Shown: positions 1 to 64,000 of the stretch, one piece after another
How the letters are laid out: each line of letters opens with the position of its first letter
Numbering within the stretch: position 1 is the first letter of the stretch
Source: Alphaproteobacteria bacterium
GTDB lineage: Bacteria; Pseudomonadota; Alphaproteobacteria; Acetobacterales; Acetobacteraceae
NCBI GenBank assembly: GCA_016869715.1
Contig: VGDM01000004.1
Location: 62,001 to 126,000, forward strand
Length of the DNA stretch: 64,000 nucleotides
Direction of reading: 5' to 3'
Notes under the pieces: model-generated
Seen by the model: only the letters and a program-made list of their open reading frames with translations
Told to the model about the DNA's origin: nothing
The model's database searches: none
Translations under genes and position numbers: made by a program

Positions 1-174
1 CAGAAAGGCGCAGGGTACGCCATGCAGCCGCCCGGTCAGGATTTCATCCGAAGGATCACCCCAAGGGGTACGAACCTTCACCCAGTGGCGATCTTCCAGC
101 CCCTCCATGTCATAAAGCCCAGAACCGCCGATCAGGCCGATCATAGGTTGGATGCTGGGTTGAGTCTCGGTCAT
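1..174 (-). CDS. mtnP: S-methyl-5'-thioadenosine phosphorylase, 5' part only
   Basis: Only the first 58 codons lie in the window; the gene continues past the left edge. Read on the minus strand the protein opens MTETQPSIQP and then carries IGLIGGSGLYDMEGLED, the phosphate-binding start of the MTA phosphorylase/purine nucleoside phosphorylase fold, followed by a WGDPSDEI segment. The family cleaves methylthioadenosine to adenine and methylthioribose-1-phosphate in methionine salvage. Identity rests on the N-terminus alone. The start ATG is the first in frame; a small lipoprotein gene diverges upstream. Confidence 0.85.
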   Translation of the reverse strand, partial: MTETQPSIQPMIGLIGGSGLYDMEGLEDRHWVKVRTPWGDPSDEILTGRLHGVPCAFL

Positions 175-268
175 GGCAGGCATTCCGTTCAAGGCTTCAA
201 TGGGCGGGGCTTTAGCGCAGAGCGCGTTTTCATGCTAACCCCAGCGCGGATATTGAGGAGAGTGCGGC

Positions 269-391
269 ATGGCGCTCAGATGTGTGATCTTGCTGGCCCT
301 GGCGTTGGCGGCCTGCGAGAAAAGCGAAAACCAAAGCGCCTTCGGCCCGCGCGGCACGGCGCTGCCGCCGCCGGGGCTTACGCCGCCATAA
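269..391 (+). CDS. small lipoprotein, 40 aa
   Basis: This gene is too short for the ORF track. An ATG preceded by GAGGAG at 255-260 opens a 40-residue protein MALRCVILLALALAACEKSE that ends in a proline-rich tail. It has a short charged N-terminus, a hydrophobic core and a lipobox LAAC, so it should be lipidated at Cys16 and leave a mature peptide of about 25 residues. The size and layout recall LptM/YifL-type mini-lipoproteins, but I see no specific motif and do not assign it to that family. It lies in the gap between divergent mtnP and the convergent SDR; its TAA ends one base before the SDR stop codon. Confidence 0.6.
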   Translation: MALRCVILLALALAACEKSENQSAFGPRGTALPPPGLTPP

Positions 392-1135
392 TCACGTCTC
401 CGCGCCGCCATTCACCTGGATCATCTGGCCATTGACGAAGGCGCCACCGTCAGAAACCAGCATGGAGACAACTGCGGCCACTTCATGCGGCTGCCCAAGC
501 CTTCCCACCGGCACGCGCGATACCATGCTGGCGATGTGGTGATGGGATGCCTCATCATCCCGTTCCCCCGCGATGGGGCCAGGTGAGACCGCATTGGTCG
601 TGACGCCCTTGGCGCCGAATTCCTTTGCCAGCGCCTTGGTCAAGCCCCAAAGCCCATGCTTGGAAACCGAAACCGCCGCGCGGCCATTATAGCCATGAAT
701 GGCATTCATGCCGAGCAAGTTCACGATCCGCCCCCAGCCGCGATCCAACATGCCCGGCAGGCAGGCGCGGGCGAGCCACACGCTGGAATCAAGATCCACC
801 GATATCACACGGCGCCACGCCGCATCACTCATTTCCAGGAAGCGACCATCAGGGCGGAGCGCGGCGTTATTCACCAGCGCATCCACAGCGCCGAAGATGG
901 CTATGGCGTCGCGTGCAATGCGCGCGCATTCCTCGGCCACGCCAACATCGGCCATGGCAACCAAAGCCTCCACGCCGCAGGCACGCGCTTCGGCGGCAAC
1001 TTTTTCGCAAGCATCGCGATTGCGTGAGCCGTTGATAATGACATTGAACCCCATGCGCGCGAGATCGAGCGCGATGGCGCGGCCGATATTGCGGCCAGCA
1101 CCGGTGATCAAAGCGGTTTTAGCATTTTTGGTCAT
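392..1135 (-). CDS. SDR-family protein lacking the catalytic Ser and Tyr
   Basis: This 247-aa Rossmann protein resembles FabG-type short-chain dehydrogenases. The cofactor motif TGAGRNIG and the NNA motif are intact, and the C-terminal QVNGGAET tail is typical. The active site is not: where the family has SS and YxxxK, this protein reads NLLGMN and VSVSK, so the catalytic Ser and Tyr are replaced while Lys is kept. It may bind NAD(P) without reducing substrate, or use a different chemistry. There are no frameshifts, so it looks maintained rather than decayed. It lies downstream of ggt on the same strand. Confidence 0.85.
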   Translation of the reverse strand: MTKNAKTALITGAGRNIGRAIALDLARMGFNVIINGSRNRDACEKVAAEARACGVEALVAMADVGVAEECARIARDAIAIFGAVDALVNNAALRPDGRFLEMSDAAWRRVISVDLDSSVWLARACLPGMLDRGWGRIVNLLGMNAIHGYNGRAAVSVSKHGLWGLTKALAKEFGAKGVTTNAVSPGPIAGERDDEASHHHIASMVSRVPVGRLGQPHEVAAVVSMLVSDGGAFVNGQMIQVNGGAET

Positions 1136-1201
1136 GCCTTAGTCTTTTAGTTAAGCGCAAGCGAGAAGTCTACACGGGCTTTCAAGCCCCCGAAATAGCG
1201 C

Positions 1202-2815
1202 CTACCTGGCCACCGCCACACCGCCACCACCGCGCGGATCGGCGCCGCCCGCAGGCTTGCCATCACGCAGCAGAATTGCATGGGCGCGGCTCATGGTCGG
1301 GTCATAAGAAATTGGGGAATGGCGCACCTCATGTCCCAGGGCCTCGAGCGCTGCTACCACATCGCCCTGCACGCGCGCTTCGCAGAAAACCGGCCCGCCT
1401 TCGCAATGAATGCGCGGGAAGGAAACCGCCTCCACCGCTGACATGCCGAAATCAATCGCATTGATGATGGTGGTAAGCACGGCAGAAATAATCACGCTGC
1501 CGCCTGGCGCGCCCACAATCAGCCATGGCTCATCATCCTTAGTGACTATGGTGGGCACCATGCCGGTAGTGCGCGCCTTGCCCGCTGCGATGCTATTGGC
1601 GCGGCCCGGGCGCATATCAAACAGCTTCATGGCATTGTTCCAATTGAAGCCAAGACCAGGTGTCACGACACCAGCACCGGTGCCGAGTGTATGCGTGACC
1701 GAAACGCAATTCCCTGCCGCATCCCAAACAGAAAGATGCGTGGTGCACGAAGGGGGTTCGCCGACCCGCCCGCCCGGCAGCCAGCCACCCCGTATGCGCT
1801 TGACCCAGGCGGCCGCGCGGTCCTTTGACATCAGCGACTCAGTGGGCACGCTGACAAAATCCGGATCGCCTAGCGCCTCATCCCGGTCGTGATGTGCAGC
1901 TGCCATGGCGCGGGCCACCACATCATAATGCCCGGCACTGCCGGCGGGCAGCGCGCCGAGGTCGAATTGCTCCAGGATATTCAGCATGGCGATCAAAACC
2001 GCGCCCGATCCAGGTGGCGGGTTCGATGAGACCTTGTGGCCGCGATAAGTGCCGATCACGGGCGCTCTTTCGCGCACGCGATAATCGCGCAAATCATCGG
2101 CGGTGACGAAGGCGCCGTTTTGCGTGAAGTCACTGAGTATCTGACCGGCGATCTCACCGGTATAAAAATCCTGCGCGCCCCGGGTGGCAAGGCGTTCCAG
2201 CGTGCGCGCCATCTCGGCATGCACCAGCTTATCGCCCACTTCAGGCAATTGCCCTGCCCGGTTCAAATAAAGCGCGGCGCAGGCTTTGGTTTTAGTCACG
2301 CGCTGCATGCCGCTCGGCAGGCCAGGCTGGGGCTTGCGTTCCAGGAAATCCCGAAAAAAGGGCGTTACCAGCACGCCATCCCGCGCCATGGCGATGGCGG
2401 GCGCCAGCAGATCGGCCCAATCCATGGTGCAAAACTGCGCGTGGAAATGTGCAAAGCCGGCCACCGTACCGGGGGTCATGATGGCGGTATAGCCAAGCTC
2501 TGCCCGGTGATCGTCAAATAGCGCATAGCCAGAGATTTCGGATTTGCCCTTGCTATCGGCGGCCCACATATCGGCGCGCACCTTAGCGCCAGCGCGGGCG
2601 TGGAAATCAATCATGCCCTGGCGGCCGGTTTTGGCGTCGCGGAATTGCAAAGTGCCCATGCCGCCAATGCCGCACATGAAGGGGTCTTGCACCATTTGGC
2701 AAAAGGCGGTGGCGACCGCCGCATCAAAGGCATTGCCGCCTCTGCGCAGAACCTCGGCCCCAACATCCGCGGCGCGGGGCTGCGGGCAAACGACGATGCC
2801 TTTGATCTTGGCCAT
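1202..2815 (-). CDS. ggt: gamma-glutamyltransferase
   Basis: This is an Ntn hydrolase of 537 aa. The self-processing and catalytic nucleophile is the first Thr of TTHLSV (about residue 358), followed by WDAAGNCVS, and the oxyanion-hole motif GAPGGS is present further on. The family cleaves or transfers the gamma-glutamyl group of glutathione. The start was moved from 3076 to the ATG of MAKIKGIVV because GGAGGA sits six bases upstream and homology begins there; the upstream extension is low-complexity and would overlap the divergent gene. No signal peptide is evident, so a cytoplasmic role (gamma-glutamyl catabolism) is possible. Confidence 0.9.
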   Translation of the reverse strand: MAKIKGIVVCPQPRAADVGAEVLRRGGNAFDAAVATAFCQMVQDPFMCGIGGMGTLQFRDAKTGRQGMIDFHARAGAKVRADMWAADSKGKSEISGYALFDDHRAELGYTAIMTPGTVAGFAHFHAQFCTMDWADLLAPAIAMARDGVLVTPFFRDFLERKPQPGLPSGMQRVTKTKACAALYLNRAGQLPEVGDKLVHAEMARTLERLATRGAQDFYTGEIAGQILSDFTQNGAFVTADDLRDYRVRERAPVIGTYRGHKVSSNPPPGSGAVLIAMLNILEQFDLGALPAGSAGHYDVVARAMAAAHHDRDEALGDPDFVSVPTESLMSKDRAAAWVKRIRGGWLPGGRVGEPPSCTTHLSVWDAAGNCVSVTHTLGTGAGVVTPGLGFNWNNAMKLFDMRPGRANSIAAGKARTTGMVPTIVTKDDEPWLIVGAPGGSVIISAVLTTIINAIDFGMSAVEAVSFPRIHCEGGPVFCEARVQGDVVAALEALGHEVRHSPISYDPTMSRAHAILLRDGKPAGGADPRGGGGVAVAR

Positions 2816-2907
2816 ACTGAATCCTCCAATTGGGATCATCGCAGCACGAAGCGGGGCGATGCGCCATGGTGCTTGACGGAACGCGGCGCACAGGCAGCAT
2901 GGGCGGC
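2816..2907. promoter_or_regulatory. divergent intergenic region ggt / mmgE-prpD
   Basis: These 92 bases separate two divergent genes and must hold both promoters if the chosen starts are right. The ggt Shine-Dalgarno GGAGGA (minus strand) lies at its left end. I could not single out convincing -35/-10 pairs. Confidence 0.35.
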
Positions 2908-4275
2908 ATGACAGATAGTGCTGAAACCATTTTGCTCGGCCATGTTTTGGTAACGCCGGAGGCCGCCATTCCCGAAGCAGCGTGGGATGCGGCGCGCATC
3001 TTTCTGCTGGATGGCCTCGCGGTCGGGGTCGCGGGCATGGCGCATGCGGCGCGCGCCAGTTTGCTGGCGGCGGCACGCGGCTGGGGCGCTGGGGAGGAAG
3101 CGCGCCTCTGGGGTGATGGCGCGCTGCTGCCGGCGTCTCAGGCAGCCTTCGTGAATGCGTTTCAGGCGCATGCGCTGGAATTTGACGCCATCCATGAAGC
3201 CGCCGTGGTGCATGCCATGACGCCCACCGTGTCTGCCGCCTTGGCCGAGGCGGAACGGCAAAGCGGCTTGGGCCAGACGGTTTCGGGTGCGCGCTTCATG
3301 GCGGCGGTGATCCTGGGGCTTGATCTCGCTTGCACCATTGGCGCGGCAGCACGAGGCCCGATGCGCTTCTTCCGGCCCGCAACGGCGGGGATGTTTGGCG
3401 CTTATGGCGCGGTGGCGCGGCTGCGCGGGTTTGACCTCGCCACGGCATCGGCCGGTGCGGGGCTTTTGCTCGGGCAGCTGCCGGGGACCATGCAGGCGCA
3501 TGCGGAAGGGTCCATGGCGCTGCCGGTGCAAATGGGATTCGCTGCCATGGCAGGGCTGCGCGCGGCGGATTTGGCGGCAGCGGGCGCGGCTGGCCCGGCG
3601 CAATGGCTGACCGGTCCCTTTGGCTTTCTGAAGCTGACGGAACCGAAACATGATTTGGCGCCGGGCTTGGCCGCACTTGGCAGCAATTGGCAGGTGACGC
3701 GGCTCGCGCATAAACCCTTTCCCTCGGGCAGGTTGACGCATCCTGCGATTGATGGCGCGCAGCGGTTGATGGCGGCGCATGGGATCGCTGCGGGCGACGT
3801 TGCGGCGGTGCGGCTTTATTTGCCACCGCTTGCGATGCGTCTGGTGGGTCGGCCCATCAAGCCTGATCTGACCGGCAATTACGTGCGGCTCTGCCTGCCC
3901 TATGTGGTGGCGCGCACGCTGCTTTCGGGCAGTGTTGGGCTTGGTGATTTTTCCGACGCCTTGCTGCGCGATCCGGCGACGCATGCGCTGGCGGCGCGCG
4001 TTACCTTGCTCGGCGATGGCACTACCGATGAAAATGCCGTGGTGCCGCAGCGTGTGGAAATCACCTTGCGTGACGGGAAAACGCTGGATCAGCACGTGGA
4101 AGCCGCCTTGGGAAGCCCAGAAAACCCTCTGCCGCGTGCGGCGCAGATTGCCAAGGTCAGCGCTTGTTTCGCCGGTATTCTGCCCGAGGATCGCGCGGAT
4201 GTCTTGATCCGCGCGATTGAGGCGCTGCATGCGGCGCCGGATGCAGCATCCTTGGGTGCGCTGCTCCGCGGCTAG
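2908..4275 (+). CDS. MmgE/PrpD family protein
   Basis: This 455-aa protein belongs to the MmgE/PrpD family (2-methylcitrate dehydratase and iminodisuccinate epimerase relatives). Recognisable features are the early LDGLAVGVAGM segment, the FDAIHEAAVVHAMTPTVSAA region and the KPFPSGRLTHPAIDG motif. Substrate cannot be read from sequence; without prpB/prpC nearby, a methylcitrate role is unsupported. The start at MTDSAET is preferred over upstream ATGs (2830, 2866, 2899) because family similarity starts there. Its TAG stop lies in the terminal CTAG of a dispersed repeat, so the last codons may have been altered by insertion. Confidence 0.85.
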   Translation: MTDSAETILLGHVLVTPEAAIPEAAWDAARIFLLDGLAVGVAGMAHAARASLLAAARGWGAGEEARLWGDGALLPASQAAFVNAFQAHALEFDAIHEAAVVHAMTPTVSAALAEAERQSGLGQTVSGARFMAAVILGLDLACTIGAAARGPMRFFRPATAGMFGAYGAVARLRGFDLATASAGAGLLLGQLPGTMQAHAEGSMALPVQMGFAAMAGLRAADLAAAGAAGPAQWLTGPFGFLKLTEPKHDLAPGLAALGSNWQVTRLAHKPFPSGRLTHPAIDGAQRLMAAHGIAAGDVAAVRLYLPPLAMRLVGRPIKPDLTGNYVRLCLPYVVARTLLSGSVGLGDFSDALLRDPATHALAARVTLLGDGTTDENAVVPQRVEITLRDGKTLDQHVEAALGSPENPLPRAAQIAKVSACFAGILPEDRADVLIRAIEALHAAPDAASLGALLRG

Positions 4276-4378
4276 AGCGTGTTGCGTTCACACGTGTTCA
4301 CGCCACATGCTCTACCCCGTTGTTTTTCGGGTATCTTCACACGTTCAGATTTTCCATCTGAACGTGATCTGCTCTAGA
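4272..4378 (+). repeat. 107-bp dispersed repeat, copy 1, CTAG-ended
   Basis: This copy begins CTAGAGCGTGTTGCGTTCAC and ends GAACGTGATCTGCTCTAGA, giving 7-bp terminal inverted repeats CTAGAGC/GCTCTAG. A second copy in the opposite orientation is at 33286-33392; both are 107 bp and most positions match. It also has an internal inverted repeat (GTTCAGAT/ATCTGAAC). It encodes no protein. The terminal CTAGs supply the stop codons of both flanking convergent genes. Confidence 0.85.
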
Positions 4379-5462
4379 TCGCGCTATTCACACCCAAGCG
4401 CTTCGCCGTTTGCAGAATATTCGCCCAAGTATCGGGCGGCAGCGGCACGCCATCAGCCAGCCGTTCCGCGCGGCGTGTCGCTTCCGGCTCACCGGGCAGC
4501 AGCACCGGCGCGTCAGGATTGGCCGGGCGCGTTTCCGAAACCCAAGCGGCATAAGCCAGGCCCATGCGTTCAAACTCTGCCTGGGTGCCGAAATGCTTGG
4601 GCGAGATGAAAATCGACAGCATGCCATTGGCAATACGAGAACGTTCCGGAACCCGGCCGCTGGTCCCGCCCGCGGTCAGGCAGCCCGCCAGCATTTCACA
4701 CATGAAGGCGAGGCCCGACCCCTTGTGCTCACCAAAGGCGCGAATGGCACCTGTGCCTTTCGAAACATCGCGCGGGCCGAGCGTGTCATAAGGCCCGTAT
4801 AGCGTGTGCGGGTCAGTCGAAAGCCGGCCATCGGCTTCAATCAGCGCACCTTGCGGCAGCGCCTTGCCGCCTGATGACGCCACCAGCACCTTGCCCTCCG
4901 CCACAACCGATGTCGCGAAATCCAGCAGAATGGGCCGGCCCGGCAAGGGTGCACCGATCGAAACCGGATTGGTCGAAAAGCGCCGTTCCACCCCGCCAAA
5001 GGGGGCGACAAGGGTCGAGCCCGCGACATTGACGAAATGGATCGAAATCAAGCCCTGTTCCATCGCCTGTTCGGCATAGGCACCCACGCGGCCAATATGC
5101 CCGGCATTACGAAGCGCTGTGATGCAAACACCATTTTTGACCGCGCGCTTGATGCCAAAATCCACCGCCTGGGGTGCCACTGTCTGCCCAAAACCCCATT
5201 TGCCATCAATCACCGCAAACGCGCCGCCATCCGTCACCACATCGGCGGTCTGGCCCTTCAGCACATAGCCCGCTTCCAGCCATTCCACGTAACGCGGCAC
5301 GCGCACCACGCCGTGGCTGTCATGCCCGGCGAGATTGGCATCCACCAAATGGCGGCTGATGCGGCGCGATTCCGGGCCATCACAACCGGCGGCCTGAAAA
5401 ACATTGACGACCAGGCCATCCAGCGCTTCGGCATTGATCATCTCATAGGGGGTGGTGCCCAT
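4374..5462 (-). CDS. Ldh family oxidoreductase (malate/L-lactate dehydrogenase type 2)
   Basis: This 362-aa protein belongs to the Ldh_2/YlbC/ComC family of NAD(P)-dependent 2-hydroxyacid dehydrogenases, unrelated to the classical LDH fold. Diagnostic segments are DANLAGHDSHGVVRVPRY near residue 45, the cofactor-binding FSTNPVSIGAP and DFATSVVAEGKV, and GEHKGSGLAFMCEML. Substrates in the family include malate, L-lactate, ureidoglycolate, sulfolactate and sugar-acid derivatives. It is the last gene of the ABC-transporter/SDR run, 55 bases after the SDR, which favours oxidation of an imported polyol or sugar acid. Its TAG stop is provided by the end of the dispersed repeat. Confidence 0.85.
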   Translation of the reverse strand: MGTTPYEMINAEALDGLVVNVFQAAGCDGPESRRISRHLVDANLAGHDSHGVVRVPRYVEWLEAGYVLKGQTADVVTDGGAFAVIDGKWGFGQTVAPQAVDFGIKRAVKNGVCITALRNAGHIGRVGAYAEQAMEQGLISIHFVNVAGSTLVAPFGGVERRFSTNPVSIGAPLPGRPILLDFATSVVAEGKVLVASSGGKALPQGALIEADGRLSTDPHTLYGPYDTLGPRDVSKGTGAIRAFGEHKGSGLAFMCEMLAGCLTAGGTSGRVPERSRIANGMLSIFISPKHFGTQAEFERMGLAYAAWVSETRPANPDAPVLLPGEPEATRRAERLADGVPLPPDTWANILQTAKRLGVNSAI

Positions 5463-5517
5463 CAGTCGAACTCCGCAAAAGGAAAGCGCGCTGAGAGCAT
5501 GGCTCGGCGCGGCACAA

Positions 5518-6276
5518 TTACATGGCGGCGATCTTCTTCGCCTGCGGCGCCAGCAGCCGCATGTAGGTCGGCGTCACCAGCATTTCAGTGATATTGGCGC
5601 GCGCCGGCATGGTGGCGACAAAAAGCGCTGCGGCTGCCAGGTCTTCTGGTTGCAGCAGGCGTTCAATATCTTCCTGCGGCACGGGTTCAGGCCGGTTCTT
5701 CAGAATATCGGTCGCGACTTCGCCCGGGCAGATGCAGCAGGAACGGATATTGTGGATGCCGTTTTCCTGATTGATGTTTTGCGAAAGCGCCACAAACCCA
5801 TGCTTCGCCGCCGTATAACCAGGCCCGGAGAGGAAGGAGACATTTTTCCCCGCCATGGAGGCGATTTGGATGATATGCCCGCCGCCACGTTTCCTCATGC
5901 CAGGCAGCACTGCGACCGAGGTGAAGAACGGCGCGGTCAGATTGCCATCCACCAGGCTGCGAATGGCTTCCGGCGTCAATTGATGCAGATAGCGCTTGGG
6001 CAGATTGACCCCCGCATTATTCACCAGAATATCCGGCCCACCGATGGCGCTTTCCACCTTGGCGAGTGCGCTTGCCACCTGCTTTTCATCGGTCAGATCG
6101 GCCGGCACAATCACCGCGCCGCTGCCGATCATCTTCGCGGTTTCCTCGAGCGGTGGGACGCGTCGGCCGGTCAGTGCAACCTTCGCTCCTTCGGCGGCGA
6201 ATGAAATGGCAATCGCGCGGCCAATGCCGCTGCCGGCACCGGTGATCCAGGCGGTTTTTCCTTGAAGGCGTTTCAT
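5518..6276 (-). CDS. SDR-family oxidoreductase
   Basis: This is a classical short-chain dehydrogenase of 252 aa with TGAGSGIG cofactor motif, NNAG, active-site Ser in QIASMAG and YTAAK. The C-terminus (TYMRLLAPQAKKIAAM) is longer than FabG and lacks the usual DGG tail. The ATG at 6276 shares its A with the TGA stop of the upstream ATPase gene (TGATG), so translation is probably coupled; the ORF track uses the GTG one codon earlier. Position at the end of a sugar-type ABC operon suggests it oxidises the imported compound. Confidence 0.88.
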   Translation of the reverse strand: MKRLQGKTAWITGAGSGIGRAIAISFAAEGAKVALTGRRVPPLEETAKMIGSGAVIVPADLTDEKQVASALAKVESAIGGPDILVNNAGVNLPKRYLHQLTPEAIRSLVDGNLTAPFFTSVAVLPGMRKRGGGHIIQIASMAGKNVSFLSGPGYTAAKHGFVALSQNINQENGIHNIRSCCICPGEVATDILKNRPEPVPQEDIERLLQPEDLAAAALFVATMPARANITEMLVTPTYMRLLAPQAKKIAAM

Positions 6277-7376
6277 CACAGAACCTTGTCAGAGGTGGAA
6301 TCAATCAGGTGCATCTGATCCATATGCGCAATCAGCGATAGTGGCGCGCCGACGGCAGCCGGTGTTGCTGGATCAAGCCGGGCCGAAACCTCGCTGCCAT
6401 CAAGCTTGAAATGCACCAGAGTTTCCATGCCCATGGGCTCGATCACCTCAGGCCGTAATGTGATGGGCGCGGTATTGGATTTGTCTGTCGGCTTGTCATC
6501 CGTGAGGTGTTCCGGGCGGATGCCGAACAGCACATCCTTGCCGGCATGCGCCTGATAGCGCGCCGTGCGCGCCGCCGGCACATCGAGCATAATGCCCTGC
6601 GGCAGATGCAGGCGGAGCGCCCCAGAAGCCTGTTCCAGCTTGGCAGGGATGAAATTCATCGCCGGGCTGCCGATGAAGCCGGCCACAAATTTCGTTGCCG
6701 GGTTGTGATACAGCTCCTGCGGCGGCCCGACCTGTTCGATAATGCCGTGATTCATCACCACCACGCGGTCCGCCAAGGTCATGGCTTCCACCTGGTCGTG
6801 GGTGACATAAACCGTGGTGGTATTCACGGTCTGATGCACTTTCTTGATTTCCGTGCGCATCTGCACGCGCAGCTTGGCATCAAGGTTGGAAAGCGGTTCG
6901 TCGAACAGGAACACCTTGGGATCGCGCACAATGGCGCGGCCCATCGCCACACGCTGGCGCTGCCCGCCTGATAGCGCCTTTGGCTTGCGATCCAGAAGCA
7001 GCGTGATGTCCAGAATGCGCGCGGCTTCCTTCACGCGGCGATCAATCTCCGCCTTGGGGAATTTCCTGAGCATCAGGCCGAAGGCCATGTTGTCGTACAC
7101 ACTCATATGCGGATAAAGCGCGTAATTCTGGAACACCATGGCAATGTCGCGGTCGCGCGGCGGGATGTCATTCACCACCGTGCCGCCAATGGCGATATCG
7201 CCTGAGGTGATTTCCTCCAGCCCCGCAATCATGCGGAGCGTGGTGGATTTGCCGCAGCCTGAAGGCCCGACCAGCACGACGAATTCATGATCGTCGATGT
7301 CAAGGTCGATGCCTTTCACCGCCTGAACACCGCCTTCAAAGGCCTTGACGATTTTGCGAAGCGATACCTGAGCCAT
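6276..7376 (-). CDS. ABC transporter ATP-binding protein, MalK/UgpC type
   Basis: This 366-aa ATPase belongs to the carbohydrate-uptake CUT1 family. It has Walker [10 protein letters not shown], signature [14 protein letters not shown], Walker [14 protein letters not shown] and switch His in VTHDQVEAM, followed by a C-terminal TOBE-like domain ([19 protein letters not shown]). It powers the two permeases encoded just upstream. It starts six bases after the MalG-like gene and its stop overlaps the next start. The exact sugar or polyol cannot be inferred. Confidence 0.93.
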
Positions 7377-7382
7377 GTTCGA

Positions 7383-8282
7383 TCAACCCTTGGTCGCGCC
7401 AGCGGTCAGGCCGGCGATGTAGTAATCCATGAGGAAGGCGTAGACGATTACGGGTGGCAGCGCGGCCAGCAAGGCGCCTGCGGTGATTTGTCCCCAGATG
7501 AAAACATCCCCGCGCACCAGCTGCGATACAACGCCGATGGTGAGCGGCATCTGATCCGGTGTGGTGATGAAGGCCGTTGGATAGACAAAGGCCGCCCAGG
7601 AAACCGTGAAGGCGAAGATTGTCGCAGCAATAATGCCAGGCAGCGCCACGGGCACGAAGATCTTGAGCAGCATTTGCGGCCACGTAGCGCCATCAATCAG
7701 CGCCGCCTCATCCAACTCCTTGGGGATGGAGGCAAAATAGCCAATCATGATCCAGGTGCAGAAAGGCACCGTCAGGGTCGGATAGACCAGCACCAGCCCC
7801 CAGATGGAATTGAGCAAGCCAAGCCCGCCAACAATCTGATAGAGCGGAATGAACAGCAGCGTATCCGGCACCAGATAGGTCAGGAAGACGCCAGTGGCCA
7901 AAACCTGGCTGCCCCAGAAGCGCATGCGCGCCAGCGCGAAGGCCGCCATGATGGAAATCACCATCGTCAAGGCCACAACCACCAGGGTCACGATCACGCT
8001 ATTGATGAAGAAGCCCTGGAACAGCGAATTGGTGATTAGCTCCCAGTAATTCTCCAGCGTGGGATTGCGGACAATCCAGGGATTACCCTTTTGATCTGCA
8101 ATCTCGCCACTGGTCTTAAGGCTGGTGATCAGCATATAGACCGGCGGCGTCAGCAGAATAATCGCTGAAAAGATCAGCGAAATATAAGCCCAGATCAGCG
8201 CCCAGCGCCGTTCCGAACGGAGCGATCCTGCCTTGCCATAAAAGCTCGGCATATCGCGATTGGTTGCCACGGTCGCGGACAT
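7383..8282 (-). CDS. ABC transporter permease, MalG type
   Basis: This 299-aa inner-membrane permease has about six hydrophobic segments, beginning with an N-terminal helix (WALIWAYISLIFSAIILL) and a periplasmic loop. The EAA loop that contacts the ATPase is visible as DEAALIDGATWPQML near residue 200. It pairs with the MalF-type permease upstream; the two genes share one base in a TAATG stop/start overlap at 8282. The family imports mono-, oligosaccharides or polyols. Confidence 0.93.
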   Translation of the reverse strand: MSATVATNRDMPSFYGKAGSLRSERRWALIWAYISLIFSAIILLTPPVYMLITSLKTSGEIADQKGNPWIVRNPTLENYWELITNSLFQGFFINSVIVTLVVVALTMVISIMAAFALARMRFWGSQVLATGVFLTYLVPDTLLFIPLYQIVGGLGLLNSIWGLVLVYPTLTVPFCTWIMIGYFASIPKELDEAALIDGATWPQMLLKIFVPVALPGIIAATIFAFTVSWAAFVYPTAFITTPDQMPLTIGVVSQLVRGDVFIWGQITAGALLAALPPVIVYAFLMDYYIAGLTAGATKG

Positions 8283-9244
8283 TACATCTGTTCCTTATTG
8301 CGACGGGTGACGCCACGCAGCACGAAAAAGGCGCAAATGGCAAGGATCGGGAACATGAATAGGCTGATCGATGCGCCGCGCGGGATATTGCCGGAGAGGA
8401 TCCCAACCTGGAAGGCGTAGGACGCAAAGACATGCGTCAGGTCACGCGGCCCGCCATTCGTCAGCACGCGCACAATATCGTAATTGGCAAAGGTGACGAT
8501 CAGGCTGAACAGCACGGTGATGGAAATGATATTTGCCATCATCGGCAGGGTCACATAGCGCAGCCGCTGCCAGCTTGTCGCACCATCAATCGCCGCAGCC
8601 TCATAAAGCTGTTCCGGCACGGATTTCAGCGCAGCCAGATACATGATCATGAAAAAGGGCGCACCATACCAGACATTGACAATAATGATGGAAAGCCGTG
8701 CCCACCATTTCTCGCCCAGCCAGGGCACTGCCGGAATGCCAAAAACCTGAAACAGCCAATTGATGGATGAATAGGCAGGGTCAAACATCCACCACCAGCC
8801 AAGCGTGGACAGTGCCGGCGGGATGACCCAGGGGACCAGCAGCATGCCACGCCATTTCCGCTGCCCCTTGGACGGGATGTGGTGCAGCATATGCGCGAGC
8901 CAAAAGCCGATCAGCGCCTTCAGGATCACCGCGGTGATGGCGAAAATGCAGGACTGCCAAGCAACGGCCCAGAATGTTTCGCTTTCGAGCAGAATCTCGA
9001 AATTGCCAAGCCCGGTCGGCAGCCATTCGCCTTCCATGAAGCCGGTCATGCGGCGATTGAGCGTGGAAAGGTAAATCCCGTAAGCGGCCGGATAGGCCAC
9101 CAGGCCAATGATCACCACCAGCAAGGGTGTGGTCATCAGCACGGCAATTGTCGAACGCCGCCGCGCCACGCGTTGCAGGCTTGAAGCACGCCCTGATCCT
9201 GGTGCAGAAGGCATGATTGGCGCCGTTGTGGCGTCAGCGGCCAT
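8282..9244 (-). CDS. ABC transporter permease, MalF type
   Basis: This 320-aa permease is the partner of the MalG-type subunit. An N-terminal basic stretch precedes the first helix (TIAVLMTTPLLVVIIGLVAY), six transmembrane segments follow, and the EAA motif appears as YEAAAIDGATSWQRL. It lies 58 bases downstream of the binding-protein gene, separated from it by a GC hairpin. It overlaps the next permease by one base, so both are translated from one mRNA. Confidence 0.93.
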   Translation of the reverse strand: MAADATTAPIMPSAPGSGRASSLQRVARRRSTIAVLMTTPLLVVIIGLVAYPAAYGIYLSTLNRRMTGFMEGEWLPTGLGNFEILLESETFWAVAWQSCIFAITAVILKALIGFWLAHMLHHIPSKGQRKWRGMLLVPWVIPPALSTLGWWWMFDPAYSSINWLFQVFGIPAVPWLGEKWWARLSIIIVNVWYGAPFFMIMYLAALKSVPEQLYEAAAIDGATSWQRLRYVTLPMMANIISITVLFSLIVTFANYDIVRVLTNGGPRDLTHVFASYAFQVGILSGNIPRGASISLFMFPILAICAFFVLRGVTRRNKEQM

Positions 9245-9258
9245 GGTCTGAACCTTTC

Positions 9259-9294
9259 CTGAAGAGAAAGACGGGCGGCGCGGGGCCGCCCGTC
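9259..9294 (-). terminator. stem-loop attenuator between binding protein and permeases
   Basis: A perfect 10-bp stem GACGGGCGGC/GCCGCCCGTC with a five-base loop occupies 9270-9294. On the transcribed minus strand it is followed by CTTTCTCTTC, a broken U-rich tract. Such partial terminators or 3'-stabilising hairpins after the binding-protein gene are common in ABC operons and raise binding protein relative to membrane subunits. Confidence 0.55.
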
Positions 9295-9302
9295 ATGCGC
9301 GG

Positions 9303-10658
9303 TCAGCCGCCGCGGCGGATGGTGTTGAGCTCACGCTCCACCCAGCCAAGCGCCTGATCCACGGATTCACCACCCTGCACGATACGAGCAATGAGCTTGG
9401 TATTCAGGCCCTGATTATACATCTGCACCGCCATCGCCGCTGGCGCGGGCGCCATGGCGATGGAGGTGCGTGCGTTATGATGCGCGCGCACCGGGTAGTT
9501 ATAGACTGAACCCACCGGCGGGCCTTCGGTTTCCCAAACCTTGAAGTCCGACATGCTGGTGAAGGGCGGAATATCATAGCCATTGGAACCATTGGTCTGG
9601 CGTTCCGCCTGCGCACGATCAGACAGCCATTCCAGGAAGGCCTTGGCCGCGCCCTTGTTGCGGCTGAAATTCCAGATGCCCCAGAAATAGGGCAGATAGG
9701 CCGAGAAGCGACCTTCCGGCCCGGCGGGCATCGGCACGGTCCAGCAGTTTTCCGCAACCTGCGGCGCATCGCGCTTTGCCACCGCCCAGGCTGAGGGCGG
9801 GTTGAAGATCAGCGCCGAACGGCCGGAAATCAGTGCGCGGTTATTGCCGCCATCATCCCAAGCCCAGACATCATTGGGCAGGAAGCGGCTGATGCGGGCG
9901 CACATTTCCACCGCCGCACGCAGCTTGGCATTGTTGCGCACCGTCACCGCGCCTTTGTCATCCATCATGAAGGCGCCATAGGATTCGAAAAGGGCACCGA
10001 CCCAATCCACCGCATCGGTAAAGCTGCCCATGGGCAGGCCGAAGGGGAAGCCGGCCCTGTGGCAAGCTTCCGCGGCACGGGCGAAGGTTTCCCAATTCCA
10101 TGTATCGGCGCCGGGGCCGCGCTGATTCCTGGCCGGCCACATGGCGCGAATGTCAATGCCGGCATGCTGCTGCAGCAGGTCAAACCGTACGCAGGCAGGC
10201 TTCAACTGCGTGCCGGCTACGGCCGGGATCGCCACCCAGGTACCTGCGGGCTTGCCCAGATATTCGGCGGCCGGGGTGACCGCGCCATATTTCTGGATCA
10301 GGTTGCGCACCACATCATCCACCGGCTCCAGGGAGCGCTGATGGTTGCTCGGCTCCCAGGTTGGGAAGGACATCAGATCATAGCCGGTGCGTGATTGCGC
10401 CTGGGCATTGATGGTCAGCAGAATCTGGTTGCCATTAGAGGTTACCACATCCATCTGCACGTCAACGCGATTGGCCTGGCCCCATTCGGCGCAAAGCTGG
10501 CGCATCACCACATTGCCATTGGGCACCCAATGGTCCCAAAAGCCGCAGCGGAGCGTGCCGCCCGTGCCTTGGGCATGGACCATGGGGGCTGAAAGGACGC
10601 CCGCCGCGGCCACCCCGGCCCCGGAGCGCAAAAGCGTACGCCGTTTGATATCTGCCAT
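9303..10658 (-). CDS. Tat-exported extracellular solute-binding protein of the ABC importer
   Basis: This 451-aa protein belongs to the family 1 (sugar/polyol) solute-binding proteins. The N-terminus KRRTLLRSGAGVAAAGVLSA followed by PMVHAQ is a twin-arginine signal with an AxA-type cleavage site, so the protein is exported folded to the periplasm. The mature part has the usual features of this group, including SGRSALIFNPPSAWA and a late SDRAQAERQ segment. It is first in the operon, with a hairpin after it and a 191-bp divergent region before it. Specificity is unknown. Confidence 0.9.
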   Translation of the reverse strand: MADIKRRTLLRSGAGVAAAGVLSAPMVHAQGTGGTLRCGFWDHWVPNGNVVMRQLCAEWGQANRVDVQMDVVTSNGNQILLTINAQAQSRTGYDLMSFPTWEPSNHQRSLEPVDDVVRNLIQKYGAVTPAAEYLGKPAGTWVAIPAVAGTQLKPACVRFDLLQQHAGIDIRAMWPARNQRGPGADTWNWETFARAAEACHRAGFPFGLPMGSFTDAVDWVGALFESYGAFMMDDKGAVTVRNNAKLRAAVEMCARISRFLPNDVWAWDDGGNNRALISGRSALIFNPPSAWAVAKRDAPQVAENCWTVPMPAGPEGRFSAYLPYFWGIWNFSRNKGAAKAFLEWLSDRAQAERQTNGSNGYDIPPFTSMSDFKVWETEGPPVGSVYNYPVRAHHNARTSIAMAPAPAAMAVQMYNQGLNTKLIARIVQGGESVDQALGWVERELNTIRRGG

Positions 10659-10849
10659 CTTGGGAATCCTCCGCTTTATTCGTTGTTTGTCGCATCCCAG
10701 ACCGAGGCCCGGTCGAGGCGAGCGGCAGGTTAGGCAAGGATTTGTGACCTTTGCAACCGGTATTGTGATGCAGGGGGTCGCCCCGGGCTGGCGCGGCGGC
10801 CCAAACTCGGCTTCAAACCTCGAGAGAGCCCAGCACCAGGACCAATGGC
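10659..10849. promoter_or_regulatory. divergent intergenic region, ABC operon / gshB
   Basis: This 191-bp gap lies between the minus-strand binding-protein gene and plus-strand gshB, so it should carry both promoters. An AGGATTCC-like purine stretch just left of the binding-protein start is its likely ribosome site. I see no coding potential and no confident operator. Confidence 0.35.
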
Positions 10850-11800
10850 ATGACCACTTCGCTGCGCGTCGCTATCCAGATGGACCCGATCGAGACCATC
10901 AACATCGATGGTGATTCCACCTTCGCCCTTATGCTGGAGGCCCAGGCCCGGGGCCACAAGCTCTGGCATTACCATGTGCGCGATCTGGCGCTGCGCGGCG
11001 GGCGCGTAAGTGCCTGGGCGCGGCCCATCACGCTCCGGCGCGAATACGGCAATCATTTCACCTTCGGGGCAGAGGTGGAATTGGACCTGGGCCGTGATAA
11101 CGATGTGGTGCTGATGCGCCAGGACCCACCCTTTGACATGGGCTACATCACGGCCACGCATATCCTGGAACATATCCACCCGAAAACGCTTGTGGTGAAC
11201 GACCCGGCGCAGGTGCGCAATGCGCCAGAAAAGCTGTTCGTCACCCATTTCCCGGATTTGATGCCGGCAACGCTGGTGACCGCAGATCGCCGCCGTATCG
11301 TTGCCTTCCGGGCGGAGCATGGCGATATCATTGTGAAGCCGCTATTTGGTAATGGTGGCGCGGGCGTGTTTCACCTCCGCGCCGATGATCCGAACATGAA
11401 TGCGCTGGTGGAGCTTTTCGCGGAACGCTCGCGCGAACCGCTCATGATCCAGCAATACCTGCCCGCCGTGCGGGAAGGCGATAAGCGCATCATTCTGGTG
11501 GATGGTGTTGCCATGGGCGGCATCAATCGCGTGCCGGCGGTGGGTGAGGCGCGGTCCAATATGCATGTCGGTGGCAGGCCAGAACCGACCAAGCTGACCG
11601 AGCGAGAGCGCGAGATTTGCGCGCGCATTGGGCCGGAATTGAAGGCGCGCGGGATGATTTTTGTCGGCATTGATGTGATTGGCGGCTACCTCACTGAAAT
11701 CAACGTCACCAGCCCGACCGGCCTGCAGGAATTGGCGCGATTTGATGGCGTGTTTCTGGAACGCGCCATCTGGGACGCGATTGAAGCGAAAAGGCGCTGA
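10850..11800 (+). CDS. gshB: glutathione synthetase
   Basis: This 316-aa ATP-grasp enzyme ligates glycine to gamma-glutamylcysteine. The N-terminal domain reads [20 protein letters not shown], matching the GshB start; [20 protein letters not shown] and the ATP-binding [15 protein letters not shown] follow, and the C-terminus has [13 protein letters not shown]. Length is normal. A GST gene begins one base after the stop, and with ggt and a C26-type gamma-glutamyl hydrolase nearby this section is rich in glutathione-related functions. No gshA is in the window. Confidence 0.95.
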
Positions 11801-11801
11801 G

Positions 11802-12434
11802 ATGCTCAAACTTTGGGGCCGCACCAATTCGATCAATGTGAAGAAGGTGCTCTGGATGCTCGATGAGATCGGGCAGGCTTATGATCGTGTGGATGCCGGC
11901 ATGGAATATGGCCGGGTGAATGATGCGGATTACCGCGCCATGAACCCGAATGGCCGCGTGCCGACATTGCAAGATGGCGATTTCGTGCTGTGGGAATCAA
12001 ACAGCGTGTTGCGCTATCTGGCTGTGAAAGTCCAAAGCCCGCTTTACCCGGCGGACCCAGCGGCACGCGCTTCGGCGGATCGCTGGATGGATTGGCAGCT
12101 TTCCACACTCGGCCCCGCGGAGCGCAGCCTGTTCTGGGGCCTGGTGCGCACGGCGCCCGAAAAGCGCGACATGGCGCAGATTGATGCGGCAGCAAAGGCC
12201 GCCGGCGAATGCTGGGCCATTCTGGATAGCTGGATCGCGCGCCATGGCGGCCCCTATCTGGATGGCCCCACCATGACCATCGCCGATATTGTTTTGGGCT
12301 GTTACGCGCGGCGCTGGTTTGGCCCGGAAGTGCGCCTGCCTGGCATGCCGGAATTCCCAACCTTGGCGCGCTGGTATGCCAAGCTTGGCGAAAGGCCGGG
12401 CTTTCAACGCTGGCTCGCGCCACCGCTTACTTGA
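11802..12434 (+). CDS. glutathione S-transferase
   Basis: This 210-aa protein has a thioredoxin-like N-terminal domain (MLKLWGRTNSINVKKVLWML) with the Ser/Asn-containing active-site loop, a cis-Pro segment NGRVPTLQDGDFVLWESNSV that binds the gamma-glutamyl moiety, and an all-helical C-terminal domain with the TIADIVLGC capping motif. The start was moved from 11679 to the ATG right after the gshB stop, which matches family length and removes an artefactual N-terminus. Its likely role is conjugation or detoxification; the substrate is unknown. Confidence 0.9.
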   Translation: MLKLWGRTNSINVKKVLWMLDEIGQAYDRVDAGMEYGRVNDADYRAMNPNGRVPTLQDGDFVLWESNSVLRYLAVKVQSPLYPADPAARASADRWMDWQLSTLGPAERSLFWGLVRTAPEKRDMAQIDAAAKAAGECWAILDSWIARHGGPYLDGPTMTIADIVLGCYARRWFGPEVRLPGMPEFPTLARWYAKLGERPGFQRWLAPPLT

Positions 12435-12448
12435 AGGAGACCCCAACC

Positions 12449-12742
12449 ATGCCCGGCTATCTGATCGCCAATCTGAAAGTCACCGACCCTGAAGGGTTTG
12501 AACGTTATCGCGCCGGGGTTCCGGCCGTGATTGCGCAATATGGCGGGCGCTACGCGGTGCGTGGCGGCACCATGGACCGGCTTGAAAATGCCGAGGGCTT
12601 TGATCGCATGGTGGTGTTGGAATTTCCAAGCCTCGATGCTGCCCACGACTTCTATCACAGCCCGGAATACGCGCCGCTGTTGAAACTACGGATTGAAACG
12701 ACGGAAAGCCAGGTGGTGCTGGTGGAAGGGTATTCTCCCTGA
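12449..12742 (+). CDS. DUF1330 family protein
   Basis: This 97-aa protein (MPGYLIANLKVTDPEGFERY) belongs to the DUF1330 family, small dimeric alpha/beta-barrel proteins related to ABM/NIPSNAP folds. Typical features are the early YLIANLKVTD strand, GGRYAVRGG and FPSLDAAHDFYHSPEY. No catalytic role is established for the family. The start is the ATG preceded by GAAGGAGA at 12433-12440, which overlaps the end of the GST gene; the ORF track begins at an upstream TTG. Confidence 0.85.
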   Translation: MPGYLIANLKVTDPEGFERYRAGVPAVIAQYGGRYAVRGGTMDRLENAEGFDRMVVLEFPSLDAAHDFYHSPEYAPLLKLRIETTESQVVLVEGYSP

Positions 12743-12787
12743 AACTTCCGAACGACGAAAAAATCCGCCCGAATCAACCGAATCGCC

Positions 12788-12825
12788 TTGATCCTGCCAC
12801 GGTGCCGCGGAATTATAATATGTTA
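12788..12825 (+). promoter_or_regulatory. candidate promoter giving a leaderless mRNA
   Basis: A consensus -10 TATAAT lies at 12814-12819, and the hydrolase ATG begins at 12825, the expected transcription start. TTGATC at 12788-12793 could be the -35 but the 20-base spacing is long. No Shine-Dalgarno is present before the ATG. Confidence 0.45.
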
Positions 12826-13610
12826 TGCGTCCTCTGATCGGCATTTCCTGCTGCTTAAAACCCTTTGGCATCTTCGGCACGCTCAACCATGCGGCGTCTG
12901 ACAGCTATATCCGCGTGGTGCGCGGCCCGGTCGGGGGCACCCCGGTGCTGCTGCCGGCGGCGGGGGAGGAAGCTGCGCAGGATTACCTCGCCCATATCAA
13001 TGGCCTGCTTCTGACCGGCAGCCGGTCCAATGTCTGGCCCGGCTATTATGATGGCCCGCCCCATGCCGAGGGCACGCCAGAAGATCAGGAACGGGACGCC
13101 ACCACCCTGCCCCTGATCCGCGCCGCCATAGCGGCTGGCATTCCCTTGCTCGCGATTTGTCGCGGCATGCAGGAATTGAATGTGGCGCTTGGCGGCAGCC
13201 TGGATCAGCGCGTGCAGGATCTGCCGGGGCGGATGGATCATTCCACGCCATCGGATCAAAAAATCCCCCTGGTGCGCACCGGCAAGGCGCATCTGGTGCG
13301 GATTCATGGCCAGGGTGCCCTGGCCGCGACGCTGACTGCCGCGTCGAGGGGTGCCGCGCAGCTTGCGGTGAATTCGCTCCATAACCAGGCCGTGCAGCGC
13401 TTGGCGCCGCGCCTGGTCGCAGAAGGCTGGGCGCCGGATGGTACGATTGAAGCCGTTCGTGTGGAAGGTGCGCGCGGCTTCGCAATTGGTGTGCAATGGC
13501 ACCCCGAATATGACTGGGAGCGTGATGCCGATAGCCGCGCCATCTTCGAAGCCTTTGGCCACGCCGCCGCTGCCCATGCCGGGGCGAAGCTTGCTGCCGC
13601 TGCGGAGTGA
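12825..13610 (+). CDS. gamma-glutamyl-gamma-aminobutyrate hydrolase family protein (peptidase C26)
   Basis: This 261-aa protein has a class I glutamine amidotransferase-like fold. The nucleophile is in LLAICRGMQELNVALGG and the catalytic His-Glu pair in GVQWHPEY; the opening RPLIGISCC is typical for PuuD-like enzymes. These hydrolyse gamma-glutamyl amides in polyamine or related catabolism, but no other puu genes are here. The ATG directly follows a TATAAT box without a Shine-Dalgarno, so translation may be leaderless. A strong terminator lies about 155 bases downstream. Confidence 0.9.
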   Translation: MRPLIGISCCLKPFGIFGTLNHAASDSYIRVVRGPVGGTPVLLPAAGEEAAQDYLAHINGLLLTGSRSNVWPGYYDGPPHAEGTPEDQERDATTLPLIRAAIAAGIPLLAICRGMQELNVALGGSLDQRVQDLPGRMDHSTPSDQKIPLVRTGKAHLVRIHGQGALAATLTAASRGAAQLAVNSLHNQAVQRLAPRLVAEGWAPDGTIEAVRVEGARGFAIGVQWHPEYDWERDADSRAIFEAFGHAAAAHAGAKLAAAAE

Positions 13611-13682
13611 CGCGGTTTCTTCACGCGGTAAATTGCGTTTTGGGGCTTTGCTTTTTCGCGGAAATGTTCTAGAAAATCCTTG

Positions 13683-13796
13683 CTGGCCATGGCTTTGCCG
13701 GCGGTCGCGATCCCGGCATCCCCTGCCGGCTCGCCCGACCTTTTCAATCGAAAAATACAAAGTGGCGCCCGGTCACCCCCCTGACCGGGCGTTTTT
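13683..13796 (+). ncRNA. candidate small RNA between C26 hydrolase and FAH gene
   Basis: The 318-base gap 13611-13928 has no coding potential. A possible promoter (TTGCTT at 13648-13653, 16-base spacer, TAGAAA at 13670-13675) would start RNA near 13683. The sequence is rich in self-complementary stretches (GCCGGC twice, GGCCATGGC) and ends in a textbook terminator, predicting a transcript of about 115 nt. It could equally be the 3' UTR of the hydrolase gene. I recognise no known RNA family. Confidence 0.3.
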
Positions 13797-13799
13797 GTT
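13766..13799 (+). terminator. Rho-independent terminator
   Basis: A perfect 10-bp stem CGCCCGGTCA/TGACCGGGCG with a C6 loop is followed immediately by TTTTTGTT. It terminates plus-strand transcription from the hydrolase gene or from the putative small RNA, and separates them from the FAH gene. Confidence 0.85.
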
Positions 13800-13928
13800 G
13801 GGGCGGAATCTCGGTGCCTCAGACAGATGCGTCGTCACCCTCAGGTAACACACAAAGCACCAGCCCTGGCTTCCGGCAGCCCCCGGCTGGGGCTATAGCG
13901 GCCCGAAATGCCCGAAGAGGTCGCCCAG

Positions 13929-14615
13929 ATGGTTTCCTATGTCTTTCCGCCCCCGCCCGTCGCCGCGCTGCCGATCAAGGGCAGTGATGCGCTTTTCCCG
14001 GTGCGTCGGATTTTCTGCGTGGGCCGCAATTACGCCGAACACGCGATTGAAATGGGCAGCGACCCGACGCGCGAACCGCCCTTCTATTTCGCGAAGCCTG
14101 CCGATTCCGTGGTGATCAATGGCGCGGATATGCCCTACCCATCCGTCACCAAATCGCTGCATCATGAAATGGAACTGGTGGTCGCCATCGGGCGCGGCGG
14201 GCGCAATATCGCCGTGGAGGATGCGCTGTCCCATGTCTGGGGCTATTGCGCCGGCTTGGATATGACCCGACGCGACATCCAGAATGAGGCGAAAAAGACC
14301 GGCCGCCCCTGGGATATGGGCAAGGGCTTCGACAAATCCGCGCCCATGGGCCTGCTGGTGCCCGCTGCCGGCGTGAACCCGGCCAAGGGCAAGATTGAGC
14401 TCAAGGTGAATGACAAGGTCACGCAGATTTCTGACCTTTCCAAGCTGATCTGGTCCGTCCCTGAAGTCATCGCCAATCTGTCGGAATTGGCGGAATTGGC
14501 GCCGGGCGATCTGATCATGACCGGCACGCCCGAAGGGGTGGCTGCCGTAGTGCGCGGCGATGTGCTGGAAGGTTTTGTGGAAGGTGTGGGCGATATCCGC
14601 ACGAAGATCATCTGA
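13929..14615 (+). CDS. fumarylacetoacetate hydrolase family protein (fumarylpyruvate hydrolase-like)
   Basis: This 228-aa FAH-fold protein starts MVSYVFPPPPVAALPIKGSD, resembling the NagK/YcgM subgroup. Motifs are FCVGRNYAEH, metal-binding LHHEMELVVAIG, GLDMTRRDIQ and MTGTPEGVAAV. The family hydrolyses C-C bonds of acylpyruvates or related 2-oxo acids in aromatic or keto-acid catabolism. Start 13929 is preferred to 13908 because GAAGAGG precedes it at proper spacing and homologues begin here. It is followed by radA with a short gap, probably by chance rather than function. Confidence 0.85.
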   Translation: MVSYVFPPPPVAALPIKGSDALFPVRRIFCVGRNYAEHAIEMGSDPTREPPFYFAKPADSVVINGADMPYPSVTKSLHHEMELVVAIGRGGRNIAVEDALSHVWGYCAGLDMTRRDIQNEAKKTGRPWDMGKGFDKSAPMGLLVPAAGVNPAKGKIELKVNDKVTQISDLSKLIWSVPEVIANLSELAELAPGDLIMTGTPEGVAAVVRGDVLEGFVEGVGDIRTKII

Positions 14616-14632
14616 TCCGCGTGCGCGCTCGA

Positions 14633-16036
14633 ATGGCCAAGGATCGCAGCCGTTTCGTCTGCCAGGCCTGCGGGGCAGTCAGCCCCAAATGGCAGGGGCG
14701 CTGCGACGCCTGTGGCGAATGGAATACGCTGATCGAGGAAACCACCGCCCCGCGCGGTCCCGGCCCCGCCGCCAAGACTGCTGGCGGGCGGCGCGTTGAA
14801 TTTGTTGGCCTGAAGGGGGAGAGCGCGCCCCCGCCGCGTATCGTCACCGCCATTGCGGAACTGGACCGCGTTTTGGGTGGCGGCTTTGTGCCCGCTTCCG
14901 CCGTGCTGGTGGGCGGTGACCCCGGCATCGGCAAATCCACCATATTGTTGCAAGCGGCGGCACGCTTGGCCTCTGGTGGGCGGCGGGTGCTTTACATCTC
15001 GGGCGAAGAGGCGGTGGAGCAGGTCAGGCTGCGCGCCGCGCGGCTTGGGCTTTCCGATAGCCCCATGGAATTGGCCGCCGCTTCAGCGCTGCGCGATATT
15101 GGCGCCAGCCTGGAACAGGAAACCGATGCCGCGCTGGTGGTGATGGATTCGATCCAGACCGTGTGGTTGGATGCGCTGGATTCCGCCCCGGGCACGGTGG
15201 CGCAGGTGCGCGCCTGCGCCACCGAGTTGATCCGCCTCGCGAAATCGCGTTGTTTTGCGCTGGTGCTGGTCGGGCATGTCACCAAGGAAGGCACGCTGGC
15301 CGGGCCGCGTGTACTGGAACACATGGTGGATGCGACGCTCTATTTCGAAGGCGATCGCGGGCATCAATTCCGCATCCTGCGCGCGGTGAAAAACCGCTTT
15401 GGCGCCACGGACGAGATTGGTGTGTTTGAGATGACCGATCGCGGCCTGGTGGAAGTGGCCAATCCATCCGCCCTGTTTTTGGCGGAACGCCGCGGCAATG
15501 TCTCCGGCTCGGCGGTATTTGCCGGCATTGAAGGCACGCGCCCGGTGCTGGTCGAAATTCAGGCGCTGCTTTCACTTTCTTCGGGCGGGTCGCCGCGCCG
15601 GCAGGTGGTGGGCTGGGATTCCGGCCGGCTTTCCATGCTTCTCGCGGTGCTGGAAGCGCGGTGCGGCCTCAGCCTCGGGCAGAATGATGTCTATCTGAAT
15701 ATCGCGGGCGGTTTGCGCATTACCGAACCGGCAGCGGATTTGGCGGTGGCAGCGGCGCTGATCTCGGCGGCGACGGATCGGCCCACGGATTCGGGCGCGG
15801 TGTATTTTGGCGAGGTCGGGCTCTCGGGTGAGGTGCGGCAGGTTTCGCAAGCCGAGTCGCGTCTGCGAGAAGCGGCGAAGCTTGGCTTCACTGCCGCCAC
15901 CCTGCCGCGCCGGATTGCGCGTGGCGGGCGCGCGGCGGCAGCAACGGAAGGGCTGGGCCTGTCGGAAATCGGCCATTTGACCGATCTGGTGGCACGCTTT
16001 GCGGAAAGGACCTTGCCCGCGAAGGGCAAGGCGTGA
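14633..16036 (+). CDS. radA: DNA repair protein RadA
   Basis: This 467-aa protein has the full RadA/Sms architecture: a C4 zinc finger (C10, C13, C24, C27), RecA-like ATPase with Walker A GGDPGIGKST at about 94-103, the RadA-specific KNRFGATDEIGVFEM motif and a C-terminal Lon-protease-like domain (DRPTDSGAVYFGEVGLSGEV). It processes recombination intermediates as a branch-migration helicase. The ATG at MAKDRSRF was chosen over an upstream GTG in the track. It is followed by cvpA-purF on the same strand. Confidence 0.95.
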   Translation: MAKDRSRFVCQACGAVSPKWQGRCDACGEWNTLIEETTAPRGPGPAAKTAGGRRVEFVGLKGESAPPPRIVTAIAELDRVLGGGFVPASAVLVGGDPGIGKSTILLQAAARLASGGRRVLYISGEEAVEQVRLRAARLGLSDSPMELAAASALRDIGASLEQETDAALVVMDSIQTVWLDALDSAPGTVAQVRACATELIRLAKSRCFALVLVGHVTKEGTLAGPRVLEHMVDATLYFEGDRGHQFRILRAVKNRFGATDEIGVFEMTDRGLVEVANPSALFLAERRGNVSGSAVFAGIEGTRPVLVEIQALLSLSSGGSPRRQVVGWDSGRLSMLLAVLEARCGLSLGQNDVYLNIAGGLRITEPAADLAVAAALISAATDRPTDSGAVYFGEVGLSGEVRQVSQAESRLREAAKLGFTAATLPRRIARGGRAAAATEGLGLSEIGHLTDLVARFAERTLPAKGKA

Positions 16037-16069
16037 CGCGCCCGCCTGCCAGGGCTATAGAGACCAGCG

Positions 16070-16627
16070 ATGAATTGGGTTGATGTCATTCTGCTGGGGG
16101 TGATTGCCTTGTCGGCGATCCTCGCCTTTTTCCATGGGCTGGTGCGCGAAGCGCTGGGCGTGGCGGGCTGGGTTGGCGCGGCGGTGGTCGCCCTGCTGGC
16201 GCGGAAGGAGGTTCAGCCCTTCCTCGACCCCTATTTCACGCCGCCCTGGCTTTCGGAAGCGATTGGCGCTGGCGTGGTGTTTCTGGTGGCGCTGGTTGTC
16301 TTCAAGCTGATGATCAATGCGGTGGCGGATCGTGTACAGGAGTCCGCTTTGGGCGGCGTTGATCGCGTGCTTGGCTTGGTTTTTGGCGCAGCGCGTGGCG
16401 CTTTTCTGCTGGTGGTCGCCTATATCGTCGCCGGATTGCTGCTGCCCGGCGAACGCTGGCCGGAACCGGTGCTGGAAGCCCGTGCTCTGCCCCTACTTTC
16501 GCAAGGCGCGCATCGGGTGATTGAAATCATGCCGGCGGAATATCGCCCGCGGCTGAATGAACCGCCCTTGCCGCGTTCGCCCACGGTTGAAGAATTGCTA
16601 CGCCCCCCCGCGCGCAGCCGAAATTGA
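16070..16627 (+). CDS. cvpA: CvpA family membrane protein
   Basis: This 185-aa inner-membrane protein has four hydrophobic helices, the first starting MNWVDVILLGVIALSAILAF, plus the family feature GLVREALGVAGWVGA. A short hydrophilic proline-rich tail follows. CvpA affects colicin V export and envelope homeostasis in enterobacteria; its molecular activity is not settled. Location eight bases before purF reproduces the widespread cvpA-purF pair and supports the call. Confidence 0.9.
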   Translation: MNWVDVILLGVIALSAILAFFHGLVREALGVAGWVGAAVVALLARKEVQPFLDPYFTPPWLSEAIGAGVVFLVALVVFKLMINAVADRVQESALGGVDRVLGLVFGAARGAFLLVVAYIVAGLLLPGERWPEPVLEARALPLLSQGAHRVIEIMPAEYRPRLNEPPLPRSPTVEELLRPPARSRN

Positions 16628-16634
16628 GGTTACC

Positions 16635-18095
16635 ATGCCGCTGCCCCTGCGATTTGAGGATGACAAGCCATATGAGGAATGCGGCGTCTTCGGCGTGTGG
16701 AATGGCGGCGATGCCGCAGCACTGACGGCGCTTGGGCTGCATGCGCTGCAGCATCGCGGCCAGGAAGCGGCTGGCATTGTCACCTTGGATGAGGCCGGGT
16801 TGTTTCACGCCCATAAGGGGCTTGGCTTGGTTGGCGATAATTTCGGGGAAGCCAAGGTCATCGCATCGCTGCGTGGGCCGCATGCGGTCGGGCATAATCG
16901 ATACGCGACCACAGGTGAAACTGCGCTCCGCAATGTGCAGCCGCTTTATGCCGATTTCGAATTTGGCGGTTTTGCGGTCGCGCATAATGGCAATCTGACC
17001 AATGCATATGCGCTGAAGCGGGCCCTGGTGCGGCGCGGCTGCCTGTTCCAAAGCACCACGGATTCCGAGGTTTTCATTCACCTCATTGCCATCAGCCTGT
17101 ATTCCACCGTGATTGACCGGCTGATTGATGCGCTGAAGCAGGTGCAGGGCGCCTATTCCCTGGTTGCCTTGCATAATGGCGCGCTGATCGGCGCGCGCGA
17201 TCCTTTGGGCGTGCGGCCTTTGGTGCTCGGGCGGCTTGCCAATGGCGGTTTGGTTCTGGCGTCCGAGACTTGTGCCCTGGATATCGTAAGTGCGGAATTC
17301 GTGCGCGATATCGAAGCGGGCGAATTGGTCGTGATTGACGATAGTGGCTTGCGCAGCATCAAGCCCTTTGCGCGCACTGATAGCCGCTTTTGCATTTTTG
17401 AATATATCTATTTTGCGCGGCCAGACAGCGTCATGGAAGGCATGCCGGTTTATGAAACGCGCAAGCGCATCGGTGCCGAATTGGCGCGCGAAAGCGGCGT
17501 TGCTGCGGATTTGATTGTACCGGTGCCGGACTCCGGCGTGCCGGCAGCGATGGGCTATGCGGTGGAATCCGGCATTCCCTTTGAACTTGGCATCATCCGC
17601 AATCATTATGTCGGGCGCACTTTCATCGAACCGACAGATCAAATCCGCCATTTGGGCGTGAAGCTGAAGCACAGCGCCAATCGCGCCATGATCCAGGGCA
17701 AGCGCGTGGTGCTGGTGGATGATTCGATTGTGCGCGGCACCACCAGCCGCAAGATTGTCGAAATGGTACGCCAGGCAGGCGCGACGGAAGTGCATATGCG
17801 CGTCTCCTCCCCGCCCACGACGCATTCCTGCTATTATGGCATTGACACACCCGAACGCGCAGACCTGATGGCGGCCAAGCATGGTATCGCCGAAATGGCG
17901 CGCATCATTGGCGTGAATAGCCTTGCTTTCATTTCACTCGATGGGCTTTATCGTGCGCTGGGTCAGGCCGTGCGCGATGCGAAAAAGCCGCATTTCTGCG
18001 ATGCCTGCTTCACTGGGGATTATGCCATTCCGCTGACGGATTCGACTGATAATGCGGACCGGCAGCTTTCCCTGCTGCAACCGGCGGGACAATGA
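16635..18095 (+). CDS. purF: amidophosphoribosyltransferase
   Basis: This 486-aa enzyme catalyses the first step of purine synthesis, transferring glutamine ammonia to PRPP. A 15-residue propeptide (ending KPYEE) precedes Cys16 of CGVFGV, which becomes the N-terminal nucleophile after cleavage. The PRPP loop is VVLVDDSIVRGTTS. Cysteines in FCIFEYIYF, HSCYYGID and FCDACF match the 4Fe-4S ligands of the Bacillus-type enzyme. The start was shifted from 16557 to the ATG after GAGGTTACC. The stop overlaps the next gene. Confidence 0.96.
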   Translation: MPLPLRFEDDKPYEECGVFGVWNGGDAAALTALGLHALQHRGQEAAGIVTLDEAGLFHAHKGLGLVGDNFGEAKVIASLRGPHAVGHNRYATTGETALRNVQPLYADFEFGGFAVAHNGNLTNAYALKRALVRRGCLFQSTTDSEVFIHLIAISLYSTVIDRLIDALKQVQGAYSLVALHNGALIGARDPLGVRPLVLGRLANGGLVLASETCALDIVSAEFVRDIEAGELVVIDDSGLRSIKPFARTDSRFCIFEYIYFARPDSVMEGMPVYETRKRIGAELARESGVAADLIVPVPDSGVPAAMGYAVESGIPFELGIIRNHYVGRTFIEPTDQIRHLGVKLKHSANRAMIQGKRVVLVDDSIVRGTTSRKIVEMVRQAGATEVHMRVSSPPTTHSCYYGIDTPERADLMAAKHGIAEMARIIGVNSLAFISLDGLYRALGQAVRDAKKPHFCDACFTGDYAIPLTDSTDNADRQLSLLQPAGQ

Positions 18096-18811
18096 TGATG
18101 GCGGCGTTGGAAGGCCGGGTGGCGCTGATCACTGGCGCGTCACGTGGGATTGGCGCCGCACTCGCCTTTGAATTGGCGAGGCTTGGCGCCCAATGTGTAT
18201 TGGTGGCGCGCACCCAGGGCGGGCTTGAAGAAGTGGATGACGCGATCCGCGCCGCCGGCGGTAAACCCGCCACGCTGCTGCCGTTCGATCTGCAAAAGGC
18301 CGAGAGGGATATTGATATGATCGGGCCTTCCATTGTGGAACGCTTCGGCAGGCTGGATATTCTGGTGCATAATGCGGGTGCTTTGAACAAGCTGACGCCG
18401 GTTGCCCATATTGCACCGCGCGATTGGGCAGAGGTGATGGCGGTGAACCTGACCGCAAGTTGGCGCCTGATCCGCAGTTGCGATCCGCCTTTGCGTGCTT
18501 CTGATGCGGGGCGCGCGGTGTTTGTGACCAGCGGACGCGTGCTGCGCCCACGCGCCTATTGGGGCATGTATGGTGCCAGCAAAGCGGGCATGGAACATCT
18601 GGTGATGACATGGGCGCAGGAGGTGGAGGCTACACCCTTGCGCGTGAACCTTGTTGACCCAGAAATTGTCGCCACCAAAATGCGCGCCGCGGCCATGCCG
18701 GGCGAAGATCCCTCCACAATCCCTCAACCCGCAGATGTCGCGCCTGGCATCACGGCGCTTTGTCTGCCATCTGAAACGCGGCATGGCGCGCGCATAAGGC
18801 TTTGGGGATAG
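18092..18811 (+). CDS. SDR-family oxidoreductase downstream of purF
   Basis: This 239-aa classical SDR has TGASRGIG, HNAG, active-site Ser in VTSGRV and YGASKAG. It overlaps purF by four bases (ATGA), so it is translated from the purF mRNA. A run of three ATGs (18092, 18095, 18098) leaves the exact start open. The substrate is unknown; no purine-related role is established. The C-terminus (GARIRLWG) is short for the family. Confidence 0.85.
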   Translation: MMMAALEGRVALITGASRGIGAALAFELARLGAQCVLVARTQGGLEEVDDAIRAAGGKPATLLPFDLQKAERDIDMIGPSIVERFGRLDILVHNAGALNKLTPVAHIAPRDWAEVMAVNLTASWRLIRSCDPPLRASDAGRAVFVTSGRVLRPRAYWGMYGASKAGMEHLVMTWAQEVEATPLRVNLVDPEIVATKMRAAAMPGEDPSTIPQPADVAPGITALCLPSETRHGARIRLWG

Positions 18812-18818
18812 CAGTATC

Positions 18819-20903
18819 ATGAGGGTTCCGCGCCGGTTGCTGTTAAACCTGCCGCTGCTGCTTCCCGTTACGGCTATCGCCCAAACCGCTTCATCCCAGG
18901 CCGCGCGCATCACAGCCGGCAAGGCGGCCATCGCCGCCGCCAATGGGGGGCGCTGGGCGGAAGCCGAAACCTATGCCGCCGCCGCTGATCCCTTGGTGCC
19001 AAAAATCGTACTGTGGATGCGCCTTACGCATCGCACCGCGCCAGCAACGGCAGCAGAGCTTGTCGGGTTTTTGGGCGACAATCCCGATTGGCCGCAGGTG
19101 GATACCATCGCGCGCCGGGCAGAAGCCGCCTTTGGAGGGCCAGCGGATGATCCGCTGGTGCTGGCGCATTTCAGCACCTTCCCGCCGCGCAGCCTTTCTG
19201 CCGCACTGCGCCACGCTGAAGCGCTAACGCGTAGCACGAGAAGTCAAGCACCATTAGGCAATTTCCTGGATATGATGCGGCGCGGACCGGACAATACACC
19301 TGGCGCTGTGCCACGACCTGGTGCTGAGGCTGCGCCGAATCTGCAAGGGGAAGCCGGCGCCCAACAGACCCTCTGCCGCGCCTGGGTGGAAGCGCCTGGC
19401 GATGCCAGGGCTGAAACTGCCATCATGGCGCAATTCGGCTGGCTGCTCAGCCAGGAGGATCACCAGCAACGTTTCGATCGGCTATTTTTCGCGCGTGACA
19501 TGCAAGGCGCACAGCGCGCAGTTGAACGCCTGACCGGCGTAGCGCTGGGTTGGGGCCGAATGCGCATGGCCATCGCTGGAGAGCCGCAACAGAACCAAAT
19601 CTTGCTTCGACCCCTCGACCTTGCCTGGGCCTATGAAAGGGCGCGGTTGCTGCGGCGGCGCGATCAGGATGCCGACGCGGTGGCAAGCTGGATAGTGGCG
19701 GAACCCTTCCAGGCAAATATGCCCCACGACATAGCGCGTGCGGTTTGGGCGGAACGGCAAATCCTGGCACGCAAGCTGTTGCGCTTGAACAACGCCAAGC
19801 ATGCGCATCGGATTGCGGCCTTTCATGGTCAGCCCATGGGCAGCGAAGGGCGGCTTGAAGCGGAATTCCTGGCGGGTTTCATTGCGCTGCGCTTTTTGAA
19901 CGATCCTGTTACGGCGCAGCGGCATTTTGTCGCGATGGCGCTTGGCACGCGTTCCGTCATTTCCCGCGCACGCGCGTTTTATTGGGAGGGCCGGGCACTA
20001 GCGGCGCGTGGTGCCAATGCTGCCGCACGCGAACGCTATGCGGCAGCGGCGCAATTGCCGACGGCGTTTTACGGCCAGCTTGCGGCACTGACAATGGGTG
20101 ACAGCCAAGAGTCGCTTGATCGTCGCCTGCGTGCGCTGCAAACGCCGCAGATTGATCAAAAGCGCGTGCAGGAATTCGCCCAGCGCGAATTGGCGCGCGC
20201 GGTGACGACGCTGGCAGAGCTTGGGGAGACGCGCCGAACGCGCGTATTCCTGCTGCGTTTGCGTGCGGTGGCGGCTGACGCTGAGGATCGGCTTTTGACC
20301 GTGAGGCTCGCCAATCATATCGGCCGACCAGACCATGCCGTATGGGTGGCTCGGGCTTCGGCGATTGAAGGCGATATCCTGTTGCCGGAAGGCTGGCCCT
20401 CACCTGTCCGTGTGCCGGTAACATCACCGGAGCCCCCTCTTATCTTCTCGGTCATACGGCAGGAAAGCAACTTTGACACGGAAGCGGTCAGCAGCGCCAA
20501 TGCGCGCGGTCTGATGCAATTGCTGCCGGCGACTGCGCAGACTGTAGCGCGCCGGATTGGCGTGAATTACAGGATCGAGATGCTGACCGCCGATCCGCAG
20601 ACCAATATCAAGCTTGGTGCTGCCTATCTGGAAGAAATGCTCGGGCGTTTTGAAGGGTCGCTGGTGATGGCGGCGGGGGCCTACAATGCCGGGCCGCGGC
20701 GCGTGGATGAATGGCTTGGCACCTATGGTAATCCGCTGCGAGGTCAGCGCGATCTACTCGATTGGATGGAGATGATTCCCTTCGCCGAAACACGCAATTA
20801 CGTGCAGCGTATTGTGGAAGGTGCGGTGATTTATCGCGCACGCCAGAACCCACCCATGACGGCGCCACACCCCATGGCAAGCTGGCTGGCCAGCGCAAAA
20901 TGA
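18819..20903 (+). CDS. lytic murein transglycosylase (Slt70-like)
   Basis: This 694-aa periplasmic protein starts with a signal peptide (RRLLLNLPLLLPVTAIAQT). A long helical superhelix (U domain) spans roughly residues 30-530, followed by the catalytic SLT domain at about 535-680: FSVIRQESNFDTEAVS with catalytic Glu, ARGLMQLLPATA, NIKLGAAYL and AAGAYNAGPRRV. It cleaves peptidoglycan glycan strands to 1,6-anhydro ends. Length matches soluble Slt. It overlaps pgpA by four bases. Confidence 0.92.
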   Translation: MRVPRRLLLNLPLLLPVTAIAQTASSQAARITAGKAAIAAANGGRWAEAETYAAAADPLVPKIVLWMRLTHRTAPATAAELVGFLGDNPDWPQVDTIARRAEAAFGGPADDPLVLAHFSTFPPRSLSAALRHAEALTRSTRSQAPLGNFLDMMRRGPDNTPGAVPRPGAEAAPNLQGEAGAQQTLCRAWVEAPGDARAETAIMAQFGWLLSQEDHQQRFDRLFFARDMQGAQRAVERLTGVALGWGRMRMAIAGEPQQNQILLRPLDLAWAYERARLLRRRDQDADAVASWIVAEPFQANMPHDIARAVWAERQILARKLLRLNNAKHAHRIAAFHGQPMGSEGRLEAEFLAGFIALRFLNDPVTAQRHFVAMALGTRSVISRARAFYWEGRALAARGANAAARERYAAAAQLPTAFYGQLAALTMGDSQESLDRRLRALQTPQIDQKRVQEFAQRELARAVTTLAELGETRRTRVFLLRLRAVAADAEDRLLTVRLANHIGRPDHAVWVARASAIEGDILLPEGWPSPVRVPVTSPEPPLIFSVIRQESNFDTEAVSSANARGLMQLLPATAQTVARRIGVNYRIEMLTADPQTNIKLGAAYLEEMLGRFEGSLVMAAGAYNAGPRRVDEWLGTYGNPLRGQRDLLDWMEMIPFAETRNYVQRIVEGAVIYRARQNPPMTAPHPMASWLASAK

Positions 20904-21349
20904 ACCTGCCCCTGCTGGTGGCAACGATGGGTGGCATAGGCCGGCTGAAACCAGCGCCCGGCACTTGGGGATCATTGGTGGTTTTGCCTGCTGCTTTGCT
21001 CGGGCCGATGCCTGCCTTGTTGCTCGCTAATTTTGTGACGCTCATTGGTTTTTACGCGGTGCGCCAGGTGCTGCGCGAAACCACTGATCAAGACCCTGGC
21101 TGGATTGTGGTGGATGAAGCGGCCGGCATGCTGATTGCGCTGGCGGGCCTGAGCATGACCGCCAGCATCTGGGGCGTGCTGCTTGCCTTTGGGCTGTTTC
21201 GGGTTTTCGATATCCTCAAACCCTGGCCGATTTCCTGGGCGGATCGGCAAAAAGGCGCTTTTGGTGTCATGCTGGATGATATTGTCGCGGGGGCGCTGGC
21301 GGCCTTGACGCTGATCCTGGCGCGCCCCCTTTTGCCGGGAGTGATCTGA
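20900..21349 (+). CDS. pgpA: phosphatidylglycerophosphatase A
   Basis: This 149-aa membrane enzyme removes the phosphate from phosphatidylglycerophosphate. It shows the family signature GIGRLKPAPGTWGSL near the N-terminus, DQDPGWIVVDEAAGM in the middle, and FDILKPWPISWADR with GVMLDDIVAG at the end. The start is the ATG that overlaps the slt stop (ATGA); the track start at 20762 lies inside slt. pgsA, the preceding step in phosphatidylglycerol synthesis, is at 32646. Confidence 0.93.
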   Translation: MNLPLLVATMGGIGRLKPAPGTWGSLVVLPAALLGPMPALLLANFVTLIGFYAVRQVLRETTDQDPGWIVVDEAAGMLIALAGLSMTASIWGVLLAFGLFRVFDILKPWPISWADRQKGAFGVMLDDIVAGALAALTLILARPLLPGVI

Positions 21350-21352
21350 CCC

Positions 21353-21847
21353 ATGCTACCCGATGCAACGCTTGATCAGGCGCGCGGCTTGCTGGCGCAG
21401 ATGGATGCCAAGGGCATGACCTTGGCCACCGCGGAATCCTGCACTGGTGGCTTAATTGCCGCAGCGCTGACAGCGATTGCGGGCTCATCTTCCGTGGTGA
21501 TGGCGGGTTTTGTCACTTACGCGAATGATGCCAAGCAGAAGTTGGTCGGCGTGCGCCCCGAAACCCTGGCGGCGCAAGGTGCTGTCAGTGAAGACGTGGC
21601 GCGTGAAATGGCGGAAGGGGCGCGTGCGCGGGCTGCTGTTTCACTCGCCCTTTCCTGCACCGGTGTTGCGGGGCCAGGTGGCGCCACGTCGGGCAAGCCG
21701 GTTGGGTTGGTATTCATCGGCTGCGCACGCGACGGCGCCGCAACGCTTGTGGAACGCCATGTCTTCCCAGGTGATCGCGCAGCGGTACGTGCGGCGACGG
21801 TGGCGGCAGCGCTTGATCTTGCCGCGCGGCGCATCGCGGGCGCCTGA
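21353..21847 (+). CDS. pncC: CinA C-terminal domain protein, nicotinamide-nucleotide amidase
   Basis: This 164-aa single-domain protein corresponds to the C-terminal CinA/PncC module that deamidates nicotinamide mononucleotide in NAD salvage. Motifs are TLATAESCTGGLIAAALT near residue 25, SVVMAGFVTYAND, GAVSEDVAREMA and CTGVAGPGGATSGKPVG. The N-terminal MoCF-like domain of full CinA is absent, as in many proteobacterial PncC. The gap to pgpA is three bases. Confidence 0.9.
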   Translation: MLPDATLDQARGLLAQMDAKGMTLATAESCTGGLIAAALTAIAGSSSVVMAGFVTYANDAKQKLVGVRPETLAAQGAVSEDVAREMAEGARARAAVSLALSCTGVAGPGGATSGKPVGLVFIGCARDGAATLVERHVFPGDRAAVRAATVAAALDLAARRIAGA

Positions 21848-21987
21848 TCACCCGCTTGCGGCGCGGCCATACTGGCCGCAGGATGGTCGCAACACAGAAG
21901 AAGCGGGGGAAGGTCAGGGTTAGGGTGCGCTGCGCGCTCAGCCATTCCTCTGCCGGTGCTGTGCTGACACCGAATGAGGAGACTCCC

Positions 21988-22326
21988 ATGGCAGCCCCAC
22001 CTTCCGCGCGCCGCGACCGTATCAATCCGGATTTCCCGAAGCTGGTGGAGATGACCCACCAATATGTTTATGGCGATGTCTGGGAACGGCCCCAGCTTTC
22101 CAAGCGCGACCGTTCCATGGTGACGATTGCAGCCCTTGTCGCCATGGGCTGGCAGGAACAGTTGAACAGCCATATCGGCCGCGGCCTGACCAATGGGCTG
22201 TCGCGCGCGGAAATCTCAGAAATCATCACGCATCTTTCGATGTATTCCGGCTGGCCTTCCGCCATGACGGCAGCGCATGTCGCCGTTGATGTGTTTGAAG
22301 TACAGGACCAGGCAAAGAAGGGCTGA
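21988..22326 (+). CDS. carboxymuconolactone decarboxylase family protein
   Basis: This 112-aa all-helical protein of the CMD/AhpD-like family has KLSKRDRSMVTIAALVAMG-type features (residues about 37-55), the LNSHIGRGLTNGLSRAEISE block and a HVAVDVF end. The CxxC of AhpD is absent, so the gamma-carboxymuconolactone decarboxylase-like branch fits better. The start ATG has GAGGAG upstream; the track start at 21856 is spurious. It opens a same-strand run of catabolic-looking genes, four bases before a dehydrogenase. Confidence 0.87.
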   Translation: MAAPPSARRDRINPDFPKLVEMTHQYVYGDVWERPQLSKRDRSMVTIAALVAMGWQEQLNSHIGRGLTNGLSRAEISEIITHLSMYSGWPSAMTAAHVAVDVFEVQDQAKKG

Positions 22327-22330
22327 CGCC

Positions 22331-23266
22331 ATGAAAATCGGATTCATTGGCCTGGGCACCATGGGCGCCTTCATGGCCGCCAATCTGCAAGAGGCCGGCT
22401 ATCAACTGGTGGTGCATGACATTCGCCGCGAAGCCGGCGCCAATCGGCTTGCTGCCGGCGCCACTTGGGCGGAAACGCCCAAGGCCGTGGCAGAACAATG
22501 TGAGGTGATTTTCACCTCGCTGCCAGGACCCAAGGAAGTGGAGCCGGTGATTTTCGGCACTGATGGCATCCTGGCCGGCGTGCAAAAAGGCGCAGCCTAT
22601 TTCGATCTTTCCACCAATTCGCAGGGACTGATGAAGCGCATGGCCGAAGCTCTTGCGACCAAAGGTGCTTATGGTTTTGATGCGCCGGTGAGCGGCGGGC
22701 CCAAGGGGGCGGAGACTGGTAAGCTCGCCATCTGGGTTGGCGGCGACAAAGTAGTGTTCGACAAATACAAAAAAGTGCTGGACGCTTTTGGTGACCAGGC
22801 TGCCTATATCGGCCCGATTGGTACCGCGACGGTCGCGAAGCTCGTTCATAACATGGCGGGCTATGCTATCCAAACGGCGATGGCCGAGGTATTTTCCATG
22901 GGCGTGAGGGCGGGAATGGACCCGCTGGATTTGTGGAAGGCCGTGCGCCAGGGCGCGCTGGGGCGCAAGCGCACTTTTGATCGCATCACGGATCAATTCC
23001 TGGTGGACAAATATGATCCGCCCGCCTTTGCGCTGAAGCTGGCGCATAAGGATGTGACGCTGGCGGTCACCATGGGCCGCGAATTGAATGTGCCGATGCG
23101 GCTTTGCCAATTGACGCTGGAAGAAATGAATGAGGCGCTGAATCGTGGCTGGGAAAACCTTGATAGCCGTGTGCCAATGAAGCTGCAATTGGAACGTGCG
23201 GGTGTGGCAATTAAATGCGATCCGGCAGTGGTGCAGGCCGTGTTTGATGCCGACAACGCGCAGTAA
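22331..23266 (+). CDS. NAD(P)-dependent 3-hydroxyisobutyrate dehydrogenase-like oxidoreductase
   Basis: This 311-aa beta-hydroxyacid dehydrogenase opens with the Rossmann motif MKIGFIGLGTMGAFMAANL, has the substrate-binding APVSGGPKGAE motif near residue 120 and the catalytic Lys in GTATVAKLVHNM around residue 170. Family members oxidise 3-hydroxyisobutyrate, tartronate semialdehyde or related acids. The start was set at the ATG four bases after the preceding stop. It is followed after six bases by the broken flavin reductase gene. Confidence 0.9.
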   Translation: MKIGFIGLGTMGAFMAANLQEAGYQLVVHDIRREAGANRLAAGATWAETPKAVAEQCEVIFTSLPGPKEVEPVIFGTDGILAGVQKGAAYFDLSTNSQGLMKRMAEALATKGAYGFDAPVSGGPKGAETGKLAIWVGGDKVVFDKYKKVLDAFGDQAAYIGPIGTATVAKLVHNMAGYAIQTAMAEVFSMGVRAGMDPLDLWKAVRQGALGRKRTFDRITDQFLVDKYDPPAFALKLAHKDVTLAVTMGRELNVPMRLCQLTLEEMNEALNRGWENLDSRVPMKLQLERAGVAIKCDPAVVQAVFDADNAQ

Positions 23267-23272
23267 CCGCCG

Positions 23273-25246
23273 ATGACCTTGCTGATGCAACAGCCGGGGC
23301 GGATCGGGCCGCTCCGGATGAAAAACCGGCTCATCATGGCGCCGATGGGCACGAATTTCAGCACCAGTGATGGTCTCTCGACCGAGCGTGACCGCGCCTA
23401 TTACGAAGAACGCGCCAAGGGCGGTGTCGCCGCCATTGTGACAGAAGCCATGGCGGTCAGTGCGGGTGGGCGCGCGCATAATAACTCACTTTGGATTTAT
23501 CATGACCGTTTCATCCCCGGCCTGGCGCGGCTTGTGGAGGGATCAAGCGGCATGATTGCGTGACGGTCGGGGCAAATCAATCATCGCGGTGCGCTGTTGC
23601 GGCGCATAGTTTTGAATATGGAACCCGTCGGACCCTCGCCCTGGCGCAATCCGAATACAGGCGATGAGGTGCGGCCGCTGGAACAGGCGGAGATCACCGA
23701 AATCCAGAAGGATTTTGTCGCTGCCGCCAGACGACTTTGGCGGGCGGGTTATGATGCGGTGGAATTGCACGCCGCCAACGGGTATCTGCTCCATCAGTTT
23801 CTCACGCAGCGGATCAATAAGCGGACCGATCGCTATGGCGGTTCGCTCGAAAACCGGGCGCGTATGCTCTTGGAAACCGTGCATCGGTTGCGTGATGCGC
23901 TGCCGGATTTTCCGCTATGGGTGCGGATTTCCTGCACCGAATATTGCGATGGTGGCTATAAGATTGAGGAAATCGTCGAACTCGCCAAGCTGCTGGAGGC
24001 GGCGGGGGTGACGGCGCTTGATCTTTCGGGTGGCACGAATGAAAGCCCTGAATTGTCGCGCTTTTGCATCCAGCCGCCTTCCATGCCGCGCCGCACTTTG
24101 GAGCCGCATGCCAAGCCGATCACGGATGCGGTTTCGATCCCAACCATTATTGCCGGGCGCATCCTTTCGCCCGAGGATGCTGAGGCGGTGCTGGCATCGG
24201 GGGCGACGGGTTATGTTTCCTTGGGGCGCGCGCTGACGGCGGATGCGCAATGGCCGCGCAAGGCGTTTGGGGAGAGCAAGGTTGCCATTCGCGGCTGTAT
24301 TTCCTGCAATGTCTGTTTTGAACGTCTGACCCTGGAACGGGATGTCGCCTGTGTGGTGAACCCCATGCTGGGTACGGAATTGGAAGCGCCGGAATTCATT
24401 GATGGGCCATTCGCGCCGGCGCCGGTGAAGCAGCGCGTACTGATCTTGGGTGCCGGCTTGGCGGGTGCCGAGGTTGCACGGCTCGCCGCCGCACGCGGGC
24501 ATCAGGTGGAGATTTGGGAAAAAGCGGCGCGCGCTGGCGGGCAGGTCCATCTGGCCGTAGCAGCACCGGATAAGGAAGAAGTGCGCCCCGCCTGGTCCTG
24601 GCGCTGGGATCAGGTGACCGTACTTGGCGTGCCGGTGCGCTATGGCGTCGCTGCTACGGCCGCTGCCATCAGGGACTTGGCGCCGGATCATGTTGTGCTG
24701 GCCACTGGCGCCAAGCCGCGCCCGCTGACGCTGCCCGGCGCTGCGCCGCTGCAAGCCTGGGATGTCATTGCCAATCCGGCTTTGGTGCCTGAAGGCGCGC
24801 GGTTGGCGGTGATTGGTGGCGGTATTGTCGGGCTGGAAGTGGCGGATGTTTTGATCCAGCGTAGTTGCCGCATCTCGATCCTTGAGGCACTGCCCGCCAT
24901 CGCGCCCGCCATGGCACGCAATAACCGCACCGATCTGATGATCCGCCTGCGCGCTGCCGGGACCAGCTTTCACACCAAGGCGCGCGATGCGCGCATGGTG
25001 GGCGATGTGCTGCATTTCACGGAAGATGGCGCCGCGCGAGAGGTGGCTGGCTTGACGCAGGTGATTGCCGCGATTGGCGCGCTGCCCAATCTTGATGCGC
25101 TGCCGGCTGTGAAGGCGAGCGGCATTCCCTTTACGGTGGTGGGTGACGCCAATCAGCCTGGTGATTTTCTGTCCGTTCTGCGCGATGCCTCCATGGTCGG
25201 GCTCGCGCTTGGGATGGTGCCGTTGAGACAGGAGCATATGGCATGA
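23273..25246 (+). pseudogene. NADH:flavin oxidoreductase / FeS-FAD reductase (2,4-dienoyl-CoA reductase type), frame-disrupted
   Basis: Two in-frame ORFs (23273-23563 and 23597-25246) are parts of one gene. The first has the old-yellow-enzyme N-terminus (GPLRMKNRLIMAPMGTNFS); the second continues with the TIM barrel, cysteines in CISCNVCFERL, then FAD and NAD domains (ILGAGLAGAEVA, AVIGGGIVGLEVAD). A missing base near 23541 and an extra G in GGGG at 23569-23572 put ten codons out of frame and create TGA at 23561. Read in the shifted frame the segment is IKRHDCVTVG, leading into QINHRG as expected. Intact length would be about 657 aa. Sequencing error is possible. Confidence 0.85.
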
Positions 25247-26037
25247 CTGAACCCGAATACGGCGTCTATGCGCTGCGCTACGCCCTGCGCGATGCCAAGC
25301 GCGCCGAGCATTTCATCGGCGGCGATCCGCATGATGCGCCAATGCCAATGGATTACTTCGTCTGGGCCGCGGTGGATCAAGACCGCGCCGTCATCATTGA
25401 CACCGGCTTCACGGCAGAGGTCGCCGCCAAGCGCAAGCGCAATTATCTGCGCTGCCCAGTCGAAAGCCTGAAGCTGATCGGCGTTGATCCCGATAAGGTC
25501 GAAGATGTAGTGATTTCCCATCTCCATTACGATCACGTCGGCAGCTTCCATAAATTCGCCAAGGCCAAGTTTCATTTGCAGGAATCGGAAATGCAGTATG
25601 CAACCGGCCGCTACATGAAATACCCCAAGCTGCGCCATTCCTTTGAAGTTGAGGATGTGGTTGGCATGGTGCGCATGAATTTCGCCGAGCGTCTTATTTT
25701 CCACAACGGCGATGCGGAAGTGGCGCCCGGCATCACGGTACATGCCTGTGGCGGGCATTCCATGGGGCTGCAATGCGTGCGAGTGAATACGGCGCGCGGG
25801 CGCGTGGTGCTCGCTTCCGATGTGACGCATTTTTATGAGAATATGGAAGCCGGCCGGCCCTTCACCACGGCGTTTCATATCGGTGAAATGCTGGAAGGAT
25901 TTGATAAGCTCCGTGCGCTGGCACCCAGCCCAAAGCACATCGTGCCCGGCCATGATCCGGAAGTGATGCACCGCTATCCGGCGCTGCCAGGACAGGAAGG
26001 CATTGTGGTGGAATTGCACCGCGAACCAACATCATAA
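25243..26037 (+). CDS. metallo-beta-lactamase-fold lactonase-like hydrolase
   Basis: This 264-aa protein resembles N-acyl homoserine lactonases (AttM/AiiA branch) of the MBL superfamily. The dinuclear zinc site is visible: SHLHYDHVG, His in ACGGHSMG, Asp in VLASDVTHF and His in IVPGHDPE. The N-terminus (YGVYALRYAL...) is also typical. In a catabolic operon a different lactone or ester may be the substrate, so quorum quenching is not proven. It overlaps the upstream reductase by ATGA, with AGGAG before the start. Confidence 0.87.
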   Translation: MTEPEYGVYALRYALRDAKRAEHFIGGDPHDAPMPMDYFVWAAVDQDRAVIIDTGFTAEVAAKRKRNYLRCPVESLKLIGVDPDKVEDVVISHLHYDHVGSFHKFAKAKFHLQESEMQYATGRYMKYPKLRHSFEVEDVVGMVRMNFAERLIFHNGDAEVAPGITVHACGGHSMGLQCVRVNTARGRVVLASDVTHFYENMEAGRPFTTAFHIGEMLEGFDKLRALAPSPKHIVPGHDPEVMHRYPALPGQEGIVVELHREPTS

Positions 26038-26053
26038 ATAAAGGGAGGTCAGC

Positions 26054-27040
26054 ATGATCAAACTCACCCGCCGCGCCGCACTGATTGCGGGGCTTGCCGC
26101 GCCGGCCATTGCGCGGGCGCAGGGTTTTCCAACGCGGCCCCTGCGCCTGGTGGTACCATTCCCGCCCGCCGGTGCTGCCGATATCACCGCGCGTTTGGTC
26201 GCTGAACGCATGGGGCCGCTGCTGGGTCAGACAGTTGTGATTGATAACCGCCCCGGCGCTGGCGGGAATATCGCGGGCGAAGCCGTGGCGCGCAGCGCGC
26301 CGGATGGCCATACGCTGTTTCTGGGCGGAGCGACGATCCTGCTCGCGAACAAATACCTTTACCGAAACGGCATGCCTTTCGATGGCATCCGTGATTTCAC
26401 GCATATCTCGCGCGTATCGGTCGGGTCCACACTGTTCGTCGTGAATGCCAACCGCCCCTGGAAAACCTTTGAGGAATTTGTAGCAGACGCCAAGCGCAAC
26501 CCAGGGCAGATCAGCGCAGCATCATCCGGCATCGGTACGATCAGCCATTTGACGATATCGAAGCTGATGAAGACAGCAGGGATTGAGGTTTCGCATGTGC
26601 CCTATCGCGGCCTGGCGCCGGGCTTGAATGATCTGATTGCCGGCAATGTGGATATGATTTTTGATGGCATGCCCGCACTGATGCCGCATGTGCGCGAAGG
26701 GCGCCTGCGTGCGCTGGCGGTGGGCAGCCAGAGGCGCCAGCCTCAGGTCGCCGGGCTTGAGGATGTGCGCGGCATGGCGGAACTTATCCTCGGTTCCGAC
26801 ATGGATATGGAATTCTGGTATTGCATCTCCGCCGCAGCCGGTACGCCAGCGCCGATTGTACAGGCTTTGCACCGCGCTACCATCGGCGCGGCGCGCGACC
26901 GCGAATATGGCGAAAAGCTGATCCCGCTTGGTTTCAGCGCCATTTCGGATGATACGCCGGAGGGCTTCACGGAATTTGTGCGCAGCCAGGATCGCGTTTG
27001 GCGCGACCTGGTGGAAATCTCCGGCGCCAAATTGGATTAA
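26054..27040 (+). CDS. Bug/TctC-family tripartite tricarboxylate transporter substrate-binding protein
   Basis: This 328-aa periplasmic binding protein begins MIKLTRRAALIAGLAAPAIA, a signal peptide with a twin Arg that may be Tat-type, cleaved near ARAQ. Family motifs are PLRLVVPFPPAGAADITAR, VIDNRPGAGGNIAGE and VPYRGLAPGLNDLIAG. Such proteins bind carboxylates or aromatic acids for TctAB, but no tctAB is near, which is usual for expanded Bug families. Its place at the end of the catabolic run suggests it captures that pathway's substrate. Confidence 0.9.
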   Translation: MIKLTRRAALIAGLAAPAIARAQGFPTRPLRLVVPFPPAGAADITARLVAERMGPLLGQTVVIDNRPGAGGNIAGEAVARSAPDGHTLFLGGATILLANKYLYRNGMPFDGIRDFTHISRVSVGSTLFVVNANRPWKTFEEFVADAKRNPGQISAASSGIGTISHLTISKLMKTAGIEVSHVPYRGLAPGLNDLIAGNVDMIFDGMPALMPHVREGRLRALAVGSQRRQPQVAGLEDVRGMAELILGSDMDMEFWYCISAAAGTPAPIVQALHRATIGAARDREYGEKLIPLGFSAISDDTPEGFTEFVRSQDRVWRDLVEISGAKLD

Positions 27041-27061
27041 TCGCATCAAGGGAGAAAAGCG

Positions 27062-27388
27062 ATGCTCTATGAACTTCGTATTTATCACTGCCAGCCCGGG
27101 CGCCTGCCCGATCTGGTGAAGCGGTTTGACACCATCACGCTGAAACTCTGGGACAAGCACGGCATTCGCCAGGCGGGTTTCTGGACCACGCTGATCGGCG
27201 ATTCCAACCACAGCCTGACCTATATGGTGGCGTGGAAGTCACTCGCGGAACGCGAAGAAAAATGGGCGAAGTTCCAGGCTGATCCGGATTGGATCAAGGC
27301 GCGCGCGGAAACCGAAGCGAATGGCCCGCTGCTGACGAGGGTGATGAATGAGATTCTTCAGCCGACTTCCTTCTCTGCCGTGAAGTAA
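27062..27388 (+). CDS. NIPSNAP family protein
   Basis: This 108-aa protein starts MLYELRIYHCQPGRLPDLVK, the hallmark of NIPSNAP dimeric alpha/beta-barrel proteins, and contains WTTLIGDSNHSLTYMVAWKS and KFQADPDWIKAR. The bacterial function is unknown; these proteins often sit beside degradative dehydrogenases and Bug proteins, as here. It is preceded by GGGAGAAAAGCG. It is the last gene of the run that begins at 21988. Confidence 0.9.
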   Translation: MLYELRIYHCQPGRLPDLVKRFDTITLKLWDKHGIRQAGFWTTLIGDSNHSLTYMVAWKSLAEREEKWAKFQADPDWIKARAETEANGPLLTRVMNEILQPTSFSAVK

Positions 27389-27414
27389 TAACAATCCCCG
27401 TTATGAGCCAGTTG

Positions 27415-27450
27415 CGCCCGCCACAGGCGGGCGAGCGCCCGAATGGGCGC
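27415..27450. terminator. two tandem GC hairpins
   Basis: CGCCCGCC-aca-GGCGGGCG (27415-27433) is directly followed by GCGCCC-gaat-GGGCGC (27435-27450). They lie between the convergent NIPSNAP and prfC genes and could end plus-strand transcription, though no T-run follows. Confidence 0.4.
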
Positions 27451-27522
27451 CGCTGCTTATGCGGCCAAGCCAAGCGCGCGGAGGCGCGCGCCGGCGTTGG
27501 AGGGCGGATCGGTCACAATCCG

Positions 27523-27552
27523 CTATAAACAAACGCAAGCCAATGGCTTGCG
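27523..27552 (-). terminator. Rho-independent terminator of prfC
   Basis: On the minus strand an 8-bp stem CGCAAGCC-att-GGCTTGCG begins 16 bases after the prfC stop and is followed by TTTGTTTATAG. The geometry is standard for an intrinsic terminator. Confidence 0.75.
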
Positions 27553-27567
27553 AGAACGGGGGAAGGC

Positions 27568-29178
27568 CTACTTCCCCCCGCCCACCCCGTGCTGTTCGCG
27601 CACGGCATGGAAGCGGATCGCCGGCCATTCTTCTTCCGCACGACGGCGGCGCCAATCGCTGCTGAAAAACGCGACAAGCGCGCCATCATGATCTTCCGCG
27701 ACATCGCGCCGATTGGCTTCCGCGAAACGATCCGGGGCGCCGGCTTCATCGGATACCATCCAGCGCACCTGTTCCCAGGGTGTGCCATCAAACCCCGCCG
27801 GCACGCCATATTCCACCTTGAGCCGGCTTTGCAGCACATCCAATTGCAGCTGCCCGACAACGCCGACCACGGGCGGAGATCCATCGCGCGGGCGGAATAA
27901 TTGCACCACGCCTTCTTCTGCCAATTGATCCAGCGCGGTGCGGAGCTTTTTGGCCAGCATAGGATCATCCAACCGAATATGGCGCAGGATTTCCGGCGCG
28001 AAGGAAGGCACGCCGTGAAAGTCCAGCGGCTCACCTTCTGTTAGCGTATCACCGATGCGGAGCGTACCGTGATTGGCGATGCCGATCACATCTCCGGGCC
28101 AGGCTTCCTCTGCCACTTGCCGGTCCTTCGCGAAGAAAAACAGCGGCGCATTCACCGGCACCTGCTTGCCGGTGCGGCTTTGGCGTAACCGCATGCCCTT
28201 GGTCAGCCGCCCGCTGCATAGCCGCACAAAGGCGACACGGTCGCGGTGATTGGGGTCCATATTCGCCTGGATTTTGAAGACAAAACCGGTCAGCTTTTCC
28301 TCACCGGGTGTCACCAGGCGCTGATCCGCCGGCCGCGCGCGCGGCGGCGGTGCGTGGCGCGCGAGCCCATCCAGCAAATGCGCAATGCCGAAGTCGCGCA
28401 GCGCCGAGCCGAAAAATACCGGCGTCAAAGACCCTTCCAGAAAACGATCCACATCGAATTCCGGATAGCCGGCGCGGGCGAGCAAGACTTCCTCGGAAAG
28501 CGCCAGCGCCCTTTCATCGCCCACCAGTGCCGCGAGTTTCGGGTCTTCCGACGATTCAAGCTGGACCGGTTCTGCGCTTGCCGCCACCGGCAGAAAGCGA
28601 TCAGTCGCCAGATCATAAACCCCGGCGAGATCAGCAGCGCGGCCCACTGGCCAGGCGGCAGGTGTGGTATCCAGCGCCAGCAGGTTCTGGATTTCATCGA
28701 GCAATTCGAAAGGCTCCTGCGCTTCGCGGTCCATCTTGTTGATGAAGGTGATGATGGGAATATCGCGCATGCGGCAAACTTCGAACAGTTTGAGCGTTTG
28801 GCTTTCAATCCCCTTGGCAGCATCCAGCACCATCACCGCGGCATCAACCGCGGTCAGGGTGCGATAAGTGTCTTCCGAAAAATCCTCGTGACCTGGCGTG
28901 TCGAGCAGGTTGAACACCACACCATCACGCTCAAAAGTCATGACCGAGGTCGCTACCGAAATCCCGCGGTCCTGTTCGATCTTCATCCAATCCGAACGCG
29001 TGCGCCGCGCATTGCCCTTGGCGCGCACCGCGCCAGCAAGCTGAATGGCGCCGCCCTTCAGCAGCAGTTTTTCCGTGAGCGTGGTTTTGCCCGCGTCAGG
29101 ATGAGCGATGATGGCAAAGCTCCGCCTGCGGGCGGCTTCTTCGGCGATGCGGGCGGCAGGGACGGCGATGGTGGACAT
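27568..29178 (-). CDS. prfC: peptide chain release factor 3
   Basis: This 536-aa translational GTPase recycles RF1/RF2 after termination. G1 is AHPDAGKTT (about 25-33), G2 RGISVATSVMTF, G3 DTPGHEDFSEDTYR and G4 NKMDRE; the RF3-specific QLQLDVLQSRLKVEYG is present near the C-terminus. Length is normal. It is transcribed alone, with its own terminator. The first 20 codons (MSTIAVPAARIAEEAARR) are a plausible RF3 start. Confidence 0.95.
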   Translation of the reverse strand: MSTIAVPAARIAEEAARRRSFAIIAHPDAGKTTLTEKLLLKGGAIQLAGAVRAKGNARRTRSDWMKIEQDRGISVATSVMTFERDGVVFNLLDTPGHEDFSEDTYRTLTAVDAAVMVLDAAKGIESQTLKLFEVCRMRDIPIITFINKMDREAQEPFELLDEIQNLLALDTTPAAWPVGRAADLAGVYDLATDRFLPVAASAEPVQLESSEDPKLAALVGDERALALSEEVLLARAGYPEFDVDRFLEGSLTPVFFGSALRDFGIAHLLDGLARHAPPPRARPADQRLVTPGEEKLTGFVFKIQANMDPNHRDRVAFVRLCSGRLTKGMRLRQSRTGKQVPVNAPLFFFAKDRQVAEEAWPGDVIGIANHGTLRIGDTLTEGEPLDFHGVPSFAPEILRHIRLDDPMLAKKLRTALDQLAEEGVVQLFRPRDGSPPVVGVVGQLQLDVLQSRLKVEYGVPAGFDGTPWEQVRWMVSDEAGAPDRFAEANRRDVAEDHDGALVAFFSSDWRRRRAEEEWPAIRFHAVREQHGVGGGK

Positions 29179-29248
29179 GGTGAAGGGGGCTTAGCAGGAC
29201 AAGTGCCTTCTGTCGCGCGTGGTATAGGCCCCGCCGCGTTTTGCGGCT

Positions 29249-30031
29249 ATGAAACCCCAGATGATTCCCTCCACCATTCCCCCCGCTGCGCTGGTCACGG
29301 GCGCTGGCAAGCGGCTCGGCCGTTCCATGGCGCTTGCGCTTGCCAAAGCTGGCTTTGATGTCGCCATCAATTACGCCGCCAGCGCCGATGCGGCGGAAGC
29401 GACGGCGAAAGAAATCCGCGCCCTTGGCCGCCGTGCCATCACGCTGCGGGCTGAACTCGGCCAGGAAGCCGAAGTGGCGCCGCTCATTGCGGATGCGACC
29501 AAGGCGCTTGGGCCGCTTGGTGTATTGGTCAACAACGCCTCCACCTTCGAACGTGATGAATGGGATGACGCAACGCGCGAATCCTGGGACCGGCATATGG
29601 AACCCAATCTGCGCGCGCCCTTCGTGCTGACGCAGCTTTTTGCAAAGGCGCTACCGGCTGCGGCGCAGGGCTTGGTAGTCAATATGCTCGATCAGCGCGT
29701 CTGGTCGCTGACGCCGCATTTCGTTTCCTACACTGTATCCAAGGCCGGGCTTTGGGCGCTGACGCAAAGCCTGGCCCTGGCCCTCGCCCCGCGCATTCGG
29801 GTGAACGCGATCGGGCCCGGCCCCGCTTTGCCCAGCCCCCGCCAATCCCAGAAGCATTTTGACCGGCAGGCTGAGGCGACTCCACTTTCACGGCCAACCA
29901 GCCCGGAAGAAGTGGCGCGCGCACTGATGGCGATCCTGTCGCTGCCATCCATGACCGGGCAGATGATTGCGCTCGATGGCGGGCAGCATTTGCAATGGTC
30001 GCCGACGTTCGGGCAGGAACCCTTGGAATGA
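29249..30031 (+). CDS. pteridine reductase-like SDR (FolM type)
   Basis: This 260-aa SDR carries the PTR1-type cofactor motif TGAGKRLG (TGxxxRxG) and the alphaproteobacterial FolM-like sequence NMLDQRVWSLTPHF followed by YTVSK, matching the Asp and Tyr-Lys active site of pteridine reductases. It overlaps folB by ATGA. This supports a pterin role such as dihydromonapterin or dihydrofolate reduction rather than general alcohol oxidation. The GQMIALDGGQHL end is typical of the fold. Confidence 0.85.
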   Translation: MKPQMIPSTIPPAALVTGAGKRLGRSMALALAKAGFDVAINYAASADAAEATAKEIRALGRRAITLRAELGQEAEVAPLIADATKALGPLGVLVNNASTFERDEWDDATRESWDRHMEPNLRAPFVLTQLFAKALPAAAQGLVVNMLDQRVWSLTPHFVSYTVSKAGLWALTQSLALALAPRIRVNAIGPGPALPSPRQSQKHFDRQAEATPLSRPTSPEEVARALMAILSLPSMTGQMIALDGGQHLQWSPTFGQEPLE

Positions 30032-30420
30032 GCTTCGCCCCAGATGCCGCGACGGGGCTGCGGCTGGTTTTTGTGCGCAACCTGGGAGTCCAGGCCCTGC
30101 TTGGCGTTTATGCGCATGAGGAAACGCGCCCGCAGCGCGTGATCCTGGACCTGGAACTGGCGGTGGAGGATCAGGAAGCCCCCGTAGCCGAAGGGCCGGA
30201 CCGGCTATCCCGTGTGGTGGACTATGCGGCCGCAGCCGAAACCGCACGGCGGATTGCCACTTCCGCGCATGTTCGGCTGGCTGAAACCCTGGCCGAGCGT
30301 ATCGCCATCAGCCTTTTGGAAGATACGCGCATTCGGCGTGTCAGGGTGGGGGTGTCCAAGCCGGACGCGATGCCCGGTGGCATCAACGTCGGCGTTGTCA
30401 TTGAAAGATCACGATTTTGA
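30028..30420 (+). CDS. folB: dihydroneopterin aldolase
   Basis: This 130-aa folate-pathway enzyme converts dihydroneopterin to hydroxymethyl-dihydropterin. It shows VRNLGVQALLGVYAHEE near the N-terminus, VVDYAAAAETAR and VGVSKPDAMPGG with the catalytic Lys. The start was chosen at the ATG overlapping the SDR stop; the track's 29995 start lies inside the SDR. Together with the FolM-like SDR it forms a two-gene pterin operon. Confidence 0.92.
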   Translation: MSFAPDAATGLRLVFVRNLGVQALLGVYAHEETRPQRVILDLELAVEDQEAPVAEGPDRLSRVVDYAAAAETARRIATSAHVRLAETLAERIAISLLEDTRIRRVRVGVSKPDAMPGGINVGVVIERSRF

Positions 30421-30705
30421 CATTGACCGCGCTGCGGATTGTCCACTGCCCGATAACCACGCCCAGGAGCTTTTTGCGGGTGACCGCAAATTTCCCCCTT
30501 GACGGCAGAGTAAGATTGCGCCTGCAAATAAAAACTCTACAAAACAATAGCTTAATTTGCTATAGGCTGAACGCCTCAGAACTGGGCGATGACTTAGAAT
30601 GATTGTGTAACATAGTCTTAACCGAATTGTCTTGGTGGCTTCCCACAGGTTTATCCACAGGTTTCGTGGACAAATTCGTCTCCCTTTTGCCATAAGATAA
30701 GAAGA
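30421..30705. promoter_or_regulatory. AT-richer intergenic region with DnaA box, folB-uvrC
   Basis: This 285-bp gap is visibly less GC-rich than its surroundings and has no ORF. A 7-bp stem with GTGA loop (TTTGCGG/CCGCAAA, 30473-30490) may terminate folB. ATAGC-ttaattt-GCTAT is a second inverted repeat near 30549. A perfect DnaA box TTATCCACA is at 30651-30659, with CGTGGACAA (7/9, opposite strand) at 30665-30673 forming an inverted pair. The uvrC promoter must also lie here. Confidence 0.55.
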
Positions 30706-32592
30706 ATGACCGAAACCGCGCCCCCCGCCCCGGAAAGCCCCTCCTTCCAGGGTCTGGCGGTGTTGGAAGCGGCGCTGCCGACCCTTCCGCTCACCCCTGG
30801 CGTCTATCGCATGCTGGATGAAAAGGGGGAGGCGCTTTACGTCGGCAAGGCGCGGTCGCTCAGGAAGCGCGTTACCTCCCATACCCAGTTGAGCCGCCTG
30901 CCGGAACGGCTGCGGCGCATGGTGTTCGAAACGCGGTCCTTGGAAGTGGTGACCACGGCGTCTGAGGCCGAGGCGCTGCTGCTGGAAGCCAATTTCATCA
31001 AGCGCTTCCGTCCGCGCTTCAACATCGTCCTTCGGGATGACAAATCCTACCCCTGGCTGGTGATTACGGAAGACCACTTTTTTCCGCAGATTACCAAGCA
31101 TCGCGGGGAAAGGCGGAAGGGCGCTTCCTATTGGGGGCCTTTTGCGTCTGTCTGGGCGGTCAATCAGACCTTGGCGGCGCTTCAGCGCGTGTTCTTGCTG
31201 CGGTCCTGCCGGGATACGGTGTTTGATACCCGGACGCGCCCCTGCCTGCTGTTCCAAATCAAGCGCTGCGCCGCGCCCTGTGTGGATCGAATCTCGCAGG
31301 CCGATTACGCGGCGCTTGTGGCGGAAGCCAAGCAATTCCTGTCCGGCGAAACGCCATCCATCCAAAAGCGCCTGGCCGCTGAGATGGAAGCGGCGGCGGC
31401 AGGTTTGCAGTTTGAACGCGCGGCGGCGCTCAGGGACCGTATCCGGGGGCTCACGCATATTCAGGGCAAGGATCGCGTCAATCTGGAAGGGCTGGGCGAT
31501 GCGGATGTGATCGCTTTGCATCAGGCGGCGGGGCAAAGCTGCGTGCAGGTGTTTTTCTTCCGCGGCGGGCGCAATAACGGCAATCGCGCCTTTTTCTTGA
31601 GCCACGCCAAACAGGACCAAAGCCCCGAGGAAGTCATGGGCGCCTTCCTTGGCCAGCTTTATGAGGATTTGCCGCCGCCGCCCTTGCTGCTGCTGTCGCA
31701 TGACCCGCCCGAAGCCGCGCTGATTGCCGAAGCCTTGGCCATCAAGGCTGGGCGGCGCATTGAATTGCGTCGCCCGCAACGCGGCGAAAAACACGAAGCG
31801 CTGGAACACGCCGCGACCAATGCACGCGAGGCCCTGGAACGCCGCATGGCGGAAGGCACTGCGCAGGCGGCGCTGCTGGAAGGCACCGCCACTCTTTTCG
31901 GCCTGCCCGGCGCGCCGGAACGGATCGAGGTTTACGACAATAGCCACATCCAGGGCGCCAATGCCTATGGCGTCATGGTGGTGGCCGGCCCTTCAGGCTT
32001 CATGAAACAGGGCTATCGGAAATTCGCCATCAAAACCGCCGCCACTAATGATGATTTCGCCATGATGCGCGAAGTATTCGAACGCCGCTTTGGCCGCGCG
32101 CTGCGTGAAGACCCGGCGCGGGCTGGCGAAGGCTGGCCTGATCTTGTGTTGATTGATGGCGGCGCCGGCCAGCTTTCCGCCGCGCGAGAGATCATGGCTG
32201 GCCTCGGCCTGGATGATCTGCCCTTGGTCGCGGTGGCGAAAGGGCCAGACCGCGATGCCGGGCGCGAATGGTTTCACATGGTGGGGCGAGAGCCCTTCCA
32301 GCTTCCTCTGCGCGACCCGGTGCTGTTCTATTTGCAGCGCCTGAGGGATGAGGCGCATCGCTTCGCCATTTCCGCCCATCGCGCCGGGCGTTCCAAGGCG
32401 CTGACGCGGTCTGAATTGGATGAGGTGCCAGGGGTGGCGGCGGCGATGAAGCGCAAATTGCTGAACCATTTCGGCTCGGCCCGAGGCGTGCGTCAGGCGG
32501 GGCTCGCGGACCTGGAAGCCTGCCCGGGCGTGGGGCCGGCCATGGCGCAGCGGATTCACGACCATTTCCACCCGAATGCAGCGCTTGGCTGA
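30706..32592 (+). CDS. uvrC: excinuclease ABC subunit C
   Basis: This 628-aa protein makes both incisions in nucleotide excision repair with UvrB. The GIY-YIG 3' nuclease is at about 30-110 ([20 protein letters not shown]), a UVR domain follows at about 220-255 ([20 protein letters not shown]), then the RNase H-like 5' nuclease ([22 protein letters not shown]) and C-terminal helix-hairpin-helix repeats. It is followed by pgsA as in other alphaproteobacteria. I see no canonical LexA box just upstream. Confidence 0.96.
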
Positions 32593-32645
32593 ATATTGCC
32601 GTCCAAGGGTGCCAAAACGCTGCGTTCCGGGTTAAGGAAAGGGAA

Positions 32646-33263
32646 ATGCTGACCGACCTGCCCAATCTGCTGACGCTTTCGCGCATTGCGGCCATACCTC
32701 TGCTGGTGATGCTGGCTTCGATCAACGCGCCGCAGGCGGATATGGCGGCCTGTGTCGTGTTTTCGCTTGCCGCCATCACGGATTACTTCGATGGCAAGAT
32801 CGCGCGGGATCGCGGTGCGGTTTCCGACTTTGGCCGCATGCTGGACCCGATTGCCGATAAGCTTTTGGTTGGCGCGGTGTTGATGCTGCTGGCAGGCTAT
32901 GGGCGGCTTTCTGATGCCGGGCTGTTTCCTGCGATTGTCATCATGCTGCGCGAAATCCTCGTCTCCGGCCTGCGCGAATTTCTGGCCGAATTGCGCGTTG
33001 GCCTGCCGGTCACACCGCTTGCGAAATGGAAAACCGGGTTTCAGATGGGCGCGCTTGGCACCTTGCTTGCAGGTGATAACGGCGCGCCGGTGGTCGGTCT
33101 TGGCTTCCTGCCGGTCTCCCTGATTGGGGAGGGGATGCTCTGGGCTGCCGCGGTGCTGACGCTGATCACGGGTTGGGATTATTTGCGCGCGGGGCTTGCT
33201 CTCGCGCAGGCAGAAGCGCCGAAAAGCCATGATGCGCCGGCAAAACCGCCAGGGCAGTCTTGA
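32646..33263 (+). CDS. pgsA: CDP-diacylglycerol-glycerol-3-phosphate 3-phosphatidyltransferase
   Basis: This 205-aa integral membrane enzyme makes phosphatidylglycerophosphate. The CDP-alcohol transferase motif is intact: DYFDGKIAR, G, then MLDPIADK. It starts MLTDLPNLLTLSRIAAIPLL, typical of PgsA. The uvrC-pgsA-moaD-moaE order is conserved in alphaproteobacteria; here a repeat and a lipoprotein gene lie between pgsA and moaD. Confidence 0.93.
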   Translation: MLTDLPNLLTLSRIAAIPLLVMLASINAPQADMAACVVFSLAAITDYFDGKIARDRGAVSDFGRMLDPIADKLLVGAVLMLLAGYGRLSDAGLFPAIVIMLREILVSGLREFLAELRVGLPVTPLAKWKTGFQMGALGTLLAGDNGAPVVGLGFLPVSLIGEGMLWAAAVLTLITGWDYLRAGLALAQAEAPKSHDAPAKPPGQS

Positions 33264-33285
33264 GTATGAACCCGGGGCAGCGCAT

Positions 33286-33392
33286 TTTACAGCAGTGCCC
33301 GTTCAGATCGAAAATCTGCACGTGTGAAGATGGTCGAAAAACAACGAGGTAGAGTGGGTGGCGTGAACACACGTGAACGCAACACGCTCTAG
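33286..33392 (-). repeat. 107-bp dispersed repeat, copy 2, inverted relative to copy 1
   Basis: Read on the minus strand this starts CTAGAGCGTGTTGCGTTCAC and runs to GAACGGGCACTGCTGTAAA. It has the same length and overall sequence as copy 1 at 4272-4378, with scattered substitutions; the far terminal repeat has degenerated (CTGTAAA for CTCTAGA). It sits between pgsA and the proline-rich lipoprotein gene, about 25 bases before the lipoprotein start. Confidence 0.85.
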
Positions 33393-33415
33393 CCAAGGAA
33401 GGGACGAGGAAAGCC

Positions 33416-33973
33416 ATGCGATATTCTGTTTTGCTGCTTGGGGCAATACTGGCGCTGCAAGGCTGCGGGCCGAATTGGCAGCCAAGCTGGAATACCAGCG
33501 GCAATGCCGCGATTCCTTTGGCGGATAGCCTGACTTTGCGCCGCGTGACCAGCGGCGATAACAGCGCGGAAGTGCTGCGCACTGAAAACCTGGATTATGC
33601 GGCGATGCGCGCGCCCGCCACGCCGCCCGCGCCCATGACGCCACATGATGCTTTGCGCCTGCCCCCCCCGCCGCCACCACCGCGCAGCAGCAGTTCAATG
33701 CCGCCCCCCATGGCATCCGTGCCGCCACGCGCGCCCTCGCCGCCGGCCACGATGCCTTCCGCCATGCCTGCCCCGCCACCTGCGCGGGTTGAAGGCACCG
33801 TGATTCCCGGCACGGGCGGCCAGCCGGCTGGCATTGTCGCCGGGGGCAATGAGCGCACGCAGGTCTTCAACCAGCCCGGCACAGCGGGTGGCGGCATTGC
33901 GGTGCGTGATGGCGGCACCACCACCATTATCGGGCCGGGCGGGCGCATCACCTCGGTGCCCACACCGCGCTGA
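33416..33973 (+). CDS. proline-rich lipoprotein, function unknown
   Basis: This 185-aa protein has a lipoprotein signal peptide MRYSVLLLGAILALQGC with lipobox LQGC (Cys17). The mature part has a short conserved-looking segment (SGNAAIPLADSLTLRRV), a disordered proline-rich centre including PPPPPPP, and a Gly/Thr-rich C-terminus (GGTTTIIGPGGRITSVP). It is probably anchored in the outer membrane or inner-membrane outer face, with an extended linker. No family was recognised. A purine-rich GAGGAAAG precedes the start. Confidence 0.75.
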   Translation: MRYSVLLLGAILALQGCGPNWQPSWNTSGNAAIPLADSLTLRRVTSGDNSAEVLRTENLDYAAMRAPATPPAPMTPHDALRLPPPPPPPRSSSSMPPPMASVPPRAPSPPATMPSAMPAPPPARVEGTVIPGTGGQPAGIVAGGNERTQVFNQPGTAGGGIAVRDGGTTTIIGPGGRITSVPTPR

Positions 33974-33979
33974 AACGCC

Positions 33980-34231
33980 ATGCGGATTCTCTATTTTGCC
34001 TGGCTCCGCCAGAAGACCGGCATCGCGGAAGAAGACGTGGCGCCGCCCGCCGAGATTCGCGACATTGCCGGGCTGCGCGATTGGCTAGCGACCCTTAGCC
34101 CCGGCCATGCAGCGGCCTTTGCTGACGCCAAGCAAATCCGCGCTGCCGTCAATCAGGATTTCGCCGCGCCGGATCATCCCGTGGCAACCGGGGATGAGAT
34201 TGCCTTCTTCCCGCCCGTGACCGGGGGCTGA
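33980..34231 (+). CDS. moaD: molybdopterin synthase small subunit (sulfur carrier)
   Basis: This 83-aa ubiquitin-like protein starts MRILYFAWLRQKTGIAEEDV and ends FFPPVTGG, the Gly-Gly C-terminus that is thiocarboxylated and donates sulfur to precursor Z. It lies three bases before moaE, forming the two-subunit molybdopterin synthase operon. Confidence 0.94.
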   Translation: MRILYFAWLRQKTGIAEEDVAPPAEIRDIAGLRDWLATLSPGHAAAFADAKQIRAAVNQDFAAPDHPVATGDEIAFFPPVTGG

Positions 34232-34234
34232 GCC

Positions 34235-34693
34235 ATGGCGCGTATCCAGGTGCAGGAAGCGCTGTTTGACATGGCCGCCGAAAGTGCGGCGCTGACGGCG
34301 GGCCGCACCGATGTTGGCGGGGTTGCTAGTTTTCTCGGTGTTTGCCGTGGCGATGATGGCCTGGCCGCGATGGTGCTGGAACATTATCCGGGCATGACGG
34401 AACGCGCCCTTGGCCGCATCGCGGCCGAGGCTGAGGCACGTTGGCCGCTCACCGGCTGCACGGTGATCCATCGTGTTGGCCGCATTCTGCCTGGTGAGCC
34501 GATTGTGCTGGTGCTGACCGCATCGGCGCATCGTGCCGCGGCACTTGAAGCCAGCGCCTTCCTGATTGATTGGCTGAAGACCAAGGCGCCCTTTTGGAAG
34601 CGCGAGGAATTCGTCGGTGGCGATGCGCGCTGGGTGGCCGCGAAGAATGAGGACGCCGCCGCCGCCGCACGTTGGTCGGCGAAACAGGGGTGA
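34235..34693 (+). CDS. moaE: molybdopterin synthase catalytic subunit
   Basis: This 152-aa partner of MoaD converts cyclic pyranopterin monophosphate to molybdopterin. Family motifs are LEHYPGMTERAL, HRVGRILPGEPIVLVLT and the catalytic Lys region DWLKTKAPFWKRE. Its TGA stop overlaps the GTG start of the downstream membrane protein. Confidence 0.94.
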   Translation: MARIQVQEALFDMAAESAALTAGRTDVGGVASFLGVCRGDDGLAAMVLEHYPGMTERALGRIAAEAEARWPLTGCTVIHRVGRILPGEPIVLVLTASAHRAAALEASAFLIDWLKTKAPFWKREEFVGGDARWVAAKNEDAAAAARWSAKQG

Positions 34694-36024
34694 GGTCTGG
34701 CGCGACGATTATACTCGGCGCGGCATTGCTGATCTGGCCGGCCTTTTTCAATGGCTACCCCATGTTGTTCAGCGATAGCGGCGGGTTTTTGCATCAGACA
34801 CTCGGGCCGCTGATGCTTTGGGATAAGCCTTATATTTATGGGCCATATCTGCACGCGTTTCATTGGCGCATCAGCCTTTGGGGACCGGCGATCGCACAAG
34901 GTGTGATCCTGTCCCATTTGCTGTGGCTGATGCAGCGCGTGATGCGTGGTGATGCGACACCGCTTTGGCATATCGGGCTTTGCGCCTTTGCCGCTTTGGC
35001 AACGGCGGCACCGTTCAGCGCGGCGCTACTGATGCCCGATATTTTCGCGCCGGTGGTGGTGCTGGGCTTGTTCCTGCTGGGGTTTGGTGGTGCCGCGCTG
35101 ACGCGGTTTGAACGTGGCTATCTGGTGGTGCTGGTTGCGCTGGGTATTGCCGCGCATCTCGCCCATTTGCCGCTCGCGCTTGGGCTTTTGGTGATTGCGC
35201 TGCTGCTCAGTCTTTGGCGGTATCCGGTACGGCTTTTGGCGATGGTCGTGCCCGTGGTGCTGGCGATGGCTGTGCTGCTGATCACCAATACCTTGGGCCA
35301 TGGGCGCTTCGCGCTTTCGCCCTATGGCGCCAGTTTCATGCTGGCGCGCTTGCAGGAAGACGGCCCGGCGACAGCGCTGCTCAAAGCGCGTTGTCTGGAT
35401 GCTGGCTGGTATCTTTGTGCCTTTACCGATCATCTGCCCATGCCGGCGAATGATTTCCTCTGGGCGCCGGATAGCCCAGTCAATCGCGATGCCGCCGGCA
35501 ATCCGCGCTTTCTCGGCGGCATGATGCTGGCGCCGGAGGCCGGGCAGATTGTCAGTGAGACCCTCCGCACCGATCCGCTCGGCGTGGCGCGCGCGATGCT
35601 CGGTAATATGCTGCTACAACTCAGCAGTTTTGGTATTGGCGATACCTTGGATGAGGCGCATTTCGCGGTGGCGATCCGCCCGCGTATTGAACAGGGTTTT
35701 TCAGCGCGCGAATTGGCGGCTTTCGATCAGGCGCGGCAGGCACAAGCCGCGCTGAAGGATGTGCTGATGCCGCTCAATCATTTGCATCTGCTGGTGGTGG
35801 TGCTGGCGCTACCCTTGCTGGTTTGGGCCGCTTGGCGCTGGCAAGATCTGATGCTTGCTTTCGTGCTGTTCCTGCTGGCGGCGGTGCTCGGCAATGCGCT
35901 GATCTGCGGCGGGCTTTCCGCGCCGCATCCGCGCTATGGCGCGCGCATCATCTGGTTGCTGCCAGTGGCGGCGCTGCTCTGCTCGCTTGGCGCGATGATG
36001 CAGCGGGGCCGAAAGCGTGGCTGA
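34690..36024 (+). CDS. polytopic membrane protein, function unknown
   Basis: This 444-aa protein has roughly ten hydrophobic segments separated by a larger soluble loop (about residues 215-335, containing GRFALSPYGASFMLARLQED and two nearby Cys in ARCLDAGWYLC). The N-terminal pattern FFNGYPMLFSDSGGFLHQ, with an acidic residue after the first helix, recalls GT-C-type membrane enzymes, but no firm motif supports this. The GTG start overlaps the moaE stop (GTGA); the track start at 34672 lies inside moaE. It overlaps the TauE remnant by eight bases. Confidence 0.6.
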   Translation: MRSGATIILGAALLIWPAFFNGYPMLFSDSGGFLHQTLGPLMLWDKPYIYGPYLHAFHWRISLWGPAIAQGVILSHLLWLMQRVMRGDATPLWHIGLCAFAALATAAPFSAALLMPDIFAPVVVLGLFLLGFGGAALTRFERGYLVVLVALGIAAHLAHLPLALGLLVIALLLSLWRYPVRLLAMVVPVVLAMAVLLITNTLGHGRFALSPYGASFMLARLQEDGPATALLKARCLDAGWYLCAFTDHLPMPANDFLWAPDSPVNRDAAGNPRFLGGMMLAPEAGQIVSETLRTDPLGVARAMLGNMLLQLSSFGIGDTLDEAHFAVAIRPRIEQGFSARELAAFDQARQAQAALKDVLMPLNHLHLLVVVLALPLLVWAAWRWQDLMLAFVLFLLAAVLGNALICGGLSAPHPRYGARIIWLLPVAALLCSLGAMMQRGRKRG

Positions 36025-36675
36025 TGTTTTCCTGATCGGCCTGATTTTCGTCCTGGCTGGTTTCGTGAAAGGCGTTGCTGGCTTTGGCCTGCCGACCGTG
36101 AGTGTCGCGTTGGTGGCCCTGCTGCGACCGATCCCCGAGGCCATTGCGTTGATGCTGGAGCCGGCCTTTGTCAACAATCTCTGGCAGGGTTTGGCGGGTG
36201 GCCAGTCGCGCGAGGTGCTGCCGCGCATTGGCGTGTTTCTGGCCTGCGCCGTGGTCGGCACCATCGCCGCTGCCTGGCATTTGGCATCGGTGGATGGGCG
36301 CTTGCTGTCGGGGCTTTTGGGGCTGAGCCTGCTGGCTTCAGCGACCCTGGCGCTGGCCGCGCCCAAGCTACCCGCCCCCGACCAGCCGCTGGAACGGTTG
36401 CTCGCTGCCCTCATGGGCCTGGTGTCCGGCGTTTTGGCCGGCTTTACGGGCAGCTTTCTGTTACCCGCCGCCCCCTGGCTGCAAGCGATCCGCCTGCCGC
36501 GCGAGCAATTCGTGCAGGGCTGAGGGTTTTGCGTGTTGCTGATCAATGCGTCCCTGACGCTGGCCTTGGCCTTCGGCGGCAACATTACCGGCGATATCGG
36601 CGCCAAATCCTTATTGTCATTGGGGCCGGCCTTTGGCTGATTGGGGCTTGGTTGGCGCTGCGGGCTTTCCGCTAA
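36017..36675 (+). pseudogene. TauE/SafE-family permease, decayed
   Basis: The first 168 codons are a normal sulfite-exporter TauE/SafE N-terminus (VLAGFVKGVAGFGLPTVSVAL, PEAIALMLEPAFVNNLWQG). A TGA at 36521 follows PREQFVQG. The reading frame then continues with plausible transmembrane sequence (LLINASLTLALAFGGNITGD) to another TGA at 36638, while the expected C-terminus GLWLIGAWLALRAFR is found in a different frame ending at TAA 36673-36675. The total is also shorter than the family, so a nonsense change, a frameshift and probably an internal deletion have occurred. Confidence 0.8.
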
Positions 36676-36678
36676 AAG

Positions 36679-37572
36679 TCAGGGCCACTTCACCGCTGGC
36701 GGCATAGACATCAGGATCGCTTCCACATTCCCCCCGGTTTTCAGGCCGAAAATCGTGCCGCGGTCATGCAGCAGGTTGAATTCCACATAGCGGCCGCGGC
36801 GGATTAGTTGATGGTCACGCTCTGCCTCGGTCCAGGGCTCATGCATGCGTTTGCGGATGATGGCGGGATAGGCCTGCAGGAAAGCCTGGCCCACATCGCG
36901 GGTGAAGCTGAAATCGGCCTCAATCCCCTTGCCAGGCGTGCGATCCCCCAGCCAATCATAGAAAATCCCGCCCAGCCCGCGCGGTTCGCCGCGATGGGGC
37001 AGAAAGAAATACTCATCGCACCATTTCTTGAAGCGCGGGTAATAAGTTTGGTCGTGCTTGTCGCAGGCCCCTTTGAGGGCCGTGTGGAAATCTTTAGCGT
37101 CGGCCTGGGCTTCGGGTGCTTCGGGCGTCATTGGCGTGATATCCCCGCCGCCGCCAAACCAGGCATTCCGGGTCACGATGAAGCGCGTATTCATATGCGC
37201 CGCCGGCACGCGCGGGCTTTGCATATGTGCCACCAGAGACACACCTGTGGCCAGAAAACGCGGGTCTTCCTCGGCGCCAGGGATCTGTTTGCGGAATTCG
37301 GGGGAAAACTCGCCGAAGACGGTGGAGACATTGACCCCCACCTTTTCAAAAACCTGCCCCTTCAAAACGGATATGACGCCCCCACCCCCTTCCGGCCTTT
37401 CCCAGGCGGTACGGGTAAAGCGCCCCGGCGGCAGGCCGGTACGGGGGCCGGCGGCCAAGTCATCCTCAATCGCCTCAAAAGCCGTGCAAAGCCGGTCCCG
37501 CAATTCCTCAAACCAGGCGCGGGCAGGGGTAACGAAGGGGTGGCTGGCAGGGTCAGTGGCGCTTCTTTCCAT
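36679..37572 (-). CDS. hemF: oxygen-dependent coproporphyrinogen III oxidase
   Basis: This 297-aa haem biosynthesis enzyme oxidatively decarboxylates coproporphyrinogen III. Signatures are [60 protein letters not shown] and [16 protein letters not shown]. Length is standard. It diverges from petABC. An aerobic enzyme and a bc1 complex side by side fit an oxygen-respiring organism. Confidence 0.96.
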
Positions 37573-37630
37573 GAGTTAACTCCCTCTTAAACGCCTGGGC
37601 GGATTTACACCTTGCAAACCGCTCTACTAT

Positions 37631-37659
37631 ATCGACCCTACCCGGCGGGGTCGATTTTT
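37631..37659 (+). terminator. terminator-like hairpin upstream of petABC
   Basis: ATCGACCC/GGGTCGAT (8 bp, nine-base loop) is followed by TTTTT on the plus strand, within the 197-bp gap between divergent hemF and petA. No plus-strand gene precedes it, so it may be an attenuator of the pet leader or terminate a short RNA. The rest of the gap shows only weak promoter-like sequence. Confidence 0.45.
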
Positions 37660-37769
37660 CGGCGCCGCCATTTAATTGTGGTCTTGGCACTCAAGGGGTG
37701 CGGGCCTAAATCGTGCGGCGAAGTGAAGCCCTCGGCAAGGGGGTTCCCCGTTGCAGAGGGATGATGAGG

Positions 37770-38312
37770 ATGGCTGATACCGCTCATGCGGCGCCCAGTG
37801 GCGCGCCGCGGCGTGACTTTTTGAAGCTCGTGACCGGCGCTTTCGCGGCGGTCGGTGTTGGCGCCATGGCCTGGCCCTTCATCGCTTCCTTGATGCCCGC
37901 GAAGGATACACTGGCGCTGGCGAGCACTGATGTGGATCTGGCGCCGATCACCGAAGGCCAGGCGGTGACCGTGATGTGGAGAGGCAAACCGGTTTTCGTA
38001 CGCAATCGTACGGCCAAGGAAATCCAGGAAGCGCGCGCCGTTCCGGTCAATTCCATGCCCGATCCGGCGACCGATCAATCCCGCGTCCAAAAGGATCAAT
38101 GGCTTGTGCTGGTAGGCATTTGCACCCATCTAGGATGCGTGCCCACCGGCCAAAGGCTGACTGATACGCGCGGCGATTATGGCGGCTGGTTCTGCCCCTG
38201 CCATGGCAGCCACTATGATACATCCGGCAGAATTCGGAAAGGACCGGCGCCCCGGAACCTTGACGTTCCGCAGTACGCCTTCACATCCGACACGAAGATC
38301 AGAATCGGTTGA
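37770..38312 (+). CDS. petA: ubiquinol-cytochrome c reductase, Rieske iron-sulfur subunit
   Basis: This 180-aa bc1 subunit has an N-terminal Tat-type anchor ([20 protein letters not shown]) and a periplasmic 2Fe-2S domain with CTHLGC and CPCHGSHYD. It passes electrons from ubiquinol to cytochrome c1. The ATG at MADTAHA was chosen because AGAGGG lies nine bases upstream; three earlier in-frame ATG/GTGs exist. It starts the petABC operon, 10 bases before petB. Confidence 0.95.
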
Positions 38313-38322
38313 GGAAAAGAAC

Positions 38323-39591
38323 ATGTCAATCGGCTTGTACAAGAGCGAATTCTCGAATCCGGTGGTGCGTTGGATAGACCAGCGCCTCCCCGTCTTCACC
38401 ATGATGCAGAAGGAATATGGGACCTTTCCGACGCCGCGGAATTTCAATTATTTCTGGAATTTCGGCGCACTCGCTATGATCACCCTGATGATCATGATTG
38501 CGACTGGCATTTTCCTGTCCATGCATTACGTTGCGAATACCCATCTCGCCTTCGACAGTATCGAACGCATCATGCGTGACGTGAATGCGGGCTGGCTGAT
38601 ACGCTATGTCCACATGAATGGCGCCAGCATGTTCTTCATTGTGGTCTATATCCACATCTTTCGTGGCATGTATTACGGTTCCTACAAGGCGCCGCGCGAA
38701 TTGCTGTGGATGTTGGGGGTCACGATCTTCCTGTTGATGATGGCAACGGCTTTCATGGGGTACGTGCTGCCCTGGGGTCAGATGTCTTTTTGGGGCGCGA
38801 CCGTCATCACCAACCTGTTCAGCGCCTTCCCAGTGGTGGGCAATTTCATCGTGGAATTGCTCTGGGGCGGTTTCAGCGTGGATAATGCTACACTCAACCG
38901 CTTCTTCAGCTTGCACTACCTTTTGCCTTTCGTGATCCTGGGCGTGGTCTTCCTGCATGTCGCCGCGCTGCACATCACGGGGTCCAACAACCCGCTCGGC
39001 ATTGAGCCCAAGGGCCCGCAGGATACACTGCCCTTCCACCCGTATTACACGGCGAAGGATAGCGTGGGTCTGGTGGTCTATTTCATCGTTTTCGCAGGGC
39101 TGGTATTCTTTGCGCCTAATTACCTCGGCCATGCGGACAATTACATCCCGGCTAATCCGCTGGTGACGCCGCCGCACATTGTGCCGGAATGGTATTTTCT
39201 GCCCTACTATGCCATTCTGCGTGCAGTGCCGGACAAGCTTGGCGGCGTTCTGCTGATGTTCGGTTCGATCTTGATTTGGTTTGTTCTACCTTGGCTTGAT
39301 CGGTCGCCGGTGCGGTCCATGCGCTTTCGCCCGCTGGCACGTCCGTTCTTCCTGCTTTGGGCGGTGAATTTTCTTGTGCTGCTTTGGGTTGGGGCCAAGC
39401 CGGCAGAAGGCACCTACGTGTTGATCGCACAAATTTGCACCGCCTATTACTTCGCCTACTTCCTGGTGGTTCTGCCACTGCTTGCGAGGCTTGAGCGGCC
39501 CTTGCCACTACCAGAAAGTATATCCCGACCCGTGCTGGGCGGGGGGCCGTTGCCCATGGGCGCCGCAGCCAAGCCGATGGAGAAGGCCTGA
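38323..39591 (+). CDS. petB: cytochrome b of the bc1 complex
   Basis: This 422-aa cytochrome b has eight expected helices. Haem-ligand regions are [20 protein letters not shown] and [20 protein letters not shown], and the Qo-site PEWY motif appears in [15 protein letters not shown] full-length (b6 plus subunit IV type fused) protein is typical of proteobacteria. The start was set at [10 protein letters not shown] preceded by GAGGAAAAG; the track start lies inside petA. It is two bases from petC. Confidence 0.96.
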
Positions 39592-39593
39592 TC

Positions 39594-40361
39594 ATGTTGC
39601 GCACTGCCTTCAAGGTACTTATCTTGATAGTCGGCTTAATTGCCGCTCCCCCCGCCTATGCGGCGGGAGAAGCCACTCCAATTCCGGATCGGAAATTCTC
39701 CTTTGATGGGGTTTTCGGCACCTATGACCGCGCTAGCGCGCAGCGTGGCTTCCAAGTCTACAAGGAAGTTTGCGCGGCCTGCCACTCCATGCGGTTGCTG
39801 TCTTATCGCAATCTGCGCGACTTGGGGCTGACCGAGGCGCAGGTTGAAGCAATTGCAGCGCAGTTCGAAATCAAGGATGGCCCGAACGACGAAGGCCAGA
39901 TGTTTGAACGCCCCGGCCGACCGGCGGATCGCTTCCGCAGCCCCTTCCCCAATGATGCCGCCGCGCGCGCTGCCAATAATGGCGCGCTTCCGCCCGATCT
40001 TTCGGTCATGACGAAGGCGCGGGCGGGTGGTGCAGATTACCTGTACGCGTTGCTGACCGGCTATGAGGATCCGCCGCCCAGCGTCACCGTAATGGATGGG
40101 ATGCATTTCAACCGTTACTACCCGGGCAATCAAATCGCCATGGGCGCGCCGCTGAATCCCGATCAGGTTGACTATGCCGATGGTACCTCAGCCACTGTTG
40201 AACAGATGGCGCATGATGTTAGCACCTTCTTGCAATGGGCCGCGGAGCCGGAGCTTGAACAGCGCCGCGCCCTTGGCGTGAAGATCATCATCTTCTTGAC
40301 GATCCTTGCGGGTCTGACCTATGCGGTGAAGCGCAAGATTTGGGCTGACGTCGAACACTGA
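39594..40361 (+). CDS. petC: cytochrome c1
   Basis: This 255-aa protein has a cleavable signal peptide (FKVLILIVGLIAAPPAYAA), the haem c attachment motif CAACH, NDAAARAANNGALPPDLSVM with the family APPDL-like segment, and a C-terminal membrane anchor (VKIIIFLTILAGLTYAVKRK). It receives electrons from the Rieske protein. It ends the pet operon before a strong terminator. Confidence 0.95.
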   Translation: MLRTAFKVLILIVGLIAAPPAYAAGEATPIPDRKFSFDGVFGTYDRASAQRGFQVYKEVCAACHSMRLLSYRNLRDLGLTEAQVEAIAAQFEIKDGPNDEGQMFERPGRPADRFRSPFPNDAAARAANNGALPPDLSVMTKARAGGADYLYALLTGYEDPPPSVTVMDGMHFNRYYPGNQIAMGAPLNPDQVDYADGTSATVEQMAHDVSTFLQWAAEPELEQRRALGVKIIIFLTILAGLTYAVKRKIWADVEH

Positions 40362-40388
40362 TCGCTTGTTTGGCGATTTGGACTGAGG

Positions 40389-40419
40389 CACGCGCCCCCT
40401 CTAGGGCGCGTGTTTTTTT
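40389..40419 (+). terminator. Rho-independent terminator of petABC
   Basis: A 9-bp perfect stem CACGCGCCC/GGGCGCGTG with a six-base loop is followed by seven T residues, 28 bases after the petC stop. Confidence 0.9.
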
Positions 40420-40472
40420 ATGCGAGACCAGCGATTTCCATCGGTACCGGTTCTGCGCTACTGACTTGCCTT

Positions 40473-41045
40473 ATGCAGCCATCCGGACCCGTTGCGCGCT
40501 TAAAAGTGCAGGTGACGTTCCTGCGCATGGATGCGCCCCCAACCACCCCTGCCCCGGCCCTGCCGGCAGATGCGCGCTTGGAGTGGGTGCGGCATTGTTC
40601 GGTGCCCTTCTATCGCTACCTGTATGATACGGTGGGCGCGCCCTGGCTTTGGTGGATGCGTCGCATCGCAACTGACGCGGAACTGGCCGGCATGCTCGGG
40701 CATCCTGCGGTCAGCGTGCATGTGCTGATGCGGGATGGCGAACCGGCCGGGTTTTATGAGCTGGATCATCGCAGCGGGCAGACCACAAACCTTTCCTATT
40801 TCGGGCTGATGCCCTGGGCGATTGGCACTGGGCTTGGCGCGGCCTTTTTGCGCCATGCGATAGATGCCGCCTGGCATATCGGCCTGCCCGCGGTCACGGT
40901 GAATACTTGCAATGCGGATCATCCGCGCGCCCTGCCCGGTTATCTGGCGGCGGGCTTTCGGCGGCTGCGCGCGATTGAGGAAGTTTGGCCCGTGCCGCTT
41001 TCCCTTGGCATGGTGATCCCACCGCATCTGCCGTGCTTGCCCTGA
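40473..41045 (+). CDS. GNAT family N-acetyltransferase
   Basis: This protein of about 190 aa has the GNAT core: RHCSVPFYRYLYDTVGAPWLWW, the beta-4/beta-5 region VSVHVLMRDGEPAGFYEL and acetyl-CoA-binding helix WAIGTGLGAAFLRHAI, then ALPGYLAAGFRRL. The substrate is unknown. The track start at 40410 lies in the pet terminator and is rejected; ATG 40473 is used, but no Shine-Dalgarno precedes it, and GTG at 40506 is an alternative. Confidence 0.8.
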   Translation: MQPSGPVARLKVQVTFLRMDAPPTTPAPALPADARLEWVRHCSVPFYRYLYDTVGAPWLWWMRRIATDAELAGMLGHPAVSVHVLMRDGEPAGFYELDHRSGQTTNLSYFGLMPWAIGTGLGAAFLRHAIDAAWHIGLPAVTVNTCNADHPRALPGYLAAGFRRLRAIEEVWPVPLSLGMVIPPHLPCLP

Positions 41046-41104
41046 TCCGGCATATTCCCAGGAACGCCACATCAGCCTTTAATGCGGGTGGAGGAAGAAC
41101 CGCC

Positions 41105-42076
41105 ATGAAGAATGCCTCGCGCCGGGTGCTGCTCGGCTCCGCGCTTGCCTTGCCCTTCATCGGCCGTGCCGGGGCGCAAGCCCCTTGGCCGGATCGGCCG
41201 GTGCGCATCGTCATCCCCTTTGGCGCGGGCGGGCCGATTGATCTGGTGGGCCGCTTGCTGGCGGAACATCTTAAGGAAAGGCTTGGGCAGCCCTTCATTA
41301 TCGAAAATCGCCCAGGGGCGGGCGGCAGCATCGGCATTCATACCGTGGTGCAATCCCCACCCGATGGCACGGCCTTTGTGCTGACCAGCGCGTCACTGGC
41401 CAGCGTGCCGGCGCTTTACCCCAATCGCGGGCTTGATCCGCGCACGGCCTTGGCTCCCGTGAGCCTGGTTGCGGATATTCCGACCGCCATGGTGGTGCGT
41501 GCGGCGTCGCCCTATCAAAACGTGCAGGCTGTGTTGAATGCCGCCCGCGCTGCGCCGGGGCGGCTCACCTATGCCAGCGGGGGCGTTGGGTCTTCCAACC
41601 ATCTTTCAGGCGCGCTGTTTGCCCTCGCCGCCAATCTTGATTTGACGCATGTATCCTATCGTGGTGCGGCGCCAGCCATGACCGCGCTTTACGCTGGCGA
41701 AATAGACATGGTTTTCGCGAGTACGGTGGAAACCCTGCCGCATGTGCAGGGCGGTCGTGCGCGGCTTTTGGGTGTGGCAGGGCCGAGGCGCCTGCCAGCC
41801 CTGCCTGATACGCCCGCGATCAATGAAATTGTGCCGGGCTATGTCGCGCTGAATTGGTATGCCATCGCCGCACCGCGCGCCACGCCGCCCGCCATCATCG
41901 CCCGCATGGCGGAAACCTTGGGCAGCATTCGTGACCTGCCAGATGTGCGCGCGCGCTTCGCCGCCGCCGGCACCACGCCCTTGCTGACCGGCCCGGCTGA
42001 ACTGGCGGCACTGTTGGAAAGTGATGTGCCGCAATGGCAGCGTGTTGTGGCGGCAACGGGCATCAAGGTGGAATAG
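41105..42076 (+). CDS. Bug/TctC-family solute-binding protein
   Basis: This 323-aa periplasmic binding protein starts MKNASRRVLLGSALALPFIG, a twin-Arg signal peptide ending GRAGAQA. Motifs VRIVIPFGAGGPIDLVGR, IIENRPGAGGSIG and VSYRGAAPAMTALYAGEID place it in the Bug family, distinct from the copy at 26054. No TctA/TctB genes are near. GAGGAAG precedes the start. The ligand is unknown. Confidence 0.9.
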   Translation: MKNASRRVLLGSALALPFIGRAGAQAPWPDRPVRIVIPFGAGGPIDLVGRLLAEHLKERLGQPFIIENRPGAGGSIGIHTVVQSPPDGTAFVLTSASLASVPALYPNRGLDPRTALAPVSLVADIPTAMVVRAASPYQNVQAVLNAARAAPGRLTYASGGVGSSNHLSGALFALAANLDLTHVSYRGAAPAMTALYAGEIDMVFASTVETLPHVQGGRARLLGVAGPRRLPALPDTPAINEIVPGYVALNWYAIAAPRATPPAIIARMAETLGSIRDLPDVRARFAAAGTTPLLTGPAELAALLESDVPQWQRVVAATGIKVE

Positions 42077-42088
42077 GCGCGCCGCTTT

Positions 42089-42454
42089 TCACGTCACGAT
42101 CTTGACCAGACAATAAAACCCCCAAAGGCAGATCGCCACGGCGCCGACCCTATCGGCATGCCAGCGCAGCCGGTTTGCGAAGGCAAGGCGCATCGCGTTC
42201 TGCATCGGCAGCGCATCCGGGGAATGGCGTTCCGCCACCATCAACCAAATCTTGCTATGGCGCATATCCTGGCTTGGGACGTAGGCGAGTTTCAGCAGCA
42301 CAATCAGCCACAGCAACGTCACCAGCATTGCGCCGGAACGGAGCGCCAGCGCCCATTGGAAAGTAAGCGACAGGAAAATGAGCACGATGGCAAGGCTCGC
42401 GAAGCCAAGCGCGCGCCGGATGACCAGATCAGCCAATGCCTCAAGCCGTTCCAA
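42089..42454 (-). CDS. small membrane protein, function unknown
   Basis: This 121-aa protein has two hydrophobic segments near residues 17-60 (ALGFASLAIVLIFLSLTF and GAMLVTLLWLIVLL), a central amphipathic stretch (MRHSKIWLMVAERHSPDALP) and a last short helix (GAVAICLWGFYCLVKIV). No family was recognised. It is separated by about 100 bases from the three-gene membrane run upstream and may be transcribed with it. Confidence 0.5.
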   Translation of the reverse strand: MERLEALADLVIRRALGFASLAIVLIFLSLTFQWALALRSGAMLVTLLWLIVLLKLAYVPSQDMRHSKIWLMVAERHSPDALPMQNAMRLAFANRLRWHADRVGAVAICLWGFYCLVKIVT

Positions 42455-42552
42455 GCCGTGGTTCTTATGCTCCCAGGATATCCGGGGGCAGTCACGAAGA
42501 GCCTAGCCCTTTTTATGCGCGGCTGGAAACAGGCAGTTGCGTGAAGCGGCGC

Positions 42553-42846
42553 TCAGCCCAGACTCAGCAAGACCAGCAAAAGCGCCATGCCGAACCAGAC
42601 CATCATCGCCCTATCAAGGCTAAGGCCAAGCCGCTCTGCAATCGCCGCCGGCACAGCAGAGAGCAACAGCGTCGCGGTGGAGACGATTAAGGAGGCACCG
42701 TAGAACACAACCTCCTTGGTTGGTGGCAAAAGCTCCGGCAGCCAGACGGGGAAGAGATGCCAGACAATGGGCAGGGTTGGGCTGATCATGCCATTCAGCA
42801 GGCAGGTCGCAACCATTGCCACGAAAAGGTTTTGCGGGGTCATCAT
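42553..42846 (-). CDS. small membrane protein, function unknown
   Basis: This 97-aa protein, MMTPQNLFVAMVATCLLNGM..., has three predicted membrane helices, the last being MMVWFGMALLLVLLSLG, and Pro/Trp-rich loops (PIVWHLFPVWLPELLPP). The start was moved to 42846, five bases after the stop of the upstream 106-aa gene and preceded by GGAGCAGAG; the track's longer ORF reads back into that gene. It lies on the same strand and downstream of the sodium:solute symporter. Confidence 0.6.
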   Translation of the reverse strand: MMTPQNLFVAMVATCLLNGMISPTLPIVWHLFPVWLPELLPPTKEVVFYGASLIVSTATLLLSAVPAAIAERLGLSLDRAMMVWFGMALLLVLLSLG

Positions 42847-42851
42847 GGCGG

Positions 42852-43172
42852 CTACTCTGCTCCGGGCGGGCTGATCCGCGGCGCATAGCCAACCCCAACC
42901 ATCAACAGGCCAAAGATCATCCGCACCGCGAACAGCCAAAAGGCCGCAACCAGCGGCAGGAAGGGCGGCGTAACATAAGAAGGCACAAGGCGCTCAGCGG
43001 TCCAAACCGCCCAATTGGTCAGCATCTGAAAGCCGCGCCAGATGTAATTGCTGTTGGTCGGCGTCATGAAGAATTGCATCATGAAGCGCCCCAGGCAGCT
43101 CCAGCCGGTCAGCGCCAGGAAATAGGTCACCACCCAAAATGGCAGATACCCAAGGATGAAATCGCTTTCCAT
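42852..43172 (-). CDS. small membrane protein, weakly YggT-like
   Basis: This 106-aa protein has two long hydrophobic regions (FILGYLPFWVVTYFLALTGW and PFLPLVAAFWLFAVRMIFGLL). The middle segment, FQMLTNWAVWTAERLVPSYV, resembles in pattern the loop of YggT-family proteins before their second helix, but this is only a pattern match. It starts 73 bases downstream of the symporter and is followed at once by a second small membrane gene. Confidence 0.55.
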   Translation of the reverse strand: MESDFILGYLPFWVVTYFLALTGWSCLGRFMMQFFMTPTNSNYIWRGFQMLTNWAVWTAERLVPSYVTPPFLPLVAAFWLFAVRMIFGLLMVGVGYAPRISPPGAE

Positions 43173-43244
43173 GAAGCCCTAATTGATGGGGCGGCTGCGT
43201 TACCGCGACCGCCCCAATATTGTCTCAACCAAGGGCGAGATTTT

Positions 43245-45302
43245 TTATTCCACCGCCTCGCGCTTGTCAGCCAGACGCACACCACCCTTTGGGATGCGGA
43301 TATCGTCAATGAAATCCTGCATCGCCTGGCTTGGCGCCGTGGTGAATTGCGACACCACATAGATGACCAGGAAGGAGACCGGCACGCCAAAGATCCCGGC
43401 GGAAATGCTGCCAATCCCCCACATGCGCCCGGTCACCCGGTTACGCAGCACGACGGTATCAGTGTTCATTGGGCTGCCCCAGATATTCCCAAGCCATGCG
43501 AGCGCCCCATCCTTCACATTGGCTGCATTGGCAATAATGGCCTGAGCTTCAGCCCGGAGCGCCTCAGACGTGAATTGTTGATTGATCGCGATCACCTGAC
43601 GTGCCGCGGCAACAATCTTGTCCGAAGTGCCAAAGAGCTGAATGAAATGCAGCCCGAACCATTCAGAATGCAGCATGTAGCCAAAGGTGATCACGTAGCC
43701 CACGGCCATACCGACGACAGCGGCAATATTGGTGGTTTTCTTATACCACACCCCCATTACCAAAGCCGCGAATAGCCCGGCGGCAGCGATGGAGAAGGCC
43801 CAGGCCACAAGGAACAGAATATCTGCCCCGGCATTGCCCGCCACCCAAGCCGCGGCAACTGCCACGGTCAGCAACAAGACGCGTGAGACGGTCAGCCGGC
43901 GCGCGGTCGGCGCGTTGCGGTCAATCATCTTGTAGTACACGTCATGCGACAGCGCATTGGCGAGTGCGAGCAGCAGGCCATCGGCGGTGGAAAGCGCCGC
44001 CGCCAGACCGCCAGCCGCCACCAGACCCGCGATCACATAAGGCAGCCCCGCGATTTCCGGTGTGGCAAGCACAACCACGTCCGGATGGATGCGAAATTCA
44101 TTCCATTGCAGGATGCCGTCCCGGTTCACGTCTACAATATTGATCCACGGCACGCCATAGGGGGAGACGATCTGCCAGTTCTTGATCCAGTCCGGCAGGC
44201 TCGCAATTGGTTGGCCGATGATGTTCTGGTAGATTTCCACCTTCGCGAAGGCGGCATAGGCCGGCGCCGTGAAGTAGAGCAGGAAGATGAAGAACAGCGA
44301 CCAAGCCACGGATTGGCGCGCTTCCTTCACCGAAGGCGTGGTGAAGTAGCGCATCAGGATATGCGGCAAGGAAGCCGTGCCGACCATGAGGCAGAAAACC
44401 AGCGCGAACCAATTGATTGCCGCCGGCAAGGAGAATTGCCCATTCGCCCCGATGAAGGGCGCGCTATGCCAGCCGGTCACACCGGGCGGCGGGGTCATGC
44501 CCGCAGCGCGGAAGCCGTTTTCCAACTCAGCAATCCGCTCCAGCGCAAAGCCATACATCACCTGCGGGAGCGGCACGCCCGTGACCTTGGCCGACATCAG
44601 GAAGGCCGGGATCAGATAGGCGATGATCAGCACAATATACTGCGCCACCTGCGTCCATGTAACGGCGCGCATGCCGCCCAGCATGGAGCAGACCAGAATG
44701 CCGGCAAGACCCACAAACACGGCAAGGGTGAAGGACACGTCCAGAAAGCGTTGGGTGATGATACCGACACCGACGATTTGTGCAACGACATAAACGAAGG
44801 ATGCGGTGATCAGGATTGTCACGCCGATCAGGCGGGCGGCATTGCCGCCATAGCGCGCGCCCAGGAAGTCCGGCACGGTATATTGACCGAATTTCCGCAG
44901 ATAGGGCGCCAACAGAATGGCGACCAGCATGTAACCGCCGGTCCAGCCCAGGATGAAGGCAAGACCGCCATAGCCAAGGGCGTAAAGGCTGCCCGCCATG
45001 CCGATGAAGCTTGCCGCTGACATCCAGTCCGAACCGGTTGCCATGCCGTTGTAAAGTGCAGGCACACGCCGCCCTGCGACGTAATATTCAGTGACTGCCT
45101 GGGTGCGGCTGATGATGCCGATATAGGCATAGACGCCGATTGTGAGGCCCACGAACAAATAGCCGAGAATGCGATCCGGCACGCCCATTTGTTCGAGAAT
45201 GGCGATGATCACGACAAAAGCCGCGAACCCGCCCGTATAGCCGGCGTAAATCTTGCCGAGCGAGGCGATAAAGGGGTCCTTTTCCTTGGAAGCGCCGCTC
45301 AT
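43245..45302 (-). CDS. sodium:solute symporter (VC_2705/ActP-like)
   Basis: This 685-aa secondary transporter of the SSS family has about 13 helices. Typical stretches are YYVAGRRVPALYNGMATGSDWMSA, FLGARYGGNAARLIG and GLVAAGGLAAALSTADGLLLA, the last holding the conserved sodium-site region. It contains a large insert around residues 370-420 (INIVDVNRDGILQWNEF), which reads like an EF-hand-type DxNxDG loop. Pairing with DUF4212 upstream and prpE downstream suggests acetate/propionate-type substrates. A Shine-Dalgarno AGGAGG lies in the DUF4212 end. Confidence 0.9.
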   Translation of the reverse strand: MSGASKEKDPFIASLGKIYAGYTGGFAAFVVIIAILEQMGVPDRILGYLFVGLTIGVYAYIGIISRTQAVTEYYVAGRRVPALYNGMATGSDWMSAASFIGMAGSLYALGYGGLAFILGWTGGYMLVAILLAPYLRKFGQYTVPDFLGARYGGNAARLIGVTILITASFVYVVAQIVGVGIITQRFLDVSFTLAVFVGLAGILVCSMLGGMRAVTWTQVAQYIVLIIAYLIPAFLMSAKVTGVPLPQVMYGFALERIAELENGFRAAGMTPPPGVTGWHSAPFIGANGQFSLPAAINWFALVFCLMVGTASLPHILMRYFTTPSVKEARQSVAWSLFFIFLLYFTAPAYAAFAKVEIYQNIIGQPIASLPDWIKNWQIVSPYGVPWINIVDVNRDGILQWNEFRIHPDVVVLATPEIAGLPYVIAGLVAAGGLAAALSTADGLLLALANALSHDVYYKMIDRNAPTARRLTVSRVLLLTVAVAAAWVAGNAGADILFLVAWAFSIAAAGLFAALVMGVWYKKTTNIAAVVGMAVGYVITFGYMLHSEWFGLHFIQLFGTSDKIVAAARQVIAINQQFTSEALRAEAQAIIANAANVKDGALAWLGNIWGSPMNTDTVVLRNRVTGRMWGIGSISAGIFGVPVSFLVIYVVSQFTTAPSQAMQDFIDDIRIPKGGVRLADKREAVE

Positions 45303-45306
45303 GGGA

Positions 45307-45612
45307 TCAATCCTCCTGCACGCCGAATTCTTCGTCGACCTGGTTCTGGCGGTTGGCGAACCAGAAAAGCGCCACGACGAAGATGATCAGGCTGCCCTGC
45401 GCGGCCATGTAAAAGCCAAAGGGGAAGCCCAGAATGCGGATGCTGTTAAGCGAGGGGGCGATCAAATGCACCACGAAGCTTGCGAAGAACCAAATGCCCA
45501 GAACAAGCAGCATCAGGCTGGATGTTTTGGCCCAATGGGCCGCAGCGGTGGCCTCACTCACCGCGGGGGCTTCCGTATTTGATGGCGCACCCCCAGGTTC
45601 AACCAACGGCAT
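45307..45612 (-). CDS. DUF4212 family symporter small subunit
   Basis: This 101-aa membrane protein has two helices (LMLLVLGIWFFASFVVHLI and GFYMAAQGSLIIFVVALFWF) and ends FANRQNQVDEEFGVQED, the classic DUF4212 signature. These proteins are encoded directly before VC_2705-type symporters, as YjcH precedes ActP in E. coli. The start was chosen at ATG 45612, preceded by GGAGGAGGGAG; the track start is upstream of this site. Confidence 0.92.
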   Translation of the reverse strand: MPLVEPGGAPSNTEAPAVSEATAAAHWAKTSSLMLLVLGIWFFASFVVHLIAPSLNSIRILGFPFGFYMAAQGSLIIFVVALFWFANRQNQVDEEFGVQED

Positions 45613-45698
45613 GAAACTCCCTCCTCCGATGGTCGCCCCTTGGGAGCGACCTGTTTGACCTGCCCTGACCACGCTGACGCGCGACCCGATTCGGGCAT

Positions 45699-45728
45699 TT
45701 GACAGCCTGAATCGCTGGCGGCGATAAC
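45699..45728 (+). promoter_or_regulatory. sigma-70-type promoter for the 209-aa protein
   Basis: TTGACA (45699-45704), 18-base spacer, GATAAC (45723-45728). It predicts transcription from about 45735, which lies after the track start at 45729 and so favours the ATG at 45780. Confidence 0.55.
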
Positions 45729-45779
45729 ATGCTGCTAACCCAGTCGCAACAAGCTTTTTTACAAGGAATTCAGCCCCTG

Positions 45780-46409
45780 ATGCGCTTCCTACGCCGCCTG
45801 CTGGGCAGCCCGCCCTCTCCGGCGCCCCAGGATTTCGGGACCTTCCTGCACCGCCAGGGCGCCTTTGTCGCGCAAAAGACGGTGCTGGATTATTGCCGGG
45901 TGAAGGTGGGGCGGAATGAGGTCGCCTTCTTCGGTGATCCAGATTTTCAGGCCGCGCTGAACCATTGCCGCTGGCAGGTGTTTCTGGCTGCGCAAAGCGA
46001 TGTCATGGCCCTGGCGGAGGCCTGGCTTCGGCCCTTCTGGCGGGGTCAGGAGCCGCTTTTACTGGAAAGCCTGGTCGCACTGCATGCCGATTTCATGGCC
46101 GATGGCACCCCTCCGGAGGAGGAAAGGGCGGCTTTTGGCGACAGCCTAACTGCCCTGCCGGGGCATCTGGCGCGCCTGCAATTGGCCGCGCCGCATGATG
46201 CGCGGACGCTCCCCCTGCTGGCCGAGGCACCGCTTTTTGCAACCCTGCCGATCCATCCCGACCAAAGGAAGGACGAGGGCCCCGCGATCCGCGGCGCCTT
46301 GCGGTTTCATATGCTTTCGACACAGCAGGAAATGGAACGCGGCTTCGACCCGGCGGGGCTGAGCCTGCGCTGGCGCAATCAGCCAAAGGATGTTTTGCCC
46401 GAGACATAA
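45780..46409 (+). CDS. conserved-looking protein of unknown function
   Basis: This 209-aa soluble protein, MRFLRRLLGSPPSPAPQDFG..., contains FLHRQGAFVAQKTVLDYCRVKVG and PDFQAALNHCRWQVFLAAQSDVMALAEAWL, a predicted mostly helical fold with no membrane segment. No family was recognised. Start 45780 is preferred because the promoter at 45699-45728 would begin the mRNA after the track start. It lies between the divergent DUF4212/symporter operon and the CBS/DUF294 gene, 47 bases before the latter, so it probably belongs to the same module. Confidence 0.65.
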   Translation: MRFLRRLLGSPPSPAPQDFGTFLHRQGAFVAQKTVLDYCRVKVGRNEVAFFGDPDFQAALNHCRWQVFLAAQSDVMALAEAWLRPFWRGQEPLLLESLVALHADFMADGTPPEEERAAFGDSLTALPGHLARLQLAAPHDARTLPLLAEAPLFATLPIHPDQRKDEGPAIRGALRFHMLSTQQEMERGFDPAGLSLRWRNQPKDVLPET

Positions 46410-46456
46410 CCAAATGTCAGCAAATGACGGGTCATTGAAAGGCGTGCGCCTTGGAG

Positions 46457-47911
46457 ATGACTTGGACGGAAAAGCCTAACCTGGGAGCTGATGCCCCCAT
46501 CGCCGTGCTGACCGGCCTGGCCAGTGCGGCCATGGGTGCGGCGCCGCCGGCGCTGCCAGCCGCAACGCCCTTGGGCAAAGCCATCGCCGCCATGGCTACG
46601 GCGCGGGCTTCGGTCCTGATGGCGCTGGATGACACAGGCCGTGCCATTGGCATTCTGACCGAACAGGATATCGCCCGCCGCGTGGTCTTCCGCCTTGGCC
46701 CCGAGGCACCGCTTGCGGCCGCCATGACCGCGCCGCTGATCGCCTGCACCCGGGATGAAGGGCTCTGGCGCGCCATTGCACTGCTCCGCCAACATTGCCT
46801 CAGGCATTTGTCGGTGCTGGATGAAGCCGGGCTCTGCCTTGGCATGCTGCATCGGGCCGAGGCGCTTGCGGCTGTCTCCGGCGGGCTGCTGACGCATCTC
46901 GCAGCGCTGTCGGGCGATGTCGCCGCCATCAAAGCGGCCCAGGCCGGTATTGCCCGCGCGCTGTTGGGCGGAGGGCTGAGTGCGGAAGCCGTGGTGCGGC
47001 TAGTGAACGGCACCAATCTGGGTTTACATCGGCGCATTCTTGCGGAAACACTCGCCGATCATGGCCCAGCGCCGGTGCCCTTCACCCTGCTGGTCATGGG
47101 CAGCCTGGGGCGGGGCGAAAGCCTGCTCACGCCTGATCAGGATAATGGCCTGATATTGGAAGACTACCCGGATCAGGATCACGGCAGCGTGGATGCCTGG
47201 TTCCGCCCCTTTACCGAGGATTTCAACCAGCGCCTGGATCAGGCTGGCTTTCCGCACTGCCCTGGGGGGATCATGGCGCGCAATCCGCTTTGGCGGAAAA
47301 CGGCGCGGCAATGGCGCGATCAAATGGGCGTCTGGGCCAATCGCCGCGCCGGGGCGGCCTTGCTGTTTGGCGATATCGTATTTGATTTCCGCCCCACGCG
47401 GGGGGGCGAGGCAGAGGCGGCTTCGCTCAGGCGACATCTGGCCGCGCTATTGGCGTCCCGCCCGCCCTGGTTGGCGGCCATGGCAGCGCAAAACAGCAGC
47501 CTGCAGGTGGGGCTCACGCTATTTGGTGGCTTTGCCGATGATGAACCCGGCCCCGGCAGCCGGACGGATTTGAAGCTGCATGGGCTGATGCCGCTGGTGG
47601 CCGCCACCCGGCTTTTGGCGCTGCGCGACGGCATCACCGAAACCGGGACTTCAGCGCGCATTGCGGCCCTGGCCACGCGCGGCAGCATCGCCGCGCGGGA
47701 AGCAAGCAGCGTGCAGGCTGGCTTTGCCCTGCTGCTGGATGTTGTCTTGCGCCAGCAATTGGCCGATCACGCCGCCGGCCGCCGCCCCGGCAATCTGGTG
47801 GATACGGCCGCCATGCCCAAGGAAGCGCGGCAGGCATTGCGGGAGGCTTTGAAAGCCGTGCGCAGCTTCTCCCACTCCAGCTTCGCGGGTTTCACAGGTG
47901 AAGTCTGGTAG
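46457..47911 (+). CDS. CBS-domain protein with DUF294 nucleotidyltransferase domain
   Basis: This 484-aa protein has two N-terminal CBS motifs (about 25-145; GRAIGILTEQDIARRV and RHLSVLDEAGLCLGML), then a GlnD-like nucleotidyltransferase domain with the GS motif LLVMGSLGRGESLLTPDQDNGLI, where GSxxR and DxD-type acids are present, and a helical DUF294 C-terminal part. It may bind adenine nucleotides and modify a partner by nucleotidylation. Such genes commonly neighbour acetate symporter/acyl-CoA synthetase loci. ATG 46457 is used over the TTG two codons earlier. Confidence 0.87.
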   Translation: MTWTEKPNLGADAPIAVLTGLASAAMGAAPPALPAATPLGKAIAAMATARASVLMALDDTGRAIGILTEQDIARRVVFRLGPEAPLAAAMTAPLIACTRDEGLWRAIALLRQHCLRHLSVLDEAGLCLGMLHRAEALAAVSGGLLTHLAALSGDVAAIKAAQAGIARALLGGGLSAEAVVRLVNGTNLGLHRRILAETLADHGPAPVPFTLLVMGSLGRGESLLTPDQDNGLILEDYPDQDHGSVDAWFRPFTEDFNQRLDQAGFPHCPGGIMARNPLWRKTARQWRDQMGVWANRRAGAALLFGDIVFDFRPTRGGEAEAASLRRHLAALLASRPPWLAAMAAQNSSLQVGLTLFGGFADDEPGPGSRTDLKLHGLMPLVAATRLLALRDGITETGTSARIAALATRGSIAAREASSVQAGFALLLDVVLRQQLADHAAGRRPGNLVDTAAMPKEARQALREALKAVRSFSHSSFAGFTGEVW

Positions 47912-47920
47912 GCGGCCTTT

Positions 47921-48630
47921 TCAGAAATGCTCTGCCGTCGCGGCCATGGCGGCCGTCAGGCGGCTGCGCCGGGCCAATTCCGCCAGATCATCCACGCCGC
48001 GCGCCGCGGCACGTGCGATCAGGCTGACCCAAAGCGCCGCTGTCGCCTCCGCATCACCCAGCACTTGATGCCGCCCGGCAATCGCAATGCCCGCCTGGCC
48101 ACAAAGCCCATCGAGGGAATGATCCGCCTCCTGCGGATCGAGCCAGCGTGACGTCGCAACACTTCACAGGAGGGGATTGCCGATGGCGGGCGCGCCGCGA
48201 AACTCCCCAGCAAAAAAATCAGGGCGCGGTCAAAGGCAGCATTATGCGCGACCAGCACATCATCACCGTTAAATTCCTGAAACTGCGCAAGCGCTGCGGC
48301 GGCGGGCGGTGAGTCGGCTACCATGGCGTCGGTAATGCCGTGATAGCGGATGGACCCGGGCGGGATGTTGCAAGCGGGGTTGACCAGGGTGGTGAAGCTT
48401 TCGCGCGCCTCGCCATCGCGCAGCCGGACTGCGCCGATGGACAGCAGCCGGTCGCCGCCGCTGACATCAAGCCCGGTTGATTCCAGATTAAACACCACAT
48501 AGCGCTGGGCGATCAGCGGGCCGGCGGGAAGGGGCGCACGGAAATGCGCCCGGGCGCGGAGGGATTCGCGAAAGCTTGGCTTCAGCCCATTGCCGAATGC
48601 GCCCAGGGCACGGCGGAGGAAGCCGCTCAT
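47921..48630 (-). pseudogene. DnaQ-family 3'-5' exonuclease, decayed
   Basis: The N-terminal half reads LIAQRYVVFNLESTGLD, where the catalytic DxE is NxE, then RLLSIGAVRL and VLVAHNAAFD. At T7 (A7 on plus, 48212-48218) the frame shifts: the expected continuation FAGEFRGAPAIGNPLL is in another frame, which meets TGA at 48164-48166 and then reads SRWLDPQEADHSLDGL and GRHQVLGDAEATAALW (ExoIII motif) to TGA at 47921. Three independent defects (Asp-to-Asn, frameshift, nonsense) argue for true decay. It would lie in the symporter/prpE module between the DUF294 gene and prpE. Confidence 0.85.
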
Positions 48631-48843
48631 GGACGGGCGTGCTGGCTTGGGGTGGGGCGGGGCAGAGCCATGGACTCAGCCTCGCATAGTTTGGCTGAGG
48701 GTTTCCAGAAATCTCGGCGGGTGGCTTGCGCCAGCGCAAAACCAGGCGGCGCGGCACGCGATTATTGCATCGGGGCTTGCGCTGCGCCCCGCCAAGGCGG
48801 CAGGCTCAATTCAGTCCGGCGCTGCCGCATCAAAGGGGTAACC
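48631..48843. promoter_or_regulatory. divergent intergenic region, exonuclease pseudogene / prpE
   Basis: This 213-bp gap must carry the prpE promoter. The prpE frame is open through it but lacks homology to acyl-CoA synthetases. AAAGGGG at its right end is the probable prpE ribosome site. I saw no clear operator. Confidence 0.35.
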
Positions 48844-50739
48844 ATGTCCGAGGCCACGAAATATGACGCGACCCATGCGCGCTGGAAGCGCGACCCCGAA
48901 GCCTATTGGGCAGAGGCTGCGCGCGGCATTGATTGGGACCGCGCACCGCGGCGGATTTTCGATACCTCGATGGGCGTTTATGGGCGCTGGTTTCCCGATG
49001 CGGCCCTGAATACCTGCCATAATGCTGTGGACCGCCAGGTCGCCGCCGGGCGCGGGCAGCAGGATGCGATCATCTATGACAGCCCCATGACGGGGCAAAT
49101 TCAGCGCATCACCTATGCCGAATTGCAGAACCGCGTGGCGAAGCTGGCTGGCGCCCTGGCCGCGCGTGGCATTACCAAGGGCGATCGCGTCGTGATCTAT
49201 ATGCCGATGGTGCCGGAAGCGGCGATTGCCATGTTGGCCACCGCGCGGCTTGGCGCCGTGCATTCCGTCGTTTTTGGCGGCTTCGCGGCGGCGGAACTCG
49301 CGAGCCGCATTGCGGATGCCAAACCGAAAGCGATCATCAGCGCATCCTGCGGCTTGGAGCCAGGACACGTCGTCAAATACAAGCCGCTGCTGGATGAGGC
49401 AATTGCGCTTTCGCCGCATAAGCCATCCTGCGTGCTGATCCTGCAACGTCCGCAAGCGCCTTGCGATCTGACGCCGGGACGGGATGAGGATTTGCTGGCG
49501 GTGGAGGCAGCCGCCGCGCCGCACCCTTGCGTTTCTGTCGCCGCCACTGATCCGCTTTATATCCTGTACACTTCAGGCACCACCGGCCAGCCCAAGGGTA
49601 TTTTGCGCGATAATGGCGGGCATGCCGTCGCGCTGCATCATTCCATGGAACTGGTCTATGGCATGAGGCCCGGCGATGTTTATTGGGCGGCTTCTGATGT
49701 CGGCTGGGTGGTGGGGCATTCCTATATTGTCTACGCGCCGCTGCTGGCCGGCTGCACCACCGTCGTGTTTGAAGGCAAGCCGGTTGGCACGCCTGATCCG
49801 GGCACCTTCTGGCGCGTCTGCGCTGACCATGGCGTGAAGCTGCTGTTCACCGCGCCCACCGCCATTCGCGCCATCAAGAAGGAAGACCCGGATGGCGTTT
49901 TTCTGAAGAAATATGATTTGTCGAAGCTGGAAGCGCTTTATCTGGCGGGCGAGCGTTGTGACCCTGATACAATCATTTGGTCAGAACGGCTGTTGCAAAA
50001 ACCCGTGGTGGATCATTGGTGGCAGACCGAAACCGGCTGGACCATCACCGGCAATTTCCGGGGCCTCGGGCTTTTCCCAACCCGCGCCGGTTCCGGCGGC
50101 AAACCCGCGCCCGGCTATGATGTGGTGGTGCTGGATGAGGCCGGCCAACCGGTTCCGCGCGGGCAGATTGGCAGCCTTGCGGTGAAGCTGCCCTTGCCGC
50201 CATCAGCCTTGCCGACACTCTATCAGGCCGATGAACGTTTCAAGGAAGCCTATCTGTCGCATTTCGCAGGCCATTACAGCACTGCCGATGCCGGGATGAT
50301 TGACGAAGAGGGCTATGTTTCGGTGATGAGCCGGACGGATGACATCATCAATGTCGCGGGCCATCGGATTTCGACAGGGGCGATGGAAGAAGTGCTGGCA
50401 GCGCATCCCGATATCGCCGAATGCGCCGTGGTTGGCGTGCGCGATACGCTGAAGGGGCAGGTGCCACTCGGCCTGGTGGTGGTGAAATCCGGCGTGAACA
50501 AGCCAGAAGATACGCTGGCGCGCGAATTGGTGGGGCTGGTGCGCGAGAAGATCGGCCCCGTTGCTGCCTTCAAGGATGCGAAGGTGGTAGCGCGGCTGCC
50601 GAAAACACGTAGCGGCAAGATCCTGCGCGCCACTATGCGCAAGATCGCCGACGCCGAGCCCTATACCGCGCCGCCCACCATTGATGATCCGGCAATATTG
50701 GATGAGATCACGGCCGTGCTGAAACGGGCGATGCGGTGA
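48844..50739 (+). CDS. prpE: propionyl-CoA synthetase (acetyl-CoA synthetase family)
   Basis: This 631-aa adenylate-forming enzyme activates propionate (or acetate) to its CoA ester. The AMP-binding loop is YTSGTTGQPKGI followed by RDNGGHAVAL; ASDVGWVVGHSYIVYAPLLA and VFEGKPVGTPD are more typical of PrpE than of Acs. WWQTETGW and the C-terminal acetylation-site motif TRSGKILRATMRKIAD are present. The start was moved from 48544 to ATG 48844 (MSEATKYD). With the SSS/DUF4212 transporter it forms a plausible uptake-and-activation route; no methylcitrate-cycle genes are visible. Confidence 0.92.
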   Translation: MSEATKYDATHARWKRDPEAYWAEAARGIDWDRAPRRIFDTSMGVYGRWFPDAALNTCHNAVDRQVAAGRGQQDAIIYDSPMTGQIQRITYAELQNRVAKLAGALAARGITKGDRVVIYMPMVPEAAIAMLATARLGAVHSVVFGGFAAAELASRIADAKPKAIISASCGLEPGHVVKYKPLLDEAIALSPHKPSCVLILQRPQAPCDLTPGRDEDLLAVEAAAAPHPCVSVAATDPLYILYTSGTTGQPKGILRDNGGHAVALHHSMELVYGMRPGDVYWAASDVGWVVGHSYIVYAPLLAGCTTVVFEGKPVGTPDPGTFWRVCADHGVKLLFTAPTAIRAIKKEDPDGVFLKKYDLSKLEALYLAGERCDPDTIIWSERLLQKPVVDHWWQTETGWTITGNFRGLGLFPTRAGSGGKPAPGYDVVVLDEAGQPVPRGQIGSLAVKLPLPPSALPTLYQADERFKEAYLSHFAGHYSTADAGMIDEEGYVSVMSRTDDIINVAGHRISTGAMEEVLAAHPDIAECAVVGVRDTLKGQVPLGLVVVKSGVNKPEDTLARELVGLVREKIGPVAAFKDAKVVARLPKTRSGKILRATMRKIADAEPYTAPPTIDDPAILDEITAVLKRAMR

Positions 50740-50740
50740 G

Positions 50741-50782
50741 CATTTTCAAGCCAAGTGGAATCACTTGGCTGCTCGGAAAATG
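50741..50782. terminator. large hairpin between convergent prpE and thioesterase genes
   Basis: AGCCAAGTG-gaat-CACTTGGCT (9 bp, 50749-50770) is enclosed by a second stem CATTTTC/GAAAATG. It starts right after the prpE stop and lies between convergent genes, so it could serve both strands, though no clean T-run follows on either. Confidence 0.5.
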
Positions 50783-50801
50783 TGATCAAAAATAGCTTAT
50801 T

Positions 50802-51230
50802 TTAGTCTTCAATCCCATCGCGGTTTTCGATGGCCATGAAGGTCGCGGTCAGGAAGGCGATCAGCCTTTCCTGATCGGCGGTCACCGCGAAGATTTCCGT
50901 CTGCACGAGGCTGAGCGTGCGCCCGGCCTTCAGTACCTTTCCGCGCGCGATGATGTGATTTCCCACAGCGGGTGCCAAGAAATTGATTTTCATTTCTGTC
51001 GTCAGTACGCCGCGATTGGCAGGCATGAGACTGAGCGCAGCATAACCTGCTGCGCTATCGGCAATGGCGGTCAAGGCGCCGCCATGGACAAAACCATGCT
51101 GCTGCGAAAGCTCTGGCTTTGGCGTGAGTGAGATTTCAACCTCACCGGGCGCGATACGCGTCATCTCCGCACCAAACAGCCGCATCAGCCCTTGCTTGGC
51201 GAAGCTGGTGCGAAGGCGGGTTTCCACCAT
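50802..51230 (-). CDS. PaaI-family hotdog thioesterase
   Basis: This 142-aa hotdog-fold protein has the PaaI/DUF4442-like motif QQHGFVHGGALTAIADSAAGYAA followed by VLTTEMKINFLAPAVG and GRTLSLVQTEIF. It hydrolyses acyl-CoA thioesters, often of aromatic or short acyl chains; the substrate is unknown. It is transcribed on the minus strand 11 bases downstream of the YebC gene. Confidence 0.87.
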   Translation of the reverse strand: MVETRLRTSFAKQGLMRLFGAEMTRIAPGEVEISLTPKPELSQQHGFVHGGALTAIADSAAGYAALSLMPANRGVLTTEMKINFLAPAVGNHIIARGKVLKAGRTLSLVQTEIFAVTADQERLIAFLTATFMAIENRDGIED

Positions 51231-51241
51231 GCCGATGGCGC

Positions 51242-51964
51242 CTATTCCACCGCAAGATTGGCGTAGATATTCTGGATATCGTCGTGGTCATCCAGCATAT
51301 CGAGCAGCTTCATCACATCCTTGGCGCGTTCCTCATCCAGCTGGAGGCCATTGGTGGACCACCATTCAAGCCTGGCCGCTTCCGCCGTACCAAAGCGCGC
51401 TTCCAGGGCATCACGCACCGCGGCGAAGTCTTCCACACTGGTGGAAACCTCATGCCCGTCTTCGGTGCTTTCCACATCCTCGGCGCCGGCTTCAATCACG
51501 GCTTCCAGCATGGCATCGGCCGAGGCGATATCCGGCTTGTAGCGCAGCACGCCCTTCCGTTCGAATTGGAAGGCGACCGAGTTCGTCTCCCCCAGCGTAC
51601 CGCCATTCTTGGCGAACATAGACCGCAAATCGCCACCAGTGCGGTTGCGGTTATCGGTCAGCGCTTCGGCGATGATCGCAATGCCATGCGGGCCATAGCC
51701 TTCATAGCGCACTTCCTCGTAATCCTCGCCCTGCCCGGCGGTCACCGCGCGCTTGATGGCGCGGTCAATCGTATCGCGCGTCATATTCGCGGTCAGCGCG
51801 GCCTTCATCGCAGCGCGCAGCCGCGGATTGGCCGCCGGGTCGGGCAGGCCAATCTTGGCGGAGACAGTGATTTCGCGAATGAGCTTGCCGAAGACCTGCG
51901 CCTTTTTCGCACCCTGGGCAGCCTTGCGGTGCATGACGTTTTTCGCGTGGGAATGGCCGGCCAT
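51242..51964 (-). CDS. yebC: YebC/PmpR family protein
   Basis: This 240-aa protein starts [21 protein letters not shown], the family hallmark, and has [44 protein letters not shown] and [10 protein letters not shown]. Members were described as DNA-binding regulators and, more recently, as translation factors for proline-rich stalls. The start was set at ATG 51964; the track's 23 extra N-terminal residues lie before the conserved opening. Confidence 0.93.
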
Positions 51965-52087
51965 TGCCGTAACTTCCATATGTGTATGTAAGAAACCGAC
52001 GCGGCTTATATCCCTTGACGGGGGGGACGCCAAGCGCGCGCGGGGCGCCCGGCAACCGCTGTGCGGCCCAAGGGGGCGCCGCTTCAG

Positions 52088-53403
52088 TCAGAAGGCGCGC
52101 AAATTATCCCGGAACTGGGTGAATTCATAAGCCCGTCGCACCAACCCGCGCGCCTGCAGCGCCGGTACCAGCCCATCGGCAACCTCGGCAATTGCGCGGC
52201 GGCTGACATTGCCGAGCGACAGCAAAAGCCCATCACCGCCGGCTTCTTCCATCGCATCAGCCATCTGTGACGCCACGGCATCGGGTGTGCCAATCAATTC
52301 AATGGAACCCGGATTGCCGCGATAGGCGAACATGGCCTGGCGCAGGCTGCGCTTGCCGGCGAAGCGGCGGAATTCATCCAGCAATTGCTGATGCCCATTG
52401 GTCCAAAGATTAAGCTGATCCACCGGCGTATCCAGATTATATTAGCCGAAATCAATATTAGTGATCTTGCCGATATGGGCGAGAAGATTTGGTACCTGCG
52501 CTTCTGCCCGTGCGAGGCGATGACGATGCCTGAGCGTCGCTTCTTCCATGGTATCGCCAAGCTCTGGCACCATGGTGAACAGCACCTTGATGTCATCGGG
52601 GTTGCGCCCGGCAGCAATGGCATGGGCGCGCACATCATCGCGATAGGCGCGCATGCCGGCGGCCCCCTTCACACTCGCGACGATTGTGTCGGTATGCTGC
52701 GCGGCAAAGCGCTGGCCACGCGCGCTGGCGCCGGCCTGGGCAATCACCGGGAGCCCCTGTACGCAAGGTCCGGAATTGAGCGGCCCGCGAGTCTTGCACC
52801 ATCTGCCTTCGAAATTCACCGCATAGACCTTGGTGCGATCCACCAAAACGCCGCTATCCGTATCGGCCAGAATTGCGCCGGGTTTCCAACTATCCAAAAG
52901 CGCATTGACTGCCGCCATATATTCATCGGCCATGTCATAGCGCAGATCATGTTCCGGTATGCCAAGCAGGCCGTAATTCATGGCCGCGAAATCGATGCTG
53001 CCGGTGACCATATGCAGCCGATGCGGCCATTGGAAACTTGATCCAGGCTGGCGACCAGGCGCGCCAGCAAATAGGGCGGATAGGCGAAGATTGATAAGGT
53101 CGGCACAATGCCAATCCGGCTGGTGGCCGCTGCCATCAGGGTTACGATCACACTCGGGTCCTGGCGCGGCACGGAGAGACCGTTGCGCAGATAGATCTCG
53201 CGCGTGCCGCCGAAGCTTTCACCGATATAGCTGCTATCTTCAATCAACAGATAATCAAAGCAGGCGCGTTCCAGCGCGCGTGCCATGTCGCAAAACAATT
53301 CCGGCACGCGCCAATCACGCCCAATAGCGCCAGTCCAGGGCTCGCCCAAGGCCTACACTGAAGCACCATGCAAGAACCAACCGCGGTGAAACTGTTTGGG
53401 CAT
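52088..53403 (-). pseudogene. LLM-class flavin-dependent monooxygenase (NtaA/SnaA type), decayed
   Basis: Three fragments form one gene. ATG 53403 begins MPKQFHRGWFLHGASV and meets TAG at codon 17, where GTG-TAG-GCC would be restored by CAG. ALGEPWTGAIGRDWRVPELF follows and continues to NGRIG near 53012, where a base is lost; the next frame resumes NMVTGS-like (MVTGSIDFAAMNYGLLG) and runs to TAA at 52442-52444. After that the same frame continues YNLDTPVDQLNLWTNGHQ to 52088. The family uses FMNH2 to oxidise chelators or organosulfur compounds. Three lesions indicate a real pseudogene. Confidence 0.87.
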
Positions 53404-53468
53404 GCGGCATGTTCCTGACCTGAGGAATATAAGGTAAGGACAAGAAACACCGTGAATGGAAGTGGCGC

Positions 53469-54287
53469 TCAGCCGGGCAAGATTGGCTCCAACCCACCGC
53501 CGATACGCAAGGGCGCAACCCGGCGCGCAAGCCCAGTCGCGTCATCCGTCTCCACAAACAGCCCGCAGATCGTCACCTCATTTTCAGCCGGGGCCAGCCG
53601 TTCCGCCGGCACCTTGCGCCAGAAGCGGATCGAAGCGCCGGCCTTTTGCATGCCGATCACGCTATCATAATCGCCGCACATGCCGGTATCGGTTTGAAAC
53701 GCCGTGCCGCCCGGCAAGACGCGATGATCAGCAGTCGGCACATGCGTGTGAGTGCCGATCACCAGGCTCACGCGGCCATCGAAACTATGGCCCATGGCCT
53801 GTTTTTCCGATGAAGCCTCCGCATGGAAATCAATGATGATGGCTTGCACCGTGCCTTGCGGGCCCAGGCTATGCTGCGCCAATTCCGCCTGAATGGCGCG
53901 GAAGGGATCATCCAGAGGTTCCATGAACAAGCGCCCCATGGCCTGCAACACCAAGGCGCGCCTGCCATCGGCCAGCACCGCCACCACCGCGCCCCTCCCC
54001 GGCGTGCCGGGCGGGTAATTCAGCGGGCGGATCAGGCGGGGTTCGCCCTCAATATAGGGGATGATTTCCTTGCGATCCCAGGCGTGATTGCCAAGCGTCA
54101 GCACATCAGCGCCCGCGATGAACAAGGCACGCGCCATCTCCGGCGCCAGACCAAAGCCGTGGGAGGCGTTTTCCGCATTCACCACCACAAGATCGAGCCG
54201 AAGTTTTTCGCGAAGCCCGGGCAAGGTTGCGATCACAGCATCACGCCCGGCGCGGCCAACAATATCGCCAAGGAACAGCAGCCTCAC
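53469..54287 (-). CDS. TIGR00282/YmdB-like metallophosphoesterase
   Basis: This 272-aa protein has the dimetal site of the YmdB group: LFLGDIVGRAG at the N-terminus, VVVNAENASHG, LTLGNHAWD, IIIDFHAEASSEK and IGTHTHVPTAD. Characterised members hydrolyse 2',3'-cyclic nucleotides. The GTG start at 54287 overlaps the fau stop (GTGA), implying coupled translation, and is preferred over the TTG used by the track. Confidence 0.87.
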   Translation of the reverse strand: MRLLFLGDIVGRAGRDAVIATLPGLREKLRLDLVVVNAENASHGFGLAPEMARALFIAGADVLTLGNHAWDRKEIIPYIEGEPRLIRPLNYPPGTPGRGAVVAVLADGRRALVLQAMGRLFMEPLDDPFRAIQAELAQHSLGPQGTVQAIIIDFHAEASSEKQAMGHSFDGRVSLVIGTHTHVPTADHRVLPGGTAFQTDTGMCGDYDSVIGMQKAGASIRFWRKVPAERLAPAENEVTICGLFVETDDATGLARRVAPLRIGGGLEPILPG

Positions 54288-54880
54288 ACGGGGTCTCCAC
54301 AAAGAATGACGCCCGCTTCGGTGGCGATCAAGGGCAGGCGGAAATCCTGCGGCCCCGCCGGCACTTCGGGCATTTCCTGCCCGGCATAGGCGATGCCGAT
54401 GGCTGATGCACCCGGCAGCGCGGCGAGTGTGCGGTCATAATAGCCCCCACCATAGCCAAGCCGGCGCCCGGCGCGGTCAAAGGCCAATAGCGGCAGTAGC
54501 AGGATATCGGGGCGCAAATCCTCGCCAGAAAAGGGTTCTGAGGTACCCATGGGCCCAGCACGCAACGCCGCGCCGGGCGCCCAGGCACGAAAGGACAGCG
54601 GCTGGCCGCGCGGCGGCGTGACCGGCAAGGCCAGGCGATGCCCGTCTGCGGCCAGGGCGAGCATCAGGGGGCGCGGATCCATCTCCTCCCCCATCGGCCA
54701 ATAGCCGGCGATGATGGCTCCCGGTGCGGGGGTATGGTGGGTCAATAGGGCCTCGGCCAGGCGCATCGGCGCATCGGCGCTGACCAGCGCTGCCCGCTTG
54801 GTGCGCGCCAGCTTGCGCGCCGCGGCCTTGGCGTCCCGCAGGGCGGTATCCGATGGGGCGGCGGCTGTGGCCTCGGTCAC
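54284..54880 (-). CDS. fau: 5-formyltetrahydrofolate cyclo-ligase
   Basis: This 198-aa enzyme converts 5-formyl-THF to methenyl-THF. Motifs are an Arg/Lys-rich N-terminal helix (AAARKLARTKR), IIAGYWPMGEEMDPRPL, and the ATP/folate site DRAGRRLGYGGGYYDRTLA. GTG 54880 is chosen because AGGAA lies six bases upstream and the remaining length fits; the track start reaches into the RNA gene upstream. The zapA-6S RNA-fau order is widely conserved in proteobacteria. Confidence 0.9.
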   Translation of the reverse strand: MTEATAAAPSDTALRDAKAAARKLARTKRAALVSADAPMRLAEALLTHHTPAPGAIIAGYWPMGEEMDPRPLMLALAADGHRLALPVTPPRGQPLSFRAWAPGAALRAGPMGTSEPFSGEDLRPDILLLPLLAFDRAGRRLGYGGGYYDRTLAALPGASAIGIAYAGQEMPEVPAGPQDFRLPLIATEAGVILCGDPV

Positions 54881-54897
54881 GCGGGGTTCCTGCTGGC

Positions 54898-55062
54898 AAA
54901 AAGGGTGCGGAGCCACATTGGCCGCTGGCGTCTCATCCTCCCAAGGCCTGCGTCAGCAGGTGGGCGCCAGATACCCGAACCACGGCCCGGACAGAGCCAG
55001 CTCCCGGAGGATGTGCATTGGCCCCGGGGATGAATTGCCTGGCGCACCTAGCAGCCCCGCGA
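54898..55062 (-). ncRNA. ssrS: candidate 6S RNA
   Basis: This non-coding stretch lies between zapA and fau on their strand, the position of ssrS in many proteobacteria. Read on the minus strand, GCGG and GGCTGCTAGG near the 5' end pair with CCAGCGGCC and CCGC near the 3' end. A large, mostly unpaired centre follows, and an inner arm is closed by CATCCTCC/GGAGGATG. The RNA would end ACCCTTTTT. Predicted length is about 160 nt. This matches 6S RNA topology, but I could not run a covariance model. Confidence 0.6.
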
Positions 55063-55069
55063 GCGTTAG

Positions 55070-55405
55070 TTAGGCTTCCTCAAGCCGCGCGGCAATGGTC
55101 TCAAGCTTTTCCGCGAGCCGGACCAGACCATCGGCGAGCGCGGGGTCGGGCGTGGGGGCTTCGACAACAACGGTGCCGCCGGCCTTCAGCGCTTCATTTT
55201 CCGCTTTCAGATCCATTGCCTCATCGGCCAATTGCAAGGCGGCCAGCAGCAGCATGCGCGTTTCGCCAAACTGGATGCCCATGGCCTTGAGGGCGGAGAT
55301 ACGCTGATCCACCTCGGCGGCCATATTGGTCAGGTGCTTTTCCTGACCATCCTGGCAAGCCACCGGATGGGCATAGCCGCCGACACGGACCGTGACCTGC
55401 GCCAT
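55070..55405 (-). CDS. zapA: cell division protein ZapA
   Basis: This 111-aa FtsZ-ring stabiliser has the N-terminal domain VRVGGYAHPVACQDGQEKHL, then MAAEVDQRISALKAMGIQFGETRMLLLAALQLADE, and a C-terminal coiled coil ending LVRLAEKLETIAARLEEA. It overlaps the upstream small gene by one base (TGATG), so the two are translationally coupled. Confidence 0.93.
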   Translation of the reverse strand: MAQVTVRVGGYAHPVACQDGQEKHLTNMAAEVDQRISALKAMGIQFGETRMLLLAALQLADEAMDLKAENEALKAGGTVVVEAPTPDPALADGLVRLAEKLETIAARLEEA

Positions 55406-55614
55406 CAGCCGTCATGCCCCAGATTGGCGCGCAGCTTGGCGATGGAGGCCTCGAGCCGGGTAGCGAGGGCAGCAACAGCGGCCTTCGGCACCATATCGCC
55501 TTCAACGGGTGGGGTGGTGGCACGGCGGGCTTCCACGGCGCGATTAAGACGTTCCAGGGCTGCTTCCAGCCGGATCATCGCCGCACCCATTGTGTCAGCT
55601 TGCTGCTCGCTCAT
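55405..55614 (-). CDS. small coiled-coil protein upstream of zapA (DUF4164-like)
   Basis: This 69-aa protein is predicted to be helical: MSEQQADTMGAAMIRLEAAL..., with heptad-like spacing in ATRLEASIAKLRANLG. Small coiled-coil proteins of this type are commonly encoded before zapA in alphaproteobacteria, which supports both reading frame and start. The track reports a 219-aa ORF from 56064; the upstream part overlaps a plus-strand gene and is rejected. Its role is unknown, possibly divisome-related by context. Confidence 0.75.
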   Translation of the reverse strand: MSEQQADTMGAAMIRLEAALERLNRAVEARRATTPPVEGDMVPKAAVAALATRLEASIAKLRANLGHDG

Positions 55615-55696
55615 GCTTTTCCAAATGCCTTGGCGCCAAGACTTCTTGCGGCTAAGGGATCGTTGAAATGCTTGGCATGCAAAGGCCTCTGGGTCA

Positions 55697-56146
55697 ATGG
55701 TAGAGGCGTTTCTGAAGCGGCCCGCGATGGTGGTGCATGGGCGCGGGCAGGCCGCATGGGCACTGCGTGTCGCGGCCGGGCGGCCCGTGCTGCTGCTCTC
55801 GGCGCCCGGTGCAGCGCTGAATGCGGGGCCAGGCTGGTTCAAATCCGTGCTGGACCAGGCGGCGGCTGAACATCCCGGCGCGAACTTTACCGCCGTGCTG
55901 GATTGCGCAGCTGCCCCAGGGGCCGCGCTGGCGGCCTTGCGGGCCGGGTTCAAGCTGCTGGTATTCGATCTCGCGCATCCTGCCGCCGAAAGCGTACTGG
56001 GCGCCGCCGCCGAAGCGGGGGCCGAGGTTTTGGGCACCAGACCGATGGCGCTCGATCTCGGCACGCTCGATCCGCGCCGGCGGGATCATGAAAGGCGCAT
56101 TACTGCGCTTTTCGCCACAGTGCCGCCACAGGACCAGCCGAGATAA
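55697..56146 (+). CDS. hypothetical protein, 149 aa
   Basis: This is an alanine-rich predicted alpha/beta protein, MVEAFLKRPAMVVHGRGQAA..., with RPVLLLSAPGAALNAGPGWF, FTAVLDCAAAPGAALAALRAG and KLLVFDLAHPAAESVLG, consistent with parallel beta-alpha units. No family was recognised. The ATG is 83 bases from the divergent DUF4164-like gene, and fbaB follows after 72 bases on the same strand. Codon use looks like its neighbours, so I accept it as a gene. Confidence 0.65.
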   Translation: MVEAFLKRPAMVVHGRGQAAWALRVAAGRPVLLLSAPGAALNAGPGWFKSVLDQAAAEHPGANFTAVLDCAAAPGAALAALRAGFKLLVFDLAHPAAESVLGAAAEAGAEVLGTRPMALDLGTLDPRRRDHERRITALFATVPPQDQPR

Positions 56147-56218
56147 CGAGCTCGTGACAGGCAATGCCGGCTGGGCTATCGCCACATCCGCCTTTTGAGC
56201 AATGAAAAGGAACCCAAG

Positions 56219-57139
56219 ATGAAGCTGACGCGTCGCGTGAAGGAAATCCTCTCCTGGTATGAAAGCGACACACCCGGCACCAAGGCGAATCTCGCCCGCA
56301 TCCTGATGGAAGGGAAGCTGGGTGGCACGGGGCGCATGGTGATCCTGCCGGTGGATCAGGGGTTTGAGCACGGCCCGGCGCGGTCCTTCGCACCGAATCC
56401 AGCGGCCTATGATCCGCATTATCATTTCGAATTGGCGATTGAAGCGGGGCTGAATGCTTATGCCGCGCCGCTTGGCATGATTGAAGCCGGTGCCGCTACT
56501 TTCGCGGGTTCCATCCCGACCATCCTGAAAGTCAATTCATCCAATAGCCTTTCCACCACCAAGGATCAGGCGGTGACTGCGAGCGTCGCCGATGCACTCC
56601 GCCTTGGGTGTTCGGCAATTGGGTTCACCATCTATCCGTCATCCGAATACCAGTTTGAGATGATGGAAGAACTGCGCGAATTGGTGGAAGAAGCCAAGGC
56701 AGCCGGGCTCGCTGTGGTGGTCTGGTCCTATCCGCGCGGGCCGATGCTGGATAAGAACGGTGAAACCGCCTTCGATATTTGCGCCTATGCCGCCCATATG
56801 GCCGCGCTGCTGGGGGCGCATATCATCAAGGTAAAGCCGCCCACCGATGTGCTGAGCCTGGATGCCGCAAAAAAAGTTTATATTGAGCGCAAGATTGATG
56901 GCAGTGACCTCGCGAGGCGCATCAGCCATGTGGTGCAGGCCTGTTTCAATGGTCGTCGTCTTGTTGTGTTCTCGGGCGGTGAGGCGAAGGGTACGGATGC
57001 GCTGCTCGCTGAGGCGCGCGCGATTCATGCCGGTGGCGGCAATGGGTCAATCGTTGGGCGCAACGCCTTCCAGCGCCCGAAGGATGAGGCGCTGAAGCTG
57101 CTCGGCCAGATGATCGAAGTCTATGAGGGCAAGGCCTGA
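56219..57139 (+). CDS. fbaB: class I fructose-bisphosphate aldolase, DhnA/FbaB type
   Basis: This 306-aa TIM-barrel enzyme of glycolysis/gluconeogenesis has RMVILPVDQGFEHGP near residue 45, VWSYPRGPML, and a Schiff-base Lys in AHIIKVKPPTDV, followed by LVVFSGGEAKGTD and the phosphate-binding GGGNGSIVGRNAFQR. No metal ligands of class II enzymes are seen. The start was set at MKLTRRVKE with AAAAGGAA upstream. Confidence 0.93.
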   Translation: MKLTRRVKEILSWYESDTPGTKANLARILMEGKLGGTGRMVILPVDQGFEHGPARSFAPNPAAYDPHYHFELAIEAGLNAYAAPLGMIEAGAATFAGSIPTILKVNSSNSLSTTKDQAVTASVADALRLGCSAIGFTIYPSSEYQFEMMEELRELVEEAKAAGLAVVVWSYPRGPMLDKNGETAFDICAYAAHMAALLGAHIIKVKPPTDVLSLDAAKKVYIERKIDGSDLARRISHVVQACFNGRRLVVFSGGEAKGTDALLAEARAIHAGGGNGSIVGRNAFQRPKDEALKLLGQMIEVYEGKA

Positions 57140-57180
57140 GGGTCGGCCCGCGGGGCGGCGCGCGCCGCCCGGCTTGACCC
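57140..57180 (+). terminator. GC-rich hairpin after fbaB
   Basis: An 18-base palindrome GGGCGGCGC/GCGCCGCCC (57153-57170) is enclosed by GGGTC/GACCC directly after the fbaB stop. No T-run follows, so it may be a 3'-end stabiliser or Rho-dependent site rather than an intrinsic terminator. Confidence 0.5.
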
Positions 57181-57229
57181 GTAACGCTATGCGGGCCGAA
57201 AATGGCCGCGTGTCAAGGCGGCTTTTTGA

Positions 57230-58180
57230 ATGACAGATGATTTTAGCGCGACGGGCTTGGATTTCACTCTGCCCGTGGCGGCGCGTGGTTATCGCTGGTG
57301 GTATCTGGATGCGCTTTCCGATGATGGTGCGCATGGCATTACCATCATCGCCTTTCTGGGCACGGTATTTTCCCCCTGGTATGCTTTTGCGCGGCGTGGT
57401 GGCGGTGGCGATCCGCTGAACCATTGCTGCATGCATGTGGCACTTTACGGCAAGCCGGCACGCTGGGCGATGACGGATCGACCACGTGGTGCGCTCAATC
57501 GTGGTGCTGATTTCCTGCAAATTGGGCCAAGTGCCATGCGCTGGGATGGCAGCAAATTGCTGGTTGATCTTGCGGAAGTCACCGCCCCGATTCCGGGCAA
57601 GTTACGCGGGCGTGTGGCGCTTTATCCTGAGGCACTATCGCATCGGGCCTTTCGCTTGGATGGCGTGGGGCGGCATCATTGGCAGCCGATTGCACCGCGT
57701 TCGCGCGTGGAGGTTGCTTTTGACAATCCTGCGCTGCACTGGTCCGGCTTTTCGTATTTTGACACCAACACCGGCATCGCGCCGTTGGAAGAGGATTTCC
57801 TATTCTGGGATTGGTGCCGCGCGCCCATGCCGGAAGCCACCGCGATTTTGTATAATGCGTCGTGCCGGGATGGATCGGCGCAATCACTCGCGCTGCAGGT
57901 GAGCCGCGCCGGCGAGGTTGCCGATATGCCGATCCCCCCGCAGGCCGTGATGCCGCCTGGACTGTGGCGCGTCGCGCGCCCGACACGATCTGAAGATGGC
58001 ATGGCAGAGCTGGTGCGCGCTTTGGTGGATGCGCCGTTTTATACGCGATCCGAAATTCGTACGCGGCTATTGGGGCAGAATGCCATTGCGGTGCATGAAA
58101 GCCTGGCCTTGAACCGGTTTGATAATCTGGCGGTGCAGGCGCTGATGCTGCCCTTCAGAGTGCCGAGGGCGCGGGGCTGA
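57230..58180 (+). CDS. crtC: carotenoid 1,2-hydratase (CrtC type)
   Basis: This 316-aa protein matches CrtC: GLDFTLPVAARGYRWWYLDA, HGITIIAFLGTVFSPWYAFARR, NHCCMHVALYG and ARWAMTDRP. CrtC adds water to the psi-end of acyclic carotenes in the spirilloxanthin/spheroidene branches of phototrophic proteobacteria. No other crt, bch or puf gene is in the window, so it stands alone between fbaB and dnaE2. It has no signal peptide. Confidence 0.85.
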   Translation: MTDDFSATGLDFTLPVAARGYRWWYLDALSDDGAHGITIIAFLGTVFSPWYAFARRGGGGDPLNHCCMHVALYGKPARWAMTDRPRGALNRGADFLQIGPSAMRWDGSKLLVDLAEVTAPIPGKLRGRVALYPEALSHRAFRLDGVGRHHWQPIAPRSRVEVAFDNPALHWSGFSYFDTNTGIAPLEEDFLFWDWCRAPMPEATAILYNASCRDGSAQSLALQVSRAGEVADMPIPPQAVMPPGLWRVARPTRSEDGMAELVRALVDAPFYTRSEIRTRLLGQNAIAVHESLALNRFDNLAVQALMLPFRVPRARG

Positions 58181-58187
58181 AGGCGCG

Positions 58188-61100
58188 CTATCTGAAATCC
58201 CGGCTCGCGGGCAACTTCCCCCGCGGCGGGCGACAATCATCCTGCGGGCGGCGGATTTCATCGGCGCGGCCAAGCGCTGCCTCTGCCCAGCCGCTGCCCG
58301 CGTCGCGCAACAAGCCTTCCAGCAGATCGGAACGATCCACCAGGCGGCGCGCGATCACATGGATGATCGGCACTTCGGCGTGGCGATCCTCACGCTCCAC
58401 CCGGCCTTCCACTTGCAATAGCCGCGCGCCGCGCAGGGCACGCCGATCACGCGCAGCGATATCGGTATAGACCACCAGATTGGCGGTGCCGTGCTCATCT
58501 TCGATGGTGATGAAAATCACGCCCTTGGCGGAACCGGGGCGCTGGCGCATCAGCACAAGCCCTGCCAGGCGCAGCAACCGGCCTGCGGGCCATGTCTGCA
58601 AGTCGCGCGTATCACGCAGCCCTTCGGCACGCAATTCTGCGCGCAACAGCGCCAAGGGATGCTGCCCAAGCGTCAGGCCAAGGGCCGCGTAATCATGCAC
58701 AATATGCTCGCCCTCATGTTCTGCCGGCAAGACAGGTTTCGCTTCGGGCAGGATGGGTGCCTCATTGGCCAAGGCGGCATCCACGCCATCGCGCGGCGCG
58801 AAAAGCGGCAAGTCGCGCGGCGTGCCCCGTGCTCCGCGCGCCGCCCAGGCAGCATCACGGCGCAGCACACCAGGAAAGGCATTGGCGGCGGCGAGTGCAC
58901 TCAAAGCGCCTTGAGAAAGCCGCGCGCGCCAGGCCAAATCCTCCACACTTACAAAGGGCGCACCATTGCGTGCGGCGCGGGCCATCAGTAGCGCTTCCGC
59001 ATCACGCTGCGCCAGCCCGGCAACCAGGCACAGCCCCAGCCGCAGCGCCAGGCCGCCCGTGCTTTCGGGGGCTTCTTCCAGGCTGCTATCCCAATCGCTG
59101 GCATTCACATCCACCGCGCGCACAACAACGCCGTGGTCCCGCGCATCGCGCATGATTTGCGCCGGCGCGTAAAACCCCAAGGGCTGGCTGTTCAACAGCG
59201 CACAGGCAAAGGCCGCCGGGTGGTGGCATTTCAACCAAGCCGAGGCATAAACCAGATGCGCGAAGCTCGCCGCATGGCTTTCGGGAAAACCATAGCTGCC
59301 AAAGCCTTCGATTTGCGCAAAGACACGCTCCGCCAATTCCTGCGCGTAACCGCGGCGTGTCATGCCGGCCACCAGCTTGTCCTTGTGGCGTGTGACCAGG
59401 CCCTGTTGACGGAAGGTTGCCATGGCGCGGCGCAATTGATCCGCTTCTTCCGGCGTGAAGCCAGCCGCGACAATCGCAAGCCGCATCGCCTGTTCCTGGA
59501 ATAGCGGCACGCCAAGCGTACGCCCCAACACCTGGCGCAATTCATCCGCTGGGCCAAAGGCAGGATCGGGCGCTGGGTATTCCACCGCCTCCAGCCCCTG
59601 ACGTCGGCGCAAATAGGGATGCACCATATCGCCTTGGATGGGGCCAGGGCGCACAATCGCCACCTGCACCACCAGATCATAAAAGGCGCGTGGCTTGAGG
59701 CGCGGCAGCATATTCATCTGCGCGCGGCTTTCCACCTGAAACACGCCAACGGAATCCGCACGCCGCAACATGGCATAGGTTTCCGCGCAATCGTGCGGCA
59801 GGTTTGCCAGGTTCAAGGCAAGGCGCCGATGCTGCCCCAGCAGATCAAAACTGCGCCGAAGGCAGGATAGCATGCCAAGCCCCAGCACATCCACCTTCAT
59901 GATGCCGAGTGCATCAATATCATCCTTGTCCCATTCCAGAACGGTGCGGTCTTCCATCGCCGCCTGCGTCACCACCGCCAATTCCGTGAGCTTGCCGCGC
60001 GTGATGACAAAGCCACCGACATGGGTTGCGGTATGGCGCGGGAAATCCTGCAATTCTTCAGCCAGATCAAGCGTCATCGCCAAGCGCGGATCGCTGATGT
60101 CAAAGCCCTCATCGACCGCCAATTCCGCCAGGCTCATCTCCCGCCCCGGCCCCCAGCCGGCCTTGGCGAGGCGTGCGGTGATATCCTCGGTCAGGCCCAT
60201 CACCTTGCCCACTTCGCGAATAGCGCTGCGCGGGCGATAGCGGATCAGGGTCGCGCAAATCGCTGCGCGGTCGCGGCCATAGCGCGCGTAAAGATGCTGG
60301 ATCACCTCCTCTCGCCGGTCGTGCTCGAAATCAATATCTATATCGGGCGGCTCGCCACGACTGGCCGAGACAAAACGCTCAAACAGCAGATCATGTTTTT
60401 CGGGATCAACCGCAGTGATGCCCAGCACATAGCAAACCGTGGAATTTGCCGCCGAACCACGCCCTTGGCACAGAATGCCGCACGCGCGGGCGAAGCGAAT
60501 AATCTCATGCACGGTCAGGAAATAGGGCGCATAGCCAAGATCATTGATCAGCTTCATTTCATGCGCGATGCGCGTCGTAATCGCATCCGGCACCTGCACC
60601 GGCCAGCGCACGGCAACAGCTTCGGCCACACGCGCTTCCAGGCTTTGCTGCGCGGTGAGGCCCGGGTCCAGCACCTCATCGGGGTATTCATAGCGCAAAT
60701 GATCGAGCGAAAAGCCGCGCGTGGTCGCCAGCACATCAAGGCTTGATTGTAGCGCATCCGGGTAGCGCGCGAAAAGCCGTGCCATTTTGGCAGGGGATTT
60801 CAAATGGCGTTCGGCATTGGGCTCCGCCGCCTGGCCCAAGGCTTCCACGGTGCAGCGCAGGCGAATGGCGCTGAGCACATCCGCGAGCCGCCGCCGCGAT
60901 GGCACATGATAACGCACATTATTGGTGGCTAGCAGCCGCGCCCCACTCGCTTCCGCCAAAGCGGCGTGGTGCGCGAGCAGCGATGCGTCATCGCCCAATA
61001 ACGGGTACGCCACAGCAATCAGCGGCGGCAAGGCAAGGCGCAACCCACTCAGGCGGCGCAAGGCGGCGGGCGTAACGGGTGGGATGGCGGCCAGCGCCAT

Positions 61101-61460
61101 GCCCTCGGCCGCGTCGCACAGCATATCGAAATCCAGCCGACATTTACCCTTGGGCGCGGCCATGCGCCCGGCTGAAAGCAGCGCCGTCAGCCTGCCATAG
61201 GCCGCGCGATCCGCGGGCCAGGCCAGCCATTCCGCGCCATCTTCCAGCCGCAGCCGGCAGCCCGGCGCGAAGGCCAAGCCCGCCGCCTTGGCCGCACCAT
61301 GTGCGCGCACCACACCAGCAAGCCCATTGGTATCGCAAAGCCCGAACCCGGCATGGCCTAAGGCCGCCGCCTGTTCCACCAATTCCTCAGGATGGGAGGC
61401 GCCATCCAGGAAGGAGAAATTGGATCGCGCCGCCACCTCCGCATAGCCGCGCGTGGTCAT
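58188..61460 (-). CDS. dnaE2: error-prone DNA polymerase DnaE2 (ImuC)
   Basis: This 1090-aa C-family polymerase opens with a PHP domain (YAEVAARSNFSFLDGASHPEEL, about 7-210). Polymerase motifs include LCQGRGSAANSTVCYVLGIT and the catalytic GEPPDIDIDFEHDRREEV; a C-terminal OB-fold (DEHGTANLVVYTD) follows. It replicates past lesions with ImuA/ImuB and causes damage-induced mutation. The ATG overlaps the imuB stop (ATGA). It is the third gene of the SOS cassette. Confidence 0.95.
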   Translation of the reverse strand: MTTRGYAEVAARSNFSFLDGASHPEELVEQAAALGHAGFGLCDTNGLAGVVRAHGAAKAAGLAFAPGCRLRLEDGAEWLAWPADRAAYGRLTALLSAGRMAAPKGKCRLDFDMLCDAAEGMALAAIPPVTPAALRRLSGLRLALPPLIAVAYPLLGDDASLLAHHAALAEASGARLLATNNVRYHVPSRRRLADVLSAIRLRCTVEALGQAAEPNAERHLKSPAKMARLFARYPDALQSSLDVLATTRGFSLDHLRYEYPDEVLDPGLTAQQSLEARVAEAVAVRWPVQVPDAITTRIAHEMKLINDLGYAPYFLTVHEIIRFARACGILCQGRGSAANSTVCYVLGITAVDPEKHDLLFERFVSASRGEPPDIDIDFEHDRREEVIQHLYARYGRDRAAICATLIRYRPRSAIREVGKVMGLTEDITARLAKAGWGPGREMSLAELAVDEGFDISDPRLAMTLDLAEELQDFPRHTATHVGGFVITRGKLTELAVVTQAAMEDRTVLEWDKDDIDALGIMKVDVLGLGMLSCLRRSFDLLGQHRRLALNLANLPHDCAETYAMLRRADSVGVFQVESRAQMNMLPRLKPRAFYDLVVQVAIVRPGPIQGDMVHPYLRRRQGLEAVEYPAPDPAFGPADELRQVLGRTLGVPLFQEQAMRLAIVAAGFTPEEADQLRRAMATFRQQGLVTRHKDKLVAGMTRRGYAQELAERVFAQIEGFGSYGFPESHAASFAHLVYASAWLKCHHPAAFACALLNSQPLGFYAPAQIMRDARDHGVVVRAVDVNASDWDSSLEEAPESTGGLALRLGLCLVAGLAQRDAEALLMARAARNGAPFVSVEDLAWRARLSQGALSALAAANAFPGVLRRDAAWAARGARGTPRDLPLFAPRDGVDAALANEAPILPEAKPVLPAEHEGEHIVHDYAALGLTLGQHPLALLRAELRAEGLRDTRDLQTWPAGRLLRLAGLVLMRQRPGSAKGVIFITIEDEHGTANLVVYTDIAARDRRALRGARLLQVEGRVEREDRHAEVPIIHVIARRLVDRSDLLEGLLRDAGSGWAEAALGRADEIRRPQDDCRPPRGKLPASRDFR

Positions 61461-62950
61461 GGCAAATCGCCCTGCACCACCCAGCGCCCATCGGCATGGC
61501 AAAGCCAGAGCCTTTCACCGGAAGCGAGTTGCACGCGGTGATAATCCCGTGCTGGCGGCAATGCGCCGCCATGCCACCATTCTGCTTCCAGCCGTAGCGG
61601 CCCCTCCGCACGGGTCAGCGCGTAATGCCGCCCGCGCCAGCGCAGCGCAGCGGGCGCGCCTTCGGCAAAGGCAGTGACCTGCACAGCCTCAGGCCGGCGG
61701 CGCAGCAGCACCGGCGTAGCGCGCGCGCCCCAGCCGGGCGGGGTGGGATTGGGTGCTTCATGCGGGGCGGCAGCGCGCCATTGCCTCTCTGGCCAATGGC
61801 TTGGCATCGGTGCGGGGCGGGCCAGGTGCAGCCTTTGGCGGAGGCGATCCAGCAATTGCGCCAAAACCCCATCCGGGCGCGGCGCGGCGCCCATGGGCAG
61901 GGCGCCCTGCCCTTCTGCGCCCATGGGGTCGGTCGCCAAGGCTTGCAGGGTGAAACGCTCAAAACCGAGTTCCGGCGCCAGGCTGGTGAGGGGCTCAGCG
62001 AAAAGCCGCGCCAGATGCGCGGGGTCGCGGTTGGGCACACCGGTGCCGATCATCAGGCGCTGTTCCGTGCTATCCACGCGCCAGGCGGTCAGGCACAATC
62101 GCCGCGCGCCAAGTCCGGCGCGGGCCAGCCGCGCACAAAGCGCTACCAGCAGCCGATCGAGCAAGGCGGCAATCGCCTCGGCAGTCAGGATCGGTTCCGG
62201 CAGGGCGCGAGTCACGGCCAGATCGGGCGGCGCGGCGATGGGGGTGATGGGTGGCGCGCGGCGGCCCGTGGCGGCATCCAGCGCCTCCAGCAAGGGCGCG
62301 CCAAAGCGCCGTGCGAGCGGCGCGCGGGGCTGGCGCAGCACATCACCAATCATGCGCAGTCCAAGCCGGGCGAGGTCTTCCACCATCGCCCCCGGCAGGC
62401 GAAGCGCGGGGCCAAGCGGTAGGGGTGCCACGGCTTTTTCTTGCGCCCCTGGCGCGATGATCGGCGCATCCCGCCGTACCCGCGCCAGCGCCATGGCGGA
62501 AGCCGCCGCGCTGGCAATGGCGCCCTGGGCGGTAAGCCCCGCCTCGGCCAGCTTGGCGATAAGGCAGGCGAGCAAGGCGGCCTCACCGCCGAATAAATGA
62601 TCGCAGCCGGTGACATCCAGCAGCAGGCCATCGGGCGGCAGGGCAGCGCTGATCGGGGTGAAGCGCTGCACCCAAATGGCGAGGTCACGGAGCCCCGCAG
62701 CGCTGGCTTCCGGCATGGCGGGAAGCACTAGCAAATCGGGCAACAGCGCCTCGGCATCGGCCAGCGCCTGGCCTGGCTCCAGCCCCGCCGCCGCGGCCTG
62801 GTGATCCAGCTCAACAAGCAGGCGCCGCGCGCCCTGCCGCGCCCAAAGTGCCAAGGGCTGATCCGCCGGCAGATCGGGGCGGGTCTGGCGCAGATGCTCC
62901 GCCGCCCAGAAGGGTAGATGCACAGCAAGGTAACGGCGGGCGGGCTTCAT
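61457..62950 (-). CDS. imuB: ImuB, inactive Y-family polymerase
   Basis: This 497-aa protein is related to DinB-type polymerases but lacks their acidic catalytic triad; it starts KPARRYLAVHLPFWAAEHL and has LLLDVTGCDHLFGGEAALL, a hallmark of ImuB. It bridges ImuA, DnaE2 and the beta clamp. Its start was moved from 63007 to ATG 62950, overlapping the imuA stop by ATGA. I did not identify a clear clamp-binding peptide. Confidence 0.93.
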   Translation of the reverse strand: MKPARRYLAVHLPFWAAEHLRQTRPDLPADQPLALWARQGARRLLVELDHQAAAAGLEPGQALADAEALLPDLLVLPAMPEASAAGLRDLAIWVQRFTPISAALPPDGLLLDVTGCDHLFGGEAALLACLIAKLAEAGLTAQGAIASAAASAMALARVRRDAPIIAPGAQEKAVAPLPLGPALRLPGAMVEDLARLGLRMIGDVLRQPRAPLARRFGAPLLEALDAATGRRAPPITPIAAPPDLAVTRALPEPILTAEAIAALLDRLLVALCARLARAGLGARRLCLTAWRVDSTEQRLMIGTGVPNRDPAHLARLFAEPLTSLAPELGFERFTLQALATDPMGAEGQGALPMGAAPRPDGVLAQLLDRLRQRLHLARPAPMPSHWPERQWRAAAPHEAPNPTPPGWGARATPVLLRRRPEAVQVTAFAEGAPAALRWRGRHYALTRAEGPLRLEAEWWHGGALPPARDYHRVQLASGERLWLCHADGRWVVQGDLP

Positions 62951-63636
62951 GTGCCCCCCGCCGCCAGATGTAGCCTGTTGGTCGCCGGGTTGAACGCCAC
63001 ATCCCAAGGCCCCGCCGGGGCGCCGCCGCGTTGGCGAAGCAGTGTCAGGCGCCAGTGCGGCGACCCATCAACCGAAAGCGGGGCGATATGCCAGCGCGTG
63101 CGCGCGACAGAGTCACCAGTGGCGCCATCCGGGCGGAGCAGCAGGCCGAAAACGCCACCTGCCTCGGCGGCCAGATGCAGGCGGCGCGTTGCGGTCAGAT
63201 CAAGCCCCTGCCCGCTGCCGGCCATCAGCACGGCAGCGCCCAAGGCAGGGCAGCGCAGGGCTTCTTCCATGGCCCAGAGCGCTTCCGGCCAACGCGCTGC
63301 CCGCGCCAGGATCAGATTTTCCGGGGTAAGGCCGAAGGGCAGCAGCCCCGGCGGCCAGACAAGATTCGATTCCTGTTCGGTGGCAATCCAGAGCACCTGC
63401 CCGCCGCAATTCGCCAGCAGAATGGAGCCAAAAGCCACGCCAGATCCGGGGCTTGCGGCGTAAACCTCATGTAACGCACCACGCGCCAGGCCAGCCCCGA
63501 TCAAGCCATTGTCAGCAAAAACCGGAATGGGCGTGCTGGCATGGCCCCTAGGGGCGCGGGTGGTCAGCCCGGCCAGGGTATCGCGCAGCCGGGCCAAGGC
63601 AGCGTTGCGGGGGGAAAGGGGATCGGCGGCAGTCAT
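62947..63636 (-). CDS. imuA: ImuA, RecA-like mutasome protein
   Basis: This 229-aa first gene of the imuA-imuB-dnaE2 cassette has features GLIGAGLARGALHEVYAASPGSG, VLWIATEQESNLVWPPGL, FGLTPENLILARA and the late RWHIAPLSVDGSPHWRLTLLRQR. The family is related to SulA/RecA folds and supports translesion synthesis. A perfect SOS box lies 22 bases upstream of its ATG. Confidence 0.92.
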   Translation of the reverse strand: MTAADPLSPRNAALARLRDTLAGLTTRAPRGHASTPIPVFADNGLIGAGLARGALHEVYAASPGSGVAFGSILLANCGGQVLWIATEQESNLVWPPGLLPFGLTPENLILARAARWPEALWAMEEALRCPALGAAVLMAGSGQGLDLTATRRLHLAAEAGGVFGLLLRPDGATGDSVARTRWHIAPLSVDGSPHWRLTLLRQRGGAPAGPWDVAFNPATNRLHLAAGGT

Positions 63637-63657
63637 GGGAAAGAAAGCTTATCAAAA

Positions 63658-63672
63658 GAACAAAATAAGAAC
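63658..63672 (-). promoter_or_regulatory. LexA (SOS) box upstream of imuA
   Basis: On the minus strand the sequence is GTTC-TTATTTT-GTTC, an exact alphaproteobacterial LexA operator (GTTC-N7-GTTC). GATAAG follows as a likely -10, so LexA would cover the -35 region. Confidence 0.88.
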
Positions 63673-63714
63673 AAGTCATATTGTGCAGCCTAGTGACCGC
63701 TTCATGCCTCCCTG

Positions 63715-64000
63715 GGAGCCTGTCTGAGAATTCGCTAGTTTTTTTTCTCCTTATTTCTGATTCATTTGCTTTCATGAGCAAGACCTTCCGAGCGTGGGAT
63801 GTGGACCAGGGTTGGCTACTTCCTGCTTCGCTGCATCAGTTTGTACCCCCCAGTCATTTGGCGCATTTTGTGCCAGATACGGTGCGAGAGGCGCTGGAGC
63901 TTTCGGCGATCACGGGCGTCTACACGTCAGAACAGGGACAGCCGCCCTATCATCCAAGTATGCTGGTGGCGCTGCTGCTCTATGGCTATAGCCGGGGGAT
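63715..64000 (+). mobile_element. IS1182-type insertion sequence, left part
   Basis: The transposase reading frame runs off the window. The left end is probably near 63715, at GAGCCTGTCTGAGAATTCGC, which looks like an IS terminal repeat, but the other end is not visible so the boundary is a guess. It lies about 40 bases beyond the imuA SOS box. Confidence 0.55.
63774..64000 (+). CDS. IS1182-family transposase, N-terminal part
   Basis: The ATG at 63774 opens MSKTFRAWDVDQGWLLPASL, then FVPPSHLAHFVPDTVREALELSAI and PPYHPSMLVALLLYGYSRG, the DUF772 N-terminal domain of IS1182/IS4-like DDE transposases. About 75 residues are present; the DDE core lies beyond the edge. The frame in this window is intact. 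Confidence 0.85.
   Translation, partial: MSKTFRAWDVDQGWLLPASLHQFVPPSHLAHFVPDTVREALELSAITGVYTSEQGQPPYHPSMLVALLLYGYSRG

Follow-up and report, generated by a model that had tools for sequence, protein, structure and literature searches.

A dispersed two-palindrome repeat at the stop codons of convergent prpD and ldh genes in an Acetobacteraceae genome

Within the window (the whole 64,000-nucleotide stretch of DNA that was analysed), a gene of the MmgE/PrpD family (hereafter, prpD) and a convergent gene of the malate/L-lactate dehydrogenase (Ldh_2) family (hereafter, ldh) end at the two sides of one copy of a dispersed repeat. An earlier note on this DNA had placed the two stop codons at the ends of the repeat, which is correct (TAG at 4273–4275 on the plus strand, and the complement of 4374–4376), and had gone on to propose that the repeat supplied them. 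The features referred to below are as follows.

2899–4275, plus strand: prpD (PF03972, PF19305); an upstream start at 2830 is possible
4273–4376, plus strand: copy 1 of the repeat, TA to TA (family alignment; empty site in the sister genome G024)
4273–4274: left TA duplicate, bases 1–2 of the prpD stop codon (empty sites)
4273–4275, plus strand: prpD TAG stop codon, target TA plus the first G of the element
4273–4314, plus strand: palindrome A (42 bp), with TAGAGC arm, inner stem and GCTCTA arm (folding, pair counts)
4275–4374, plus strand: copy 1 element proper, GAGC...GCTC, between the TAs at 4273–4274 and 4375–4376
4340–4366, plus strand: palindrome B, inner stem CACGTTCAGAT/ATCTGAACGTG (folding, pair counts)
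4374–4376, minus strand: ldh TAG stop codon, target TA plus the terminal G of the element on the minus strand
4375–4376: right TA duplicate, bases 1–2 (minus strand) of the ldh stop codon (empty sites)
4374–5462, minus strand: ldh (PF02615), convergent with prpD
33288–33391, minus strand: copy 2, inverted, between same-direction genes; empty in sister genomes

Copies, folding and spread of the repeat

The two copies in the window (4272–4378 and, inverted, 33286–33392) aligned without gaps across all 107 columns, and about 40 copies are present in the same genome, so that the dispersed 107-bp repeat is real. Its extent required a correction: the 107-bp copies hold, but the element proper lies between the two TAs, at 4275–4374 in copy 1, and copy 2 runs from 33288 to 33391 (minus strand). 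A 26-base motif of the repeat matched three times in the window, compared to no match in 100 shuffles. Copy 2 lies 24 bp past the TGA-ended CDP-alcohol phosphatidyltransferase gene and before the next start, touches no stop codon, and has a decayed B end (GCTGTA). The genomic copies, some of them partial, are distributed over many contigs in both orientations and are mostly 76–93% identical to copy 1. At ~104 bp, without a protein and in ~40 copies, the repeat has the properties by which MITEs are recognized (<200 bp, protein-less, multi-copy).

The repeat is non-coding and consists of two imperfect palindromes, spanning ~104 bp from TA to TA, with the family consensus TAGAGC(A/G)TGTTGCGTTCACATGGGTTCACGCAACCCGCTCTA-CCTCGTTGTTTTTCGAGCATCTTCACACGTTCAGATTTTCCATCTGAACGTGATCTGCTCTA (aligned copies from the genome of the window), which also contains an outer stem of palindrome B (GAGCA/TGCTC). 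Its terminal inverted repeats (TAGAGCATGTTGCGTTCACATGG vs TAGAGCAGATCACGTTCAGATGG) agree in ~18 of 23 bases when the consensus is compared by eye. The palindromes also occur apart: one partial copy is palindrome A alone (L040), and two others (L033, L037) hold palindrome B and begin on their left close to where A and B meet. The fold of copy 1 is much more stable than that of shuffled sequence (z −6.4), whereas copy 2, a decayed copy, showed no significant gain in folding over shuffled sequence (z −0.5 and −1.5). Pair counts over 20 members gave 84% standard pairs, 44 double-sided changed cells (shuffled mean: 13.8) and a covariation score of 0.208 (vs 0.102), well over every slid register; for the outer stem of palindrome B, which shifts between families and has no single register, these counts are conservative. 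The paired changes point to a conserved two-hairpin shape and not to a function, because the alignment mixes related sequences. Identity with a known RNA family was rejected, with 6S RNA as the only match within the window (54906–55060, minus strand; Rfam RF00013, 65.1 bits), and so was a phage origin, the repeat being without a match in phages.

Further copies in this and other Acetobacteraceae genomes, which the earlier note had asked after, were found in 30 of 35 genomes of the genus, many with at least 20 scored copies and one sister genome (G022) with a higher copy number, and in a few other genera. The palindrome-A core (at most three mismatches) was present in 8 of 150 members of the family Acetobacteraceae, one of which had ~170 strand matches, and in those genera palindrome A is conserved, whereas palindrome B often has a different sequence, yet folds. 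An exact pattern scan of named genomes gave MAGs labelled Roseomonas sp., Asaia bogorensis, uncultured Rhodospirillales and Alphaproteobacteria (labels as deposited). A single insertion is common to five sister-species loci (L084, L089, L097, L104 and L119), in the same stop codon, and some copies are therefore old.

Empty sites and the target of insertion

To obtain empty sites, prpD orthologues were taken from relatives, and the joined flanks of nine copies from the genome of the window were searched in eight sister genomes. In the sister genome G024, prpD reads ...GCC TAG ATCGCG..., and ldh ends on the same CTAG on the opposite strand; at the corresponding prpD–ldh junction of the window, CTAG-AGC...GCT-CTAG stands where G024 has a single CTAG. 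The insertion site was therefore this CTAG, and both stop codons are older than the element, contrary to the idea that the element supplied them. The ends of the element do read TAG from either side, as had been noticed. Both genes encode complete domains (MmgE_PrpD and Ldh_2, Pfam), hence neither protein is truncated.

The other loci revealed single-TA empty sites, with the TA duplicated on insertion, and TGA sites as exceptions. Copy 2 has gapless single-TA empty sites in four sister genomes (G021, G027, G028 and G019), and further copies correspond to empty CTAA (L002, in G031), CTTAACC (L078, in seven sister genomes), CTAACC (L048) and TAGG (L047, whose filled site has a right end since decayed to TC), the last three from a second set of sites in sister species. 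For L007 (L007:1500–1604), the empty site is CTGA and not CTAR in at least four relatives, and for L084 it is TGA in comparison to some relatives; both keep TG at the right junction, which is not expected from strict TA duplication. In these cases, either the element can bring the left TA with it, or a change of the stop codon took place at about the time when the element inserted.

Target preferences were counted at the 81 sites whose GCTC end is intact. A pyrimidine (C or T) precedes the left TA in 73 of these, and a purine (A or G) follows the right TA in 76; the left TA is retained in 78 copies and the right TA in about 62, an imbalance that also agrees poorly with strict TA duplication. 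Tandem copies have one TA in common. The target is the TA within YTAR, most often CTAG, and a TA is usually left on each side. A 4-bp CTAG duplication was rejected: the left site is YTAG regardless of the right side, which reads TAA or TAG, and the duplication is therefore TA and not CTAG. A G precedes the left TAG in only two of the 81 copies.

On this basis, we consider it likely that the repeat is a MITE inserting at TA in YTAR, silent as copy 1 at a shared CTAG, moved in trans by an IS630/Tc1-type transposase and tolerated at 3′ ends; direct evidence covers the repeat family, its empty sites and target motif, and the surrounding genes, whereas the mover and the accumulation through tolerance are inferred. 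Copy 1 entered a CTAG in which the stop codons of prpD and the convergent ldh already overlapped; the duplicated TA, together with the G at each end of the element, yielded TAG for each gene and made the insertion silent. More generally, given the YTAR target, the site usually held TAA or TAG beforehand, and the element sets just the third base to G.

Gene context and the question of function

Genes around the copies were called with a small, home-made, hexamer-based caller trained on the fetched loci. The neighbouring genes are convergent for 74 of the 135 copies, tandem for 41 and divergent for 5; the other 15 are at contig edges. After removal of the elements and thinning of related sites, 109 sites remained: 43 (39%) in a stop codon (seven of them in the stops of both genes), 56 intergenic and 10 in sequence called as coding, probably wrongly in some cases. 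Judged against the remaining YTAR sites of these loci, occupancy is highest between convergent genes (double stops: 54% [7/13]; convergent stops: 40%; other convergent sites: 29%) and lower elsewhere (tandem stops: 15%; tandem intergenic: 8%; divergent: 3%; coding: 2%), rates that are relative and not genome-wide, because the loci were picked for holding a copy. Convergent sites were enriched about ninefold over other intergenic sites (odds ratio 9.1, P = 2e-17), and stop codons exceeded intergenic sites within either convergent or tandem contexts with an odds ratio of about 1.9 (each P about 0.09). The main effect is therefore the position at the 3′ end, and the stop codon itself adds little. 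With 43 of the 109 sites in stop codons and the convergent enrichment, the distribution with respect to gene ends is non-random, as the earlier note had anticipated.

This enrichment fits tolerance together with a target motif, YTAR, in which TAA and TAG are contained whichever strand is read; the data do not support a need for the repeat at gene ends. A selected function at convergent 3′ ends (as a stop codon, a bidirectional terminator or a protection of mRNA 3′ ends) would account for the strong enrichment between convergent genes, the stable hairpins of copy 1 and the near-equal number of stops at the two ends of the element (23 vs 27). However, the same sites lack the element in sister genomes with their stop codons intact, copy 1 has no intrinsic-terminator pattern, copy 2 folds not significantly better than shuffled sequence, and the same convergent bias of RUP and IS elements has been read as tolerance (PMC3049150). 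We therefore regard such a function as unlikely, and the suggestion that the element is selected at convergent ends found no support, the orthologous sites being empty in sister species; its other half, in which convergent 3′ ends tolerate a mobile element that is non-autonomous, is supported. If this reading is correct, the repeat would have built up at 3′ ends through the tolerance of insertions there, TAA and TAG stops included.

Candidate movers and comparable elements

In the genome of the window, a search for an IS with the same ends returned none that carries the complete terminal sequence of the repeat: matches to the ends lie almost all inside copies of the repeat, and the rest are weak, with two mismatches. 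IS630-family (DDE_3) matches occur in 14 of the 19 genomes examined, mostly as fragments. Elements of this family in G026 and G021 have the ends TA-GAGCAAGCTGCTTTTT and TA-GGGCATGCTTCTTTTA (variants in G021) and occupy CTAG and TTAA sites, and a third, in G024, has the ends TA-GAGCGAGATGACGTTTGGG; all are TAGAGC-like, but the likeness to the repeat is confined to the outer 10–14 bases and the inner bases differ. Of such elements with TAGAGC-like ends in sister genomes, L305:984–2028 (at TTAA) and L293:184–1229 (at CTAG) are possible relatives of the mover. The IS630 element of G140 (L294) was rejected as a parent, its ends (GTGTCCTG...) being unrelated. Because members of the IS630 family insert at TA with duplication of the TA, and a preference of IS630 for CTAG has been cited (PMC2170065), the TAGAGC-like ends make an IS630-type transposase our best guess for the predicted mover, which would act in trans.

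An IS110-family transposase gene (Transposase_20; L024:1600–2740, on contig C22 of the genome of the window) adjoins the B end of a copy, and in several loci from different species (L128, L057, L064, L067, L068, L077 and L091) the same flank joins the repeat at an identical base (GATCTGCT|TGTCTTATGAC), as if the repeat were a recurrent target of IS110-type elements.

Two other movers were weighed. In the IS5/IS427 subgroup, GAGC-like ends and TA-type target duplications are known, so that a transposase of this type, instead of IS630, could have moved an element with such ends and a duplicated TA. It is for IS630, however, that a CTAG/TA preference has been documented (PMC2170065), and IS630-family elements with GAGC-like ends exist in sister genomes, which makes an IS5/IS427-type mover improbable. 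Also improbable is a REP/REPIN-like element moved by a RAYT (HUH, IS200/IS605-type) transposase, with end hairpins as single-stranded substrates and no true target duplication: the two near-end hairpins kept through paired changes between genera, the TAG at the element ends, the asymmetry of the TAs (left constant, right variable) and the TGA empty sites would suit it, but the ends read YTAG and not GTAG, the two ends are related as imperfect inverted repeats, and a Y1 transposase (PF01797) matched in one genome of the genus (77% complete) and was missing from the other 34 of 35, for which reason it was rejected as the mover.

The same difference applies to GTAG-tagged REPs with RAYT transposases (PMC3733652), which, like the repeat, are palindromic, multi-copy and intergenic: the tag here is not GTAG, and the RAYT gene is essentially missing in repeat-bearing genomes. 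Correia/NEMIS elements of Neisseria (PMC2229807) share a ~107-bp form, TA termini, target duplication and terminal inverted repeats, but have another sequence and host, and fusion of their 107-bp form into reading frames is common. The RUP element of Streptococcus pneumoniae (107 bp, TA ends and target, with IS630-Spn1 as the proposed mover and enrichment between convergent genes; PMC2229807, PMC3049150) is alike in length, TA ends, TA target, lack of coding, folding and enrichment between convergent genes. It differs in that no sequence relation is claimed, the repeat here has two separate palindromes, a YTAR target and a frequent placement in stop codons, and no parent IS with matching full ends was found here. 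Both RUP and the Correia elements behave in the manner that we propose for the repeat.

In layout and taxon, the closest element is RIME1, the rhizobial intergenic mosaic element of Osteras et al. (1995), which is reportedly ~108 bp long, repeated and intergenic, with two large palindromes; we compared it by description only, and palindrome B is not alike. To our knowledge, RIMEs have been described as confined to Rhizobiaceae. A Sinorhizobium repeat of similar layout (palindrome A with AGAGC...GCTCTA, a T-rich spacer and palindrome B), which also occurs in NGR234 plasmid b and S. meliloti pB, is detectably similar in sequence by BLAST with the family consensus. A class-wide survey for RIME identity, with weak sampling, returned matches in the genome of the window only. 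The closest known kinds are RUP-type MITEs and rhizobial RIMEs.

We found no report of stop-codon rebuilding in the open-licence literature, which is not proof of novelty. Acetobacteraceae have two-palindrome repeats that resemble rhizobial RIMEs, and the target of these repeats is defined by their empty sites. Whichever strand is read, the target motif includes two of the three stop codons, and a duplicated TA with a terminal G rebuilds a stop; this provides a mechanical reason for the accumulation of small TA-targeting repeats at gene ends. Tentatively, the repeat may be a stop-codon-neutral transposon, in which a TAA or TAG hit on either strand becomes TAG, and this neutrality may have shaped its persistence, with CTAG overlaps of convergent genes as the safest harbour. 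If true, the principle of neutrality could extend to other TA-targeting bacterial MITEs.
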